Assembly (NCBI GenBank): GCA_900074885.1
Contig: FJUW01000018.1
Coordinates: forward strand, 379,748-443,747
Reading direction: 5' to 3'
Source of the DNA: Rhynchosporium graminicola
Lineage: Eukaryota > Ascomycota > Leotiomycetes > Helotiales > Ploettnerulaceae
Length of the DNA: 64,000 bases
Shown one piece after another: positions 1-64,000 of this stretch (the first letter of the stretch is position 1; every line of letters starts with the position of its first letter). The notes below the pieces were generated by a model. That model searched no databases and was not told the origin of the DNA. It was given only the letters and a program-made list of their open reading frames with translations. The position numbers and the translations under genes are program-made.

Positions 1-3000
1 GGATCTGAGTACCTCGTTGAGTGCGGGTTGCCATGAAGCCACCAAAGATCTCTCGTCTCTTTTGAGGCATTGCATGATGGGATAACCAGAGCATCAGAAC
101 ATTTCCAGTCCTTCTCACGATAGCTAGGATCAGAAGCAGGAGGGTCGATCAACACAAGTGACATTATGAGTGTTATGTACAGTGAGCTGAGCGCAGTGCT
201 CTACAATTCGACGTTCGAGACATCTAGAATCAGCTTACCTAAATCAAGGGCGGGGATGACGACTATATAGGTACAAGTAGAAGCCGTGAGATACCAGATG
301 TTGCCCTGTGAATGAACCGAATTCCCACAACCATCATATGCCACTCACTGTCTGAACCGGGCTATACTTTGCGCTTTCCCAGTCGGGAGATTTTTCTCGG
401 GCACTTGCGGAGCGAGATAGTGGTAGCAACAGCCAACCTTACCGTTATGGAATCCACGAAGGGCGCGATAACCAAAGATGGCACTTGGTTTGATGCCCTT
501 AGTATGGGGCTCTTTTACACGTCATGGATCTGACGCGGAATAGCGTGGATGTTCAAAATGCTATTTTCGCCGCGCGGCTGGTCAATGTTCTACAACTAAA
601 CATATATTCTCCGGGCAATAAGTGATAGCGGGCAAACCTGATAGCCTGCCTACCTTACCTATATGTAAGCGTGAATCTAGCGGGACACTAGCGAGGCTGC
701 AAAAATTGTATGGCATACCTAAGCTAGCTTACTTATAGTAGACCAGATATCTCAGACTATTAAACTTCATCTTAGCATTTTACATAAGAGGTATAGTTTA
801 CTATCTAAATCTAAATTGGTTAGTTTTTAAAATACATGACTTACTGACTAATATATGTTTACAGTATATTATACTTAGTATCATATCAATTAATGAAATG
901 AGTAATTCGGAAACATGATTAACTTGATAACTACTCGAATCGATACAATAATCTGTTGACCTATTTCAAATAATTAAATTAGTTCGGCTTCAATTGATTC
1001 ATTATTATTACTTCACTGCGTCTTGGCGGCTTGGCTGCTAGCCAGAATTCGGACTCCTGAAATGGCAATCATGAAAGTAGGCGAAAGTGGGATTCGAGAC
1101 ATGGGTATCGGGCAAGAAACATCGGCTCGGCCCTCGTGGCCGGGATGTCCTAAAAATTGTTAAATAGTGGAAAGCCAAGGTGCAAGCCCAACTTGCCGCC
1201 CGCCCGTGCTCGTGCCCGAAAATCGAGTTAAATCAAAAGCAGTGTCGGACTCTATTTGTTCCGAATGATAACTCTCTGACTCTCCAACAATTTACATGTA
1301 TCTCCTGCTCATCCGCGTGTGTCCGACGCCCTTCCTTCAGCAATTGCTTAACAGTAAATCTGCCACGTGTCCCTGTTCTGTTCAGCAATGTTAGGAAACG
1401 AAGTCTAAGCTGCAGTGGTATTAAGTAGGGTAATTTCTCTGCCGATATTCAAGCAGTTTGCATTATGCCCTTTTTGAAGTAGCTTCGGCGTGGCTTCTCA
1501 TTGTGTAAGGTTAGTCGTGAAAGATATTGATACGTACCAACAAATGTTGTTTTGTATATATTATGTTCGAGCACTCGGCCCGGTACATTACATCACCAAT
1601 ATGATAGGTTTCATTTTGTGCGGCGACTTCGTTCTACTAATAGATCGTTATAGCCCTATTAAACCACAATTAACCACAATTGTGAGTACTGCACTCCATC
1701 TCTGCTGAGCACATAACTTGAAATGAGGAATACCCCTACATTTGAGCTGACATGACCTCTATTTATAGACTATGGGACTACTTGACTCACAAGCCGAGAT
1801 AATCTACCGAGCCTCTACATATTTTTCATTTTTAAGAGTGAAGTCGAAGTAACCGTGTTTATTGATACTCGCTTAGTTGTCTTGGCAGACTTCGGGGGCA
1901 GTATCGGATTATCCTTCCTGTCAGTGCTTGGGGTGGACACCCTCTCTGAACTTGCTCAAACAATTCGAAAGCGTGACTGTACTTCTCGGAATTTCTTTAC
2001 ATTTGATTCGGGTTTATTTTCTTGTTTCCTCTTCAAGACAATCCCATTTGTCAGACTGGAAACGAGGTAGGAATGCCCACCAGGTGCAGCTACGAGTCTT
2101 GATGCTTGTGGAATTCGAATACTCGAGAAACACATGGACCACGAAGACTCTGCTCATAAAGACTTGGGATTATCCGAAGTACATGCGACTACTTCGCAAA
2201 CTTCGGGTCCTTGCTCTTTTATGTGATCACATGATGCCGGGATCTCAATGTACACGATTTGCCGAATGTCGAGGAGAGATGTAAATCCAGGAGAGCGGAA
2301 TCAATTGTAGATTACGACCGGCCTCGAAAAATCTAGCATGCCGCCTCTCTTCTTCAGAGTAAGATATTCACCACATTGATCCAGCAAAGAAACGTGACTG
2401 CAAATGCGTTTCGGACGAGGTTACATCATACAACTACGAACATGATTCTACAAATATGGACGAATCTGGCTATTCACATCGGCTGGACTACTTAGTTGGG
2501 ACATTTTCCCCAGGGTTCGTAATGGAAGGATTACAGCATTTTCTCCATTCTTGAATGCTTTTCTCAGCTCTAGTCAGTTTTCAAGTCTTTGGCTGCTTGG
2601 CATTTAAACTAGTTCTGTCTGCGCAATTGATGCTTTTCATAATACCTGGATGGTCTTAATGCAGGTCTAGCAGGATTCACGAGAAGTGATTCACTATGTT
2701 ATTCGCTAATGCTGAGTCGGTAATAGAAGATGTCAAGTATTGATCAAAGCCTAGTAAATACTTCCCAGTGGCATTTTGCTACGTACTTGAAGGTAACATC
2801 TTCGAAAAAGTGTTTGCTGGGCCAGATCGCAGTGAAATGATACTTGTTTATCAAGTGATCTCCTGCGTGTATATATGTGAACTCATAAACTAATTTGTTC
2901 CTATTTCGGGGCAGTGTAATAACACTCATCAGATAGTAACAAAGAACGATGAAAAAGCTATGATGATGTAAAAACAGTTGTAGATGCATTGAGAATATAA

Positions 3001-3710
3001 TTTTCAGAAAATAGCAAGACCAGGTTACTCACTCACAACTGAGAGCTTTCAAGTCCCCATATTTATCATAAGATCGAATTATGATTCTTTCGTATAGCAC
3101 GCGCGGACTATAGTTTGTTACACACTCAAGTAGGATTACAAGATCATCTTCTATTGGGATATCCGGGTAACAAATCAGAGCGATAAATCAAGTGATCGGC
3201 ACCGTGGAGAGGCACAGCCGGGCATGGGGCGTCTTCAGCACCGGGCAAGCGATAAACTGCTTCCTATGCCCGAGCATGCTGCATATTGACCAACTGTGCA
3301 TAGATAAGAGCAGCCCTTGTGTATCGGTGTTGGTTCACATGAGCAGTGACATTTTCAGCTGCAAGCAGCATGGTATCCTAATCTCTGAGCTTCTATCGAT
3401 GCCAAGAATACGAGTCGGGGGAAGTGATAATGCGCTCTGTACGGGATCTTGGGTTGCAGAACAGACATGAAGTAAGACCAGTAATTCTGTTTCTTCCAAG
3501 CCGATAACTATGTGGACTTCCTCTCTCCGAAACTACGTTCTTTGCTGCAAGTTATTGATTCCTGAAATTGATACAAGTTCCCTGGTGGTTCGTCCCTCAC
3601 CTGTCAGTAAGAAGTGGGAGATCGCCACCTGCCGAGTCATATTTCCGACTACCAGCCTCGATATCTCAATCCGCAACTGTCAACGAGTGTCAACAAGGAC
3701 AGCAATTGTC
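1..3710. other. Gene-free upstream region
   Basis: I find no convincing gene in this 3.7 kb. Open frames are short, overlap on several strands, lack recognisable motifs and cannot be joined by plausible introns. About 600-1000 is strongly AT-rich and rich in TA steps, and 1700-3100 is moderately AT-rich. This would suit degraded, possibly RIP-affected, repeat DNA, but I cannot name an element. The last few hundred bases presumably hold the 5' flank of the transporter at 3711. Confidence 0.5.
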
Positions 3711-5353
3711 ATGGCTCCAAGGATAGTTGAAAGATTCAGGCTTCGCACTGAGCCTGGATCTTTTGCAAGTGTCAGCGGAGGACTCTCCTCAAACAAGGAT
3801 CTCGATCCGGTACCTTTCGAATCTAACGAGCGAACATGGACCTGGCCTTCACTTCTAGGGTTCTGGGTAGCAGAAGCATTTTCCATATCCATGTATCAAG
3901 TTGCGAGTTCATCGATCACAAAAGGCTTGAGTCCTGGACTTGCCATTACAGCCGTACTTGTTGGTCATCTTTTGGTTTGCATTCCAGCGATGTTAAATGG
4001 TTACATTGGATGTATCTATGGTATCAATTTTCCAGTGCTGATGAGATCGACATTCGGCGTCTACGGTGCATATTTCGAAGTATTCGTGCGAGGAGTCGTA
4101 GCATGTATTTGTGAGTACTGGTATTGATACAATAAAACCGAAGGCAGAGACTGATAAATTCCAGGGTTCGGTACCCAAAGCTTTCAAGGAGGACAGTGCA
4201 TTCAAACTATGTTACAAGCAATTTGGCCATCTTTCAAAAGGTTCCCAAATCATACTCCAGTCAGTGCGCACGTTACTTCGGCGCAAATGCTGTGCTTTTT
4301 CCTCTTCATCATCGTCCAGCTACCTCTGCTCTGGTTGCATGTGTCCAAGTTGAGGTATTTATTCATGGCTAAGACGATCATAATGCCAGTTTTTGGTACG
4401 ACTCTGTTTATTTGGGCTTTAGTCGCTGGTTAGCCACTACCTCGCTTCCGCTTAGAAACAGCCGTTGATACATTATACAGCGAAAGGATTTGGTCCGACT
4501 TTCTCAAAAGGTACCGACATCGTCGATGGTACGCCTGTTGCAGTAGTCTTCTTCCAATGTGTAACGACAACCATATTTCCAAAAGCTACGTTGGACTTGA
4601 ATATGCCTGATTTTACACGTTACGCCAAATACCCGCGCCAAGTCTTCTGGACGCAAGCAGTCGGCCTTTGCGTCCTTGTCAATTTTATGGGATAATCGTG
4701 CTGCACAATTCTTTTCGGCACTGTGCTGGGCATTCGCAGTGATCGGCACCAATATTTCAGCCAATTCGGTCTCCTTTTTTAACGATCTGGCACTTTGGTT
4801 TCCCAAGTGGATCAATACTCGAAGAGGCGCTTACGTCTGCTGCATATTATCTATTGCTGCAACACCATGGAATATTCAACATAGTGCTGCATCATTTTCT
4901 GCATTCCTCGGCGGATACGGCATGTTTGTTGGTCCGATAGCCGGCATCATGATGGCCGATTTCAGGGTCCTACGTAATCGTCACCTGAACCTTGCGTCAC
5001 TGTATCTCCACCCTGATATTTACAGTTTCTTCCATGGGTTCAACCTCCGTGCATTTCTAGCTTTTGCTTGTGGTATCGCGCCTAATCTGGCAGGACTCGC
5101 GAGAGCCACAGGAAATCTGAGTGTGCCCAAGACAGCAACATATGTTTACAGCCTGAGCTGGGTTGTTGGTACATTTGTTTCGTTCGTGATCTACATAGCT
5201 GCAGGCAAAATATGGCCAATAGAAGGGAAGCATGAGGAAGTTGAGGTGATGGAAGGTGTAGATGGGTCCAGTATGGCGGTAAGTGACGAAGAGGGTAGAG
5301 CAACTGGAGATAGCAAGGTCAAGGCATGTCAGGGTAGCAAGCCAACGATTTAA
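3711..5353 (+). pseudogene. NCS1-family nucleobase/hydantoin/allantoin transporter, disrupted by a frameshifting deletion
   Basis: This is a Fur/Dal4-type NCS1 (nucleobase-cation-symport-1) permease, a plasma-membrane symporter for uracil, allantoin, hydantoins or related ring compounds. Exons are 3711-4110, 4165-4428 and 4481 onward; both introns have GT-AG ends and keep frame. Family hallmarks are TWTWPSLLGFWVAEAFS near the N-terminus, WFGTQSFQGGQCIQTML across the first intron, GPTFSK, LNMPDFTRYA, and NRAAQFFSALCW followed by GTNISANSVSF. The frame breaks at about 4687-4694. After VLVNFMG the frame hits TAA (4693-4695), while the following conserved segment WDNRAAQFF continues in the next frame. 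Relatives as I recall them have roughly 25-35 extra residues between these points, so coding sequence is missing and no intron can restore it. The downstream half stays open to TAA at 5351-5353. It lies at the edge of the hydantoin-type cluster. An assembly error could mimic the lesion. Confidence 0.85.
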
Positions 5354-6974
5354 GTGTGATGCCTTGCAACGCGCTATTCGGCTATGTCTCAAGGAGTTAC
5401 AGAGGGCTCAGGAATACACAATTTGCTGGGTGTTAGAAGCTTTTTAGATCGGAGTTGGAGATCCACGGACGACTCTCTTATTTCAAACCCCCCCTTTGCC
5501 TCCCATTCCAACCTTCAGTAATAAAATGCAAAATAGAAATGGAATTCGTTGAAAACGTTCGCTGATCACTCATTGATTGTTGAGCTACTTGGATGCAACT
5601 TTTCGATCATGGTCGGAATTTCGATCTTGGTCGAAAATATAGACTTTGTAAACTCTGCCCTCTACGTCTTTCAGGGCCTGTCAAAGAGTCGTAATTCAGC
5701 ATGATTAATAGATTGATTTGGGTCTGAGGCAAGGTAATACTTAATCACACCAAATTTTCAGGCCACAGCTAAATCGCCATGCGCCAAAATTCTAGTAACT
5801 TGGCGAGTGCATCTAGAGAACTACCTACCCCTCCCATACAAATTTATACTAGAGGGCACGAGTTATTTATATATAATGAAACATTTCATAATTAAGGTAT
5901 CTTGTTACCCCTAAGGCTAAGGATCATAATTGAGGTTATTCAGAGACTTAAACATCGACTGCAATTGCAATGCGAAGGCTTTAGAGAAGGCACGTGGATA
6001 GGTATAAGCTAGGTACATCAAGGGAAAGGGCTATATGCATAGCATAGCGTCAATTTATCATTCAGATAGTATGGTAGATATCACTACAGTGAGTGTACTA
6101 ACAACTTAGAGAAATAGTAATTATGGGGTAGGAGGTATTTATCCAAGATGCCGAGTATAAGGATAGTTTGATAATAAATTCGTCTAAGGGGGCGTAGCAG
6201 TTATGCAGTCTATAAGATATAGTTATGCATATAAATCTTAGTAGTGATAAATGCACGTCGCACTTTCAGCTTGCGTGACTAGTGATGGCGATTTAGTTGT
6301 GGCCTATAATAAAATAAGAACGATTGTACTAGGTGGTGAGAACAATTTTTTCGAACTATTAATAGAACTTGGTTTTGATATTGTAGAAGTACAAGAATTA
6401 ACCCCTGCCTCTACATACGTACGATTTTTCTAAGTCAATCTTTTCACCGATCAGAAGCGGTATGCGTAGGGACGACGGTACTTGGCTAGATAGTATCGAT
6501 ATCAGAAAAAAGCAGCCGATTCTATCGAAGCTGAAATCACCCTGGTAAGACAAAGAGTTGCGAACTCAATTGAGTGACTTAGATATTGGTTCAAGTCAAA
6601 ATCTTTTAGGATTTTTGCGATACTACTATGATAATCAAGTAAAATTAGTGGAGGCCTGAAGTGCTTTTGTGACTTTGATCATCTTCGCGCAAAAGGCTCA
6701 CATGAAGTTTTAGTTTTATGTGAAATATATGTCGGGATAACCTCAAATTGAGTGGTGGGCCTCCAATTCGCTTGGCGCCTGGGATCTGCCCCTCCTGCTC
6801 GGTTATGAACCCCTCGACTATCTTGGAATAGGCCGAAAAGCGCAAGCAGATGGACTTGCAAAAAAGGCAAGTTGAGGTGGAGGGCTCTACGTAATCTCAT
6901 CAGGACAAGGCTATGTGCTTGATCTATCCAGCATGATGAAGAGAAAGAATACCAAAAACTTAATTTGGAGGACT
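5354..6974. other. AT-rich island without protein-coding genes
   Basis: No gene is supported here. The stretch 5800-6450 is very AT-rich with many TA steps. The longest open frame, about 60 codons at 6251, has no recognisable motif. The pol III T-run serving the neighbouring tRNA lies inside its right end. The composition differs from the flanking genes and would fit a degraded repeat. Confidence 0.5.
6954..6958 (-). terminator. Pol III terminator (T5) of tRNA-Trp
   Basis: On the minus strand a run of five T residues lies 16 nt beyond the 3' end of the tRNA gene. That is the expected position and length for a eukaryotic RNA polymerase III stop. Confidence 0.65.
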
Positions 6975-7047
6975 TGAACCACACCCGATTTGAACGGATA
7001 ACCTTTCGATCTGGAATCGAACGCGCTGCCAGTTGCGCCAGCGGTCC
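6975..7047 (-). tRNA. tRNA-Trp(CCA), intronless
   Basis: A 73-nt cloverleaf folds on the minus strand. The acceptor stem is GGACCGC paired with GTGGTTC (two G-U pairs) and an A discriminator. The D stem is GCGC/GCGC, the anticodon stem TTCGA/TCGAA has loop TTCCAGA giving anticodon CCA, and the T stem ATCCG/CGGGT has loop TTCAAAT. The internal promoter boxes fit the A-box (TGGCGCAACTGG) and B-box (GTTCAAATC) consensus. A T5 run follows 16 nt downstream. No intron is present. The gene lies alone in an AT-rich stretch between the transporter and the amidohydrolase gene. Confidence 0.88.
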
Positions 7048-8017
7048 TTCTTGCAACAACTATTTCGATCAACGAACCATATTATTGCAGATTGCACACG
7101 TTATTGAATGCTATACTGCAATTTCTGCCCTGTGCCAAGACTGCACTAGTCAGGTGACATAATAGTCGTCGTAACGAAAGCCTCGAGAATAAATAAGAGC
7201 GAATGCCAGAAGTTATACCCGCAGGTAACTAACACGCAAAGGCATAGAGAAACTTACTCGTTGGCGTCCTTGACTCGAAAATTTCTATTGCCTTATGACA
7301 TTTGTTTGCAAAACGTTAGTTCCCTAAACTTGTTCTGTTAACAAACTTAAGGGTAATTAACTGCTAGGACAGGATTTACCTTTCAGTCTTTGGTACAAAA
7401 GTCATCCAAATCCACATGTTATTGCTCATCTATTCGTGTACTTAAGAATTGCATCGTCAAGGTTAAACTGTATTGATAACACTTTGTGAGCGACCTTCGA
7501 AATGGCACTTTCGGAACCAATTCAACCAAGGAAATTTTCCAAATCAACCGAAAACTCCTCTGCTGGATTCGTGAGCGGTTGAATAATAAAGACACATTGA
7601 AACGTGATATCTCATCAACACTTGTGTAGTGCCAGAGCGAATAGAGGCTTTGAATAATTCTTTGTTGGGGGACAGGTGTAGACATGAATAAGCAAAGAAT
7701 CCTTCGGATGAATGTGAATACCTAGCTGATTTTGACAAGCGAGAACGCCAAATCCCAATATGGATAATATTTTATTCCTCGACCAAAAGATAGAAACATC
7801 TTTTGAAACTCGAGCGTAGTATTAAATAATAGTCAAAAATTTCATTGAAGTAGTTCTTAAAGATATCCGAACACTAGAAATTAATCAATCACTATTTCTT
7901 TAGCAACACGCTCTTTGTTGAATCCGGCCACCTTTGCCTTCGACGGAGAGCCAGGCAACCAGCCGCACTAGCGCATCACATGAATAACTACTCTCTGTTT
8001 ACCCCTAGTGTAATTTC
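7048..8017. other. Intergenic, no gene seen
   Basis: This AT-rich stretch has only short overlapping open frames without motifs. The part near 7950-8017 is presumably the 3' flank of the amidohydrolase gene on the minus strand. Confidence 0.45.
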
Positions 8018-10169
8018 TTATCGCCAGTAATCCCTTTCCCCGTTGAGCATTCCTGTAGCTTCCTGACCGATCTTGCCCACCACAATTCTACCTTTCCCCC
8101 TAACCAAGAATTTTCCATCCCCAACACCACCAATCACACCACCATTATCCAGATCCCAAGCAACCTTTCCCCTCAGGATTGTGTACCTTGGCCAGTTCTT
8201 CACAGTCATACCCTCATACGGTGTATAATCAACACAATGATGAAGCGACTTTTGCTCAATCACTACTCCGCCCTCGAGTTCACTCTCCGGATACCATATA
8301 ACCAAATCAGCATCGCAACCTGGTGCAATATTACCCTTGACACCTTCCAAGCCATACAATTTTGCTGGATCGGAGCTCGTCAGCTGAACGAATCGTCGCA
8401 GAGTCAATCGGCATGTCGCCGCTTCTCCTGCATGGCTGAACAGCAAGGGCAATCTTGTCTCGACACCAGGCACGCCGTTCGGAATATCCTTGAAAACCAT
8501 AACCCCATCTCTCAGTCCTAATCTCTTGCCACCAGAGTGATCGTAAGTAGAGGGTGCATGATCTGAGCTGAAGGTTGTGAAAGTACCATTCGCAATGCCA
8601 CGCCACATTGCTTCCAAATCTTTTGGATCGTGGCGTAAAGGCGGGCTACACACACACTTTGCACCCTCGAAGGCATCTTGCTGGCTTCCTTTCAATCTCT
8701 CGCTTAAAAGGAACAAATATTGCGGACAAGTTTCAGCATGAATGGGTAGCATCCTCGTCTGGGCCTTCCGTACATGCTTCATGGCAATTTCCGAACTCAT
8801 ATGTACGATCAAGATCGGAGTGTCAGTCAACTCTGCTAAACTGATGATACGGTACGTGGCTTCATTTTCGGCAATCTGAGGACGTGCAATGGCATGGAAG
8901 TACGGGTCTCCATGTCCGGCTGCTTCCAAACGAGAGGTAATGAGGGATATGATGTCGCTATTCTCGGCATGTACCATGGTTGTGAAGCCTAGCGAGCGAG
9001 CGGCCATCAGAACGTCAAGGATTTCAGAGTCCCCAAGCTTGAGAGGCTCGTATGTCATGTAAAGCTTGACACTTGTAATGCCCTGAGACATGAGAACCGG
9101 GAGCTCTTTGCTCATAATTTCCGGAGTCGGGTTTGTGAGGATAAGATGGAATCCATAATCGCAATAGCTCTGGTCTTTGGCGCGAGTATGGTATTCTTCG
9201 ACGGTAGGAAGGACCGTGTTTTCGGATTTTTCCTGGGTTGCAAATGCCAAAACGGTTGTATTTCCTCCAGCAATAGCACTTCGACTTCCTGTAACGAAGT
9301 CGTCACCTGTAAGGGAATTGTCTTGAGCTAGGTGGACGTGACTGTCGACTCCGCCGGGTGTGACATAAGCCCCTATGGCATCGATGATTTGAGTATTTGC
9401 ATCTCGGGGTAAAGATGTACCCAAGCAGGATATCTTGCCACCTACAATACCGATCTCAACGCCAAGGGAAAGAGTATCGCTAGCAGTGACCTGAAATCAT
9501 TAGCAAAGATCTCGCTTAGTGCAATGAAGGGTAAAAAGACAAAAATAACACGCCACAAGGTACCGTAAAATGTAGGGATAGTCGCGAATCCCCTGCACGT
9601 TACCCGAGTATAACGACCTTGGATGATCAGCTTTTGAAGCACATCTGAACTGAGACAGCGAAAGCTTGAGTTGATAAAAGAATACAAAAGCACAAAAACA
9701 TACACCAGCAGGTATTCGCGGGTGGTCACCCACCCAACCACCAATCTGCCGATCTGGTGCTTGTTTGTGTATGGCAGAGCGGACGGGATGCCTAGTTCTC
9801 ACCAGTCTATGATCGTATGTGAGAGACCTTGGTATGTTTGCGCATCTACTCAATGTGATAGAAGTGACGCTCGTCAGCTTCAGACCAGACAGAGCCAGTT
9901 AACGGCCTCAACCTCATCGGCTTCGACAAGATCGGATTCTTGATGAAGTCTTAAAGCTTAGATTGAGCTTCTTCGCGGTGAGGCTTTGCAGCAGAACAGA
10001 TTTGTGTAAGGGACGTGCTATAATGACATCGAAGTAGTACTATTACTGGTCATGAGAGCCAGTGGTACCTCAAAAGCAACGCATGTTTGCAAAAAGCTAG
10101 AATGCCGAAATGATAGTACTCAGAACTCACAATGATGCCATTTGTAACGACCAAATCGAATCCCATCAT
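8018..10169 (-). CDS. D-hydantoinase / dihydropyrimidinase-family cyclic amidohydrolase
   Basis: This is a metal-dependent cyclic amidohydrolase that should open a hydantoin or dihydropyrimidine ring to the N-carbamoyl amino acid. The model is exon 1 10131-10169 (13 codons, beginning with two ATGs) and exon 2 8018-9490, joined by a 640-bp intron (minus-strand GTGAGT...TTTCAG), giving 503 aa. The junction reads TNGII|VTASD, the usual first beta strands of the family. Predicted metal ligands are all present: H64 and H66 (GGVDSHVHL), carbamylatable K155 (SVKLYMTYE), H187 (MVHAENSD), H243 (LIVHMSSE) and D323 (FSSDHAP). CPQYLFL and GVPGVETRLPLL are further hallmarks, and length is normal. Spacing and motifs favour hydantoinase/DHPase over fungal allantoinase, but the substrate is inferred. 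It is head-to-head with the carbamoylase, which would take its product. The long 5' intron is odd for this genome. Confidence 0.88.
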
Positions 10170-11212
10170 GTGCCGGTATATGTCTCGTCCACCTTTTCAA
10201 AATTGCGAGCGCAAATAGTGATGCGAAGCAGGACCAGGTCAACCAGTAGGATTAACCTCAAGGAACTTTGACGGGCCAGAATTGCAGAGCAAAGCCAGGG
10301 CGACGGCGACCTTACCCAATACAACAATCATTCCATTACCCCCACTCTAGCCGATAGATTCCAGATGTCTTCGACCCGCGAACCCGACGTCGTCAATTTT
10401 AAATGGACGTCTTCTCCGTTTTCCCCGTCCTCCCGTCCTCCAGCCCGGTCCCGGTCCGCCGACGAATCGAGCTAATTCATTCATCATCATAAAAGTAACC
10501 TCGGGTCTCCGGAGTGCGTGCAGAGTGCGCCGTCGGGCAAGCAATATTAATCGGATCGCCCCACCCATTACCGCACGCAGATACGCTTGTCTCGATTGAG
10601 ACTTGTTTTCTTGCTCTCTCGCTTACTAGACAGACTTTACCCCTTTTCAACTCAATAACACAGCTCTTCATTCCCGATAGTGGGCTGTGCACATGAGCAG
10701 TAACTTAACAGTGGCTTCAAGGCCAGCTAAAAACCGGAACACCCAGCAGGCAAGGACGGCTCAATCTGAGACTTGGATTCATCTATCGAGCTACAGGCCT
10801 CGTGTTGCGGAGACGATGCTCTGCCCGCCATACTGGCCGCTTTGTAGAATAACGGAACGGGAGATCATGGGTAAGGCTGAGTCTCGAGAATATAGTTATC
10901 TTTGGCCATAGTAATCATCCGATAAGTATCCCACTCTTTCCATCTGCTTCAATTGATTGTATCTTTGGCCATCGTACTCGAATAAGTTTCCCACTCTCTC
11001 CATTTGCTCCAGTTGGTTTTGTCGGCTTTTGTGTTGGCTTTAAGTCATCGGTATCCGTCGTCCTTCTACTATCGTAGAGCACACACTTGTTTTTTCTCTA
11101 CACAACCCTCATATCCTTTGCCCATCTCTTCTGCCTCGGGCTCCATCGTGATTTGCTTGAAAACGAGCAATCAGTCAGCCCATCTAAAGAAACACCTAAT
11201 CACCACTCCACC
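10170..11212. promoter_or_regulatory. Divergent promoter between amidohydrolase and carbamoylase
   Basis: This 1.04-kb region separates the two divergent start codons. It contains GATA-type motifs (CGATAG at 10352-10357 and 10675-10680; GATAAG at 10921-10926; its complement-strand form AGATAA at 10896-10901), which are candidate sites for an AreA-like nitrogen regulator. It also holds a short tandem duplication at 10897-11020. No coding frame is convincing. The regulatory role is inferred from position and motif only. Confidence 0.5.
10897..11020. repeat. Two-copy ~62-bp imperfect tandem repeat in the promoter
   Basis: Copy 1 (about 10897-10959) and copy 2 (about 10960-11020) share TATCTTTGGCCAT, then ATAAGT.TCCCACTCT, then CCAT.TGCT at the same spacing. 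GATAAG is intact in copy 1 but is AATAAG in copy 2. The array ends about 190 bp before the carbamoylase ATG. Confidence 0.8.
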
Positions 11213-12259
11213 ATGGCACGCACACTCACAATCGCCGCCGCTCAAATGGGCCCTGTGCATCTCACATCCACACGCCCAGAAACACTTACCCGACTCCTCA
11301 CACTTCTCAAATCAGCTTCCTCTCTCGGCGCCCAAATCGTCCTCTTTCCCGAGACGGCACTTACTACATTCTTCCCGCGAAACCTGATCACATCTCCCTC
11401 GGAGCTAGAGAGCTATTTCGATTCCGGCTCCACACTCCTCACATCGCCTAATACAGCACCTCTGTTCAGCCTCGCTAAAGATCTCAATATTGACGTCAGC
11501 ATTGGCTTCGCTGAGCGTGACGACGATGGCAAGGGGTACAACACCTCTGTGTACTTCTCTGCTAGTAAAGGCGAGATTGTTGCTAAGTACAGGAAAGTAC
11601 ATCTCCCTGGGACGAAGGAGCCATTCGAGAATCCAGACGCAGTGAATCAGCTTGAAAAACGGTACTTCGAGCCGGGAAATCTAGGATTCCAGGCTTTTCG
11701 CGCGCCGGGGTTAGTAGAAGGAGTGGTGAAGAAGGACAGTCCTGGTGCAGATGCTGATGTCAAGGGACGCGGAGATCCGATTCTGGGGATGATGATCTGT
11801 AATGATCGAAGGTGGGTAGAGGGGTGGAGATGTTATGGTTTGCAAGGTGTTGAGCTGGTATTGTGTGGATATAACACTGCCGGATATGCACCTGATCTTT
11901 GGGGGACGAGGAAACCCATGACCCCTGAAGAGGCGGAGATGGATGCAGTATTCCATCACAAGCTATGCATGCAGGGAAACTCGTATATGAATAGCTGTTT
12001 CTCGGTGAGTGCTGCCAAGGCGGGGTTGGAGGATGGGGGATACGATTTGATCGGAGGGAGTTGCATCACTTCACCTGAAGGGCATGTTTTAGCAGAAGCA
12101 AAAACTAAGGAGGATGAGATTGTGTTTGCGGAAATCGATCTTGAGGATTGTAGACAGGGAAAGGAGAAGACTTTTGATTTTGGGAGACATAGGAGGATAG
12201 ATCAGTATGGTCCTATAACGGTTCAGAGTGGTGTTGTAGAGCCTGAGCTGCTGGAGTAG
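11213..12259 (+). CDS. N-carbamoyl-D-amino acid hydrolase (D-carbamoylase), nitrilase superfamily
   Basis: This cytosolic nitrilase-superfamily enzyme should cleave N-carbamoyl-D-amino acids to the D-amino acid, CO2 and NH3. It is intronless and 348 aa long. The start at 11213 is chosen because it sits in CCACCATGG and MARTLTIAAAQMGP matches the family N-terminus; the frame is open further upstream. The catalytic triad is visible as E47 (LFPETALTTFFPR), K128 (KYRKVHLPG) and C196 (MMICNDRRW). LEKRYFEPGNLGF, CGYNTAG and FGRHRRIDQYG also follow bacterial D-carbamoylases closely. A loop of roughly 20 residues (about 168-188) before the Cys strand is an insertion relative to the bacterial enzymes I remember. 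The two neighbouring genes encode the enzyme making its expected substrate and a regulator. Beta-ureidopropionase is the main alternative, but the triad surroundings fit D-carbamoylase better. Confidence 0.9.
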   Translation: MARTLTIAAAQMGPVHLTSTRPETLTRLLTLLKSASSLGAQIVLFPETALTTFFPRNLITSPSELESYFDSGSTLLTSPNTAPLFSLAKDLNIDVSIGFAERDDDGKGYNTSVYFSASKGEIVAKYRKVHLPGTKEPFENPDAVNQLEKRYFEPGNLGFQAFRAPGLVEGVVKKDSPGADADVKGRGDPILGMMICNDRRWVEGWRCYGLQGVELVLCGYNTAGYAPDLWGTRKPMTPEEAEMDAVFHHKLCMQGNSYMNSCFSVSAAKAGLEDGGYDLIGGSCITSPEGHVLAEAKTKEDEIVFAEIDLEDCRQGKEKTFDFGRHRRIDQYGPITVQSGVVEPELLE

Positions 12260-12613
12260 AAGATGTATGTGAACGGACTGATAGGCCAAAAGAAATATTG
12301 GGTTTCACAGAAGCAAAGTGCTTGCGGCGAGCCTCTACTCACTTCAGTAGGCATTGGAGGAATTGGTGCCTCCAAGTCATATCAGAGACCGAAATACATA
12401 AATTAATACAATCAAGAAGTATAAGAAGGTTCGAGTACATACAGGAAAGACCTCGTATCCTGGCACTTGCTCACGAGATGGTTTAGACCGAAAAAGAGTA
12501 CAGTTGAGTGTAATACTGCAGACTGTAGTTGTAGAACATGAGCAGTCACTGGCCCCTTTGGAGACGTGTGTGCCTCTGATCCCTGGACTCCTCATAACTC
12601 CATACCTATTGGC
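12260..12613. other. Intergenic between convergent genes
   Basis: This 354-bp gap lies between the ends of the carbamoylase and the transcription factor, so it holds both 3' flanks. No further gene is seen. Confidence 0.5.
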
Positions 12614-14906
12614 CTATCCAGCAGCCGGATGGGTTGTTCCGTTTTCCAGAAGCAGGCCATCTAATCGTATCAATCCAAGACTCATCAATCCATTCCCAGT
12701 ACTCCCACTGCCTATCCGCATAGCCCATCTCCAACGTGCCACTAGACCATCAATTTCAGTTGTCTCGACATCATTTTGAGATGTAACAAGAAGTTGCATG
12801 AGAAAGGATGATGCGATGGCGAAATTGGCTCGTGACCCTGAACCTGGTTAGTTCGATTTGAAATGATGGAATGAGAGGGATGCGTACACGAATGCCAAAA
12901 TGCGTCCAACGATCCTCTTCCCAGATTCTCTACGAACTCTACGACTTCCTTCGCACATTCTTTTGCGCCAGCTCTAACGGCAAGTCTGCCGTCAACTATA
13001 CTACGATCTTGTTCTTCGGCACTTGACAGGTTCTCCAATGGTCGGAGGAGAGCTCGAAAGAGTGTCATCGTGGCAACTATGTACGCCAGAGATAGTGAGG
13101 GGTTCCCACTTACCCGAGTATCCACGCGACTATCAAAGCGACCTGATTGGCGCATGGCAAGCGCAGGTGGTAAGGAGTCTTTCCAATCCGTCAAGCTCTT
13201 CCGTAACGAACGAGCAAGATCTAAGGAGAGATTAAAGTTCTTGGAAGTCCTTTGTGTTGCTCTGATGGTGTAGTATGAGCCCATGATGTCGCTAAGGATG
13301 ACAGTCAACTCCACAAGAAGACGGAAATGGTTGCTGTCCGCATCAGGCTCCAAAAACCCAGGGACAGCCGTGGAATTTGGATCAAGAGATGGTGGCTCTA
13401 GATCGGAGTCGAGAAGAGGAAGGACGTCAAAGTCATCTGTCTTGATATGGCTTGGCATGCCTGCCCCTAAGGATGCCCATTTGTCCATAATGAAGACTGC
13501 GTAAAAGAGTCGTTTTCGTAAAGTCATTTCCCAGGTTGGTATGCTGCTCCAGCCGCAACATTCCCTCTGAAGGCCTAGCGAATGCGCTAGACTAACGGTC
13601 CATCCTACCAGACTCATCTTCCAAGGCGTGTCTGTGGTGTAGCGATTCGTGGGTGCTCTTTGCAAGAGCAGAAGACATGCTTGCAGGGTTGCTAGTCTTG
13701 GAGTGTGTAACTCCTGCATGATATAGAGCCATGTTATCCGGAAAAGTTGATGTGCAGGTGGAGGCGAGTGAATAAGAGTAGTACTGAGTAAATCATCGTA
13801 TAACATGAATGGCAGAGAGGAGGCATATATAGCCGAAAGAAGAGAAAATGGTAAAGTTTGCAGTACCGAAGGTAATACAGGTCCGTTTGGGCAAAGCTCG
13901 CTTTTTGATAAAATGGGAAAATATGGGTATACATATCGCAAGAAAAGACCAATCAAGCGGAGAGCCTCTTGCTCTGTGAACATGCCTTCAATGTCCTTAC
14001 GTGCTTTTTGCAACACATGTTCTTCGGCACGCGGTTCAGCCTTTTGGGCTAGACTATCGTCCGCCAGCATGAACACCACCGGCGGCTCAGATCTTTCCGA
14101 TGACAGGCTATCATGATTCATGGAACGTTGAATCCGTCTATAAGTCAACTTCGATATCGTACACTCGTCGTTGGTGTCATATTTGCAATACTTCAACAGG
14201 TATGGAGTGGACTCGCCCGTTTCTCCTATAAAGCGTGCAGAACGGGATGTCCGCGAGTCTAATGGCGCGATCCTTATCCCTCCTGATAGCAGGTAAGGAT
14301 CCATATTGAATATTGGAGAGGCATCACTGTGATTTAATTGTAGCTGATCGGGTGATGAAAGGGCAGGGTCGTGACCACTCAGTCCATTGTAAGACTGCTC
14401 TTGATTGAACTGGGCAATGAAGCCTGGGCTCAATGGAGTCGCCGAGACATCGAAGTGCTGATTCGAAGCTGTAAATCACAAGCACATGTCAGCCCCATTC
14501 TTTCTGAGCAAGATAGTGGTGTATGTAAATGTCCCAACCCATCTGCTGTGCCATATTCCAACACCTCCCCAAGCTAGGCCGACTCACCTGAAGCTGCCTC
14601 CCTACTGCCAATCGAGGAGGCATTCGGTCTCCTCTTCTTTTTTGGCCGCTCGAGAAACGTGCACTCCCGGCCATGAGCGGAACATAAGTTACATGGTGGA
14701 CTCTCGTCGATTTTGCAAGCTACCTGCCTAGCCCGACAGAAGTCGCAAGGCCTGTACTTGCGCGACTTGTACGATCTGGGACCCGGCTGCACAGCTTGGG
14801 CTGGCAGGGCTGCAGTCGAAGTTAATGCCAGACCATGGCCGTTGTAATAATCGGTGGGCGAGACTGATTGTTGCGCGTGGACATAGTGATGTGAGTGTGA
14901 CTCCAT
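12614..14906 (-). CDS. Zn2Cys6 transcription factor with fungal_trans domain
   Basis: This is a nuclear DNA-binding regulator and the likely pathway-specific activator of the cluster. Exons are 14588-14906, 12888-14468 and 12614-12837, which splice in frame to 707 aa. The last intron (50 bp) is supported because removing it restores WHSWSRANFAIASSF, a usual C-terminal segment in this class. The zinc cluster is C54-C57-C64-C72-C75-C82 (starting CDFCRARQVACK), followed by a basic linker RPKKKRRP. The fungal_trans region begins near EALRLIGLFLRYVYPYFP and continues through RLFYAVFIMDKW. The chosen ATG is the first one close to the zinc cluster; an in-frame extension upstream to 15074 exists but is low-complexity. 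It is divergent from the racemase across 764 bp and tail-to-tail with the carbamoylase. Confidence 0.88.
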
Positions 14907-15670
14907 GTTGGATCGCGAGTCTCCTTCCAATCTGTAAGTAAAACCTTCGAGGCACCGCTGCCGCCGTCGCTCCCCTGCAGCCCGCGCTACAGATGCCGTG
15001 TATGTAGGTAGATAGATAGCTCTAGGTCTTGGCTTGTGGAGGTAGGCGGGGTGATATTCACGAGTTTCGCGCAACTCTTGTTTGCCGTGCCGTTACGTTA
15101 CGTTACGTTCACTAAGTCTTACGTATGTAGGGTATGGTAAGGTAAGGTATGTAAGGTAAAGTAGGGGGAGGTAGGCAGGTAGGTAGATAGGTGTCTTGGT
15201 CATCAATCGGCCATGGGAGGCGGCGGTCTGCCGTTCATCGGTCGCATAGAAGATTAATCGCGCTGAGCGCGCGGGGCAGCGTGAACTCTCGCAGACCCTG
15301 CATTTGTTCAGCGCGATTGTAATTGAGGATCCTTATTTCGCGGTTCAACGGCGGCCAAAGTTGCCCCTTATCTGGGGAAGAACGGGGGGTGGGGGACGAC
15401 GGCGGGAATGACGCGGCGACGAGATGAGATGAGATGGGATGAGATGGGATGAGAATACCCTCGTGTACCTACCTACCTACCTACCTACCTGCCTACCTAG
15501 GCAGGTATGTAGTCCAAGGGAGAGCCGTCTCTCGACTGGCCGGTATGTGCGTGTCCTGGAAGGCTTGATGTGTATCTGATATCTATTGCTTGTGGTCACA
15601 GCTCAATATTCATCTCCTGCGAGCTTCACTCAAGATCGATTGGCAACCTGAGCAGCTTTAGTCCTGCATT
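14907..15670. promoter_or_regulatory. Divergent promoter between transcription factor and racemase
   Basis: This 764-bp region separates the divergent regulator and racemase starts and is the natural place for joint control. It is rich in microsatellites: GTTAC/GTAAG-type runs at about 15090-15180, GAGAT/GGGAT repeats at 15420-15453 and ACCT repeats at 15466-15499. No specific operator is identified. Confidence 0.45.
15420..15499. repeat. Microsatellites (GATGA)n and (ACCT)n
   Basis: Pentamer repeats of GATGA/GATGG type are followed at once by about eight ACCT-type tetramers. They lie about 170 bp before the racemase start. Confidence 0.85.
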
Positions 15671-16468
15671 ATGACTGATACAATATCACTTCCATCGGTG
15701 ATCGGGTCATCGACTCGTTCAATAAACATCTTACTTATCAACCCCAATGGAACGTCGTCTATGACAGAGGCATGCCTCAGATCCCTCCAAGATACACTTC
15801 CACCATACTGTACTGTCACAGGCTTCACATCTCCACACCCAACACCGTCAGCTGTCGAAGGTCATCTAGACGGGGTCCTTTCTTCAGCGGCAGCAATTCG
15901 GGCAGTAGTGCCAATTGCCCTCAAATACGATGCGTTCCTCGTAGCTTGCTTCAGCGCCCATCCACTCATCAACGCATTGAGAGAAGAGCTTTCCGCTCCA
16001 GTTATCGGCATTATGGAAGCTGCTTTGTATTCTGCGAGGATGCTAGGAGGTCGTCTGGGCGTAGTGGCTACCGGAGGGAGAAGCAAAGTTATGCACGAAG
16101 ATGCCATTCGGAACTATGGTCTTGCCGGCTTCTCGGTTGGCTGCGAGACCACGAACTTGGGAGTTCTGGAGCTGGAAAATTTACCCAAGGACAAAGTCTT
16201 GGGACTAGTAGCTGAGGCTGCGAAAAGATTGGTTGAGGAGAAAGGAGCCGATTGCATTGCTCTAGGTTGTGCAGGTATGACTGAGATGAAGATCAAATGC
16301 GAAGAGGCTGTAGGCACCAAGGAAGCCACCGCCCAAGTCATTGATGGAGTTGGTGTTGGTATCCAGATTTTGATTGGTTTGGTTCGGGAAGGGCATGTCA
16401 CGGCAAAAGGAGGGATTTTCAGGAGTTCTCGACAGGGAAGGAAGGCTAGAGGGCAAGACTGGCTGTAA
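15671..16468 (+). CDS. Asp/Glu/hydantoin racemase family protein
   Basis: This predicted cofactor-independent racemase should interconvert enantiomers of 5-substituted hydantoins. The gene is intronless, 265 aa, with ATG at 15671. The N-terminal ILLINPNGTSSMT is the family signature. The two catalytic cysteines of the two-base mechanism are visible at C93 (FLVACFSAHP) and C200 (IALGCAGM). VIGIMEAALYSARMLG, GVVATGGRSKV and VIDGVGVGIQIL are other conserved blocks. The same family contains yeast Dcg1, of uncertain function and linked to allantoin genes, so allantoin-related activity is an alternative. The neighbouring hydantoinase-type and D-carbamoylase genes make a hydantoin racemase the best reading. 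The last ~20 residues are basic and family-atypical. Confidence 0.85.
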   Translation: MTDTISLPSVIGSSTRSINILLINPNGTSSMTEACLRSLQDTLPPYCTVTGFTSPHPTPSAVEGHLDGVLSSAAAIRAVVPIALKYDAFLVACFSAHPLINALREELSAPVIGIMEAALYSARMLGGRLGVVATGGRSKVMHEDAIRNYGLAGFSVGCETTNLGVLELENLPKDKVLGLVAEAAKRLVEEKGADCIALGCAGMTEMKIKCEEAVGTKEATAQVIDGVGVGIQILIGLVREGHVTAKGGIFRSSRQGRKARGQDWL

Positions 16469-17600
16469 GAAAGACTTGTTCCAAAATGCATTTCTTATAT
16501 CACTATTTCGAAAGGCCGGAGCATGCTCTGCTGGTAAGGAGGGACGGGACGACACATGCTCCAAGATGGCAGACGAATATCTCTGCGCTGCATAAATTTA
16601 TTTTATGGTTGATGATCATTCTTGTTACGAGTGATATAATGGGTGTCCAGCTTCCTACGAGTTCAAGCTCAGCTTCTGATATCTGAGCTTGAAAAGTCTC
16701 GCAGTTGGCCACGAGCTTGTTGCTTCTCTTGCATTGGTCTCCATGCAATTTAATACTGTTCAAGAAAGAGACTCACAATGTATCCGCTTTGATGAATCTG
16801 CGTGGGAACGAATCACAAATTTACGTTACTGTCTCAGAATAACACATATGAGTGGATGCTGACAAGAATGATCAAGACATCGATAAGCTCAGCAGAGGTG
16901 TTTGTTTCGACTGTACGCATTGCGATACCGAAAGCGGAATTCGCGTATCTTGTTTATCGATATACGCTAATCCTGCGTGCTAATTCATAAGTAGTATCAT
17001 GCCGGTCGACGCTGGCTTATCAACTTCAACGTAGTACTTATTAGGAGTTAATATTCAGTCGATTTACTAAAAGTACACTCTATGTGAGCATTGCCCCTAG
17101 TACTACCAAGTACCGGTGAAGGGGGTTAATTAAATACTTACCCCGCATCTGCCATTCAGTACCGTTCTTAGCCTTTCGAATCGTTTCTAGCGCTAGAATC
17201 ATTCCCCTTTTAAGACTATTCTCACTAAAGAACCGGTAGTGGCCCGTCCCCTGGTGATTCCTTCTTACTTGTACGGTAATTAAGATGAATCGTCAGAGGA
17301 CTATCACCTGATCATTCCTTTACTCCTGCCTTGCCTGTAAGGTAATATACAGAGCATAGTCTGATAAGTGTTTGGCTCCTGTCTAAATCTGCCTCGGCCA
17401 GGTAAGATCTTCCTGTCGAAGTCCGGTATTTTGAAACTGGCCCTCATGCTACGACTAATGTTACGCTAGCTTGTTACCCTTCAGGTATATCAAGTCCGAA
17501 GGCCCCGAAGAGTACAACAGTCGGGGTACGTTATTGGCAAAACTGGGAATTACAATGATCTTATTTGTTGTTTATGATCAATTGAACTATGAGTAAACAC
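16469..17600. other. AT-rich stretch without genes
   Basis: No gene is supported. From about 16850 to 17600 the DNA is AT-rich, with short broken frames on both strands. It abuts the truncated end of the kinase pseudogene, so it may hold the breakpoint of whatever removed the kinase C-lobe. Confidence 0.45.
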
Positions 17601-18678
17601 CTAGACACATTTTCGACAGTGAAGCAATATTACAATTTCAGGAATGCTCGAGTAATTGTAAGTGGATTCGAGTAAGCTTTCCTGTGGCTCGGACTCGGTA
17701 ATCCACTGTGCGTGGCCGAAGTCTGCAATTTTCGGAACTATAGGGCCGAGTCGGATCCGAAGTTGCCCAAATTGATTGTGCGACTGATATATTGAATACC
17801 CGTCTCTTTCTTTCTGGAGCATGGGGTTTTCGATTTGTGCTTGGGCGAACTCGTCAAGCACAGAATCATCCTCAAATTTACAAGAATATTTTGCAAACTC
17901 AGATCTAACCGAAGGGGTGAGTCACTTCCAGTAGTAGGGCCGCCTTGAAGAGTTGTCCACTTACCAGTATGGATGATATGACACTCCGAATGAAGATAGT
18001 CAAGACCAGTCAGGAGACATATCAAGTACATCTTCAGGAGCTTTAGGGGGAATCTCTTCTGCTTGAGGCGAGACTGGAAAAGCGATAAAGATTCTCGCAT
18101 TGGCTCAAAAACTAGGCACATGTGCATACCATTTGGCCCCAAAACCTCAAAGCCCTCAATGACATTCTAAAGATACAGTACCCCTTTATGAGAAAGGTTC
18201 GCGCCGGCAAGACACCTGCCGACCTGCAACTCGTGTTCAGCAGCTTCTTTATTGCTATAGTCGCAGGTGCAAAATTTGAGCACCACGTAAAGTTCTGATT
18301 CACAAGGTTCTTTCGACTTCGTGCTAAATCTATGTTAGCAGAAGCCGAATACATTGAATATAAGATCTACAAATTCAGATCCCTTGCGAGCCAAACAGTA
18401 GAGCCACTACCATATCCAAGCTTTGCAACCGTCTCGTATCTCTCCCTGAAGACCTTTCCAGGCTCTACAGGGTAGAAATGTCTGGCATTGTAGTGAGGCA
18501 AAAGTTCTTCTTCAATGGCATCTGAGGGTGTGACGCTTGTGAATCGACGGTCAGGCATTCCAAAACCAAGCATGCGTATTGATGTACCTATAGAGGCGGG
18601 TCGAATGAGGCGCGACCGCCATAGAGCTGAAGTATTTGTGAAGTGGTCCCGGGGTCTACAGCGTAGAAGAAGATTCAT
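17601..18678 (-). pseudogene. SRPK-like serine protein kinase, truncated and disrupted
   Basis: This relic of a fungal SRPK-type kinase runs from ATG at 18678. The N-terminus ends in ELLPHYNARHFYPVEPG and KLGYGSGSTVWLARDL (glycine-rich loop). After an intron (about 18304-18370) come VVLKFCTCDYSNKEAAEHE, LVFEPM, LLTGLDYLHSECHIIHTD, LQNILV and KIADFGHAQW (a DFG motif). Three lesions are visible: an in-frame TAG at 18167-18169 where relatives read through, a frameshift at about 17877-17882 between NILV and KFEDD that looks like one missing base, and loss of everything after the DFG region. There is no APE, HYRAPEV or C-lobe, and the frame ends at 17601. The TAG replacing a CAG-like codon would be a CpA-to-TpA change, as RIP makes. 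SRPK-like families are expanded in many filamentous fungi, so a degenerate extra copy is plausible. Confidence 0.85.
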
Positions 18679-19151
18679 ATCTTTGCATAAACAGGGTAGG
18701 AATACTGATGTGAAAGCTCCCGTCGCACGACTCGCTTTCCCCAGACGAGAAGCAGAAGGGTAATGCTCTTTACCTGGTCGATGTGCGCGGTGAAGATAGA
18801 AAGGTAGAATTAGCTTGGAAATGGCTGAGAATCCCCCAAAATCAGCAGCCTACTAATCGTTTCAGTGGAGAAGGGAGTAAGTAATACTTATACTTCCAAA
18901 TCATACAAAGATGTGATCACTTTGCCCAAGAGTAATCCTTTTCGTCCGTCCGAGACGAATTTGGCTAGGCTCGTTGTCCAAGCGAAAAGCTTCAAGCTGT
19001 GAGCCTTGCCTCTTGGAGCGAGTTGAAGGCGGTCTGTCCCGGATCAAAATTCGATGCGCGCGATAATCACAACATCGAATTGTGTAGATTAAATAAACCC
19101 TGCTACGAATACATCGGTGTATTCTGTACAGACAAAGGCATTTCCGAAATT
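18679..19151. other. Intergenic between divergent units
   Basis: These 473 bp lie upstream of both the kinase pseudogene and BUB3. They presumably contain the BUB3 promoter. I see no gene or distinctive motif. Confidence 0.45.
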
Positions 19152-20364
19152 ATGGCACCTCGTAAGTTTCTGCTTATCTTCATGTACTGAGGGAATTACT
19201 GACAAATCTATCGTAGAAGTACAATTCAAGCTTTCACAACCCCCCTCTGACGCGGTATCATCCCTGAAATTCGCGCCCAATTCACCAACACGGCTACTGG
19301 TCTCTTCTTGGGATAAGAATGTTTACTTGTATGATACACAAGACCAAGATGAGGGCGGAATGCTGATCGAGAAGTTCGAGCACCGAGCCCCTGTACTCGA
19401 TGTGTGCTTCGGAGCCGATGACAATGAAGCATTCAGCGCAGGAATGGACTGGCAGGTGAAGAGGTAAGGAACGCATCACGAATGAATAGACGTCTGCTGA
19501 TTGAATATATGTAGAATAAACCTTGAGACCGGAGAGCAGACTGTGATGAGTGCTCATGGAGCACCAGTCCGATCTGTGGTTTACAGCAGAGAGCATTGTG
19601 AGTGACCTTGAACGTATTCGAAGCTCTAGGACTGATAACAAGCAGCAATCCTTATATCGGCTTCCTGGGACTCTACCCTTCATTTTCACGATCTCAAGAA
19701 CCCAGATAAAGAACCGACAACCATCACGCTTCCCGCCAAACCTCATTCTCTCTCAGTGACAGCCTCGAAACTGGTCGTAGCAATGGCTGCCCGTCTTGTC
19801 TACATATACCAACTCGAAACCACTGCTGCCTTATCCTCCGAAGCCAATGGATCGACTACAGACTTGCAACCTTGGCAGCAACGAGAGTCATCCTTGAAAT
19901 TCATGACCAGAGCGGTTGCATGTATGCCAAACGACGATGGATACGCTACAAGCAGTATCGAGGGTCGAGTAGCAGTCGAGTGGTTCGATCCGTCCACAGA
20001 TTCTCAAGCCAGGAAATACGCATTCAAATGTCATCGTCAGCCAGATCCTGAGGTCGAAGGAGCAGACATTGTCTATCCAGTAAACGCATTAGCTTTCCAT
20101 CCTGTACATGGAACTTTTGCTTCGGGAGGTGGCGATGGTGTAGTGGCTTTGTGGGATGCTGTTGCAAAGCGGAGGATTAGACAGTATCAGAAATATCAGG
20201 CTAGTGTTGCGGCGGTAGCTTTCTCGAGTGATGGGAAGTACTTGGCTGTGGGTGTATGTCCTGGTTTTGAGAATGGGCAGGAGGATTATACTGGGGAGGG
20301 AGAGACGCATGTTTACATTAGAGAGCTCAGCGAGACTGAGGCGAAAGGCAAGGGTGCTAAGTGA
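19152..20364 (+). CDS. BUB3: Mitotic spindle checkpoint protein Bub3 (WD40)
   Basis: Bub3 is a seven-bladed WD40 protein that brings Bub1/Mad3 to unattached kinetochores. Exons are 19152-19161, 19217-19463, 19515-19597 and 19646-20364, joined in frame to 352 aa, the normal length. The first exon is only 10 nt (MAP plus one base), and MAPQVQFKLSQPPSDA is the expected fungal N-terminus. Recognisable blocks include SSWDKNVYLYD, EHRAPVLDVCF, RINLETGEQTV, ILISASWDSTLHFHD, LKFMTRAVACMP, GYATSSIEGRVAVEWFDP and YPVNALAFHPVHGTFASGG. No lesion is seen. The assignment is firm because the SSIEGRVAVEWFDP blade distinguishes Bub3 from the related Rae1. Confidence 0.95.
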
Positions 20365-21390
20365 TGATACTCTGTAAGTTTTTCCGATTTAGCAAGGCGT
20401 TGTGTGGGGAACAAAGTGAGATTGACTATGCGTGCAACTTTTACATGACACAGATCCCGGGTTCAGTTATCTTCGGACCAGAGCTCCATCACACAATACC
20501 AGGCACGTTTGAGTTCTTATTTGTTATGTACAAGGAGATGTTTATTCATCGATTTACAGTGGTACGTCCAAGGGTATCAATCCATCCGACAGTCTCAATA
20601 TAAGATTGAAGTTTGATGGATGTTGCTCATAATAGTCAGCTCCCTTTCTGTTGCGATATCGCTTACGAGGACGTAACAGAAGGTGATCCGAGTATTGTAT
20701 CCTCTATTTATATTTTAGGTAGGTAGTTTATAGATTTTGCTTAGCCTAAAGCAGCCACCTATTTTGCTAGTGAAGGTATATAAAAACATTTCAGCGAAAT
20801 CAAGGCATGGGTCAAATGCCATTTTTTCCCGACGCAACAGACTCAAACCACATCAAATTCAATAAAACTCCGTTACCAGGCTCCAGAAAACTCTTTTCAC
20901 CATCTCCGGCGATCTCAATTTGATGTGTCTTGCCGAGCCTGAGGAGCAGCTTTGCCCGCGCCGGCTGACTTTAGCCGATATTCTACCTAATTGCCCCTTT
21001 CAAGGTCTACGTTCCCTTTTGGTAACTCGTCAAGGTATGTCTGCGACTCTACTTACTGGATTCAGACTTTCAAATGCACGATAGACTCACAACTACCACA
21101 GCCGATATATGGATTCGGACATTTTGACCATGTATATTTGCTAGTTATATCAAATTTATCCGCAAGTCGGTTTCACACTTTATGATGTATTAATACAGCC
21201 ACAACCATCTACCATTATCGGAACCATATCGTATTTTGCAAAGCATATACATGTCATCCACGCATCCTGTAGAACGAGTCATTTCTCACACAAGCCACCA
21301 CTCAGGCACTTTCCCTATATAGCCCAAGCAAATACCAAATGCTGCTTCCGTAATATACCTCCGAAACGAGCAACTATCTAACTTACAACT
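20365..21390. other. Intergenic between convergent genes
   Basis: About 1 kb lies between the ends of BUB3 and the large hypothetical gene. It includes AT-rich patches and short frames without motifs. It holds 3' flanks of both genes and nothing else I can support. Confidence 0.45.
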
Positions 21391-24300
21391 TCAAGTCTGC
21401 AAAGGTTTCTTGAAAGGTGGTTGATAAATCGCAGAAGTTGGCCTCCTCTTCGCGCTTGCATGCAAGGTTCCCATGCCCATGCTAGCAGATCTAGTCAATT
21501 CTCGCATACTCTTGTTTTGTCTTTGGCTTGGAGTCCGTGGCTGGTTTAAGGGTTGTACCCAGCTTAGTTGTTGAGCAGATGAACTCGTGGCGGGCGACAC
21601 TGTGTGCTGAAATGCAGCAGACATGCTTATTCCACCTGCCATTAGACGATGTCCGCTCTCGTCCTCCTCTTGATCCGGCTCGAGGCGTGCACGCGCTGGT
21701 ACAGACAAGGTTCTGTTGACTCTGGACCTGGAGACATGGAAAGGCTGACTCAGGTGTTGGGATGCTTGTGAGAAATATCCTTGTTCTGGGACCATGACCA
21801 CCACGTTCTCCTCTTCTACAAGCTCAACTTGTGTCTCTGGGACATCAGCAGGATATGAGTGATGAAATTTCTGGGTATCTCCAAGAATGATGGAGCCTTC
21901 TTGGCTATTGCAAGTGGTGGCTAAAGGATTCCTGAGCGATCCACTTTCTGGTAGTTCATCCACGACGTACAAAGACTGACTTCTGATACTCGGTCGTCTT
22001 CGGAGAGAAGCGAGACGAGACAGAGCGGCTCTTGCTCGTTCTCTAGGTGGCGTTGTGACATCAGTAATTTCTTCATCAACTTGCATGTCTGGTCCTCTTG
22101 TATCAGGAATTCGAGGACGCCATGAGCTGTCAAGATTGTAAGTAGGAGGTAGTGATCGCTGGCTCACGCGATTTTCGAGTTTGGAAGTATCTACTGTAAT
22201 TTTCGGTTCTGATAGCCGTTGGCTCGAGGCGGTCTCCTGATCTTGAACCTTGGAAATGTACTTAGCTCTTTCAGGCTGGCTAGACCTAGGCGTTTGACGC
22301 TTTTCTGCAAGTCTCGCCTTCTCAAACTCGGTTTTTTTATGTAATTCTAACAACAAACTGGCATATTCCTCTCTACGTGGTAGTATTGGAGCTAGCTTGC
22401 TCGACCGAGCTTGCACAATATGTTGTGATTGTTTCAGTGGTTTCTCGTCATGAGCCTCTGCTGGGATGACATCCTTAATGTTCTCGGGACCATCGTTCTC
22501 TTCGCCTTTTTCGATGCCTTTTTGAACACCGCCTTCGTTGAGTATAAATGGATACTCTGCTTCACCATCATCGTCAGGGATATGCTCTTCTCGATCGTCT
22601 TCTTCTTCGTTCTCAGAGGGCGTCAAGTAAGGTTCATCTTCTTCAGTTTCGCCTTCGCCTTCATTATCTGCTCCGTGATCCACTGCATCGCCCGTGTTCC
22701 GATAAACAATCTGACCCTCGTCTCTTTCATCATTATGACGCATCGGTCGCTTCATAGTAACGCGGCTGATTTCTTGAGAGGCGATTTGTTCGTCGCGCCT
22801 CTGTAACATGGTCTTCTTTTGTATAGTGATGGAATCTGGTGGTTCTAATAGATCCGCTATTTGTTCCTGTACGACAGGTATAGGCTGAGAGTGGGCTTTT
22901 TGTTCTGATTGCCGAATGTCTCTAAGAGTATGGCGAACTTTTTGTGACTTGCCTTTCAGGGGCGAGCTGTTTCCAGCAGGAGTCGAGGATAGAAGGCTTT
23001 GATGCGGAATATTCGGAGTTGGCGGATTCACGGAAAGTTTCTCCAAGTCCAAGTTTTGGACAACAGGTACAGATCGAGGCCTCTCTTCCTCGTCCATGTG
23101 CATTCTATCATCATTAAGCTCTGGAGCTGCGCTTCTTGTGATACGTTTCTTCGACTTCCGGCTCTTCTTGTGACGATGAATCTCTTCTACCATATGCCCT
23201 AAAGGCTTCTCACTAACAAGAGAAAGCTCTCGGTACTTGACGTTGATAGTGTGGCAGCTCTGCTTCCGTCTTATCGGCAACTTGATAGGCATCAAAAGTC
23301 CAATCGGAGTTCTTTCTTGTGCACTGAACCCGTCGGAGTAGCTCTTGATCGTCTTAGTGTAATTTTCGAAATGCGAACGTTGTGGCATGCGAAACAATGA
23401 GATATCTATCGTTCCGAAACCCTTTAGTTTTTGGATCTTCGCCGAATTTTTGCGTCCTCTGTGCCGACTATTCACTCCATTTTCCTCCTTATCCTCGATC
23501 TGAGAGATCGGATCTTGTGACAGCTCCAACGGAGGAGCTGCAAAGAACAGCCATCAGCACTGATATTACTGTAGACCGGATCACTTACTGTCAGCACCTT
23601 CTATGTCCGATTCATCCAGTCTTTCTTGGACTAGCAACAGCTCACCGTTGTCCGGAAGACGGCGAGGTTTCTTTACCGACTTCTTGTGTTTAGTCTTCTT
23701 CGATTTACTTGGCTTTGCTGGCTTCTCCGCAGCTTTTAGTTGAGCTACCTTCGCTTTGCGCGCAGTTTTTGACGCTCTTCTGTCGTTTAGTTCTCTCAGA
23801 GCCGTCTTGCGAATTTCTACGCTTGGCACTCGCCGTTCCGTCCTCCTCTTTTTGGTGGGTGATGTACAGCTTTCGTTGCCTTCCTCATCGTTTTGTTTAT
23901 CGGCTTTGCTTGATTTGCATATCTCCGCAGTGCGCGACCTTTTAGGACTTGTAGAAGTGGAAGTATCCAGCTGGCCCTTGACGCAGCCATCATCTATAAC
24001 TAAGAGCTCTCTTTCGATCTGATCGAGCGACTCACTGTGCTCGGATCTATCTTAGCTGAGGCTTCTGCAGAGGGGTAGGAATTCAGAGAGAATAGTACTC
24101 ACTTCTCGACAATATGATCCTGCTCCTCAGGCTGCTCTTCGTCTGGTTCTTCCAATCTCCCTTGTGCTTCCTCTTCCTCCTGCCTATCCTCTTCCTCTTG
24201 ATCCTGCACGGGATGCTGCTCTTCTTCTTGCTCATCCACTTCACTTTCACTTTCTTCCTCCTCGCCCAGCTCCTCCATCTGGTCTTCTCGAACGTGTCTC

Positions 24301-25340
24301 TGGGCATCTAGTTCTCTGATTGACTCAGCAGCTTCATCATCGTCTTTTTCAAGGGGAGCCTCACGACCACGACACGCGTGTTGCTCGAGGGTCAAGCTAT
24401 CCTGTGACGCGGGGCTAGGTGAGCAGTCCTCAAGATACTCAAAATTTCTTGCTGTCGGCGCTAGATTATACCCGTTTAACAAGGGCTTGTTCTCAGCCGT
24501 GACGCCTTGTCCAGGACCTCTGTGAGTCTCACCAGCATGCCGAAACAGCTTCGCAAGCATGTATCGATGGTCCGTTACGTATGTCTTCGCTGGCGGTGGC
24601 TTTGAAGCCGAGAGAATCGGTGATCGGAGTCGCGGAATCTTGTAGGCAGACTCTACAGTAGGAGTGGCTCGCCACTTGATAGCAGATTCCGCGACGTTGC
24701 GAGCTCTTGGAGCTGCATATGCCTTTTGAAGAGTGACCTTCCGCCTTACTGTATTTGGCATAACATCACGAGATTCTTGAGCAGAAACAGCCGAACCAGG
24801 AGTTGCCCGCCATACAATAGCGCTCGCAGCAACGTTACGGACCCTTGGGGCAGAATGTACTGTGCCAACTCCACTCTTTTGCACTCTCCCTGAGGCTACA
24901 TGGCGAAGAACTAAACGCGGCATCGCACTGACAGGCATCGCCGCACATCTCTCCGGTACAATATCACTGGTCCTAACAGTGGCGGCGGCACCACGAACTG
25001 GAATGACGGCCTGTGTTTCCAGCTCGCTCTCAGCATACGGCAACTTTTCAGATCTTGAAGGGACAGGTGTATGGGATGTGTGAGTCTGTGTTTCTCTTAT
25101 TGCATTGTTGTCAATGGCTTCCGCGGCAGTATGGTCCGGTGAGGTAGTTTTAGATCCAATCGCGGTGCCGACCTCATCTCTCCTTGATTTAATTCCTTCA
25201 GAGACCTTGAACATTGGCGAGTTGACTGCAGGGAATTTCTCTTGTGATACACATCCGGGCAAGTGTTTTGTCCGCACTAGAATTACGCGGCCATTGAAAG
25301 GTGTTTCAGACGTTGCTCGGCGCTGATGCTCAGTGGCCAT
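21391..25340 (-). CDS. Large disordered protein of unknown function
   Basis: I do not recognise this protein. Exons are 24103-25340, 23589-24046 and 21391-23537, splicing in frame through introns of 56 and 51 bp to 1280 aa. ATG at 25340 is the first in-frame ATG (MATEHQRRATS). It is mostly predicted to be unstructured. There is an acidic Glu-rich stretch at about 360-410, a Lys-rich basic segment at about 530-545 (KSKKTKHKKSVKKPRR), and a second acidic block in exon 3 (GETEEDEPYLTPSENEEEDD). A short motif, APRxRNVAxSAIxWRATP, occurs twice at about 164-181 and 210-227. Alternating acidic and basic segments with many SP/TP sites suggest a nuclear scaffold or chromatin role, but this is only an impression. 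Exon structure is moderately certain. Confidence 0.7.
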
Positions 25341-25932
25341 GCTGGCTAGGAGACAGGTAACCACCGCTAAAAGAGTGTAAGGCGATAAAAATGAAGATCA
25401 AGGTAAGATGTCGATAGAGAGGTAGGTCTGCAATGAAAGGCAGATTATGTGATATAAGGAAGAGCCAGGCAGCCGTGACAGCGCAGGTGCTTTTCGCATC
25501 CAGTATCAAGGAAGGAATGGAGGGAGTGTATGCAAAGACACGTGACGGATGTTCTCAATGGGGAAAGAACGAACCTTTGAAGATTCTCCCTCTTACCTGC
25601 ACCACAAATCCTCCAAAAACGAAAGAGAATAGACCACCCGTCTGTTTTAAAACTCTGGACATTGAATTAAAAGCTAACAATCAGACAAGACCCGATTTGC
25701 TGGGCTTTAATACCAAGGCTGGGTGAAGTTTTGCTTTGGAGGACAAGGTAGAAAAACCGCATCTCCATACTGACACTACACGACATTCTGGGTATCCAGC
25801 AAGACCCTAACCACATAGCAATGCACATTACACTATGTATGTACATATCCCTAAAGCCTTAAACACTCATGAACGAACGCCAAGATCCACAATTGAGAAA
25901 TAAAAAGGAAGTGCTGGTCTGGTACACTGTCT
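25341..25932. other. Intergenic, no gene seen
   Basis: This stretch holds the 5' flank of the large hypothetical gene and the 3' flank of the Bqt4-like gene. A 97-codon frame at 25433 has no motif and is probably chance. Confidence 0.45.
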
Positions 25933-27280
25933 TTAAAACGCACTGAATGCATATTGCACAGCGGCCCTTAAATATGAGTCAGCAGTGTCCTGCGTCGTAG
26001 AAAGATCACAAACGTACCCGAGAACCAGAGTAGCACTAATACCGAGTAATGCCCGAGTCTTGATGCGCTCCTTCTTGAGCTCTACAACCTCTGTCTTGAC
26101 CTTCTTCGCAGGCGCTGGAATGAATTCATCCGTTCCGTCCTCGTTCTCTTCGTCCTCCACCTCTTCAACCTTTCGCTTGCTTCTCCGTGGGAGAGCAGCT
26201 GTCTCTTCCACTTGACCTTTGACGGCTGCCTCTACCATCTCCTTAGCCTTAGCGATCATCGCCTCGGTATCCTCTGGCAGGGGTAATTCAGCGTAGCCCA
26301 CAGGCATTTCGACCTCGACATGGGTGTGTGTGATCTCCGAGTCGGCCTTAACCTCGACATCAGTGTCTACGTGAACCCGGACCACGGGCTCCTCTTTCTC
26401 TAAACCCTCGTCCTTTGGCTCTTTCTTCGATTTGGCATCTGCTACCTCATTGTCGCCCTTGGTCTCGGCAGCGGCGGCCTTCAACGATTTATTGAAGTTC
26501 TCGCTAGCGGTTTGTACAGAAGGCTCAGCTGACTCTGATCTAACAGACTCCGAGGTACCTCTGGCCTTTCTTGTCCTTGTTGGAGCGGCTGTCTTTTTGG
26601 GTGACGCGATTTTGCTTGGAGAAGCTGCCCTTCTAGGACGCCCACGACTTGGGGTTGGCGCCACCAAAGATTCTTGTGGCATCAGAAAAGTTGGCGGTGG
26701 AGAGATTGTCTTTGGTGTGGCATCCTTAGTAGGGTTGGTCTCAATGGGAGTATTATCCAATAGCGCCTTGATCCAAGGGAGAATGTGGTATTCTTCGGCG
26801 AGTTCAAGAGCGTGGTGAGGTGGGATCCAGACATTACCGGCTGTCTCATCCGTGCTTGTTGACTCCAAACTCTTAATGTACTTTCTCTCAAGTTCCTCCT
26901 CGGCGACTTCGGCATATGGGAAGGTAGCCTTGAACATACCCGTTGCGCTGATATATCCGTCTTGACTTCGTCGCATCAAGAAGTATGATGCAGGCGAAGG
27001 CTTGAAGATGCCCGACTGGATTCCCTTAGGAAGAGGTGCTCGGAGGTGCGCATAGTCGAAAGTACCCAGGTTCTTCGGTTTTGTAGAGTTAGAAGTTCCA
27101 ACTTGACCGGCCTTGACAGTGAGGTCGGTTTGACCAAGTCGGCGGCGCGAAACGAGAACATCATCTACGTCGTGTTAGCTTTTGAAGCGCCATTGTCGCA
27201 TTTTGTCGCGTCTTACACTCAGGAACGGCCTCAGTCATCAGAGGATTGACCCTCTCTGGAAGCTGGCGAGAAAGCGGCAT
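25933..27280 (-). CDS. BQT4: Bqt4-like tail-anchored nuclear envelope protein with APSES/KilA-N-type domain
   Basis: Homologue of fission yeast Bqt4, an inner nuclear membrane protein that tethers telomeres to the nuclear envelope. Exons are 27217-27280, 26018-27164 and 25933-25966, in frame for 414 aa. The N-terminal domain (about 55-165) has FLMRRSQDGYISATGMFKAT, FPYAEVAEEELERKYI and VWIPPHHALELAEEY, which align closely with Bqt4 and with APSES-type DNA-binding folds. The middle is acidic and disordered with SP-rich and basic stretches. The last, 34-nt exon completes a C-terminal hydrophobic helix (LLGISATLVLGAAVQYAF), a tail anchor. Without that intron the reading would give a longer polar tail, so the splice is favoured. 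APSES cell-cycle factors lack such a tail anchor, which argues against Mbp1/Swi4-type function. Confidence 0.85.
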
Positions 27281-28381
27281 TATGCCTGTGTACTGCAAAT
27301 ATGTATAGAGAAGATGATGAAGGCGATGATGTCGACGAGTTCCGATAGTGCAAAGGATCACGAGAAGGAATATGTCGGGCGTTTCTAGACATGAAAGTCA
27401 GCAATGCTCCTATGACGCGCCTGGCGCATTCACTACTCCAGCGCAAACATTCTGGGACTCACCAAATAGATTTACTGGCTTCGCGATGAACAAATGCGAC
27501 TGCTTGAAGCTTCAGTCCGGTGTCGTCGGCCAAGCGTCAACGCGCAAAGTGGTTTGATAGACCTTTGATTAGTGGAGAAGTATGCGGAAAGATATGAGTA
27601 AGGATTGGATGCCGAATGGATGAGTGAGGCGATAAAAGCAAAACCCACTATCGCGCAGGATTAATGCGCGGTGTTACTGAGTCTGGAGAAGGGATGGGGA
27701 TGGGGGATTATTGCTGAAGTCAAGAAGATCCCTGGAGAAGAGTTCGTTCGATCCGGCCACGAGGTTCCTTACCCGTACCGTACCGTACTAAAGTACTAAC
27801 CGTTCTAAACCAATCCAGGTGGCTGGGCTGGGGCAATGAGACGGTGCCCGTAACGCCCGGATTGCTCCCTTGCAGCAAAATATAAGACAAAGGTTTCTCC
27901 CTGGGTATGGAAGTACTCTCAATATGCGACGTTATGATTATCCAATTCCCTGTAGTAATCGCGTTCTTGTGCCCCAGAAGATGCAGCCCCGACTGTCACG
28001 TGACCGACATCAACCGGGGCAGCCAGCTCTTCCCAGAGCTGTTCAGTCTGATCCAATTGCGCCAAGTTAATATCTAATCTACCTTTTTTCTTGACATCAG
28101 TTCGAGCTCCTGAATAGCTCAGCGGTTGTCACATCGCGTTAATACTCCATGCACGTGTACTGTGGGAAAAGGCGGTGGGCAGGCAGGTGGAGGTCGCCTG
28201 GTCGCTTCAAACCCCACTCGGGTGAGTACAAGCTAAAAGAACAACAACCTAAGCCGAGCCTAGATTTGACTTGAACCTGATCTCCCATTTTCAAGTCACA
28301 ACATCGAGATTTCGAAAACAACGAGACAGATCGAAGGAGACAAGGGAACGAATTTAGTAGACCATCGCGTCAACCGTAATC
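27281..28381. other. Divergent intergenic region
   Basis: This 1.1-kb region lies between the divergent Bqt4-like and RhoGDI genes and should hold both promoters. A tRNA-like sequence lies at about 28103-28220. No protein gene is seen. Confidence 0.45.
28103..28220 (+). pseudogene. tRNA-like relic
   Basis: An A-box-like segment (TAGCTCAGCGGTT, near 28115) and a B-box-like segment (GCTTCAAACCCC, near 28204) are about 85 nt apart. The T stem would be GTCGC against CCCAC with two C-C mismatches, the D stem does not close and no T-run follows. It could be a decayed tRNA, perhaps for Ile given a TTAATAC loop, or chance similarity. Confidence 0.25.
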
Positions 28382-29669
28382 ATGGCTTCCGCGAGTCAGG
28401 ATCAAGATCTCCTCCCGGATCAGACTGAGGGGTTCAAGGTCGGAGAGAAGAAGACGATGGATGAATATAGCAAGCTTGGTATGTTTGGCAGCCATTTCTC
28501 CTTTTACGACTTTGATCTCCCACTTTTATCATCTTTTAATCTCTCCTTACTTGAACTTGGAAATTGTTTTGCTCAGGGCGTCTTCGCCCTTACTTCGATG
28601 CCTTGAGTGATTATCACCATCATGTGGAGGGGCTTCACTTCTATTCAAGAAACAGGTAGATGTTCATTCGAGAGGTATGCTGGGTTTTGTGCAGGTTAAG
28701 TGTCTAGCCAAGATCTTTGGTCGTAGAGATTTGTATTCACAACATATACTCGGCCAACGGAGTTGTTGTCCCTGAAACATGGACATTTAGCTCAAAGGAG
28801 GAACTTCAGCATTCTCTGTGCTAGAAAATCTCAAGAACTCGAGTGTGAACTTCGGGCACTTCGATTGTTGAAAGCTCCTTTCCTATTGCACCAGACTGCC
28901 AAGGAAGTTCTCTCCGGGTATTCTGTTCTTCCAATCCATCACACCTCAAGAACAGTCAGATTTACGTCAATCAGAGACGAAAAATATGCTCCCTCTGATT
29001 CAATCACTCAACTGACACCTTAAAGACGCCGACGATGAAGCCATGCAACGCTACAAGCAATCTCTCGGTCTCGGCGGCGGCGGCAAGGATCTCTCGGATC
29101 CCAACGACCCTCGCCACTGTATCATCCTCTCACTCTCCATGGAATCCCAAGGTCAAGCTCCTGTCACCATCGATCTATCCACCAAAGGCGCCGAGGCGAC
29201 TCTCAAAGATAAGCCATTCAAGATAAAGGAAGGTGCCAAGTTTCACATGACTGCAAAGTTCAAGGTCCAGCATGAGATTCTGTCTGGTTTGCATTACGTA
29301 CAGATTGTTAAGAGAAAGGGAATTCGGGTTAGCAAGGACCAAGAGATGATTGTGAGTGTCCAATTTTGATCTTCTTCACTCTCAACATCCTCCGACTCTT
29401 CGGACCATGTCAAAACCGCATGTCTAACATTAGATAGGGTTCCTACGCTCCCAATACAGACAAGACTCCAATCCACTCCAAGACCTGTAAGTCACTTCTT
29501 ATAACCCCATCCATCTACTTCAAGTCTAAATTTCTCAGTTGCCGAAGAAGAAGCTCCATCTGGTATGCTCGCTCGTGGTCACTACACTGCAATCAGCACA
29601 TTCGTAGATGACGACAAGAAGAAGCATCTTGAATTCGAATGGGCATTCGACATTGCTAAGGACTGGTAA
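28382..29669 (+). CDS. RDI1: Rho GDP-dissociation inhibitor (RhoGDI)
   Basis: This cytosolic chaperone extracts prenylated Rho GTPases such as Cdc42 and Rho1 from membranes. Exons are 28382-28478, 29026-29351, 29438-29486 and 29539-29669, in frame for 200 aa, the normal size. The N-terminal regulatory arm contains YKVGEKKT-like FKVGEKKTMDEYSKLD, and the immunoglobulin-like prenyl-binding domain contains KFKVQHEILSGLHYVQ, KRKGIRVSKDQEMIGSYAP, MLARGHYTAISTFVDDD and the terminal HLEFEWAFDIAKDW. The first intron is 547 bp, about ten times the local norm, while the others are 86 and 52 bp. Splice sites are canonical and the family sequence is continuous across them. Confidence 0.95.
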
Positions 29670-32600
29670 ACATCGAGACTTATCGAATTCAGCAAAACAG
29701 GACACACTCTTTATGTTACCAAAAGCAAAGAAAATAAAAGCGTGATTTGGTAGTTGGTTTGGCCGGGTGCTATCCGCTGGTTTCGTTCTTATACTAGCCA
29801 AAAAGCTGAGTACGGAAAGGATGGCCTGGTCAACGGGTAGGAGAAAGATCGGAGAGCGGTCGATCGTTGGAGTTTGCGCTTCAGAGAAACTTTACAGGGT
29901 AGACGAAGACGTGTGTGAGGAAATGATCACATAAATGCCATTCGTGCTACCGGTTAACGTTGTTCCTTTCGGCACCTCTAGTGAAATTTTGATTTTTGCC
30001 GGGCTTATAACGCGCACCTGTTATACATGTACGGATCTGTTGTTGTGCTACCTTTTGTCAATCTCGCGGTGTAGAAGCAGGACTGAGCTTCAGGCAAATA
30101 TCCTCTTCCAAGTTCCTTCCCATTTTCCATCAATGCACCCCCATCCTGGGGCACTCAAGAATCTAAAGGTCGATGTCTGATGACTGGTGAAGGTTTATGT
30201 TGAGCGATATCTGGACCACTCTATGTTTACCCATATGAATAATATATATATATATATATGATATGAGATCAATCATCTCCTTCTCCTCGACTAGGCCGAA
30301 GACGATATGTCATTTAAAGAGAGAGAGAAACCCAGGACCAAATGAGCCACGAAGCTTGATACCACAATAAGACTCCTGGGTCTATCGATGAGAAGAAACA
30401 GAATCTTCTTACTACAAACACTCTTACACTTCCAATCGACACTAATTCAAGGAAAGTACGCAATATACTCGAAAAAGTGGATATGCTGACAGGATCCTTA
30501 CAACCGATAATGAGAGCTCAAAGGACAGCAAGCGCGGTACAGGGACTGGTGACCGATTTATGAGAAGAGTGGTGTGAAACTTAAAGCAAGCTACCTAACC
30601 CTCTCAACCAGTACCAATCTTCTACCGACTCGTATGGACCGAGCAAAAAAATTGGGTTGAGATGCCAATATTAATTTCACTCCATAGGTGAGGTAAGTAG
30701 CGTTATTAGACTACCGTGTGCTACTCTCTATGCGCAGTTGTTGCGGCTTTATATGTTAAGACTTCCTCCCTTCCCACGGGAGGGGGCTCTGTTCGATGGA
30801 TTCCCCCTTGCGGTAAATTTATCCGTTACAAAGTACGATGCAGTAGTAGTTATTATCTCTGACAGACACTTCGGTTCTTAGAGAGAAGTAAAAGAAGTGC
30901 TGTGATACACCTCCAAGGCTTCCATTCATGCTGTAGATTCCACGAACTGCGCTATCCGAGCCTGATAATGGTATGTACACTCTCTCTGGCTCCTCTCAAG
31001 CATGATTCGTTTCGCTAGTCAAGGTTATGACCAAGTTGTCACATCCTGTTGGCTTTTGACGAAAAGCCGAAGGAGGGAAATATTATGTACTAGCGGTGCA
31101 TGTTAGGTTGATCAGACGTTCAATTTTTGCCTAATAGATGATATTCCAGCGACAGCTAACGAACACGGCATTACCCGACCTTCTGGATGAACGTGGGGGT
31201 GCCATGTGCCCGAGAATGGTGAATGGGCGAGACTGAATGACAGAAGGAAGTAGGTTGACAAAGGAGAGTCAAGTTTCGAAAGTATACAAGCAAGAAAATA
31301 GTAAGTTCGGCATAACCTACTGTTGATCTGCCTGGTCATCGCAAGAATCCCCCTGTACGTACTAGATCTCTCTTGCGACTTGCTAGCTAATGCAAATCCT
31401 TAGTAGCTAATATGCAACCTCCACCTCTGGTCAATTAAGACTTCAAAGACATGGACGGTGATTATTTTTCTCTACGTATCTAAATACGCGTAAAATAGTA
31501 GGACGTGCCCCGTGGCCTACGGGTACTTCTTCAGGAATCAGGAATAGAATCATGAAAGCTTTTGACTGACCATAAAAGGAAAAAGGCTGCATCCCGTTCA
31601 CATAATATTGTGTGTGAATCTATGCCTAGTCTCATTCATCTGAAGCAGCCACCATCCATCAAGGTCGAGATGGAAGGTGTATCGTGCAGCGGGCTTTTCC
31701 CGTGGTTGGACATCGGCTCGAGGGGTCAGGGAGGAATATGGTCTCCTCTCGAACCTGGAATCGGCATGGCTAGCGACATATTCTCGTACACAAGTCTACC
31801 TTTACAATTCAAGCCCTCCACTTCAGACCCCAACCTATCTATTCTTTCTAACTCATCCCAGCATATATTGATAGGCAGTTATAAAGCTCGAAACTGGCAA
31901 GAAGATCAATACAAGAATTTTCGGCCGAAAAGAAAGGAAACCTTGAAGGGGAAGTCGACTCGTTTCCATCAAGCGCCTTCAGAATATCAACTCTTCTTCA
32001 ACCTAGAGATCTCGGCATCGGAGGCGAAATCGATGTGATAGCTTACTGACTGGACCGGTAAGAGGGTTCTTTCAGACAAGAGAAGCAGACACGAATGAGG
32101 ACTTTGATATCACCGTTTCATTTGACAACGACAGAAGAGAAGGCAACCCTTAGTGACAAGTCGACTGATCAGGAAAACGTGATTTTGCGAATCCCTAACC
32201 AGAACTAAAATCCTAAGAGCTGGGAATTTCGCTACCAAACTCAAGTACTCATCATTCGTTTCTCGATGCTCCTGCACCATTGGCTTTGCAACCAACGTCT
32301 GGCGGAGGAAAGTCCCAAGAGCGCATAAGAATGCTGGACAGCTACTTACTGTGTCTTGCTCGATGCTTTTACAAATATTCTACTTCCACCCTCCTGCCTC
32401 GCCCAGCAGTGTCCAAAACTAGCGATAAACATATGATTGATAGATCAACACCTCACCTCCCCTCTCCTCTTACCAAGGCCCCAAATAAGCAAGTCCAAAT
32501 CTGAACGACGTAAAGATGACCGTGGTGTCAAGTAGGAAATCGACTCATCTTTGTCTGTACTTCATGAAGAAACATCACATTGTCTGCGCCTCTTCTTCCG

Positions 32601-33341
32601 GATGAGTTTTGCGGTATTGGGAGAAAGAGAATGAATTTTTTTTACATTGCAGGAGAATGGCTGTAATGACAAAGGATACGAATTTTCCATCCATCTTGTG
32701 AGAGAAACAGAGAGACTACGGATATCATGCGAATGACAGCACCGCAGTGAGTGATAGCAGATGAAGTGCGGACTCCAAAAGGTCTTTTCGGGAAGGAACA
32801 GAACGCGATTTTGGGAGGGAGAAGGAGGGAGAGTAGTAAGAGAAGCTTTTTCACACGGTAGATGGCATTCAAGGCGGATGTTCCTCAAGCTTGATTGTAG
32901 ATTCTACTGTGATGATCCAGCTGCAGTCATGCGCTCTGGTAGATCTCGGCTTCTAATTCTTCCAGGTTTAAAATCGTATCGTCTCACATCCTCGTATTAG
33001 ATGGATAGACTTGGTCTCGATGATTTTCATTCTTGGCTTGTGTGGAACATTAGCATGACATGGCATGACTTCCAACTAGAGCTGGGAACAGACTTGCTCC
33101 AAAACCGGTGTAGTCAGCTTGATTTCGAGATTTTTGATTTGCATTAATGTTGCCATACAGTTCTGTGGGTATTTTCTAATTCCACTCGATATGACTCGGT
33201 CTGTTTGGACGTCCCCTTCCAGTGAAGGCTCATTTCACAAGCTCGAGTAGCCATCTCCAACCTCTTCCTTCATATCGTAAATCTCGTTCTCATATTTCTC
33301 GTACAGCATACAAAATCTTCTTCTCGCAGCAGCTAGCCGTT
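29670..33341. other. Long intergenic stretch without supported genes
   Basis: These 3.7 kb separate RhoGDI from PPG1 and contain both 3' flanks. There is a short (TA)n run at about 30241-30259 and a few frames up to 158 codons (31562-32038, +) that lack motifs and a well-placed start. No tRNA, rRNA or transposon domain is seen. Non-coding transcripts cannot be excluded. Confidence 0.45.
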
Positions 33342-34459
33342 TCATAGAAAGTAATCCGGTAACTGGCTACCATCAGCAATCTTGTCCTGATTCAGCTGAT
33401 CTTTATGCAAATCATTCTCCGGCGCCGCGGCAAAAACGTTGAAGAACCTTTCTCCCGTATCGCTGACTTCTAACACACTCGCCATATTCCCACACCGATA
33501 ACAGTAATTCGGCGCGCTCCAGACGGTACTTAGGCGATCATCGTAGAGAACTTGGTAGCCTTCTTGGCAGAGTTGATGCGCGCGGAGGATATGCGACATG
33601 TTGTTTACTTCGAGGAACTTCTTGACGACTTGTGCGCCGAATGTGTAGCCTGCTCCGCGCGGAGAGAGGGAGAATTCGTCGCGCTCGGGATCGGGATCTG
33701 ACCAGACGAGGTCGGCCATTGGGCCTTCGTGGGGTATTTCGCGGAAGCGGTCGATGATTTTGATTTGGTCTATTGAGTGGATGGAGGGCGAGAGACCTAG
33801 GAAGCTTTTTGTCAACTAAATTCCAGGTTCCAGATGGCAATATATCGACATACCCCCATGGACGCAGAAGATCTGGTCGTTGATGACTACACTAAGTGTA
33901 AGGAAGTCAAACATATCCGTAAAGTAGTGCCAGACATTGGCGTTTCCATACTTCCTCGAACACTCGGTGTAAAATCCATATGACTGCGTAACTCCTCTCG
34001 ATTCATGATTGCCCCGGATCAAATGTACGCGGTGTGGGTATCGTAATTTCAGACAAACAAGAAGGGAAATCGTCTCTACGCTGAACATGCCTCTATCAAC
34101 ATAATCGCCTGCAAGAGTCAGCTTGCTTCAGTGAAATCCGAAAGTGTCGTCGCATACCAAGAAAAAGGTAGTTGGTATCGGGACAATATCCTCCAATCTT
34201 GAAGATCTCTATCAAGTCGTAGAATTGGCCGTGAATATCTCCCACGACTGTGACCGGAGCTTGGACGTGCACCACATTACTCTCCTGCATCAGGAGTTCC
34301 TTGGTCTTTGCACATATTGCCTCGATAACGGACTCGGCCAGGAGGTTCTTCTTATAGAGGCTTTCTATACATTGATCGAGATCAACCGAAGCTGGTGGGA
34401 TTAGCCTCAAAGCTGGCAGAGAAATAGCGCATGCCAAACTCACAAGGAAGGCCAGGCAT
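33342..34459 (-). CDS. PPG1: Ser/Thr protein phosphatase Ppg1 (PP2A-like catalytic subunit)
   Basis: This PP2A-like metallophosphatase works in the Far/STRIPAK-type complex in yeast. Exons are 34444-34459, 34158-34391, 33854-34108 and 33342-33796, in frame for 319 aa. Catalytic motifs are intact: [45 protein letters not shown] and [13 protein letters not shown], and the C-terminus is the methylatable DYFL. The N-terminus [15 protein letters not shown] and the segments [19 protein letters not shown] and NVFAAAPEN match Ppg1 better than PP2A, PP4 or Sit4. The 16-nt first exon (MPGLP plus one base) is the least certain part, although its ATG and splice sites are reasonable and the phase is correct. 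Confidence 0.93.
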
Positions 34460-34716
34460 ATTGGAAGCTCCAAATCGCGCCGTTTTGGATGGTACGAGGT
34501 ATTCACAAATCAATATGACGCTGAAGTATCAGGGATTATCGAAAGTGAGAGTGATAGCCGCCACAAAGCTCTGGTGCTGACCAGGGGTGGCTGGATGGGA
34601 GCTTGATGGAGCAGAATCTGGCTGTAAGGCGTTCTGGCGCAACAACATTGTCGCTTGGAAACAGCTTCAGTTCATGTTATGTTGTATTTATGTTGTGCTG
34701 TGATGGGTGATGGGTG

Positions 34717-34744
34717 ATGGATGGATGGATGGATGGATGGATGG
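34717..34744. repeat. (GGAT)n microsatellite
   Basis: About seven perfect ATGG/GGAT tetramers occur in a row in the PPG1 upstream region. Confidence 0.9.
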
Positions 34745-34950
34745 CTGGCTGTAGAGTAGAGATCTCGTTCGTCCTGGCTCAGTGACAGCTTCCGAAGAGC
34801 ATTTCAAGAAGTGGTGAGGCGGAGGAGCCGGAGTCGGTTGTCTATCACTGCCTATGCCTACTTACTTATACCTGAGATCGGGACGGAGGAAAGTAAGAAG
34901 TGGATGTCGGATGTTCAGTTGCAAGATGGTGACGGTGTTGCCGTACTGTA

Positions 34951-35000
34951 CCTTGCCTGACCTTACCTGACCTTACCTGACCTTACCTGACCTTACCTTA
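34951..35000. repeat. 10-bp tandem repeat CCTTACCTGA x5
   Basis: Five consecutive 10-bp units read CCTTRCCTGA, the first with one G and the last ending TTA. This is not the fungal telomere repeat TTAGGG and lies well inside a genic region. Confidence 0.9.
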
Positions 35001-35578
35001 GTACAGAATAGTGGTCGGGCAGGAGATCCCTGCCCGGAGCGCATAAATGTTGATCCGTTCCCAATCAAATTGTTGCTCACCATTATCTGGATTGTTCACG
35101 TTCACGTCCACGTTCACTTTCATCATCCTGCCGACGTACTCGTACTCGTACTCCTTTCCATACTCATCCTCTGCTTCATCTGTTCTTCTGTTGCTGGACC
35201 ATATCACATTCAACATGGGGCTGATGCACTTTCTCATGCACCGCGTTTGATTATGTTCACTTTGCTTGCTTGAGTTTTCGCTGTTAGGGATTGGTACTTT
35301 TTTTCATACAGAACTGAACTTAGAAGTCGCTGTCAAACGAGCGAGCGGGACGACACATGACATTCTTCATCCATCGCATAACCGCCGCACGCAAGCCCAT
35401 TGAAAGTTCTCAAGCTTGCTTTATTCACAGCTGAATGTCATTATCGATTCTCCTATTACATTGGTACCACATCTGATATCCAGGATATCTACCACGACCT
35501 ACCTCTAGCCATAGCACACTTTCTCTACTTGGCATCCTGATCTCACCCATACCCAGTCTATAACGACTGCCAGTGACC

Positions 35579-38500
35579 ATGGCATCAACGTCATGGAATC
35601 AGGCTGGCCAGCCTGGCATGTATCAGCAGAATACTGGTTACTACCAACAGCCATGCCAACAACCGGTCCACGTCCCAGCCCAGCAGTCAGTCCACCAAGT
35701 TCCACAGCCTGTTCAGCTAAGGAAAACAAATCCTCCCCCAGTATGCTTCAATTGTGGAGTTGAAGGACACTTTCTCGTTGCTTGCCCTAAGGCGACGCAA
35801 AAGGCTCCTGGGTAAGTCATGTTTTTTTTAAAGATGTTTGTTTAGTCTATCGTTCTTGTTTAAACTGGGCAGTGAGAGATGGGGAGGCCCTGTCGATTAT
35901 AACACACGTGCCGTGAAATACTCGCTGCTTCTCACCTTCGAGGCCATATCCTCCTTTTGAACCAATCTCGAGTTCAACAAAAGTTTTGTCAAATGCTCCC
36001 AAATTTATCATCATAAATCAGTTCGCGATGAGTCTTCACAAGGGACGTTCTGTTAACCGTCGTCGTCATAGGGGCTTTACTCCAAATCCAAGTCCATATC
36101 AACAGGTCCCAGGCCCGAATCAGCACAATCAGAACCATGCTTCGCAAGCTGGACCTACTCAACAGCCTCCGTATCAATTGACTCCCCAATATGGTAATTC
36201 AGGGCAGCAATATCCATACAATCCTCCGCAACCTCACCAAGCCCAACAACCACAGTACCCCTATGGCCAACCTCCTCAGTATGGACAGCCCGCTTTCCAG
36301 CCCGCTTTCCAGCCCGCTTTCCAGCAACCTTCGTACAACCAACGCCCTCCTGATGGACCACCTCACTTTAGCACTCCAGCTTACCATGGGCCACCTCAAC
36401 AATTTGCCCCGTCGGCTCCTGTGCCTTACCAACAACCATCAAATCCCTATCCACCTGTAAACGCTAGCTATGGAGGAGCTTACCAGGTACCACCCGTATC
36501 ATACCAGCCTCCACAGCCGGTCACAAATCAATGGAGTAATGCGGCACCTGCAGTACAGCCTACTTACCAACAGCAGCAACCTCATGGCTCTGGTCAGCGA
36601 GGATATTCTGGCCCCCCCATTCAACAGGCACAGAGATCGAGGTCAACTTCTCGGCAAGTTAGCCAAACCTTTGCACCCGCTCAACCAGGACACCCTCAAA
36701 CACCAAAGTCAAACTCTGGTAGTGCCCATCAAGCGTCACGTCGAGGCTCTATGGCAAGCCCGAAATCCAAGCCTGAAGATATGCAAGCGGCCTCAAGTCG
36801 AGCCAGCACACCATATGGTAGAAGTGGATCTGGCGATAGAATGCAGCTAGGTGGCCAATTGTTAACACCATCAGCCAGTCAGAATCAAGGCTTGGAGCAA
36901 AATTCACATGGTCAATCTGAGCAATTTAACGAGGAGGATTTGTTCAACTGGAACTTTAAACACATCTTTACTGAGCCTGCGAGAGACGAAACAGTAGAAC
37001 TTGCACAACCGCTGTCAGCAAACTTCAATTCGACTCCGGTACCTCTTGTCCAAGCATGGAGCACGGACGTGTCATCGATTTCGAGATATGCCAGAAAGGA
37101 CAATCTGAAGGAATTTATTCGACCTATCCGAGAATTGCCCCAGTGGTCATATTCACAAGAAGATCCCGCTTTCTCAGACTTCAAACGAGGTGGGCCGTCG
37201 ATTCCCTTAGAACACCTTCCTTATTGGATTACTGCGCACCATGAAGAGATGGATAGGCAGGTGATCGAAGAACCACCTCAGGAGCCACTAGAGACGGCCG
37301 TTGAGCCAACCGAACAATCTCGCAAGAGAGGACGCTCTGAAGAAGCCGAAGAATCCAGTCAAGACTACCACAATGAAGACAATGGAAGTGTTAAAGACGA
37401 GTTGTCGACCGATGAAGGGACCGGAACTTCGCGCGCCAAGCGCCTTAAGCAAGTGGCCGAAAAGGATGCAGATGAAATGATGTCGGTCCCGACTGCTCGA
37501 ACTCCAGTCATTGGCTACAGAAGTGGGACTCCATGTTTTGAGACTGAAGGTGATGCTTGGGCCCCAGAGCCTGGCGAAACGGCTAGTACTCCTCAAGATC
37601 CGACAGAAGCGCTGTTGGCTTCGTTAGGGGTGACTGGCTCGCCTAAGCCGATCAGGAAAGAGTCTATTCCAGCCTACATGTATAACTTGGAAGAGGCTCC
37701 ACGTCCTTCTCAGTTAACCCAGCCAATAGTTGCTACACAAGAGAATCCCAAATTGTCTCCGGATTCGCAACCTGTCCGTGAATCTTCAACTACCCAGCAG
37801 TCAGCTCCCGCAGTTACAAACGGCCGCCCTGTGAACAACGACATTAGTCCTCCGGTGAACGATCAAAATGCTCCTACCAGGCATCATCAATACGGACCTG
37901 AAATGAACACAAGCTTTCCGCTAGGTCAAACAATTAATGCTCAGTATGGCCCTCAAACCGTGAACAGACATCAAGCACCATCAATAAATCACCAATATGG
38001 AGCTCCTGTGAGCGGTCCTTACGTGAATGGTCAGGGTGCAAATCCGCCCTATGGTAACCCACCAGTAGGAAACTTTTCGCAGGGTCAGCAGTATCGTGGC
38101 ACTGCACATATTCCCTATCAGAATGGACCGCCTCAGAATTATGGACAGCCTCCGAACGGACCTCATGTAAATGGGCCATCACCACCAAATAATTACGGGC
38201 CTCCACAGCAGGATCAGAGTCAATGGGCGCCACCCTCACACCAACCCTACACCCATGGCAGAACTGCTTATGCACCACTAGGTCATACTCCATACCCTCA
38301 GCCGAATGCTCCATATGTGAATCAACCTCATGTTCCCGCAAATGGCCCGTACCAGACTCCGCCTGGACCATATTATCCGCCCGGTCCTCCCCAGTATGCA
38401 CAGCAATCAGGTTCTTACTATGGTAACGGCGCACCCATCGCCAGTAATCATGGCCTACCAACACAGGAAAGCCCTACCCAGCATGTTCCGCCTCAGCATG

Positions 38501-39084
38501 CTCAATACAATCCAAATATGCAATTCGGTAGCGCTTCACAGCCTCAGTTCGGCCAAAACCAAGCAGGTCCCTACCACAGTGGCAATGGTCCACCAGGTGA
38601 TGCTATGCTCACGAGCGATCGACCCCAACAGTCTGTATGTGGTCCTTACGGGAATGCTCCACCGCGTCAAGATTCTGGGTATATGAGTGCTAGAGAGCCT
38701 TATAGCAACGAGACTAGCCCTCACGACTGTAACAGAAATCACAGCCATCCAGTTCCACCTCTCCATTCGACTATGGACGGAACTTCAAGTCCTAAGCCCG
38801 AGCATCCATCGAAGGAAGAGGAGAATGAGTCAAGTCTGGAAATGACCCGTAAAGACAGTGATACTGGATCTCCGGTTATGACTCCGACAGGAACGCCTTT
38901 AAGTCCTACTTCAAAGGAAATTTTGGGCATGTTGGAGGGCGAACCTAACTCGGCAGATGTAAGAAGGGCCAAGGCTGCGGCTCGCAAGATGAGAAGACCA
39001 CAGCCAGTTGTCGCTGAGGCATACAGGTTCGCGATTCTTTATCGTAGTGATTTCAAAGCTAATCTTCATAGTCGTCGTTGGTAA
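35579..39084 (+). CDS. Pro/Gln/Tyr-rich protein with N-terminal CCHC zinc knuckle
   Basis: This is a hypothetical RNA- or nucleic-acid-binding protein. Exons are 35579-35811, 36072-39026 and 39072-39084, in frame for 1066 aa. Near the N-terminus a retroviral-type zinc knuckle is complete: C56-C59-H64-C69 in CFNCGVEGHFLVACP. Most of the rest is low-complexity, rich in Gln, Pro, Tyr, Asn and Gly and prion-like, with three perfect PAFQ repeats. A more ordered block (FNEEDLFNWNFKHIF to PLEHLPYWITAHHEEMD) lies at about 280-395. The conserved-looking C-terminus includes GTPLSPTSKEILGMLEG and RRAKAAARKMRR; the last intron, with a CTAAT branch site, gives the end AYSRRW. The first intron (260 bp) was chosen because it joins the frames with an AG acceptor; other acceptors nearby break frame. 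The exact function is unknown. Confidence 0.78.
36289..36324 (+). repeat. 12-bp coding tandem repeat x3 (PAFQ)
   Basis: Three identical 12-bp units, CCCGCTTTCCAG, encode PAFQ-PAFQ-PAFQ inside the low-complexity part of the zinc-knuckle protein. Identity at the nucleotide level suggests recent slippage. Confidence 0.95.
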
Positions 39085-39678
39085 AGGAAGTCAAGTTCGC
39101 GAAAGACTTTCGACATCTTGATCTGGCTTAGGAATATGTAGCCTACCTCTGACACTTTTTTTTGAAGCCTTTTCAGGGTTACGCAAGCCTTCAAGTTGAT
39201 GGTCCGTTGCCGAGCAAAATTTTTCTTCTCTTTGTAGAGTATTCTTGTATTTGATCATTAATCGGACGATTAAGCGTTCCGTTTCGAGGAAAGGCTTCGC
39301 AATCTGTATTTCCGTTAGGCGTACGTTTTAGTCGTTTTGTACTATGCTTCTTTTTGCATTGCGGATTGGCTTTACTCTGCTTCCTTTTACTTTGGGAGAC
39401 CATTATCTGGCCGTACTTCATTATGCTTCTAGAAGGTCAAAGCCACATTCTTGCTAGCTAGCCTAAGACGGCTTTTTGCTGCTGTTAGTGTAAAGAAACA
39501 ATGAAAGCACACTCATGGCTCCTAATGCCAGAATTCTTCTTCCCTGTATTTCCCAGTGCTACGTGTAAAATGTTGTTCATGACTCTCAAGAGTTGCCGTT
39601 ATCTTCGCAACGTGTACGTTTGAATGTAAAAGTCATTATGTGATTATTGGAATTACGATGCTTGATTGATTTTGCTAC
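39085..39678. other. Intergenic between convergent genes
   Basis: About 590 bp of 3' flank is shared by the zinc-knuckle gene and AP-3 beta. It is T-rich on the plus strand, with no gene or notable repeat. Confidence 0.5.
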
Positions 39679-42312
39679 TTATTTCACAAGTCTATCATGT
39701 TCCTTTTCATCGCTGCTTTCCTCCTCGGCGTCTGATGCCTCCTCACTGGAGTCCTCTTCGCTTTCATCTTCATCTTGATCTTCATTTTCGTCATCCGTCT
39801 CTTCCTCCTCGCTCTCTTCCTCGGCTTCGCCTTCTGCTAACCAGTCGTCGAGTGTCTTCTCTTTCCCACTTCCAGGAGCAGCACCGATTCCATTCGAAGC
39901 AGACGGCGATGTCCCTGGCCTCAAATCTTTGACGGCTGAATCTAGACGCTCACCAGCAGGTACGACTCTATTCGATTCATATTCGATCTTAGTCACATCA
40001 CCCTCACGCAATGATGGATCAGGCTCCTCGCCTGCTTTCACCCAGTCTGGCATTGCTTCGTAGCCTCGCAGGCCGTGCAGACCACCATCCTCACCTATGA
40101 CTAGACTTGCAGAGCCAAGCATGAAACCTTTGCGGCTTTCTGAGGGGCTGGGGGTGTGTGGTACTGGTTTAGGAGCGAGCAGCATGAGGCTTGCTAGCTG
40201 GGCAGAGGATGGGACGCTCAGAAGCGACTTGTAGAGACGTGTGCGATCTCGCAGGTCATAGGAGGTATCGTACCGTGCGAGTAAAAGGATATAGTTCCAC
40301 AACAGAGCGATAGGGTGTTCTGGTTCAGGAAGAGGCGGTGAAAAAGAGGTCTGAGATGGCCCATCAAGCTCAGCGAATCCCTCATTGCCTCCTCCATGCG
40401 AGTAATCCGGCGAGGCTAGTGGTATTACAACAGTAGGTTTCTGGGGTTCAGGTTCCGATCGGTTAAGATGATGAAGGTAAACCTTGGCAGCAAGCAGAAC
40501 AATCTGCAGTTTTGCTGGTTCCGCCTCATCTGCGAAGCCCTTGGCCAGGATCCGCAGCACGTCTGCGGCGATGTTATCCTCGCCATCATTGCCAGCGAAT
40601 TCTCCCACCAGCCAAATGATAGATGCCCGAGCCTGAGGATTCGTCGCTGTATCAAGGTTCTTCGCTAAGCGAATAACCGTATTTGTATGAGAAGCTGGAT
40701 CTTGCTGTATCAAGTGCCTGATGACAGTCAGAGACTCAGCCACTAGATTCCCGTCCAAACTCGTAATCTGCTTCAGGAGAAGACGTAGACATCTCGCCGA
40801 TGTCCTGACATCACTCTGGGCACATCTCCCAATAGCTCTGACAGCTTCACGGACCAGTCCCTTCTCCGAGCCCTGGGAGAAATGCTCCAGCTCGTTCAAA
40901 ATTAGACTTTTCAGGTAAGGATCGCAGTATGGAAATATTAGCGTAAGCAGTTCCAGCTTCAGCTCCCAGACTTGTGGTGGATCCGTAGAGTGAACTAAGA
41001 AATGAGATGCGTATTGGACGAATGCTTCGGGCCGCGTGAGACACACCGAGACGATATTGAAGAGTGCCATGTGTTGAATATCCTGCGGGCCGCGTAATAA
41101 TGCTACCAGAGGTCCGATTGAGAGGTTGACGTATTCCTGCGTCCCGAGATTGACATAGCATCTTGTGACTGCGACCACGACTGCTGAATTCCGACTCTGT
41201 AAAAGAGGTTTGATAGTCTTCAGCAACATCTCAAGATCTGGATCAAGGACCTGCTCTACCTCTCCTGCCTCCATTTGCTCCTCTTCCCTATCCTTCTCCT
41301 CATCATCCTCATAAAATCCTTTGGTAGATGCACCTTTCCCGTTACTCCTGCCCACCACTCTCGTCCTCCTCGGAAAGCACTTCCTCGCATAAACACTCAT
41401 CAATCTCAGCGTAGCCAACTGACTCCACTCATCCATATCCACCACCTTCCTCACCAGTCCCCTATAATGCACATGCACCAAATCCAATCTCTCGGGACAA
41501 ACCTCCAGAAAAGAAGTAACCGCCGCCCCCGCAACAAAATACTGTTTATCACCCAACAGCACCCCAAGATACTCAATCAACTGGCCCCTCGTTCCCGGAT
41601 CTAATCTGTAGCACTTCGGCACTGCTAAAGCAGCAGCTTTCCGTACATGTGGACTCATGTCCCCAAGACCTTTCTTGATGGCTAAAGAGACGATTTGGGA
41701 TATTACAGGAACGCGGATCCCAGACATGGTTTTCAGGGCGAGGGCGCGGATTGCGGGGGATTGGTCGGAGAGAGACTTTTGGATCGTGTTTATGGAGAGG
41801 AGGGCGAGGTCGGGCTCGGATTCGGCGTGGGCAAGGAGGTAGATGTAGACGAGTTTCTTGATTTCGATGTTGGGAGAGGCGACGTTTTTGACTACGGAGG
41901 AGAAGAAGGGGAGGGTTGGAAGGGAGCGGTACATCATCTGTTGTTGGTAGTTCAGTCAGTGGGTGGGCGTTGCTATTTATTACTTTGGAGGGATAGGTAT
42001 AGGGACTGTTTATGAGTTGGACATGGCTTGGGGACCAAACAGCCAAACGTACCGAGATAACCTTCCTTAACCCATCCAGGACTTCTCTCTCATTCCTGCT
42101 ATCTAGTAGTTTCTTGATCTGCGCAGCTGGGAGAGTCTTGACCGTCGAAGAGCGAGAGCTCCTCGCTGATTGGGCAGCATCGAGAGTCAATTCTCTTGCT
42201 ACAAAAGAAGCAGGTGAGCGCATGTTCCTCGCTGGGCTTTTGATAGATACATGTTATAGGAGGGTAACATACCGCTTTCCAGCAAGCTGGATATTCGAGA
42301 AATTGACTCCAT
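39679..42312 (-). CDS. APL6: AP-3 adaptor complex beta subunit
   Basis: This is the beta-3 adaptin of the AP-3 coat, which sorts cargo from Golgi/endosomes to the vacuole. Exons are 42273-42312, 42053-42198 and 39679-41937, in frame for 814 aa, close to yeast Apl6. The N-terminus MESISRISSLLESARELTLD and LLDSRNEREVLDGLRKVIS lead into the adaptin HEAT trunk (SPNIEIKKLVYIYLLAHAE, LALLSINTIQKSLSDQSP, RALALKTMSGIRV, SPHVRKAAALAVPKCY). Between about 270 and 300 is an acidic insertion, and the C-terminus is a long Glu/Asp/Ser tail (EEESEEEETDDENED) typical of the AP-3 beta hinge. There is no folded ear domain after it, as in fungal relatives. No lesion is seen. Confidence 0.92.
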
Positions 42313-42607
42313 GGAGAAGTAGCCCTGCGCCCTGCGGTCGTTGGTGAACAATAAGTGAGGTCGCGTGGAGCGGAGTCTGGAGCTTGATATTCTTAGTGGG
42401 GCTGGGCCCGATGATGGCACTTCAAGGTTCACTTGATCTACCGCCAGGAACAACTGTACCCAATTAATTCTCCGTCGTAAACACAACAGTCGAAGTTGTA
42501 CTACGAAGCTGCCACCCCTAGAATTGTTATCTAGCTATAGAAGACCTTGATATAGCAACTTCAATTTGACATCAACTAATAACCAGCACTAACATCAAGG
42601 CAGTCTC
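42313..42607. other. Divergent promoter, AP-3 beta / hypothetical gene
   Basis: This compact region of about 300 bp lies between the AP-3 beta start and the upstream ORF of the next gene. No repeats or RNA genes are seen. Confidence 0.4.
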
Positions 42608-42706
42608 ATGCCTCGATTCCTAAACGACATCTACCCCTCCATCCCAATCACCAACCTCACCTCTCTCCCAAAACCCAGAACCAAATGCCGCAACCACTTG
42701 CCCTAA
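42608..42706 (+). promoter_or_regulatory. Upstream ORF overlapping the main start codon
   Basis: An ATG at 42608 opens a 32-codon frame that ends at TAA 42704-42706, 19 bases after the downstream start at 42685 and in another frame. No GT donor lies between the two ATGs, so an intron within this segment cannot merge the frames. If the mRNA begins upstream, this uORF should reduce translation of the main ORF. Confidence 0.5.
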
Positions 42707-43497
42707 CACCCGCCCTCCCTTCCGAGCTTCTCAGCTACATCCTCTCGCACCAAATCTACCCAACGACGCTCATAATCTGCGACTCGCGAGCGAACTTCCT
42801 CTCCTCGCTACAGAGATGTATGCCGAACACCGTACAACGACAACCTCCTCTGTACGTGGAGGGCTCGTCTTCTATTTCTGGAGATGACACAGCAGTAGAT
42901 ACAGACCGAGATATCCGAGCAGCCCATGACGCAGAAACCACACGACAGCAAGCCCTTCACCATCCTCTCCTCGTAGCAACACTCCACCAAATCCTCACCT
43001 CGCGCTTCATAAACTTGGTCTTCGTCCCCACACTGTCGCATCTTCGCGCTTACTTATCTGTCTTCTCTGGTGAGGTAGAACAGGGAGACAGACCACCTCA
43101 AGCGCAGAAGCAATTCGAGAAGAAGGGGAATAGGACGTCGCTGTTAGTGGTGTATGGGCTGGTGGGCATGCATAGGGATACGAGTGAGTGGAGCGCGCAG
43201 GGACTGGGAAATAGTGTCGCGGCATTGGTGGACGCTGGATGGAGGGGTGGGAGGGGAGTGGTGGCTGTAGAGGAGAGGGAGTGTGACAGCGATAGTGATG
43301 TTAGGGACGGGGAGGAGGGTGTGGAAGGGAAGAGGACGGGGTGGGATGAGAGATTGCCGATGTTGAACGGGAGTGTTAAGCGAATTGGGTTGGAGAGTGA
43401 GGATGGTGGGTGGAGTGGAAGGACTGTGGAGGTTGGCAGAGTGTTGGGCAGGTGGTTTAGATTTGAAAGGGGGGAGTGGGATCAAGCAATCGAGTGA
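42685..43497 (+). CDS. Hypothetical protein, possibly RecA-fold-like
   Basis: This is a single-exon, 270-aa protein I cannot name. Segments ELLSYILSHQIYPTTLIICD, HPLLVATLHQILTS, INLVFVPTLSHLRAYL and SLLVVYGLVGMHRDTSEWSA alternate predicted helix and hydrophobic strand like a small Rossmann/RecA-type fold. That raises, weakly, a link to divergent Rad51 paralogues or Elp4/6-type subunits. No Walker A motif is visible, so ATP binding is unlikely. Residues 195-230 are a low-complexity Glu/Asp/Gly stretch. The start at 42685 is the first ATG in frame and is overlapped by an upstream ORF. It runs convergently towards NUF2 with only about 170 bp between stop codons. Confidence 0.6.
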   Translation: MPQPLALTPALPSELLSYILSHQIYPTTLIICDSRANFLSSLQRCMPNTVQRQPPLYVEGSSSISGDDTAVDTDRDIRAAHDAETTRQQALHHPLLVATLHQILTSRFINLVFVPTLSHLRAYLSVFSGEVEQGDRPPQAQKQFEKKGNRTSLLVVYGLVGMHRDTSEWSAQGLGNSVAALVDAGWRGGRGVVAVEERECDSDSDVRDGEEGVEGKRTGWDERLPMLNGSVKRIGLESEDGGWSGRTVEVGRVLGRWFRFERGEWDQAIE

Positions 43498-43666
43498 TAT
43501 GCTAATTTGGCAAGCTGGGATGTACCACATTATAGTGTGAACTTGTGGTCATAATCATGCCTATCAACAGGTATACCAAAACGCCTTTCCTGACCTATCC
43601 CGGTACCCATCCATCCTTGAAAACTCTAACCAAAAAGAACCAGAAGATTTGCATAGCAGCCTTTGC

Positions 43667-45151
43667 TCAAATGGATTGCTCCATTTCTTTTATGTATAAC
43701 TTGATATGCGAATCCATCTTCAAGAATTCGTCATGTGAGCTGTGAATTTCGTTCTCGATGTTCTCTTTCAAATCCGCCATCTAAAAGGGTCAGTATTAAA
43801 TCGCAAGGACAAGAATAGGAACAAACCTTCTTCTCTGTTTGCTCTATTCGTACCCTCCTCCTCTCCATCTCACGACCCTTCTCCGATCTCTCTTCCGTTA
43901 ACTTCCTATGGACTGCACGAAGCTCCTCCATTCTTTCCTTAGCACTCATGGCTTTCTCCTTGCTGCCCTCTCGAAGCTTATCTGTTCGCTCCATCCATTT
44001 GGACAACTGCCGTCGTAGTAATCCCTCTGTTCTCTCAACTTCCCTGACATTATTGCCTCGTTCTCCGAGAGCATCTCTTTGTCGGGCAATCCGCACATTC
44101 TCTTCCTCTTCCTTTGATAACTCGGCCGATATCTCATCTAACAGCTTGATGCACGATGCCACATCTGAGGAAACAACAGTGAAAGTGTCCGTCGAAGTTT
44201 GAAGTGCTCTTGCACGTCGATCCATGGCGTCGATCTGACTCTTCTCCGCATTCAGAGCATTGCTCAACTCTGTGAGGGAAGCTTGAAGAGCAGCTGGAGA
44301 TTGAAGAACATAGGGCCGTAGTTTTGCGCTTTCTTGTCTTAATAGAAGAGTGTTTGCAGTCTTATCCTCCAGAATGGCTGTCATCTCGCTCTTCTTAAGC
44401 TTGACATTCTCAAATCGACGAGTCACTTTCTCCTGACTCTGGCGTAAGTCCAAAAGGCGTTGTTTTAATTCCTCGTTCCGCTTCACTTTCTCCGCAACAT
44501 GAGCCTCCATCGCCTTCTTATTCCGTCGCATCTCTTCCAGACGTGCCTCCATATCCTGATTCTCCATATACAGCGTCTCGATGCGCACCTTGGTCGTCTC
44601 CGCCTTGTTAAAATGCTCATCAATCACCACAGTCTGACTTTCTCTAAACCTCACAAAATTGATGATATACGAGAAGATCTTGACGAGACGTTCATGGGTC
44701 GGCTTATAAAGGTCCTGGAATGAGAAATCCGTGACGCCGCACTCGATTAGAAGTTTGCGCAGACTGATGTAGAAGCCCATGAGATTGCGTGTCTCCCCTG
44801 GAATCATGTCCATGTATTCGCCACACACATCTTCCGCAGCTGCGCGCATTGCTGGATCGACCGTCTCGCGAGTCGCATTCATGAGGAGTTCCGCGAACCA
44901 TTCGAAGATCATTTGGATTTGCTGAGGATTAGGCTTCTGAAGATCTGCGACTGTAAAGGGAACGCCTATGTCGCTGATACATCCTACGATTTCCTTGTCG
45001 GGCTGTTCTGGCTGTCAGTCTGCACTCTGAGAGTAAAGTGGAAGGACGCGCATACCAGCTTCATGAATGCATCGCTATCATCCTCTTTCTTTTTGCTGCG
45101 ATTATGTTGCTGCATATTGGGTACTATGCTCATTCGCGGATTGTAGGACAT
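43667..45151 (-). CDS. NUF2: Kinetochore protein Nuf2 (Ndc80 complex)
   Basis: Nuf2 pairs with Ndc80 to bind microtubules at the outer kinetochore. Exons are 45056-45151, 43827-45002 and 43667-43780, in frame for 461 aa, the family's usual size. After a short basic leader with [16 protein letters not shown], the calponin-homology-like head contains [57 protein letters not shown] and [11 protein letters not shown]. The rest is a long coiled coil. The last 38-codon exon restores the expected terminus ([15 protein letters not shown] ... [15 protein letters not shown]); without that intron the frame ends early in unrelated sequence. No lesion is present. Confidence 0.95.
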
Positions 45152-46679
45152 GATGGGCGGAATGGAATATGCAAATATGTGGTCGGCTTCTCGAAGTGGT
45201 TGTCGCAAAGGGAAGGCGGCATGGGATTGATTTGTTTACTAACTCGTCGATGTAAACACCCATAACGTGCTTGGCAAAACCCCTGTCAAATCACGACTTC
45301 ACGTGGCCCACCTGCATTTTCAACTCATTTCGAGGAATTATAATAAACAATGAAAGCCATGCTTTGGATCGGTCTCATTCAAATCTATGTATTGTTAGGC
45401 GCAGCACCTGAGGATAAGTGTTATTTATCACGTGATGGCTCTGGAGAATTGACTTGGCCATTTGAGGAGATGGCTCCGAGGTAAATCCACTTCAAGCAGG
45501 TTTCGTCAGGTCTCAAAAATGACAGCTCAGTGTTGACGCATTGTTTGTAAAGGGCATAGTAGCATGTCAATTAGAGCGTCGTCCATGGATTCACCACCAG
45601 ATTCATTTCCTGTGTCCTACCTTTCCTGCAGAGTCACCAGGTCCAGTTTCCAGGACTTTCTGATACTGTACAACGCCGGACTCCATCTGAGGATGTACAA
45701 GGGACGGACTCTATTGTTTAATGTTGTAAACTCGCATGCTGACATGCTTTCCAGCGCCACCAATGCGATATGGATAAGCGAGATCTCATGTGACATGATG
45801 TGTCAATATATGGAAAGATTTCTTCAACTTGCGGAGAAAGGTTCTCCTAGAATGCAAGTGCATTTGTAAGGTGTTTTTTCTTTCTCCGGAGCGTATTCGC
45901 GAATTCCCGAGAATGTGGTAAATACCTACTGATATTGTAGCTGTGCAAATCTTCTTATGCCTCCCCCCTGGATTATCCGCTGTATCCTCGAGTGAGTAAC
46001 TGAGTAGGGAGTAGGTACCCATAGTTTCCAAGCCTGGCAATTTCTTCATCTGGTAATTCCTTTCTCCAAGGGACTTTTGCCAACCACGAGCTCTTCTCTG
46101 TAGGTAGAAACTGTCACACACCCGGTATCACCGATACAAGAACTCAGTTTGCTGTCTCAACCAAGCACCTCAATTGCTGACCTTACGATATTTGTTACTG
46201 GATCGAGGCTTCAATTCAGTACGGGCAGGGCAGGGCAGGGCAGTCGATTGCCAACCCTTTTCCCCCGCATCAGTCAGGCCCGCCAAAGACAGGGAGGGGT
46301 GGGTTCCTGGGGGTTCGAAGCAATCAATCCGTGGCAGAGTGGCACTGCACATCTGCACATCCGCATATCCTATTATATCCTGCGTAACATATCCATAACC
46401 GCGTCATCCTCTGATACTTCTAAACGGCGTTTGTGCTCTTCCTGGCTGATCTGGGCTGGGCTGGGCTGGGCTATTTTTACACCCTCCTACCCAGCTTTGA
46501 TGTGTGTCTTTGGATGCGAGATGTGCTGCAGTGCATGCCACTCTGATGTTGGTAACTAACAGCTCATAGAACTGCCCAGCCAGCACGGCTCGAACTGGAG
46601 CGCCTCGTACCTTCCAGACTTGCAGGGCGGGCTGATCGAGGAGAGTACGGGCACTTACTTGCTGTCTGTCGTTGGTTGA

Positions 46680-46754
46680 GGTGGTGGTGGTGGTGGTGGT
46701 GATGGTGGTGATGGTGGTGGTGATAGACAAGGCAGGCAGGCAGGCAGGCAGGCG
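46680..46754. repeat. (TGG)n and (CAGG)n microsatellites
   Basis: About 43 bp of GGT/GAT triplets are followed, after TGATAGACAA, by about six CAGG tetramers. Confidence 0.9.
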
Positions 46755-46858
46755 GGCATGGCTCGTTTGTTTCCCTTCTGCTCTGCTCTGCTCTGCACTG
46801 CACGGCACTGCACTGCACGGCACGGGCCAAATACTTACAATATAAGTATACTTATACA

Positions 46859-46899
46859 GTACCAAGTATACCAAGTATACCAAGTATACCAAGTATGTA
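46859..46899. repeat. 9-bp tandem repeat (TACCAAGTA)n
   Basis: Four consecutive 9-bp units of the form TACCAAGTA are visible, ending in AAGTATGTATAC. Confidence 0.9.
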
Positions 46900-47721
46900 T
46901 ACTCACTCAGTAATAGGATTTCACATCAGATCGCCGAATATGGCTTGATCCTGATCTGACGCCAGCAAACTCAATTTCAACAACAGCTCCAGAGTGCCTC
47001 ACTACCTTCTCCAAGCAGGTCCAGAATTCCATGTCAATGTCATACTTCGTATAGGCCGTAGTGTACCCGGTGTCGTGTCCCGATGGACGTCATGAATAAC
47101 GGCAATCAATCAAGCAATCGTCTGTCGCTTAAAATGTTTTCAAAGACTCCTTCCTTCTTCCTATTCGGCGGGGCGCCGGGGAGTTGAAAAGTGAGTGAGT
47201 GATTAATGATAATGATGAGGTCACGCTCGACGCTCATGAGCGTGGGGGCCTTGGGACCCTCTTCAGTATAGTATGCTTGCTGCTTTCCGGAATCCTATTT
47301 GCTGACTGCGGGGCAAGAGTTTGGAATCTGCATTTCCATTGTCCCGTTCTGGCACATCGACGGCCCAGACTCGGTCGATGGTTTTTGGTGAAAGCCGCCG
47401 TTGCTGTTGAGTGAGTGAGTGGCAAGCTACTCAGCTACAATACTGTAAGCTAGTGTCTCCACGATCCGAAGGACCGAAGGAAGGAAGGGCGTTCTGGATC
47501 TGAGTATTTCAATTCGACATCTCTCCCCTTACAATAAATCAGAGTCCCTCGACGCTCGACGGACACTATACAATTAGCCTGCTTCCTGTGTTGTCACTGT
47601 CATTTGCTCGATCAACGTACATGTACTACCTACCGTGTATCCATACCCCACCTCTAGATTCTTCATTATTACATTCCAAGCCCGTCCACGGCTGCATATA
47701 GGAAGAGCGAGCTCCCCCGTC

Positions 47722-50700
47722 ATGGCGCCCGTGAGCACAGCATACAGTGGGACTTCGATTAACGAGATCCAAGACAACAAGAAAAGCAAAACACTGGAAA
47801 CTCTCAAGCCTCAATTACTTCCTTCCTCAGAAATGGCGCCAAAGGTGGACATCATTGATATCCGCCACGATGCAGTGGAATTGAGCCTCAAGGATGAAAT
47901 CTTGAGCTCATTGCAGCCACAAGAGGGTCCCAAACGATTGCCAACTCTACTTTTGTATAACGAAAAAGGGCTTCAAATATTTGAGGAGGTGACTGCACCC
48001 AGCTAGCTGCTAGAGGAGGAAAATGCCAGGAAATCACTAACAAATAACAGATCACCTATCTGGAAGAATACTACCTCACCAATGCGGAGATCGAGGTCTT
48101 GAACAACTCTGCCAGTAAAATTGCAGAGACCATTCCATCTGGCTCTATGGTAGTCGAGCTGGGTAGTGGGTCGGTCGAACGAAACTGGATTCTTCAATGT
48201 CCTGGAACTAACACGTGATAGTAACCTTCGGAAGGTAAGTATATTGCTCAACGCCTTGGAGTCTAGTGGCAAAATTATCGACTACTACGCCTTGGATCTA
48301 TCCTTGAAAGAGCTGCATCGGACTCTTGAACAAGTCCCTAATTACAAACATGTCAAATGCCATGGGTTGCACGGCACATACGATGATGGACTTGACTGGC
48401 TGAAAACGCCAGAAAATGTTGCTCGTCCCAAATGCGTGTTGTCACTTGGTTCGAGTATTGGTAGGCGACACTTGAGGTACTATAAACTTGCCAAACTGAC
48501 AGGATGTAGGAAACTTCTCCCGAGAGGGGGGTGCCCTGTTCTTGAAAGGGTTCTCAGACATGCTGCAATCTGAGGACTCCATGCTTGTAGGACTTGATGC
48601 AACAAGTGATCCTGCAAGAGTGTAGTAAGTCGCCACGATTAGGAATTGCAGCTGAGTAGCAGATTCTAACAAACCACAGTCATGCGTATAATGGTAGGCA
48701 ATCGACTATCAAGGTCCATACCGGAAAATGACTGACCAAATTCCAAAACAGATCGGGAAGGAACGACTCATAAGTATGATACTAGCAGTGATGCTATTCA
48801 CAAGTGTTTCCTCCGCTTACAAACACAACAGGTTCATATTGAATGGGTTGACCAACGCAAACGACATCTACCAAGAACAGATCTTCCAGCTAGAAGACTG
48901 GAAAGTGATCGGTGAATACGTTTTCGATATCGAAGGTGGAAGGCACCAAGCTTTCATCTCACCTGTTCGTGATGTAACCATCAAGGGTATCGAAATCAAG
49001 GCTGGGGAAAGACTCCAAATCGAGGAGAGCTTGAAGTATTCACCGGAAGATTCAGCTCAGCTTTGGAAGGCTGCAGGACTTGTTGAGGTTGAGAGGATGT
49101 CGGCCTCAAATGCTACATACAGTAAGTCTAAGATTATACTGTTTCCGTTTTTATCTGCCTCCCTTTTGCTGGCAGTGGGTGAATCCGACACTCAGCCCAA
49201 AGTGCAAGATGGTGCCGAATGAGGCTCCTTCAATGTCACAGCACACCCTTCTCCTATATGCCTGCCACCAAGATCGCATGACCATTCCGCCACACTACAC
49301 TGTGTGGGGGTCAAGTCTTTGTCGGTGGTATTCTTGGCATACCATCATCATGCACGGGCCTGTCGCGTAGAGCGTCTTGCCCCTTTGCACTAAAATAGCC
49401 TTGTGATACATGGTGTTCCTCGATAGCAGAAGTGTCACTTTGTGTACCGTGTCAAACTTCGACTATCTTCGGAAGAAAATCTGCTGATATATAATCTGCC
49501 TGCTCAAGGTATTCACTTACTCAAAAGGAATATGGCCTTCAAAACGGACCCCTCGTTGTATGCTGGGTCGACAGTCCCAACCATGGAAGACTGGAAGGGG
49601 CTGTGGAGTGTCTGGGACTTGGTGACCAGAGGCATGATCCCTGAAGCCGAACTGAACGAGAAGCCTATCAAGCTTCGAAATGCTTGTATCTTCTACCTAG
49701 GGCACATTCCGACTTTCGTGGACATTCAGCTCACGAAAGCTACTAAGCAACCGATGTGTGAGCCTTCATACTTTCCCAAGATCTTTGAGAGGGGTATTGA
49801 TCCGGATGTCGACAATCCCGAGCGCTGCCACGACCATTCTGAAGTACCTGAGGAATGGCCTCCTGTCGATGAGATACTGTCATATCAGAAGCAAGTTCGA
49901 GCCAAGATCGAGAAACTGACTGCTGCCAAAAACATACCTAGAGACATTGGCAGGTCCCTGTGGATCGGATTCGAGCATGAAATCATGCATTTAGAGACCC
50001 TACTCTATATGCTTCTTCAGAGTGATAAGACTTTACCTCCATCCAACTTCAAACCTGACTTCGACGGAATGGCTGCTCACGCTGCGGCGGCAAGGGTAGA
50101 AAATGAGTGGTTTGATATTCCGGAACAGAGAATCACAATTGGACTCAACGATCCAGAAGATAATTCTGGCGGAGACAACTCTTTTGGATGGTAAGAGATT
50201 GTACACGGTTGCTTGGCCGTATCTGACGGAAGAACAGGGATAACGAGAAGCCTCCTCGAAGTGTTGTTGTACCCGCTTTTAAAGCTCAAGCAAGAGCGAT
50301 CACGAATGAGGATGTGCGGCCCCGTAAATCCTCGTTAGTGACTTTTTACTCACTGATACGTAGTACGCTCGATATCTAGAACAAACTCACAGCTCTAGCA
50401 TTCCAGCTTCGTGGGTCGAGGCGAGGACAGCTATAGCTTACACCAAAGGACAATCCAACGGCTTTTCGAATGGTCTTTCGAACGATAGAACAGCCAGTAA
50501 TTCTGTACCACTGACTAAAGCCTATCTTGAGGGTAAATCGATCCGTACCGTCTATGGTCTTGTTCCACTGAAGCTCGCTCTGGACTGGCCCGTCTTCGCA
50601 TCTTTCGATGAACTGGCGGGTTGTGCCAAATGGATGAATGGGAGAATCCCAACTTTCGAAGAGGCTCGAAGCATCTATAGCCATGTGGATGGCTTGAGAC

Positions 50701-51314
50701 TGAAAGAAGCTGAGCAGCATTTGGGGAAGACAGTCCCTGCTGTCAATGGGTTTGTGGTCTATTCACAACTTAAGTATTGAGCTGACAACATTCAAGTCAT
50801 CTCGTCAACGATGGAGTCGAGGAGAGTCCCCCATCACACGCTTCTCAGCCGAGCGGGGGCTCGCAAGAGCTCTTCACTCATCTTGAGAATGCCAATGTTG
50901 GTTTCAAGCATTGGCATCCAATTGCCATCACTGCCAATGGTAATAAACTTGGTGGCCAAGCTGACATGGGTGGAGTGTGGGAATGGACCAGTTCGCCGCT
51001 TGAGAGACACGAAGGCTTCGAGCCTATGAAACTGTATCCAGCATATACCGGTATGAAGTAGTATGTCTGGCAGAGCTTTTCTTACTGATCAACTGTAGAG
51101 GATTTCTTCGATGGAAAGCACAACATCGTTCTGGGTGGCTCTTGGGCAACCCACCCTCGTATCGCAGGCCGCAAGACCTTGTAAGTTCATCACACAGCGT
51201 CAATTCGCCAGTCAGACTAAATGAAGGCTTTGCTGACTGGATACCAGCGTTAATTGGTACCAACGAAATTATCCATATGCTTGGGCCGGGGCTCGGCTAG
51301 TCCGAGACTTGTAG
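47722..51314 (+). CDS. EGT1: Ergothioneine biosynthesis protein Egt1 (EgtD-EgtB fusion)
   Basis: This bifunctional enzyme trimethylates histidine to hercynine and joins it to cysteine by oxidative C-S bond formation. Thirteen exons splice in frame to 870 aa: 47722-47988, 48051-48169, 48222-48460, 48510-48624, 48680-48693, 48752-48773, 48832-49121, 49509-50190, 50238-50313, 50364-50749, 50797-51050, 51099-51180 and 51248-51314. Residues about 30-355 are the SAM methyltransferase (ITYLEEYYLTNAEIEVL, VVELGSGNLRK, LSLGSSIGNFSREGGA). The central DinB-like domain carries the iron-binding HEIMHLE. The C-terminal FGE-sulfatase-like domain has GGVWEWTSSPLERHEGF, VLGGSWATHPRIAGR and VNWYQRNYPYAWAG. Two exons are only 14 and 22 nt, and one intron is 387 bp. 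All junctions preserve phase and known family sequence. No lesion is visible. Confidence 0.95.
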
Positions 51315-52307
51315 ACTGGTTCGGGAAAGCTACTAGTTCAACACTAGGTCTCCAAGCTTGGGTATATGAAAGCAACTCAACTTTGCTAGGCTCCCAAAGC
51401 GTCTGAAATTGGATTGGTGCCAATTTGTTTGACTCCCGGGACCTGGTCCAGGATATGGTCTTCCAAACACTTTGGCAGTATTGTTACAACAATTGTTCCT
51501 TGAGTCTCGCCGTACATGCATTCCCATAATGGCCATCGTGTGATAGGATAACCACGAAATGTAAGATCAGTCGAGTGGCTGTTTGCATGAAGCTGTCAGA
51601 GAAGATGTATGCTGCCGCTTCAGAAACATTCTTGGTGTCGAGGCGGTGAGTATAGACCTCTCTGCAAACGGAGCTGCTACAACGTTTCTCTCCCTCTTGT
51701 TCGGTTTCTATATTTCTCGGAGGTTGATTTTGTTATTCATTGTTTAGTATTGACGAGGAAAGTGATTGTTTTGTTCACTTGACCTCGGCCTCGTCTGTTA
51801 GCTTCACCGCGTATCTACCTTCCTCTCCACGTGAGATTGATAAGGAGGAGCCCCGCCAGATCAGGCAAGAAATAAACAACCAAGGGGACCTGCTTGAATA
51901 ACGCGACGAGCATCTTTTGTTTCCTTTCTACTACATCCTCACAACTCTTTCACAACATCGCCACCACCACATTCCTTTGCACAATACCAGATCAACAGGC
52001 AGATCCAAATCTGCCTTGCTTGTGCCTCTCAATTGGCTTTCTTTGACTTGTGAGTCTCCTGGTTCACACATCGACCTGGGTCCTTCCAAGATTACCCTGC
52101 TGCGCACAAAAGCGATTGCCGCTCACTCCAAGCTCTCCGCGAAGCCCATCCTCAATTACCTGAGCCCGAACAGCAAGCCAGAGCTACCTCGGTCGCTTTC
52201 TGGCCTTGATTTGGATCTACAACTGAGTTTCTTTAAGCAGATCAAGTCCAAGTCCCAGATATCCTTTCAGCCGTTACATCTTCTCTACTACCACCACACC
52301 CGCCGAA
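51315..52307. other. Intergenic plus probable 5' UTR
   Basis: About 1 kb lies between EGT1 and the next gene on the same strand. From about 51900 onward the sequence is CT-rich, and a frame continues into the next gene region, but no motif supports coding. It probably holds promoter and leader. Confidence 0.4.
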
Positions 52308-53971
52308 ATGAATTGGGCAACTATTGCTCCCGAGACCCGTCTCTACAAGGGGAAGATACTGTTCAAGTGGGAGGTCTCTCCGGGTCTTGGTATATATCCT
52401 TAAACTACGTTACCACATTCGGAAGTGCTTACAGATTCGCTCCAGAACATCACTGTGGCACTTGTGCCACCCCTTTGCACAATAGTCGTGCTAGATCCAG
52501 TTGCATTGGAAAGCATGTTGAGCCCTGCTATCGATTCCACCAGCAGTTGCACTTCGTTGGTAAGTCTAAGTCTATTCGGGGAAGCTTCCCCATACCTTCT
52601 AAGCTAAACTATATTTTGCAGGCAAATCTCATGAATGCTTCGGGTATGGTCAAGTTTGAATGTTCTTTTCTGGAAAGGAAATTCTGACATGATAATAGTT
52701 GTAATTCCTCCGACGAAATGCACCACAATCGGCATAAAGATATTCTCAAGCTCGCACGGCAGATTAACGCACTCGACGAACCAAATGCCATCTTTCCACC
52801 TACCAGGTCAGCAAACTCGAGAGCAAGGCGAGGATCATCAACGACCAACTCCAATTCCAATGCTTTCACGGATAACAGTTCGGAATGTATTAGCGTGGAC
52901 GAGTCGAGGCTCACAAGACGAGAACGGAAGAAGGCGAAGAAGTCGGGCAATGGAACGAAAGACAGGAAGTCTATCGAAGCATTTCCCCTGGACGACACCG
53001 ACTTTATCAGTGAGGCGATACATCTCAGCGTTCATGAGAGCAAGGGTGCATGGGAGGGAACATATGTTTACGATCATAAGAAAATGGTCGATGATGATGA
53101 TGCTGAGTACAACGAGGACGATTTGGCTGCCAATTTCGAAACCTTTGCAGTCAAGTCTCCCGGTACGTCTCTTAAAGATATGACCCCTCGTCAAAGAAAG
53201 GTTATGAAGAAGACAAGCACTCCCGCGAAGTATGTAAGCCAGGGTTTTGGTTCTCGAAAGTATGCTAGCCAGTTCGGGTCTACTACGAGTGATCCTTATG
53301 ATGGTGTGGATCCTGACATCTTCTTTCGCCTCGGCATCAAAATTGTCGACCCTGCCAAGAACTCTAAAGCAAGAAAGGATCTTGTCATCAAACTTGTCGC
53401 TGCAATCAAAGAAGATATCAACATCATCACTCGTGAAGATAAAGAGACCGAGATGAGAGCGGAGGGTTTCTGGAGGTGGGCTGGGAAAACGGCATATGAG
53501 AATATTCTGGCAACTAGGGAAAGTCTTGACTGGGCCACGGGACAGAAAATTGGACTGCCAAGATTTGACGAGTCCGATAATGAGGATATAAGGCTTGACG
53601 ATGTACAAGAAGCTGGTGCAGAGGTCTTCGAAGAGGAAACTGAAACGCCAGTTGATAAGGCGGCATCAAAGTTAGCATTTAGTGCTAATATAGTCGATGA
53701 GGATGGCTTTATGGTTGCATCTGACAAGAAGGGTTTCGCTAAGAAGTCACAGGGCAAGGCAAAGAGATACACCAAGGCCCCGCTCAATTACAGGACCAAC
53801 GAGACGGCGTTAATTATTGACGAGGAAGAGGATGGTGAAGATGTCATCGAGATGCTCAGGCGATACGAGCAGAGAAAGGCTGGTGACCGCAATCTAGGCG
53901 GGAATTACAACGGATCTACTCCTGATCGACGTACAGGGACTGGCAAGGCGCGGACACTTATCCTCAAATAA
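52308..53971 (+). CDS. Unrecognised acidic/basic low-complexity protein
   Basis: I do not recognise this protein. A model with exons 52308-52389, 52435-52559, 52622-52653 and 52699-53971 is in frame for 503 aa and starts MNWATIAPETRLYKGK. The third intron is uncertain: a GTATGG donor at 52644 with an acceptor ending at 52739 also keeps frame. The large exon has a basic stretch (TRRERKKAKKSG), an acidic segment after DHKKMVDDDDAEYNEDD, a probably ordered core (YDGVDPDIFFRLGIKIVDP to GFWRWAGKTAYENILATRE) and a Lys-rich/Glu-rich tail. No catalytic motif is seen. The N-terminal exons are mildly hydrophobic (NITVALVPPLCTIVVLDP), and they could belong to a separate short transcript. Confidence 0.6.
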
Positions 53972-56577
53972 GGTGTTCATATGTTGGATGTCGGACTACA
54001 TGTTGTACTTTGTTCCTGGCTCTACTTGATATCTGTTTCATCTCTTTTACGAGATTCACAATACACGCGGTTGCTGGAGGACACACCTCCTTTCGACATT
54101 TTTCTTTGCCTATTCTTTTTCGAACTTAAAGACGCGACGAAGAAAGTAGAGGGATCGCCTTCTTTCATCGTCTCTTCATTCCATCGCAGTGGCTACCTTG
54201 CGTGCGGCAGTTTTGCTTTGCTCTCTTGCTTTGCTTGCATGACACGTGGACCAAATCATGAGATATGAATTAAAATTCTGGAGGATTGATGAGATGAAAT
54301 TTTGCTATGAAAAGGATTTTGCTTTGATTTGGAGAATTTAGCGATTTTCAAAATAAGGTATCATTTCTTTGAGCTTTTGCTATCCATCAGACAGACAAGG
54401 GGCATCACGACTATTCACGAAGTCATGATATATAATGAGTTATGTAGAGAAAACCAAACCTTGCAATTCTCTCTTTCTCTGAATCTGTGCCATTTCACGG
54501 TTACCTTTGTACGGAGTAGGTAAGTTGGTGAAGGTCTTGACTTTCAAGAAGTATAATCTTCAGATGCTTTCGTTACTCTTCTTTGATAATACAGTCTGGG
54601 CTGACGAACCTCCCCTGCCCATCTATACATATTCAAGTGACGCTTATCTCCATATAATTTCCACTTGCGAAAAGTCTCACGATCTACTAGTTCTGTGACT
54701 TTCAAAATGCATATTAAAATGCCTATTGCGTGTCACTTAGCTTTATATTCATTACCTTTTCCTCAGCCCATGGAACGAAACAGATATCAGACACCAGGAA
54801 ATAGACTAGACAGATAATCTGACCTTATATGAAGTCTTTCAGCTGGTAATGGATTGGAGTCGAGAGATGTTATCCCTGGTAAGGGCTGAGGAGGATTTGC
54901 AGTATTGTTTTGGTCTTCGCTTAAAAAGTGGATCGTAAACAAGATAGGTATCTTGGCTCCGTGCGTTATGATGGGACAGCGTTTTTTTGACAATTACCCT
55001 GCTCTCGATATCTGGAAATACCCGATTTCTTGTTGTGGGGCTCGTCTGCTGTTCTTTTATTGAATGTGATGGAAGGTTGAATGCTGCTCCGTGAGTTCGA
55101 ATGTGCTTCATATTATTGGTCGTCGAACATCTAGCTGAGACCAGTAAGAGAAATATGGACGTTGATTTGATCAGCTTAAGACTCAATAAGCCTGCCGAAT
55201 AGGTGATTCTATATTGAAAGGAGGCAAATTACTTTTCTGCTGGCTCATGTCGTTATCTTCACATGGACAAGAAAACACAACACTGCTACGCCTTGATTTA
55301 CTTATCAGACTTCTGTCTTTCAAAAGGGGATCCAACATGCTCAACTTGCACCGTACAGCCTGTGTATCTATTCTTCCCTCCCAGCCTGCACCACCCGAAT
55401 CTAGCTTCATCCAGAATTTAGTCCTCCAAACTAGGTCATGGCACTGAGTTTTGACGATCAAGTTTTAACATCAACCAGAGCCTTCAAATCACATCGCACA
55501 GTTTTCGTCGGTTCTTCCTCCCCTCCTGTTTTCCCTACAGGATTGAGCAGTACTGGATTACCTGCCTCCAGACAATTTCCCCAACACGAACATACATCAA
55601 CACCTTATGTTTCCTCCGACGAATTCATCGCCCGCTATGCTTACAAATCACCACCACGATGCAGTGTTTTAGACATTAAATTGATATACAGTTTTACGCT
55701 AGGCGGGATTCCTATTTGATCTGGATTAACTCTAGGATGGAGTATTCACGAAGCGTGCTGTACCGAGATTCAGGATAGATACGGGAGATGATGGGGAATT
55801 TGCTGGTTGAGAACCACCGGCCTTGGGGGATTGGATGTGAGTGGTGTGCAGGTGAGCTCGACAGAGCAGAGGAGTCAGTAAATTTTTACCACAGTTTTAG
55901 GCGGAGCTCAGAAAATAGGAGGGGGCAGGGAGAGAAGGGTGAGGAGGAGGTACGTGAATGTTTTTCTCGGGACGATGTACTGGGTTGTGGTAGTACATGA
56001 AATAGACAGCTCGTGTGGACATGGTGCAGTGGTAAGCGTCGGAGGACACATATTCTAGAAAATGGAGACGAGGAGCGAGAAGCAACATGAAGGTAGGAAA
56101 CGAGTTCTTGAGACAGATAAACACTTGTGTCGGCTGTCAGCTGCGTGCGGATATAAGAGATTAGAGTGACTATCCCACTGATAATGTTATCGGCATCATC
56201 ACCGCAATCAGTATCCGCATGAAGTCAGCACGCTCAGAAAATTGGCTCGGCCAAAGAGCTCGCTTTCTTGAAAAAGTTTATTGAATAACAATGGTTGAAT
56301 AGACTGGGCTGCAATTGCCTCCATTGCAAGACAAATTATGAATTTACTACAGAAGAGCTCTGGAAACAAAACAAAACAAAACATGGAGCCAAGTTAGGCG
56401 AGAACGGCCCTGGAGCGGACGTCCCCCCGCTAGCGCAACATGCCCCACAATCTCAAAAGACCCCTCCAACTTTACAACTTTGCGCCTCACGACTTGCGAC
56501 AATACAGAATACGATCAAGCCGTGACTTTCAAGGTCTACAGTTGTAAAGTCTTGGAATAACCGTGTGACTTTGCAGT
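53972..56577. other. Long intergenic stretch, no supported gene
   Basis: This 2.6-kb stretch between the unknown gene and TYW1 has only short frames on both strands, the best being 93 codons at 55438 with no motif. About 54270-54800 is AT-rich. No RNA gene or mobile-element domain is seen. Confidence 0.45.
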
Positions 56578-58961
56578 ATGGCTTACAACTCTTTGGTGCT
56601 GCGGCCTCTGCTGCCCTTCGAAATTACTGGTAAACATATTGCAATGCTCCATCAAACCTCAAGTTCAAGCTGACTTGCTTCTCGTAAGATATCGTAGCTC
56701 TCTGGCACAGTTATCGAATTCCAATCATACTCATAGCAGTGATTACACTTCTCATTTTTCGAACGTACCTTCATCTACGATTTCCTAGACACAAGCTCAC
56801 AGGTACCCCGCCGATTTCTCCTTCGCTGCTAGCCTTGAAAGAGAAACCCTTACCAGCGGAAAAGAAACCACCTGCGGAGAAAGTTCCTAGGAGAATCGTT
56901 GGCGGACTGAAGAAGAGAAAATCTTCTCAGGAGGAAATAAAGCCAACTGCGCAGAAGATACAAGTCTTAGTATTCTTTTCATCTCTGACCGGTACGACGG
57001 AGAAAACTGCCAAAGTCTTTACGGAAAGCCTTGCGCAGAACACGAAGAAGCTGGGGGCCACGACCTCTGCCACTTTCCTGGAGCCAGAGATACTCGATTT
57101 GTCGTACATAGACTACGATGAGTATTTCATCAACCCACCAAAGTCAGATTCAGGGGCGCAGTATTTCTATTTACTTCTACTACCTACCTACAATATCGAC
57201 ACTGTACTCGATAATTTTCTCGAGCATTTACAAGAGACGCACAACGATTTCCGAATAGACACAGCGCCTCTTTCTCCACTCTTGGGATATTCGGTGTTTG
57301 GATTTGGAGATAGAGAAGGGTGGCCGACAGAAGAAGAGGGTTTCTGTTCACAAGCCAGGGAAGTGGATAAGTGGATGGCAAAGTTGACTGGGAGGAAACG
57401 AGCATTCCCACTGGGTATGGGTGATTCTAAAAAAGATGCTGCAGATCGACTTGCAGAATGGAAAGAGGGCGTCGAAGATATGCTGGCTCATATTGCCGCA
57501 ACAGGAAATCTAGGAGAAGGCGTTGTTGGAAGTGGAGATGCTGTTGAGAGCGATGTGGAGGATCTAGACGATGACGAGGATGTCCTTTTTGATGAGCAAA
57601 ATGTTGCGATACGGAAAACGAAGACCAAGAAGAAGGAAGCTTTGAATGATCTCGAAGACATCGGAAGCACTTTGAACAAGACCGAAGCAGCAGAAGACGA
57701 CGATGACGACGACGAAGAGCTGGAACTGGATTTCACAACTTACAGTAAGAAGCCGGTAACAAAAACAGCAGTAGCAGTCATCAAAGAAATGGTGCCGAAA
57801 AACTCACCAACTTATACAGCTCTCACGAAGCAAGGATATTCGATCGTCGGCTCCCATTCTGGTGTCAAGATATGCCGATGGACCAAATCCGCTCTTCGTG
57901 GCAGAGGATCGTGTTACAAATACTCATTCTACGGAATTGCTTCTCATCAATGCATGGAGACGACACCTTCTCTCTCCTGTTCCAATAAGTGCGTTTTCTG
58001 CTGGCGCCACGGAACAAATCCGGTTGGAACAACCTGGCGCTGGAAGGTCGATCCACCGGAGATGATTTTCAACGGAGTCAAAGCCGGTCACTACCAAAAG
58101 ATCAAGATGATGCGCGGCGTACCTGGCGTACGAGCCGAGCGCTTCGCAGAAGCCATGCGCATCAGACACTGCGCACTCTCTCTAGTCGGCGAGCCCATCT
58201 TCTACCCACATATCAACGAATTCACAGCCATGCTTCACAAAGAGCACATATCCTCCTTCCTCGTCTGCAATGCCCAGCACCCAGACCAATTGGCAACCCT
58301 CAAACCCGTCACACAACTTTACGTCTCAATTGACGCCTCCAACCGCGAATCTCTCCGTAAAATCGACCGGCCTCTCCATCGTGACTTCTGGGAACGCTTC
58401 AATCGCTGCCTTGACATCTTGAAGGAGCGCCGCTTCGAACAGCGTACTGTTTTCCGCCTCACGCTCGTGAAAGGCTTCAATATCGAAGACGAAGCAGAAG
58501 GCTACGCCGCCCTTGTCGCAAAAGGCCTCCCCTGCTTCGTTGAAGTCAAAGGCGTGACTTACTGCGGCACGTCCTCATCTGCCGGTGCAGGACTAACGAT
58601 GCAAAACGTGCCATTCTACGAGGAAGTATGCGCATTTGTCGAAGCTCTCAACGCGGCTCTTGCCCGTCGTGGTCTCGGGTACGGGATAGCTGCTGAGCAT
58701 GCGCATAGCTGCTGTATCTTACTCGCTAGCGAACGGTTTAGAGTAGAGGGGAAATGGCACACGAGGATTGATTACGAGAAGTTCTTTAAGTGTTTGGAAA
58801 GTGGTGAGGAGTTTAGACCGGAGGATTATATGGGTTCTGAGACGCCGGAATGGGCGACTTGGGGAAATGGAGGGTTCGATCCGCGAGACGAGAGGGTGTT
58901 TAGGAAGGGGAAGAACAAGGTTGCTTTGACGGAGAGGCAGGGCGAGGTAATGGAGATCTAG
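56578..58961 (+). CDS. TYW1: tRNA 4-demethylwyosine synthase Tyw1 (flavodoxin + radical SAM)
   Basis: Tyw1 builds the tricyclic base of wybutosine at G37 of tRNA-Phe from N1-methylguanosine and pyruvate. Exons are 56578-56629 and 56740-58961, in frame for 757 aa. A short hydrophobic N-terminal segment (FEITVITLLIFRTYLHL) suggests membrane anchoring, probably at the ER as in some fungal homologues. A flavodoxin domain (about 85-230) starts at VLVFFSSLTGTTEKTAK and has GYSVFGFGDREGWPTE. An acidic linker with runs of Asp follows. The radical-SAM domain has the CxxxCxxC cluster C431-C435-C438 (CSNKCVFCWRHG), then MRGVPGVRAERF, HCALSLVGEP, VSIDASNRESL and GLTMQNVPFYEEV. Codon use becomes markedly C-rich from about 58060. 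No lesion is seen. Confidence 0.93.
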
Positions 58962-60070
58962 ATAGAGCTCTAAACATTAGTCCTGCATTATACATCTCTT
59001 CTAAGGGAGCCATATTCGTCGGAGTCGCTTATGCCGAAAAAAGTTTAAAGCTGCTCCGGTTTTGCGTATCGAAAAGCAATTATATCCAGCCACTCACTGC
59101 TAAGCCATCCCAAAAGAGCCTACAAAGAGCTCGCCCAATCACATGTAATTCTCGTTGCATTTGGTCTCCGACTCGACACATTACTTCAATACATAATCGG
59201 TGCCTTTCCCCACTCATTCACATCGAACCATACAAAACTCGCCGGCCACTAAACCCCATCAGCACGTGACGTTTTCCCGTCGACAAAACCGCGACGTGCA
59301 ACAAAGCAAAAACTCGCCGAACCTCTTTGACCGAACCCAAACTCAAAGCTCGCCGGCCGCTCTCGATGCTTTATGCCGGCGGTTTTCTGGACCGGCGACA
59401 TATTTGCGACGTGCAACAAAACAAAAAGTCGCCGGTGGATTCGGCGACTCTGCTTCCACTCGATGCCTGGTCTTGCACGAATACTGATATTTATTTGGTG
59501 TCGATATTGTTGCCGCCGGCGAGAATTGCGGTAATAGAGGCAGGCGATAGAAGATGGGAATTGAAGATGATATATTCTCGGACTGAAATCTTGACTGTTT
59601 CTTTATTGCTTTTTTTTGTCCATTCTCGACTCTGAGTCATTATTCGTATCATGAAATTTCAAAATAACTGAGATGGTGATCGGATCCTGTACCAGCAGGT
59701 CTTCCAACAATGGATGAACTACAGATGAAACTTCATCTTCGCTTCCTTCTCTCGTACATTGGAAGAGGTGAAGTGATCAAAAATACCAGGCAAGCAAAGC
59801 TTACAGGCATCGACAAAATCGAGCATAACATGACAAGTGGCTTCCTTTCCCCATTCTCCGCTCCACTCTCCAACGCCTACACAGAAACCACAACGCCGAG
59901 ATTGACTCCGTATCCGAAACGCCTTTCCAAAGCAGACAAACCCCATAATACGCACGCTCAGACTCATAAGCAGGCAATTGACCACCCTAGTATCCTAAAA
60001 TCATAAAGAAGCCCGCCCAAAGACTAGCCGAATTATTCAGATTCCACGCGAAAAAATCTCATCCAGTACT
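58962..60070. other. Intergenic between convergent genes
   Basis: About 1.1 kb lies between TYW1 and the FAR1-like gene. It includes a GC-rich pair of diverged direct repeats at about 59235-59439. Frames here lack motifs. Confidence 0.45.
59235..59439. repeat. Two diverged ~110-115-bp direct repeats
   Basis: CTCGCCGGCC at 59238 recurs at 59349, and GCGACGTGCAACAAA at 59291 recurs at 59406, each followed by (A/G)CAAAAA(C/G)TCGCCG. The shared order and near-equal offset (111-115 bp) indicate a decayed tandem duplication. Confidence 0.75.
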
Positions 60071-61669
60071 TCAACCGGTCGCACTGCCCTCCGCACCCTC
60101 AGCAGTCAATCGTTCCCTTTGCACCATAACCCTTTCGTTGCAAATATCAATGAACATTTCAAACTTCTGGATTTGCTTATCCTTCTGCCGAATCTGCTCC
60201 TTCAGTTCCTCAACTTCTTTACGCCAGTCCTCCTTAGTCTTCTCAGTCTCAGCTTGGGCATTGGCTACCTCGGTGCGGAGTTCGGCGCGGAGCTTCTCTT
60301 CGAAGGTTAGAGGTGGTTTCTTGTAGAAGGTGGGAAGTTGCTCCATGGCGGTTGCTTCGACACGAGAGGGGTCGCGCTTGATGGCGGCTCGGGCGTTGTA
60401 GATGTCGCGCGGGAGGTAGCGGACGGAGGGGTTGTCGCGGTGGAGGATCTCGAGGGTTTCTTTGACGGAGACGCCTAAATATGTTAGTATATATCATGCT
60501 TTAGGCGTGAATAGATCTTTACCGTTTTCCTCGAGAGCTTTCACTGCTGCAATAGCCTTCGGATCCAATTTACGTGCACCTGGATGTTCAGTCCGACTCT
60601 CACTGGGTGGGTGGTTATGTGCCAGATGCTCGCCATCCATACGAGCTCGCAGTACCCACGTAGACTTATTCTCCAATCCATAGACTCCAAAATCACAACC
60701 ACATTTGCGAGACTTGGTCTTTCGTTGGCGCTGTTCTCCAGGGACTTTCTCCTTGTTACTTCCTCCTCGGTCGCAGATGAGAAAGACTTTCTTTAATCCT
60801 CTATTGTCTCGCTTCGACCGTCCAATTACAAAAGCGTAACCATGGGCCAGAGCATGGGCTTGTGCATATGCGAAGAGAGCTTCGAAGGTCGGGAAGCTTC
60901 CACCTGGAGGAGCAGAGAGCATATCTCCTTGGACGACTTGCGGATTCGTGGGGCTCGCTGTCATCATAGCTTGTTCGGTAAGCTGCTGATCGGGAGCAAG
61001 CTGGGGATCAATCATTGACATGTCCTGCGGGACGTCTGGAGAATTCTCTTGAGGTCTGACTCCAAGGTTCGAAGCTGTAGGGGAGGCAGCCAGAACAGGC
61101 CGTTGGGGACTGATATTTTGCAAAGCAGGTGATGCATTTTGTGATTGTCTTTGGATTTGTTGGATTGTGGACGGGTTCATAGGGTTCATGGCATGGTTGA
61201 CGCTCATGGGCTGAGTTTGGGATGTGCCATGAGGTGGCATATGTATTGTTGTTCCAAGAGGGGGAGGCCGTCGTTGCGGGGTATTCGTGCCAGAAGCGGC
61301 GGATGCGCTCAGGATTCCTTGGGCAATCTGTTGCTCCGCAGAGGCGCCAACTCCAACACTGCCATTCTGGCGAGGAACTCCGACTTGTGCATTATTGTGA
61401 GGATACGGTGTTGTGTAGGGCGATTTGTGCTGAAGGATCTGTGGACTCTGTTGCAGGCCAGGACGGATGCTGCCATGGGGCGGTCTATTGAGGTTGAAGC
61501 TGCGCTGTTGTTGTTGTTGTTGTTGTTGTTGCTGCTGCTGCTGTAGAGCTTGTTGCGACGGCGAGGGTACTGGGAGATTTGGTTGAACTTGAAAGACGTT
61601 TTGACGGCTAGCACTTGGATTCGTGCTCGGGAATTGTGCTCTCGAGTTGTCTTGCGGCGTCAACGACAT
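60071..61669 (-). CDS. FAR1-like zinc-finger protein with polyglutamine tract
   Basis: This is a putative nuclear DNA-binding protein. Exons are 60523-61669 and 60071-60474, in frame for 516 aa. The N-terminal 250 residues are low-complexity Gln/Pro/Ser sequence including 13 consecutive Gln (about 43-55). At about 258-355 is a FAR1/WRKY-GCM1-type domain: FPTFEALFAYAQAHA, VFLICDRGG, KCGCDFGVYG and HLAHNHPPS provide a CCHH set of zinc ligands. The second exon holds a helical segment (VSVKETLEILHRDNPSVRYL) and a C-terminal coiled coil (EDWRKEVEELKEQIRQKDKQ). FAR1 domains derive from MULE transposases, but no transposase core is present, so this looks like a domesticated single-domain gene of the kind common in ascomycetes. 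DNA targets are unknown. Confidence 0.82.
61505..61544. repeat. CAA/CAG triplet repeat encoding polyGln
   Basis: Consecutive TTG and CTG triplets on the plus strand encode 13 glutamines on the minus strand in the FAR1-like protein. The run is nearly pure, so its length is probably variable between isolates. Confidence 0.95.
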
Positions 61670-63004
61670 TTCAGGGACGCGCTCCGCGATGCGATGTTTG
61701 CTAGGTGGTGGTGCGTAGGTATCAATCTTTGCTCTGTTCGAGTGCCTGCCAGATGAAAAGCACGGCCAAATGAGGGCTGTTGGTGTGTGGTTATGAAATT
61801 ACCTGCAACGAGCTAATTAGCCAGACAGGACTGGTGTTTATCACAGTTAGATGATGAACGAATAGGAATCTCTGCGATAGCGGAGCCAGTCTCACTTTTT
61901 CGGACGATATTTGATATGAACACTCGATTTGAGTCTAAACTTCCACCAGCTGCGGGTGGGATAGGCTCGATAGGGATGGGGTCTAATCAGCGGGGGGCCG
62001 TGGGCTCACATCCCGTAGCTTCCGCTTCCGCTTCCGCTCACGCAGTCCCTAGCTCGCCTAGGTACGTACTTTCGTATTCCGCACCTTGTGGAAGCGATGG
62101 TGGCTGGGCGAAACACGCGAGCATCAATATTGATTATGGACAATTGAAAACAACCCAGGAAACGCAGAGTAAAGAGGGAATGGGGACACCCCAGGTAGCA
62201 GAAATAAAACTCGAACTATCTACGCCGGCCTGTTATTCAAGCTTCTCAAGTAGACTGGCAGACAGTCATGCAGCATACGCACTTGCCTCTGGCTTGATAT
62301 CTGTTATTTGGACCTCTATTGAGACTAGGCCATTTCCTTGCTATTGCAGTAAGACCTCAACTAGTCTTGATCAGTCATAATTGGCTCACAAAGATTGGCA
62401 AAAAATAGGTATGTAATTTCGCTGTGTCACGAATCCATTCTGGGAATTTGTTTTAGTAAACTCAGTGCTGCGAGATTGTTACTCAACTTGCATGCTGTTG
62501 ATTGTTTAAGAATGACGAGGTTATTAGGGACTTTGTGCTTAACTCTTTTGGAGAAGTACTGGGTAAGCCTTGCGCGGATGCAGATTCTGATAGTGTGGAT
62601 TCCGCCTCAACTGCTTCAGAAGTTTCGATCGGAGTAACAAGGGCATTCTCATCAAGACTTCCTAACTTCCTGAGTCAACTCGGACGCACCTTATAGGATA
62701 TGTCATGCCCTGTGGCCACCCAGTGTAGGATGCCATATGTTATCAGCTTTGACTGATATTCCTCACAATCAACATTAAATTTGACAAGTATTTGATTTTT
62801 TGATATGATTCGCATTGCACGCCCGTGAAATAGATCTTGAATACGTAAGCTCGTGTAGGTACGATTTCCTCCCAATGCAACTCCGGACGCGATGCTAAAT
62901 ATATTGACACACGGAAATCTGTGGTACAATACAAGTTTAGTCTTTCTGAGAGCCGTTTACAGCTAGTGTTCCCGTTCCCAATGTCGTGCACCCATCGATA
63001 CATA
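61670..63004. other. Intergenic, no supported gene
   Basis: This 1.3-kb stretch holds the 5' flank of the FAR1-like gene and the 3' flank of the DUF3112-like gene. A 154-codon plus-strand frame at 61916 starts with ATG but is low-complexity at its start and lacks motifs, so I do not call it. Confidence 0.45.
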
Positions 63005-64000
63005 TCATGACTTGATGTCTTGTATCTGGAGCGCGGTCTGCTCGAGAGCAGGAGTCTGCAGCTCGCTCGAAGTCTTCCTCCCCGCTTCGCAACTTGTTTT
63101 AAAATTCAGCTCTCGACTGATCCTCGATTCGTTCCCAGCAACTGGGGCATGAGTCTGCTTCTCCAAACTTTTGGACCTCGGCCTCTCAGTCTCATGCAGG
63201 TTCGCAATCCCCATCTCAGCATCACCATTCTGATACCTCTCCTCAACCTCAGCAAAAACCTGCTCCTCAGTATTAATCCTTGCCAAGATTCCCCCATCCT
63301 TACTCTCTCTCTGCCTTCCGCTATAATCACCAGGTCCTCTACTCCCATCCGGCACATGAAACCTCTTATCAACCCTCACCACAACATAAAGCGCCACGAC
63401 GACAATCTCAATCGTGAAATTAACAACATAGAAACAAGCTTTCGAATGGTACCAAGCGGGATCATTTCGTGGACGGGGGAGGTACGCGATCCCGGCACGG
63501 AATGCGGCTCCGAAAGTCAGGAGAATGGATGAGAGAAGCAGGATGTATATTTTAGATCTAAATTTGCCGCTGCCGAATTTGTCGACGCGATGAGGACTGC
63601 AAGAGGAACTTGATTCTGACCTAGGAATGAGGAAGTTCAGTCCTAGAAGAGGGATTGGTAGGAAGGCTGCGACAGCGAAATAAGTCCCACCGAGGAGTTG
63701 GATGTCCCTATCAATGCGACGGATGTTTGTATCGAGAGTGTAGAAAGCTTGGACGGTACAAAAGATGAGTGCTATGAGTAGCAGAACGATAGTGATATAG
63801 TAGATCTTGAACGCGAGAGAAAATCCTTTACTCCATGCCCAGTTAGGATGTCTCGCTCTTGTCACCCGTTGCGTGAAGATAAGATTAATGATGAAGAGGA
63901 GGAGTACACCAGCTGCTACGAAGATCCCAGCTGCGATGGCTATGGAGACATTATGTGGATAACTGGAGAACACGAGGCGCATAGTGCAAGTTGTTATTCT
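63005..64000 (-). CDS. Multi-pass membrane protein, DUF3112-like (5' end outside window)
   Basis: This is a fungal integral membrane protein of unknown function. The frame is open to the window edge and reads RITTCT before the first internal Met (63982), so the true start lies beyond 64000. At least five transmembrane helices are visible: SIAIAAGIFVAAGVLLLFII, IYYITIVLLLIALIFC, GTYFAVAAFLPIPLLGLNFL, IYILLLSSILLTFGAAF and FYVVNFTIEIVVVALYVVV. Between them are family blocks such as FTQRVTRARHPNWAW, YLPRPRNDPAWYHSKACFYV and VDKRFHVPDGSRGPGDYSGR. The last ~100 residues are a soluble, charged tail. Assignment to DUF3112 rests on remembered family pattern, not a search. No channel or transporter motif is recognisable. 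Confidence 0.78.
   Translation of the reverse strand, partial: RITTCTMRLVFSSYPHNVSIAIAAGIFVAAGVLLLFIINLIFTQRVTRARHPNWAWSKGFSLAFKIYYITIVLLLIALIFCTVQAFYTLDTNIRRIDRDIQLLGGTYFAVAAFLPIPLLGLNFLIPRSESSSSCSPHRVDKFGSGKFRSKIYILLLSSILLTFGAAFRAGIAYLPRPRNDPAWYHSKACFYVVNFTIEIVVVALYVVVRVDKRFHVPDGSRGPGDYSGRQRESKDGGILARINTEEQVFAEVEERYQNGDAEMGIANLHETERPRSKSLEKQTHAPVAGNESRISRELNFKTSCEAGRKTSSELQTPALEQTALQIQDIKS

Follow-up and report, generated by a model that had tools for sequence, protein, structure and literature searches.

A cluster of genes at positions 3711–16468 of the window, the whole 64,000-nt stretch of DNA analyzed here from the barley scald fungus Rhynchosporium graminicola, appears to encode a fungal pathway resembling the bacterial hydantoin utilization (hyu) systems, converting racemic 5-substituted hydantoins to D-amino acids and having lost its carrier in this genome; we put the probability of this reading at roughly 60%. 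An earlier note had described five genes, and four of them are open and belong to the expected families, but the NCS1 permease gene reads as broken. In the proposed pathway, the racemase would interconvert the enantiomers of 5-monosubstituted hydantoins by 1,1-proton transfer between two cysteines, the binuclear-metal hydantoinase would open the D-enantiomer to an N-carbamoyl-D-amino acid, and the Cys-Glu-Lys carbamoylase would release the D-amino acid, CO2 and NH3, which may serve the fungus as a nitrogen source. Two lines were taken as showing more than chance: the Pfam E-values given below, and the joint recurrence of the hydantoinase, carbamoylase and racemase genes elsewhere among fungi.

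Linkage of the carbamoylase, hydantoinase and racemase genes extends to other fungi. It was deduced from contigs of equal size and from locus tags, and since it covers the best 120 proteins per family and only the longest contig per cluster, all counts are lower bounds. Twenty-seven contig sizes were common to the search lists, one of them that of R. graminicola itself. Among the best 120 proteins per family, at least 15 exact contig-size matches joined carbamoylase and hydantoinase, compared with 0.30 when the sizes were randomly jittered by up to 5%; the corresponding values were at least 15 versus 0.45 for carbamoylase and racemase and at least 7 versus 0.35 for hydantoinase and racemase, and at least five contig sizes carried all three enzymes. 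A linked partner was present for at least 25 of 120 carbamoylases, 17 of 120 hydantoinases and 17 of 120 racemases, unmatched entries being uninformative. In the saprotroph Aureobasidium subglaciale, for example, one contig carries both carbamoylase and hydantoinase. A shared megabase contig is not the same as adjacency, for which the evidence is the 12 common contigs smaller than 60 kb together with the consecutive locus tags in Claussenomyces (M1818_003942/3/4) and Cirrosporium (M1834_008512/3/4). Lasallia pustulata, Aureobasidium pullulans and Friedmanniomyces endolithicus, each found in two lists on contigs differing in size, and Parastagonospora, whose tags come from different strains, were counted neither way. 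In Phyllosticta, a single protein (P0121) is a carbamoylase-racemase fusion with both Pfam domains present. The earlier note had named a failure to co-occur as one of the outcomes that would speak against the cluster; in this check, set beforehand, the three enzyme genes were found together.

Bacterial relatives show a similar arrangement. Among 80 bacterial loci, the best match to the carbamoylase sits in an array that also contains LysR, hydantoinase and racemase genes, and two loci (L028 and L033) have the order carbamoylase, LysR, hydantoinase, racemase. The NCS1 carrier that the earlier note lists among the bacterial parts had no match in any of the 80 loci; these were picked by similarity and support no donor or direction of transfer. 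Because of the fungal linkage, the fusion and the bacterial array with the same three enzymes, their joint function now seems better supported than when first proposed, while the disrupted permease, a substitution of His144 by Gln in the carbamoylase and a dihydropyrimidinase as the best PDB match of the hydantoinase weigh on the other side.

The hydantoinase/dihydropyrimidinase gene lies on the minus strand at 8018–10166 and encodes 502 aa, 496 of which are identical in R. secalis P0122. Its identity agrees with the earlier gene model, but the start was moved to 10166, 5′ of a 640-nt intron (exon 1, 10166–10131; intron, 10130–9491; exon 2, 9490–8018). The full set of metal ligands reported before is present in the spliced protein: GxxDxHxH (GGVDSHVH), Lys154, which corresponds to the carboxylated Lys of the family and may itself be carboxylated, two His and one Asp. 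The ring-recognition Tyr, Ser and Asn are found in KLYMTY, CSPPLR and IPNGVPGVE. The amidohydrolase Pfam match has an E-value of 9e-23. TIGR02033 gives 8e-126, and its cut-off of 393.25 bits is exceeded by exon 2 (420.6) and by the R. secalis orthologue (427.4); the score on the top NCBIfam model, PRK13404, is 562.1, below the cut-off of 647. The intron contains a 5S rRNA-like sequence on the minus strand (9697–9820; Rfam RF00001, 56 bits), which has 34 further matches in the genome.

The N-carbamoyl-D-amino-acid hydrolase (D-carbamoylase) family gene is a single exon on the plus strand at 11213–12259 (348 aa; PF00795, E 4.6e-45), identical to R. graminicola WAI453_003426 at 347 of 348 residues. 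PDB D-carbamoylases match at E 1.7e-68, compared with 1.4e-5 and 2.6e-5 for entries named beta-ureidopropionase and 9.6e-15 for one named nitrilase or beta-ureidopropionase. In characterized D-carbamoylases, Glu47, Lys127 and Cys172 are the catalytic triad (available text of PMC3546935). As claimed earlier, the triad is intact in the window (Glu47-Lys128-Cys196), and every aligned sequence, 121 fungal and 80 bacterial, conserves it. Four of the five recognition residues of D-carbamoylases (His129, His144, Arg175, Arg176 and His215) are kept. The exception is His144, a column placed by alignment with 6le2, which is Gln in 121/121 fungal and 80/80 bacterial sequences; His215 is present in 114 of the 121 fungal enzymes. 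Position 57 is Asn in the window protein, in contrast to His, Tyr or Phe in the remaining 120 fungal sequences and Trp throughout the 80 bacterial ones. The enzyme may select N-carbamoyl-D-amino acids over N-carbamoyl-L- or beta-amino acids; Gln in place of His144 and Asn57 count against the proposed pathway, as does the finding that no NCBIfam model exceeded its cut-off for either the carbamoylase or the racemase.

The racemase gene, of the hydantoin-allantoin type within the Asp/Glu/hydantoin racemases, is likewise a single exon on the plus strand (15671–16468; 265 aa; PF01177, E 2.6e-51). Both cysteines reported previously were found, Cys93 and Cys200, the equivalents of 79 and 184 in KpAllR. 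Available text of PMC12661438 gives the pocket of hydantoin/allantoin racemases as Asn/Asp12 (100%), Met17 (67.7%), Thr/Ser118 (84.2%) and Thr119 (55.6%). The window enzyme has Asn, Met, Ala and Thr, three of the four expected, and by comparison with that source its pocket is closer to the hydantoin/allantoin type than to the OpaE or NozR type. Among 16 aligned fungal relatives, position 118 is Ala in 7 and Thr in 7, and in a set of 20 racemases taken from the bacterial loci, only those of L028 and L033 have Met17. The enzyme is 25–34% identical to bacterial racemases and carries an HP insertion of the fungal type. An OpaE-type racemase was rejected, as the window enzyme retains the hydantoin-type Asn and Met.

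The predicted Zn2Cys6 transcription factor also bears out the earlier note. Its gene (approximately 12614–14906, minus strand; about 709 aa) has introns at approximately 14587–14469 and 12887–12844, taken from the best of six splice models. PF04082 (Fungal_trans) scores 83 bits and PF00172 (Zn_clus) 20.9 bits, slightly below the cut-off of 21 (Pfam E-values 2.5e-23 and 4e-4). The factor is transcribed divergently from the racemase gene and probably controls the pathway. Judging by gene positions, two intervals may each act as a shared promoter: 14907–15670, which separates the regulator gene from the divergently transcribed racemase gene, and 10167–11212, which does the same for the divergent hydantoinase/carbamoylase pair.

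The NCS1 permease, listed in the earlier note as part of the pathway, has a break that was overlooked there. The 5′ part lies on the plus strand in exons 3711–4110, 4165–4428 and 4481–4695, separated by two introns with ordinary splice sites, and its spliced frame ends after 292 residues at a premature TAA (4693–4695). The 3′ part (LWDNRAAQF… to the stop; 4685–5353, plus strand) is in another frame. PF02133 positions reach 246 in the first frame and restart at 271 in the second, running to 440; judged by the profile and by a paralogue on another contig (C42), about 24–28 family residues are absent between the parts, and no open frame crosses the whole family profile. The four permease pieces have Pfam E-values of 1.1e-23, 1.7e-13, 2.2e-7 and 9.9e-37. 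Between the remnant and the hydantoinase gene, at 5760–6305, lies a dispersed element that resembles a MITE and has terminal inverted repeats of 21 nt; its inverted arms are 95% complementary, and 55 matching pieces, the window copy included, occur genome-wide.

An assembly error near 4683–4690, which would leave all five genes working, is in keeping with the ordinary splice sites and the four remaining open genes, yet a gap of this size combined with a frame change is no one-base slip, and we consider such an error unlikely. If the permease is disrupted, this isolate is unlikely to import substrate through it; the enzymes would then use a substrate that reaches the cell by a different path or arises inside it, or the pathway would be in early decay. 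With all three enzyme genes still open beside a broken carrier gene, we also raise, tentatively, a wider proposal: a eukaryotic hyu pathway present in several Pezizomycotina classes, its carbamoylase and racemase joined in a single protein in one lineage, that serves internal hydantoins and not scavenging. Ring-closed carbamoylated amino acids are an example of an internal source.

A less probable alternative is a dihydropyrimidine pathway of the PYD type, with dihydropyrimidinase followed by beta-ureidopropionase, in which the racemase and permease would play no part. In the PDB, the amidohydrolase is matched best by a yeast dihydropyrimidinase (2fty), its two top NCBIfam models are titled dihydropyrimidinase, and similar hydantoinases often also act on dihydropyrimidines (available text of PMC3546935). 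A beta-alanine-synthase-like gene on contig C113 scores below the TIGR01879 cut-off, with one exon matching PDB 1r3n at E 2.1e-39. However, dihydropyrimidine dehydrogenase was not detected in the genome, where the sole PF14691 (Fer4_20) site scores as glutamate synthase, and ordinary pyrimidine catabolism was therefore dropped as the sole role. The carbamoylase matches D-carbamoylases far better than beta-ureidopropionases, and unsubstituted dihydropyrimidines give a racemase no role. The genome yielded no further close copy of the hydantoinase, carbamoylase or racemase, a point in favor of the hyu-like reading.

More improbable still is an allantoin-side pathway, composed of an allantoin racemase, an allantoinase-like hydrolase and a DAL-kind NCS1 carrier. 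The best PDB match of the racemase is the allantoin racemase 5lfd, the R. secalis hydantoinase orthologue is labelled 'related to DAL1-Allantoinase', and Aspergillus NCS1 carriers accept allantoin among other substrates (available text of PMC10788122). Yet the hydantoinase scores 218.9 on TIGR03178 (cut-off 357.85), in contrast to its result on TIGR02033, and falls under all three listed allantoinase cut-offs in NCBIfam, on which grounds an allantoinase identity was dropped. A gene on C75 has allantoinase as its best model (253.9 bits for one exon, below cut-off), a second racemase is encoded on C62, and allantoin breakdown has no place for a D-carbamoylase. We find it just as hard to favor a secondary-metabolism or detoxification cluster acting on a hydantoin-like natural product: the fungal racemase OpaE of the same superfamily works in biosynthesis (available text of PMC12661438), but its pocket differs as described above, the identified cluster genes include no synthase, and of 10 of the 15 ORFs of at least 220 aa in the 20–64 kb region compared with Pfam, five matched and none was a synthase.

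Hydantoin to D-amino acid pathways are known from bacteria and are used industrially, and their natural role is debated. In the literature searched on the subject we found no description of a fungal hyu-like cluster, in line with the novelty claimed earlier. A conserved fungal version, if real, would provide tractable hosts for asking what the natural substrate is, and the carbamoylase-racemase fusion may be useful as a biocatalyst. Asp/Glu/hydantoin racemases are reported to have been gained by fungi, mostly plant-associated ones, and in Candida glabrata such a racemase was reported to give no phenotype (available text of PMC5169069); a fungal hyu pathway would offer a function for some of them.

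Clusters in Bradyrhizobium BTAi1 and ORS278 contain D-carbamoylase, D-hydantoinase and hydantoin racemase genes (available text of PMC3546935). These clusters, L028, L033 and the window have the same three enzyme families, each with its own regulator gene; the window differs in its divergent genes, some with introns, its Zn2Cys6 regulator and its NCS1 remnant. That remnant shares the family PF02133 with Mhp1 and Fur-type NCS1 transporters but differs from them in ending at 292 residues, the rest being encoded in a different frame. The window hydantoinase is closest in the PDB to the dihydropyrimidinase of the yeast PYD2 pathway, but here dihydropyrimidine dehydrogenase is undetected in the genome, the second hydrolase is of the D-carbamoylase branch, and a racemase is present. 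Finally, the Saccharomyces DAL cluster with DCG1 likewise brings a cyclic amidohydrolase, an NCS1 permease and a hydantoin-racemase-like gene together in one fungal cluster; it combines allantoinase with allantoicase and ureidoglycolate genes, whereas the window combines a dihydropyrimidinase-type hydrolase with a D-carbamoylase.

Co-occurrence of the genes in relatives, which the earlier note proposed to check, was borne out for the three enzymes (hydantoinase, carbamoylase and racemase) by contig matches, locus tags and a fusion. Linkage was scored as exact equality of longest-contig size between three protein search lists (best 120 each), and 95 of the 120 listed carbamoylase rows gave no linkage information. 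Size-matched pairs among the matches listed numbered 15 for carbamoylase-hydantoinase, 15 for carbamoylase-racemase and 7 for hydantoinase-racemase, against chance means of 0.30, 0.45 and 0.35, respectively, with sizes jittered by up to 5%. At least 27 contig sizes are common between lists (one is R. graminicola itself; 12 are under 60 kb), and at least five shared contigs carry the complete enzyme trio (Coleophoma, Claussenomyces, Amylocarpus, Cirrosporium and one 9,614-base contig). Locus tags of two partners fall within two of each other in 7/7 genomes with both tags visible: Claussenomyces (003942/3/4), Cirrosporium (008512/3/4), Coleophoma (07939/40), Xylographa (003701/2), Lambiella (006490/1), Scytalidium (g2660/g2662) and Cudoniella (g12825/g12827). 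In Phyllosticta citricarpa, a 600-aa protein (P0121) joins CN_hydrolase (6–303) to Asp_Glu_race (358–568) by a short linker.

The carbamoylase (11213–12259) matches D-carbamoylases in the PDB (E 1.7e-68) and differs from R. graminicola WAI453_003426 at one residue among 348; no NCBIfam model scores above cut-off, the best being TIGR03381 (102.4 vs 410.25). In an alignment of 121 fungal sequences (the window and the best 120 listed) and 80 bacterial ones, to which it is 59–99.7% and 49–53% identical, respectively, the triad, His129, Asn173, Arg175 and Arg176 are invariant, and His215 is present in 114/121 fungal and 80/80 bacterial sequences. The His144 position, set via alignment to 6le2, is Gln in all 201. 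Residue roles follow passages of PMC3546935 and PMC11503299. The family assignment is thus firm, but the pocket departs from that of the textbook D-carbamoylase. Codon 57 (11381–11383) encodes Asn, which is absent from the other 120 fungal sequences listed; WAI453 has His at this position, and the remainder have His, Tyr or Phe. Asn57 is possibly a sign of relaxed constraint.

The 502-aa hydantoinase is encoded on the minus strand (exon 1, 10166–10131; exon 2, 9490–8018), and 496/502 residues are identical in the R. secalis protein. The GxxDxHxH motif, lysine, both histidines and aspartate are all present, as are the Tyr, Ser and Asn described for ring recognition by S. meliloti dihydropyrimidinase in a section of PMC3546935. 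The protein scores above the TIGR02033 cut-off and below that of PRK13404 (562.1 vs 647), and among PDB entries it is closest to yeast dihydropyrimidinase (E 4.5e-105) and a bacterial D-hydantoinase (4e-93). An allantoinase identity was rejected, the score lying below all three listed allantoinase cut-offs. The R. secalis orthologue (P0122), labelled 'related to DAL1-Allantoinase', scores as hydantoinase/dihydropyrimidinase and is likely mislabelled. A 5S rRNA-like sequence (9697–9820, minus; Rfam 56 bits) lies in the intron on the same strand; non-standard pairing is marked at 12 of its positions, and the genome has 34 further matches elsewhere. The Zn2Cys6 regulator (about 12614–14906, minus; splicing is the best of six models) has a Fungal_trans domain and a CX2CX6CX7CX2CX6C cysteine cluster (Pfam 20.9 bits vs cut-off 21).

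Both cysteines are present in the racemase (15671–16468). Four pocket positions, according to part of PMC12661438, separate hydantoin/allantoin racemases from biosynthetic OpaE; here they are Asn, Met, Ala and Thr, which argues against an OpaE-type enzyme. The same positions read Asn, Met, Ala, Ala in the racemases of bacterial loci L028 and L033 and Asn, Met, Ser, Thr in the paralogue on contig C62. The Met position is Val or Cys (one gap) in the 18 other aligned bacterial racemases, and the third position is Ala in 7 and Thr in 7 of 16 aligned fungal relatives (15 of the best 120 listed and the fusion protein). Between hydantoin and allantoin types, these residues decide nothing. Past the first cysteine, the fungal racemases, like the C62 paralogue, have one residue more than the 20 aligned bacterial ones, so the origin of the racemase need not equal that of the carbamoylase. 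Racemase transfers into fungi are reported in a portion of PMC5169069, whose main text lacks the word 'carbamoyl'.

Ordinary pyrimidine breakdown was rejected as the cluster's sole role. It requires dihydropyrimidine dehydrogenase, and a genome search for the Fer4_20 domain of that enzyme detected none: the single hit is a glutamate synthase by score (TIGR01317, 666.8 bits vs 447.7; Pfam Glu_synthase). The cluster may still have a part in dihydropyrimidine salvage, given a beta-alanine-synthase-like gene on another contig (L025, C113:175000–184500). Because an allantoinase-like gene on C75 and the second racemase on C62 lie outside the cluster, the allantoin role is probably filled without it.

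Rhynchosporium is a leotiomycete and a crop pathogen; the assembly searched comprises 55.3 Mb in 121 contigs (window, C49:379748–443747). The NCS1 permease, which the earlier note counted as part of the pathway, is broken, and the carrier part of a hyu-like set falls away in this genome. Its 5′ part has ordinary splice sites (exons 3711–4110, 4165–4428 and 4481 onward), and the spliced frame runs for 292 residues to a TAA at 4693. Pfam positions 2–99, 100–184 and 188–246 are covered, then 271–440 in a different frame. In a comparison with the C42 paralogue, the first part matches at 55–76 and the second from 112; some 27–28 residues are missing at the break by ungapped C42 extension, or 24 by Pfam positions. 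A protein ending at the TAA would be missing these residues together with the C-terminal ~220, including the segment GTNISANSVS. We consider an assembly error an unlikely cause of the break. Nearby are a MITE-like element (5760–6305; 21-nt terminal inverted repeats, many dispersed partial copies at 69–85% identity) and, between the permease remnant and the hydantoinase, a tRNA-Trp (CCA) gene (6975–7047, minus). A Pfam check of ORFs found a KilA-N domain protein (25933–27174, minus). The surroundings look ordinary, with adaptin, Nuf2, DinB-like and wyosine-base proteins among ten ORFs checked.

The enzyme set is real and conserved, and would work like the bacterial hyu (hydantoin-utilisation) cluster on a substrate that we infer. 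An open-access literature search, with subscription papers mostly outside its coverage, found no fungal hydantoinase-carbamoylase-racemase cluster among the papers listed, which in one search were 25 of 489. Among 80 bacterial loci fetched with the fungal carbamoylase alignment, 36 have a hydantoinase-family match, 42 a racemase and 17 both; an NCS1 match (E up to 1e-5) occurs in 0/80 within the locus sequence examined. Most of the hydantoinase matches are 24–37% identical, with 41–44% at L028, L033, L096 and L074 (near the locus end in L074). L028 (Achromobacter), the best bacterial carbamoylase match, and L033 (Bordetella) are arrays in the order carbamoylase, LysR regulator, hydantoinase, racemase.
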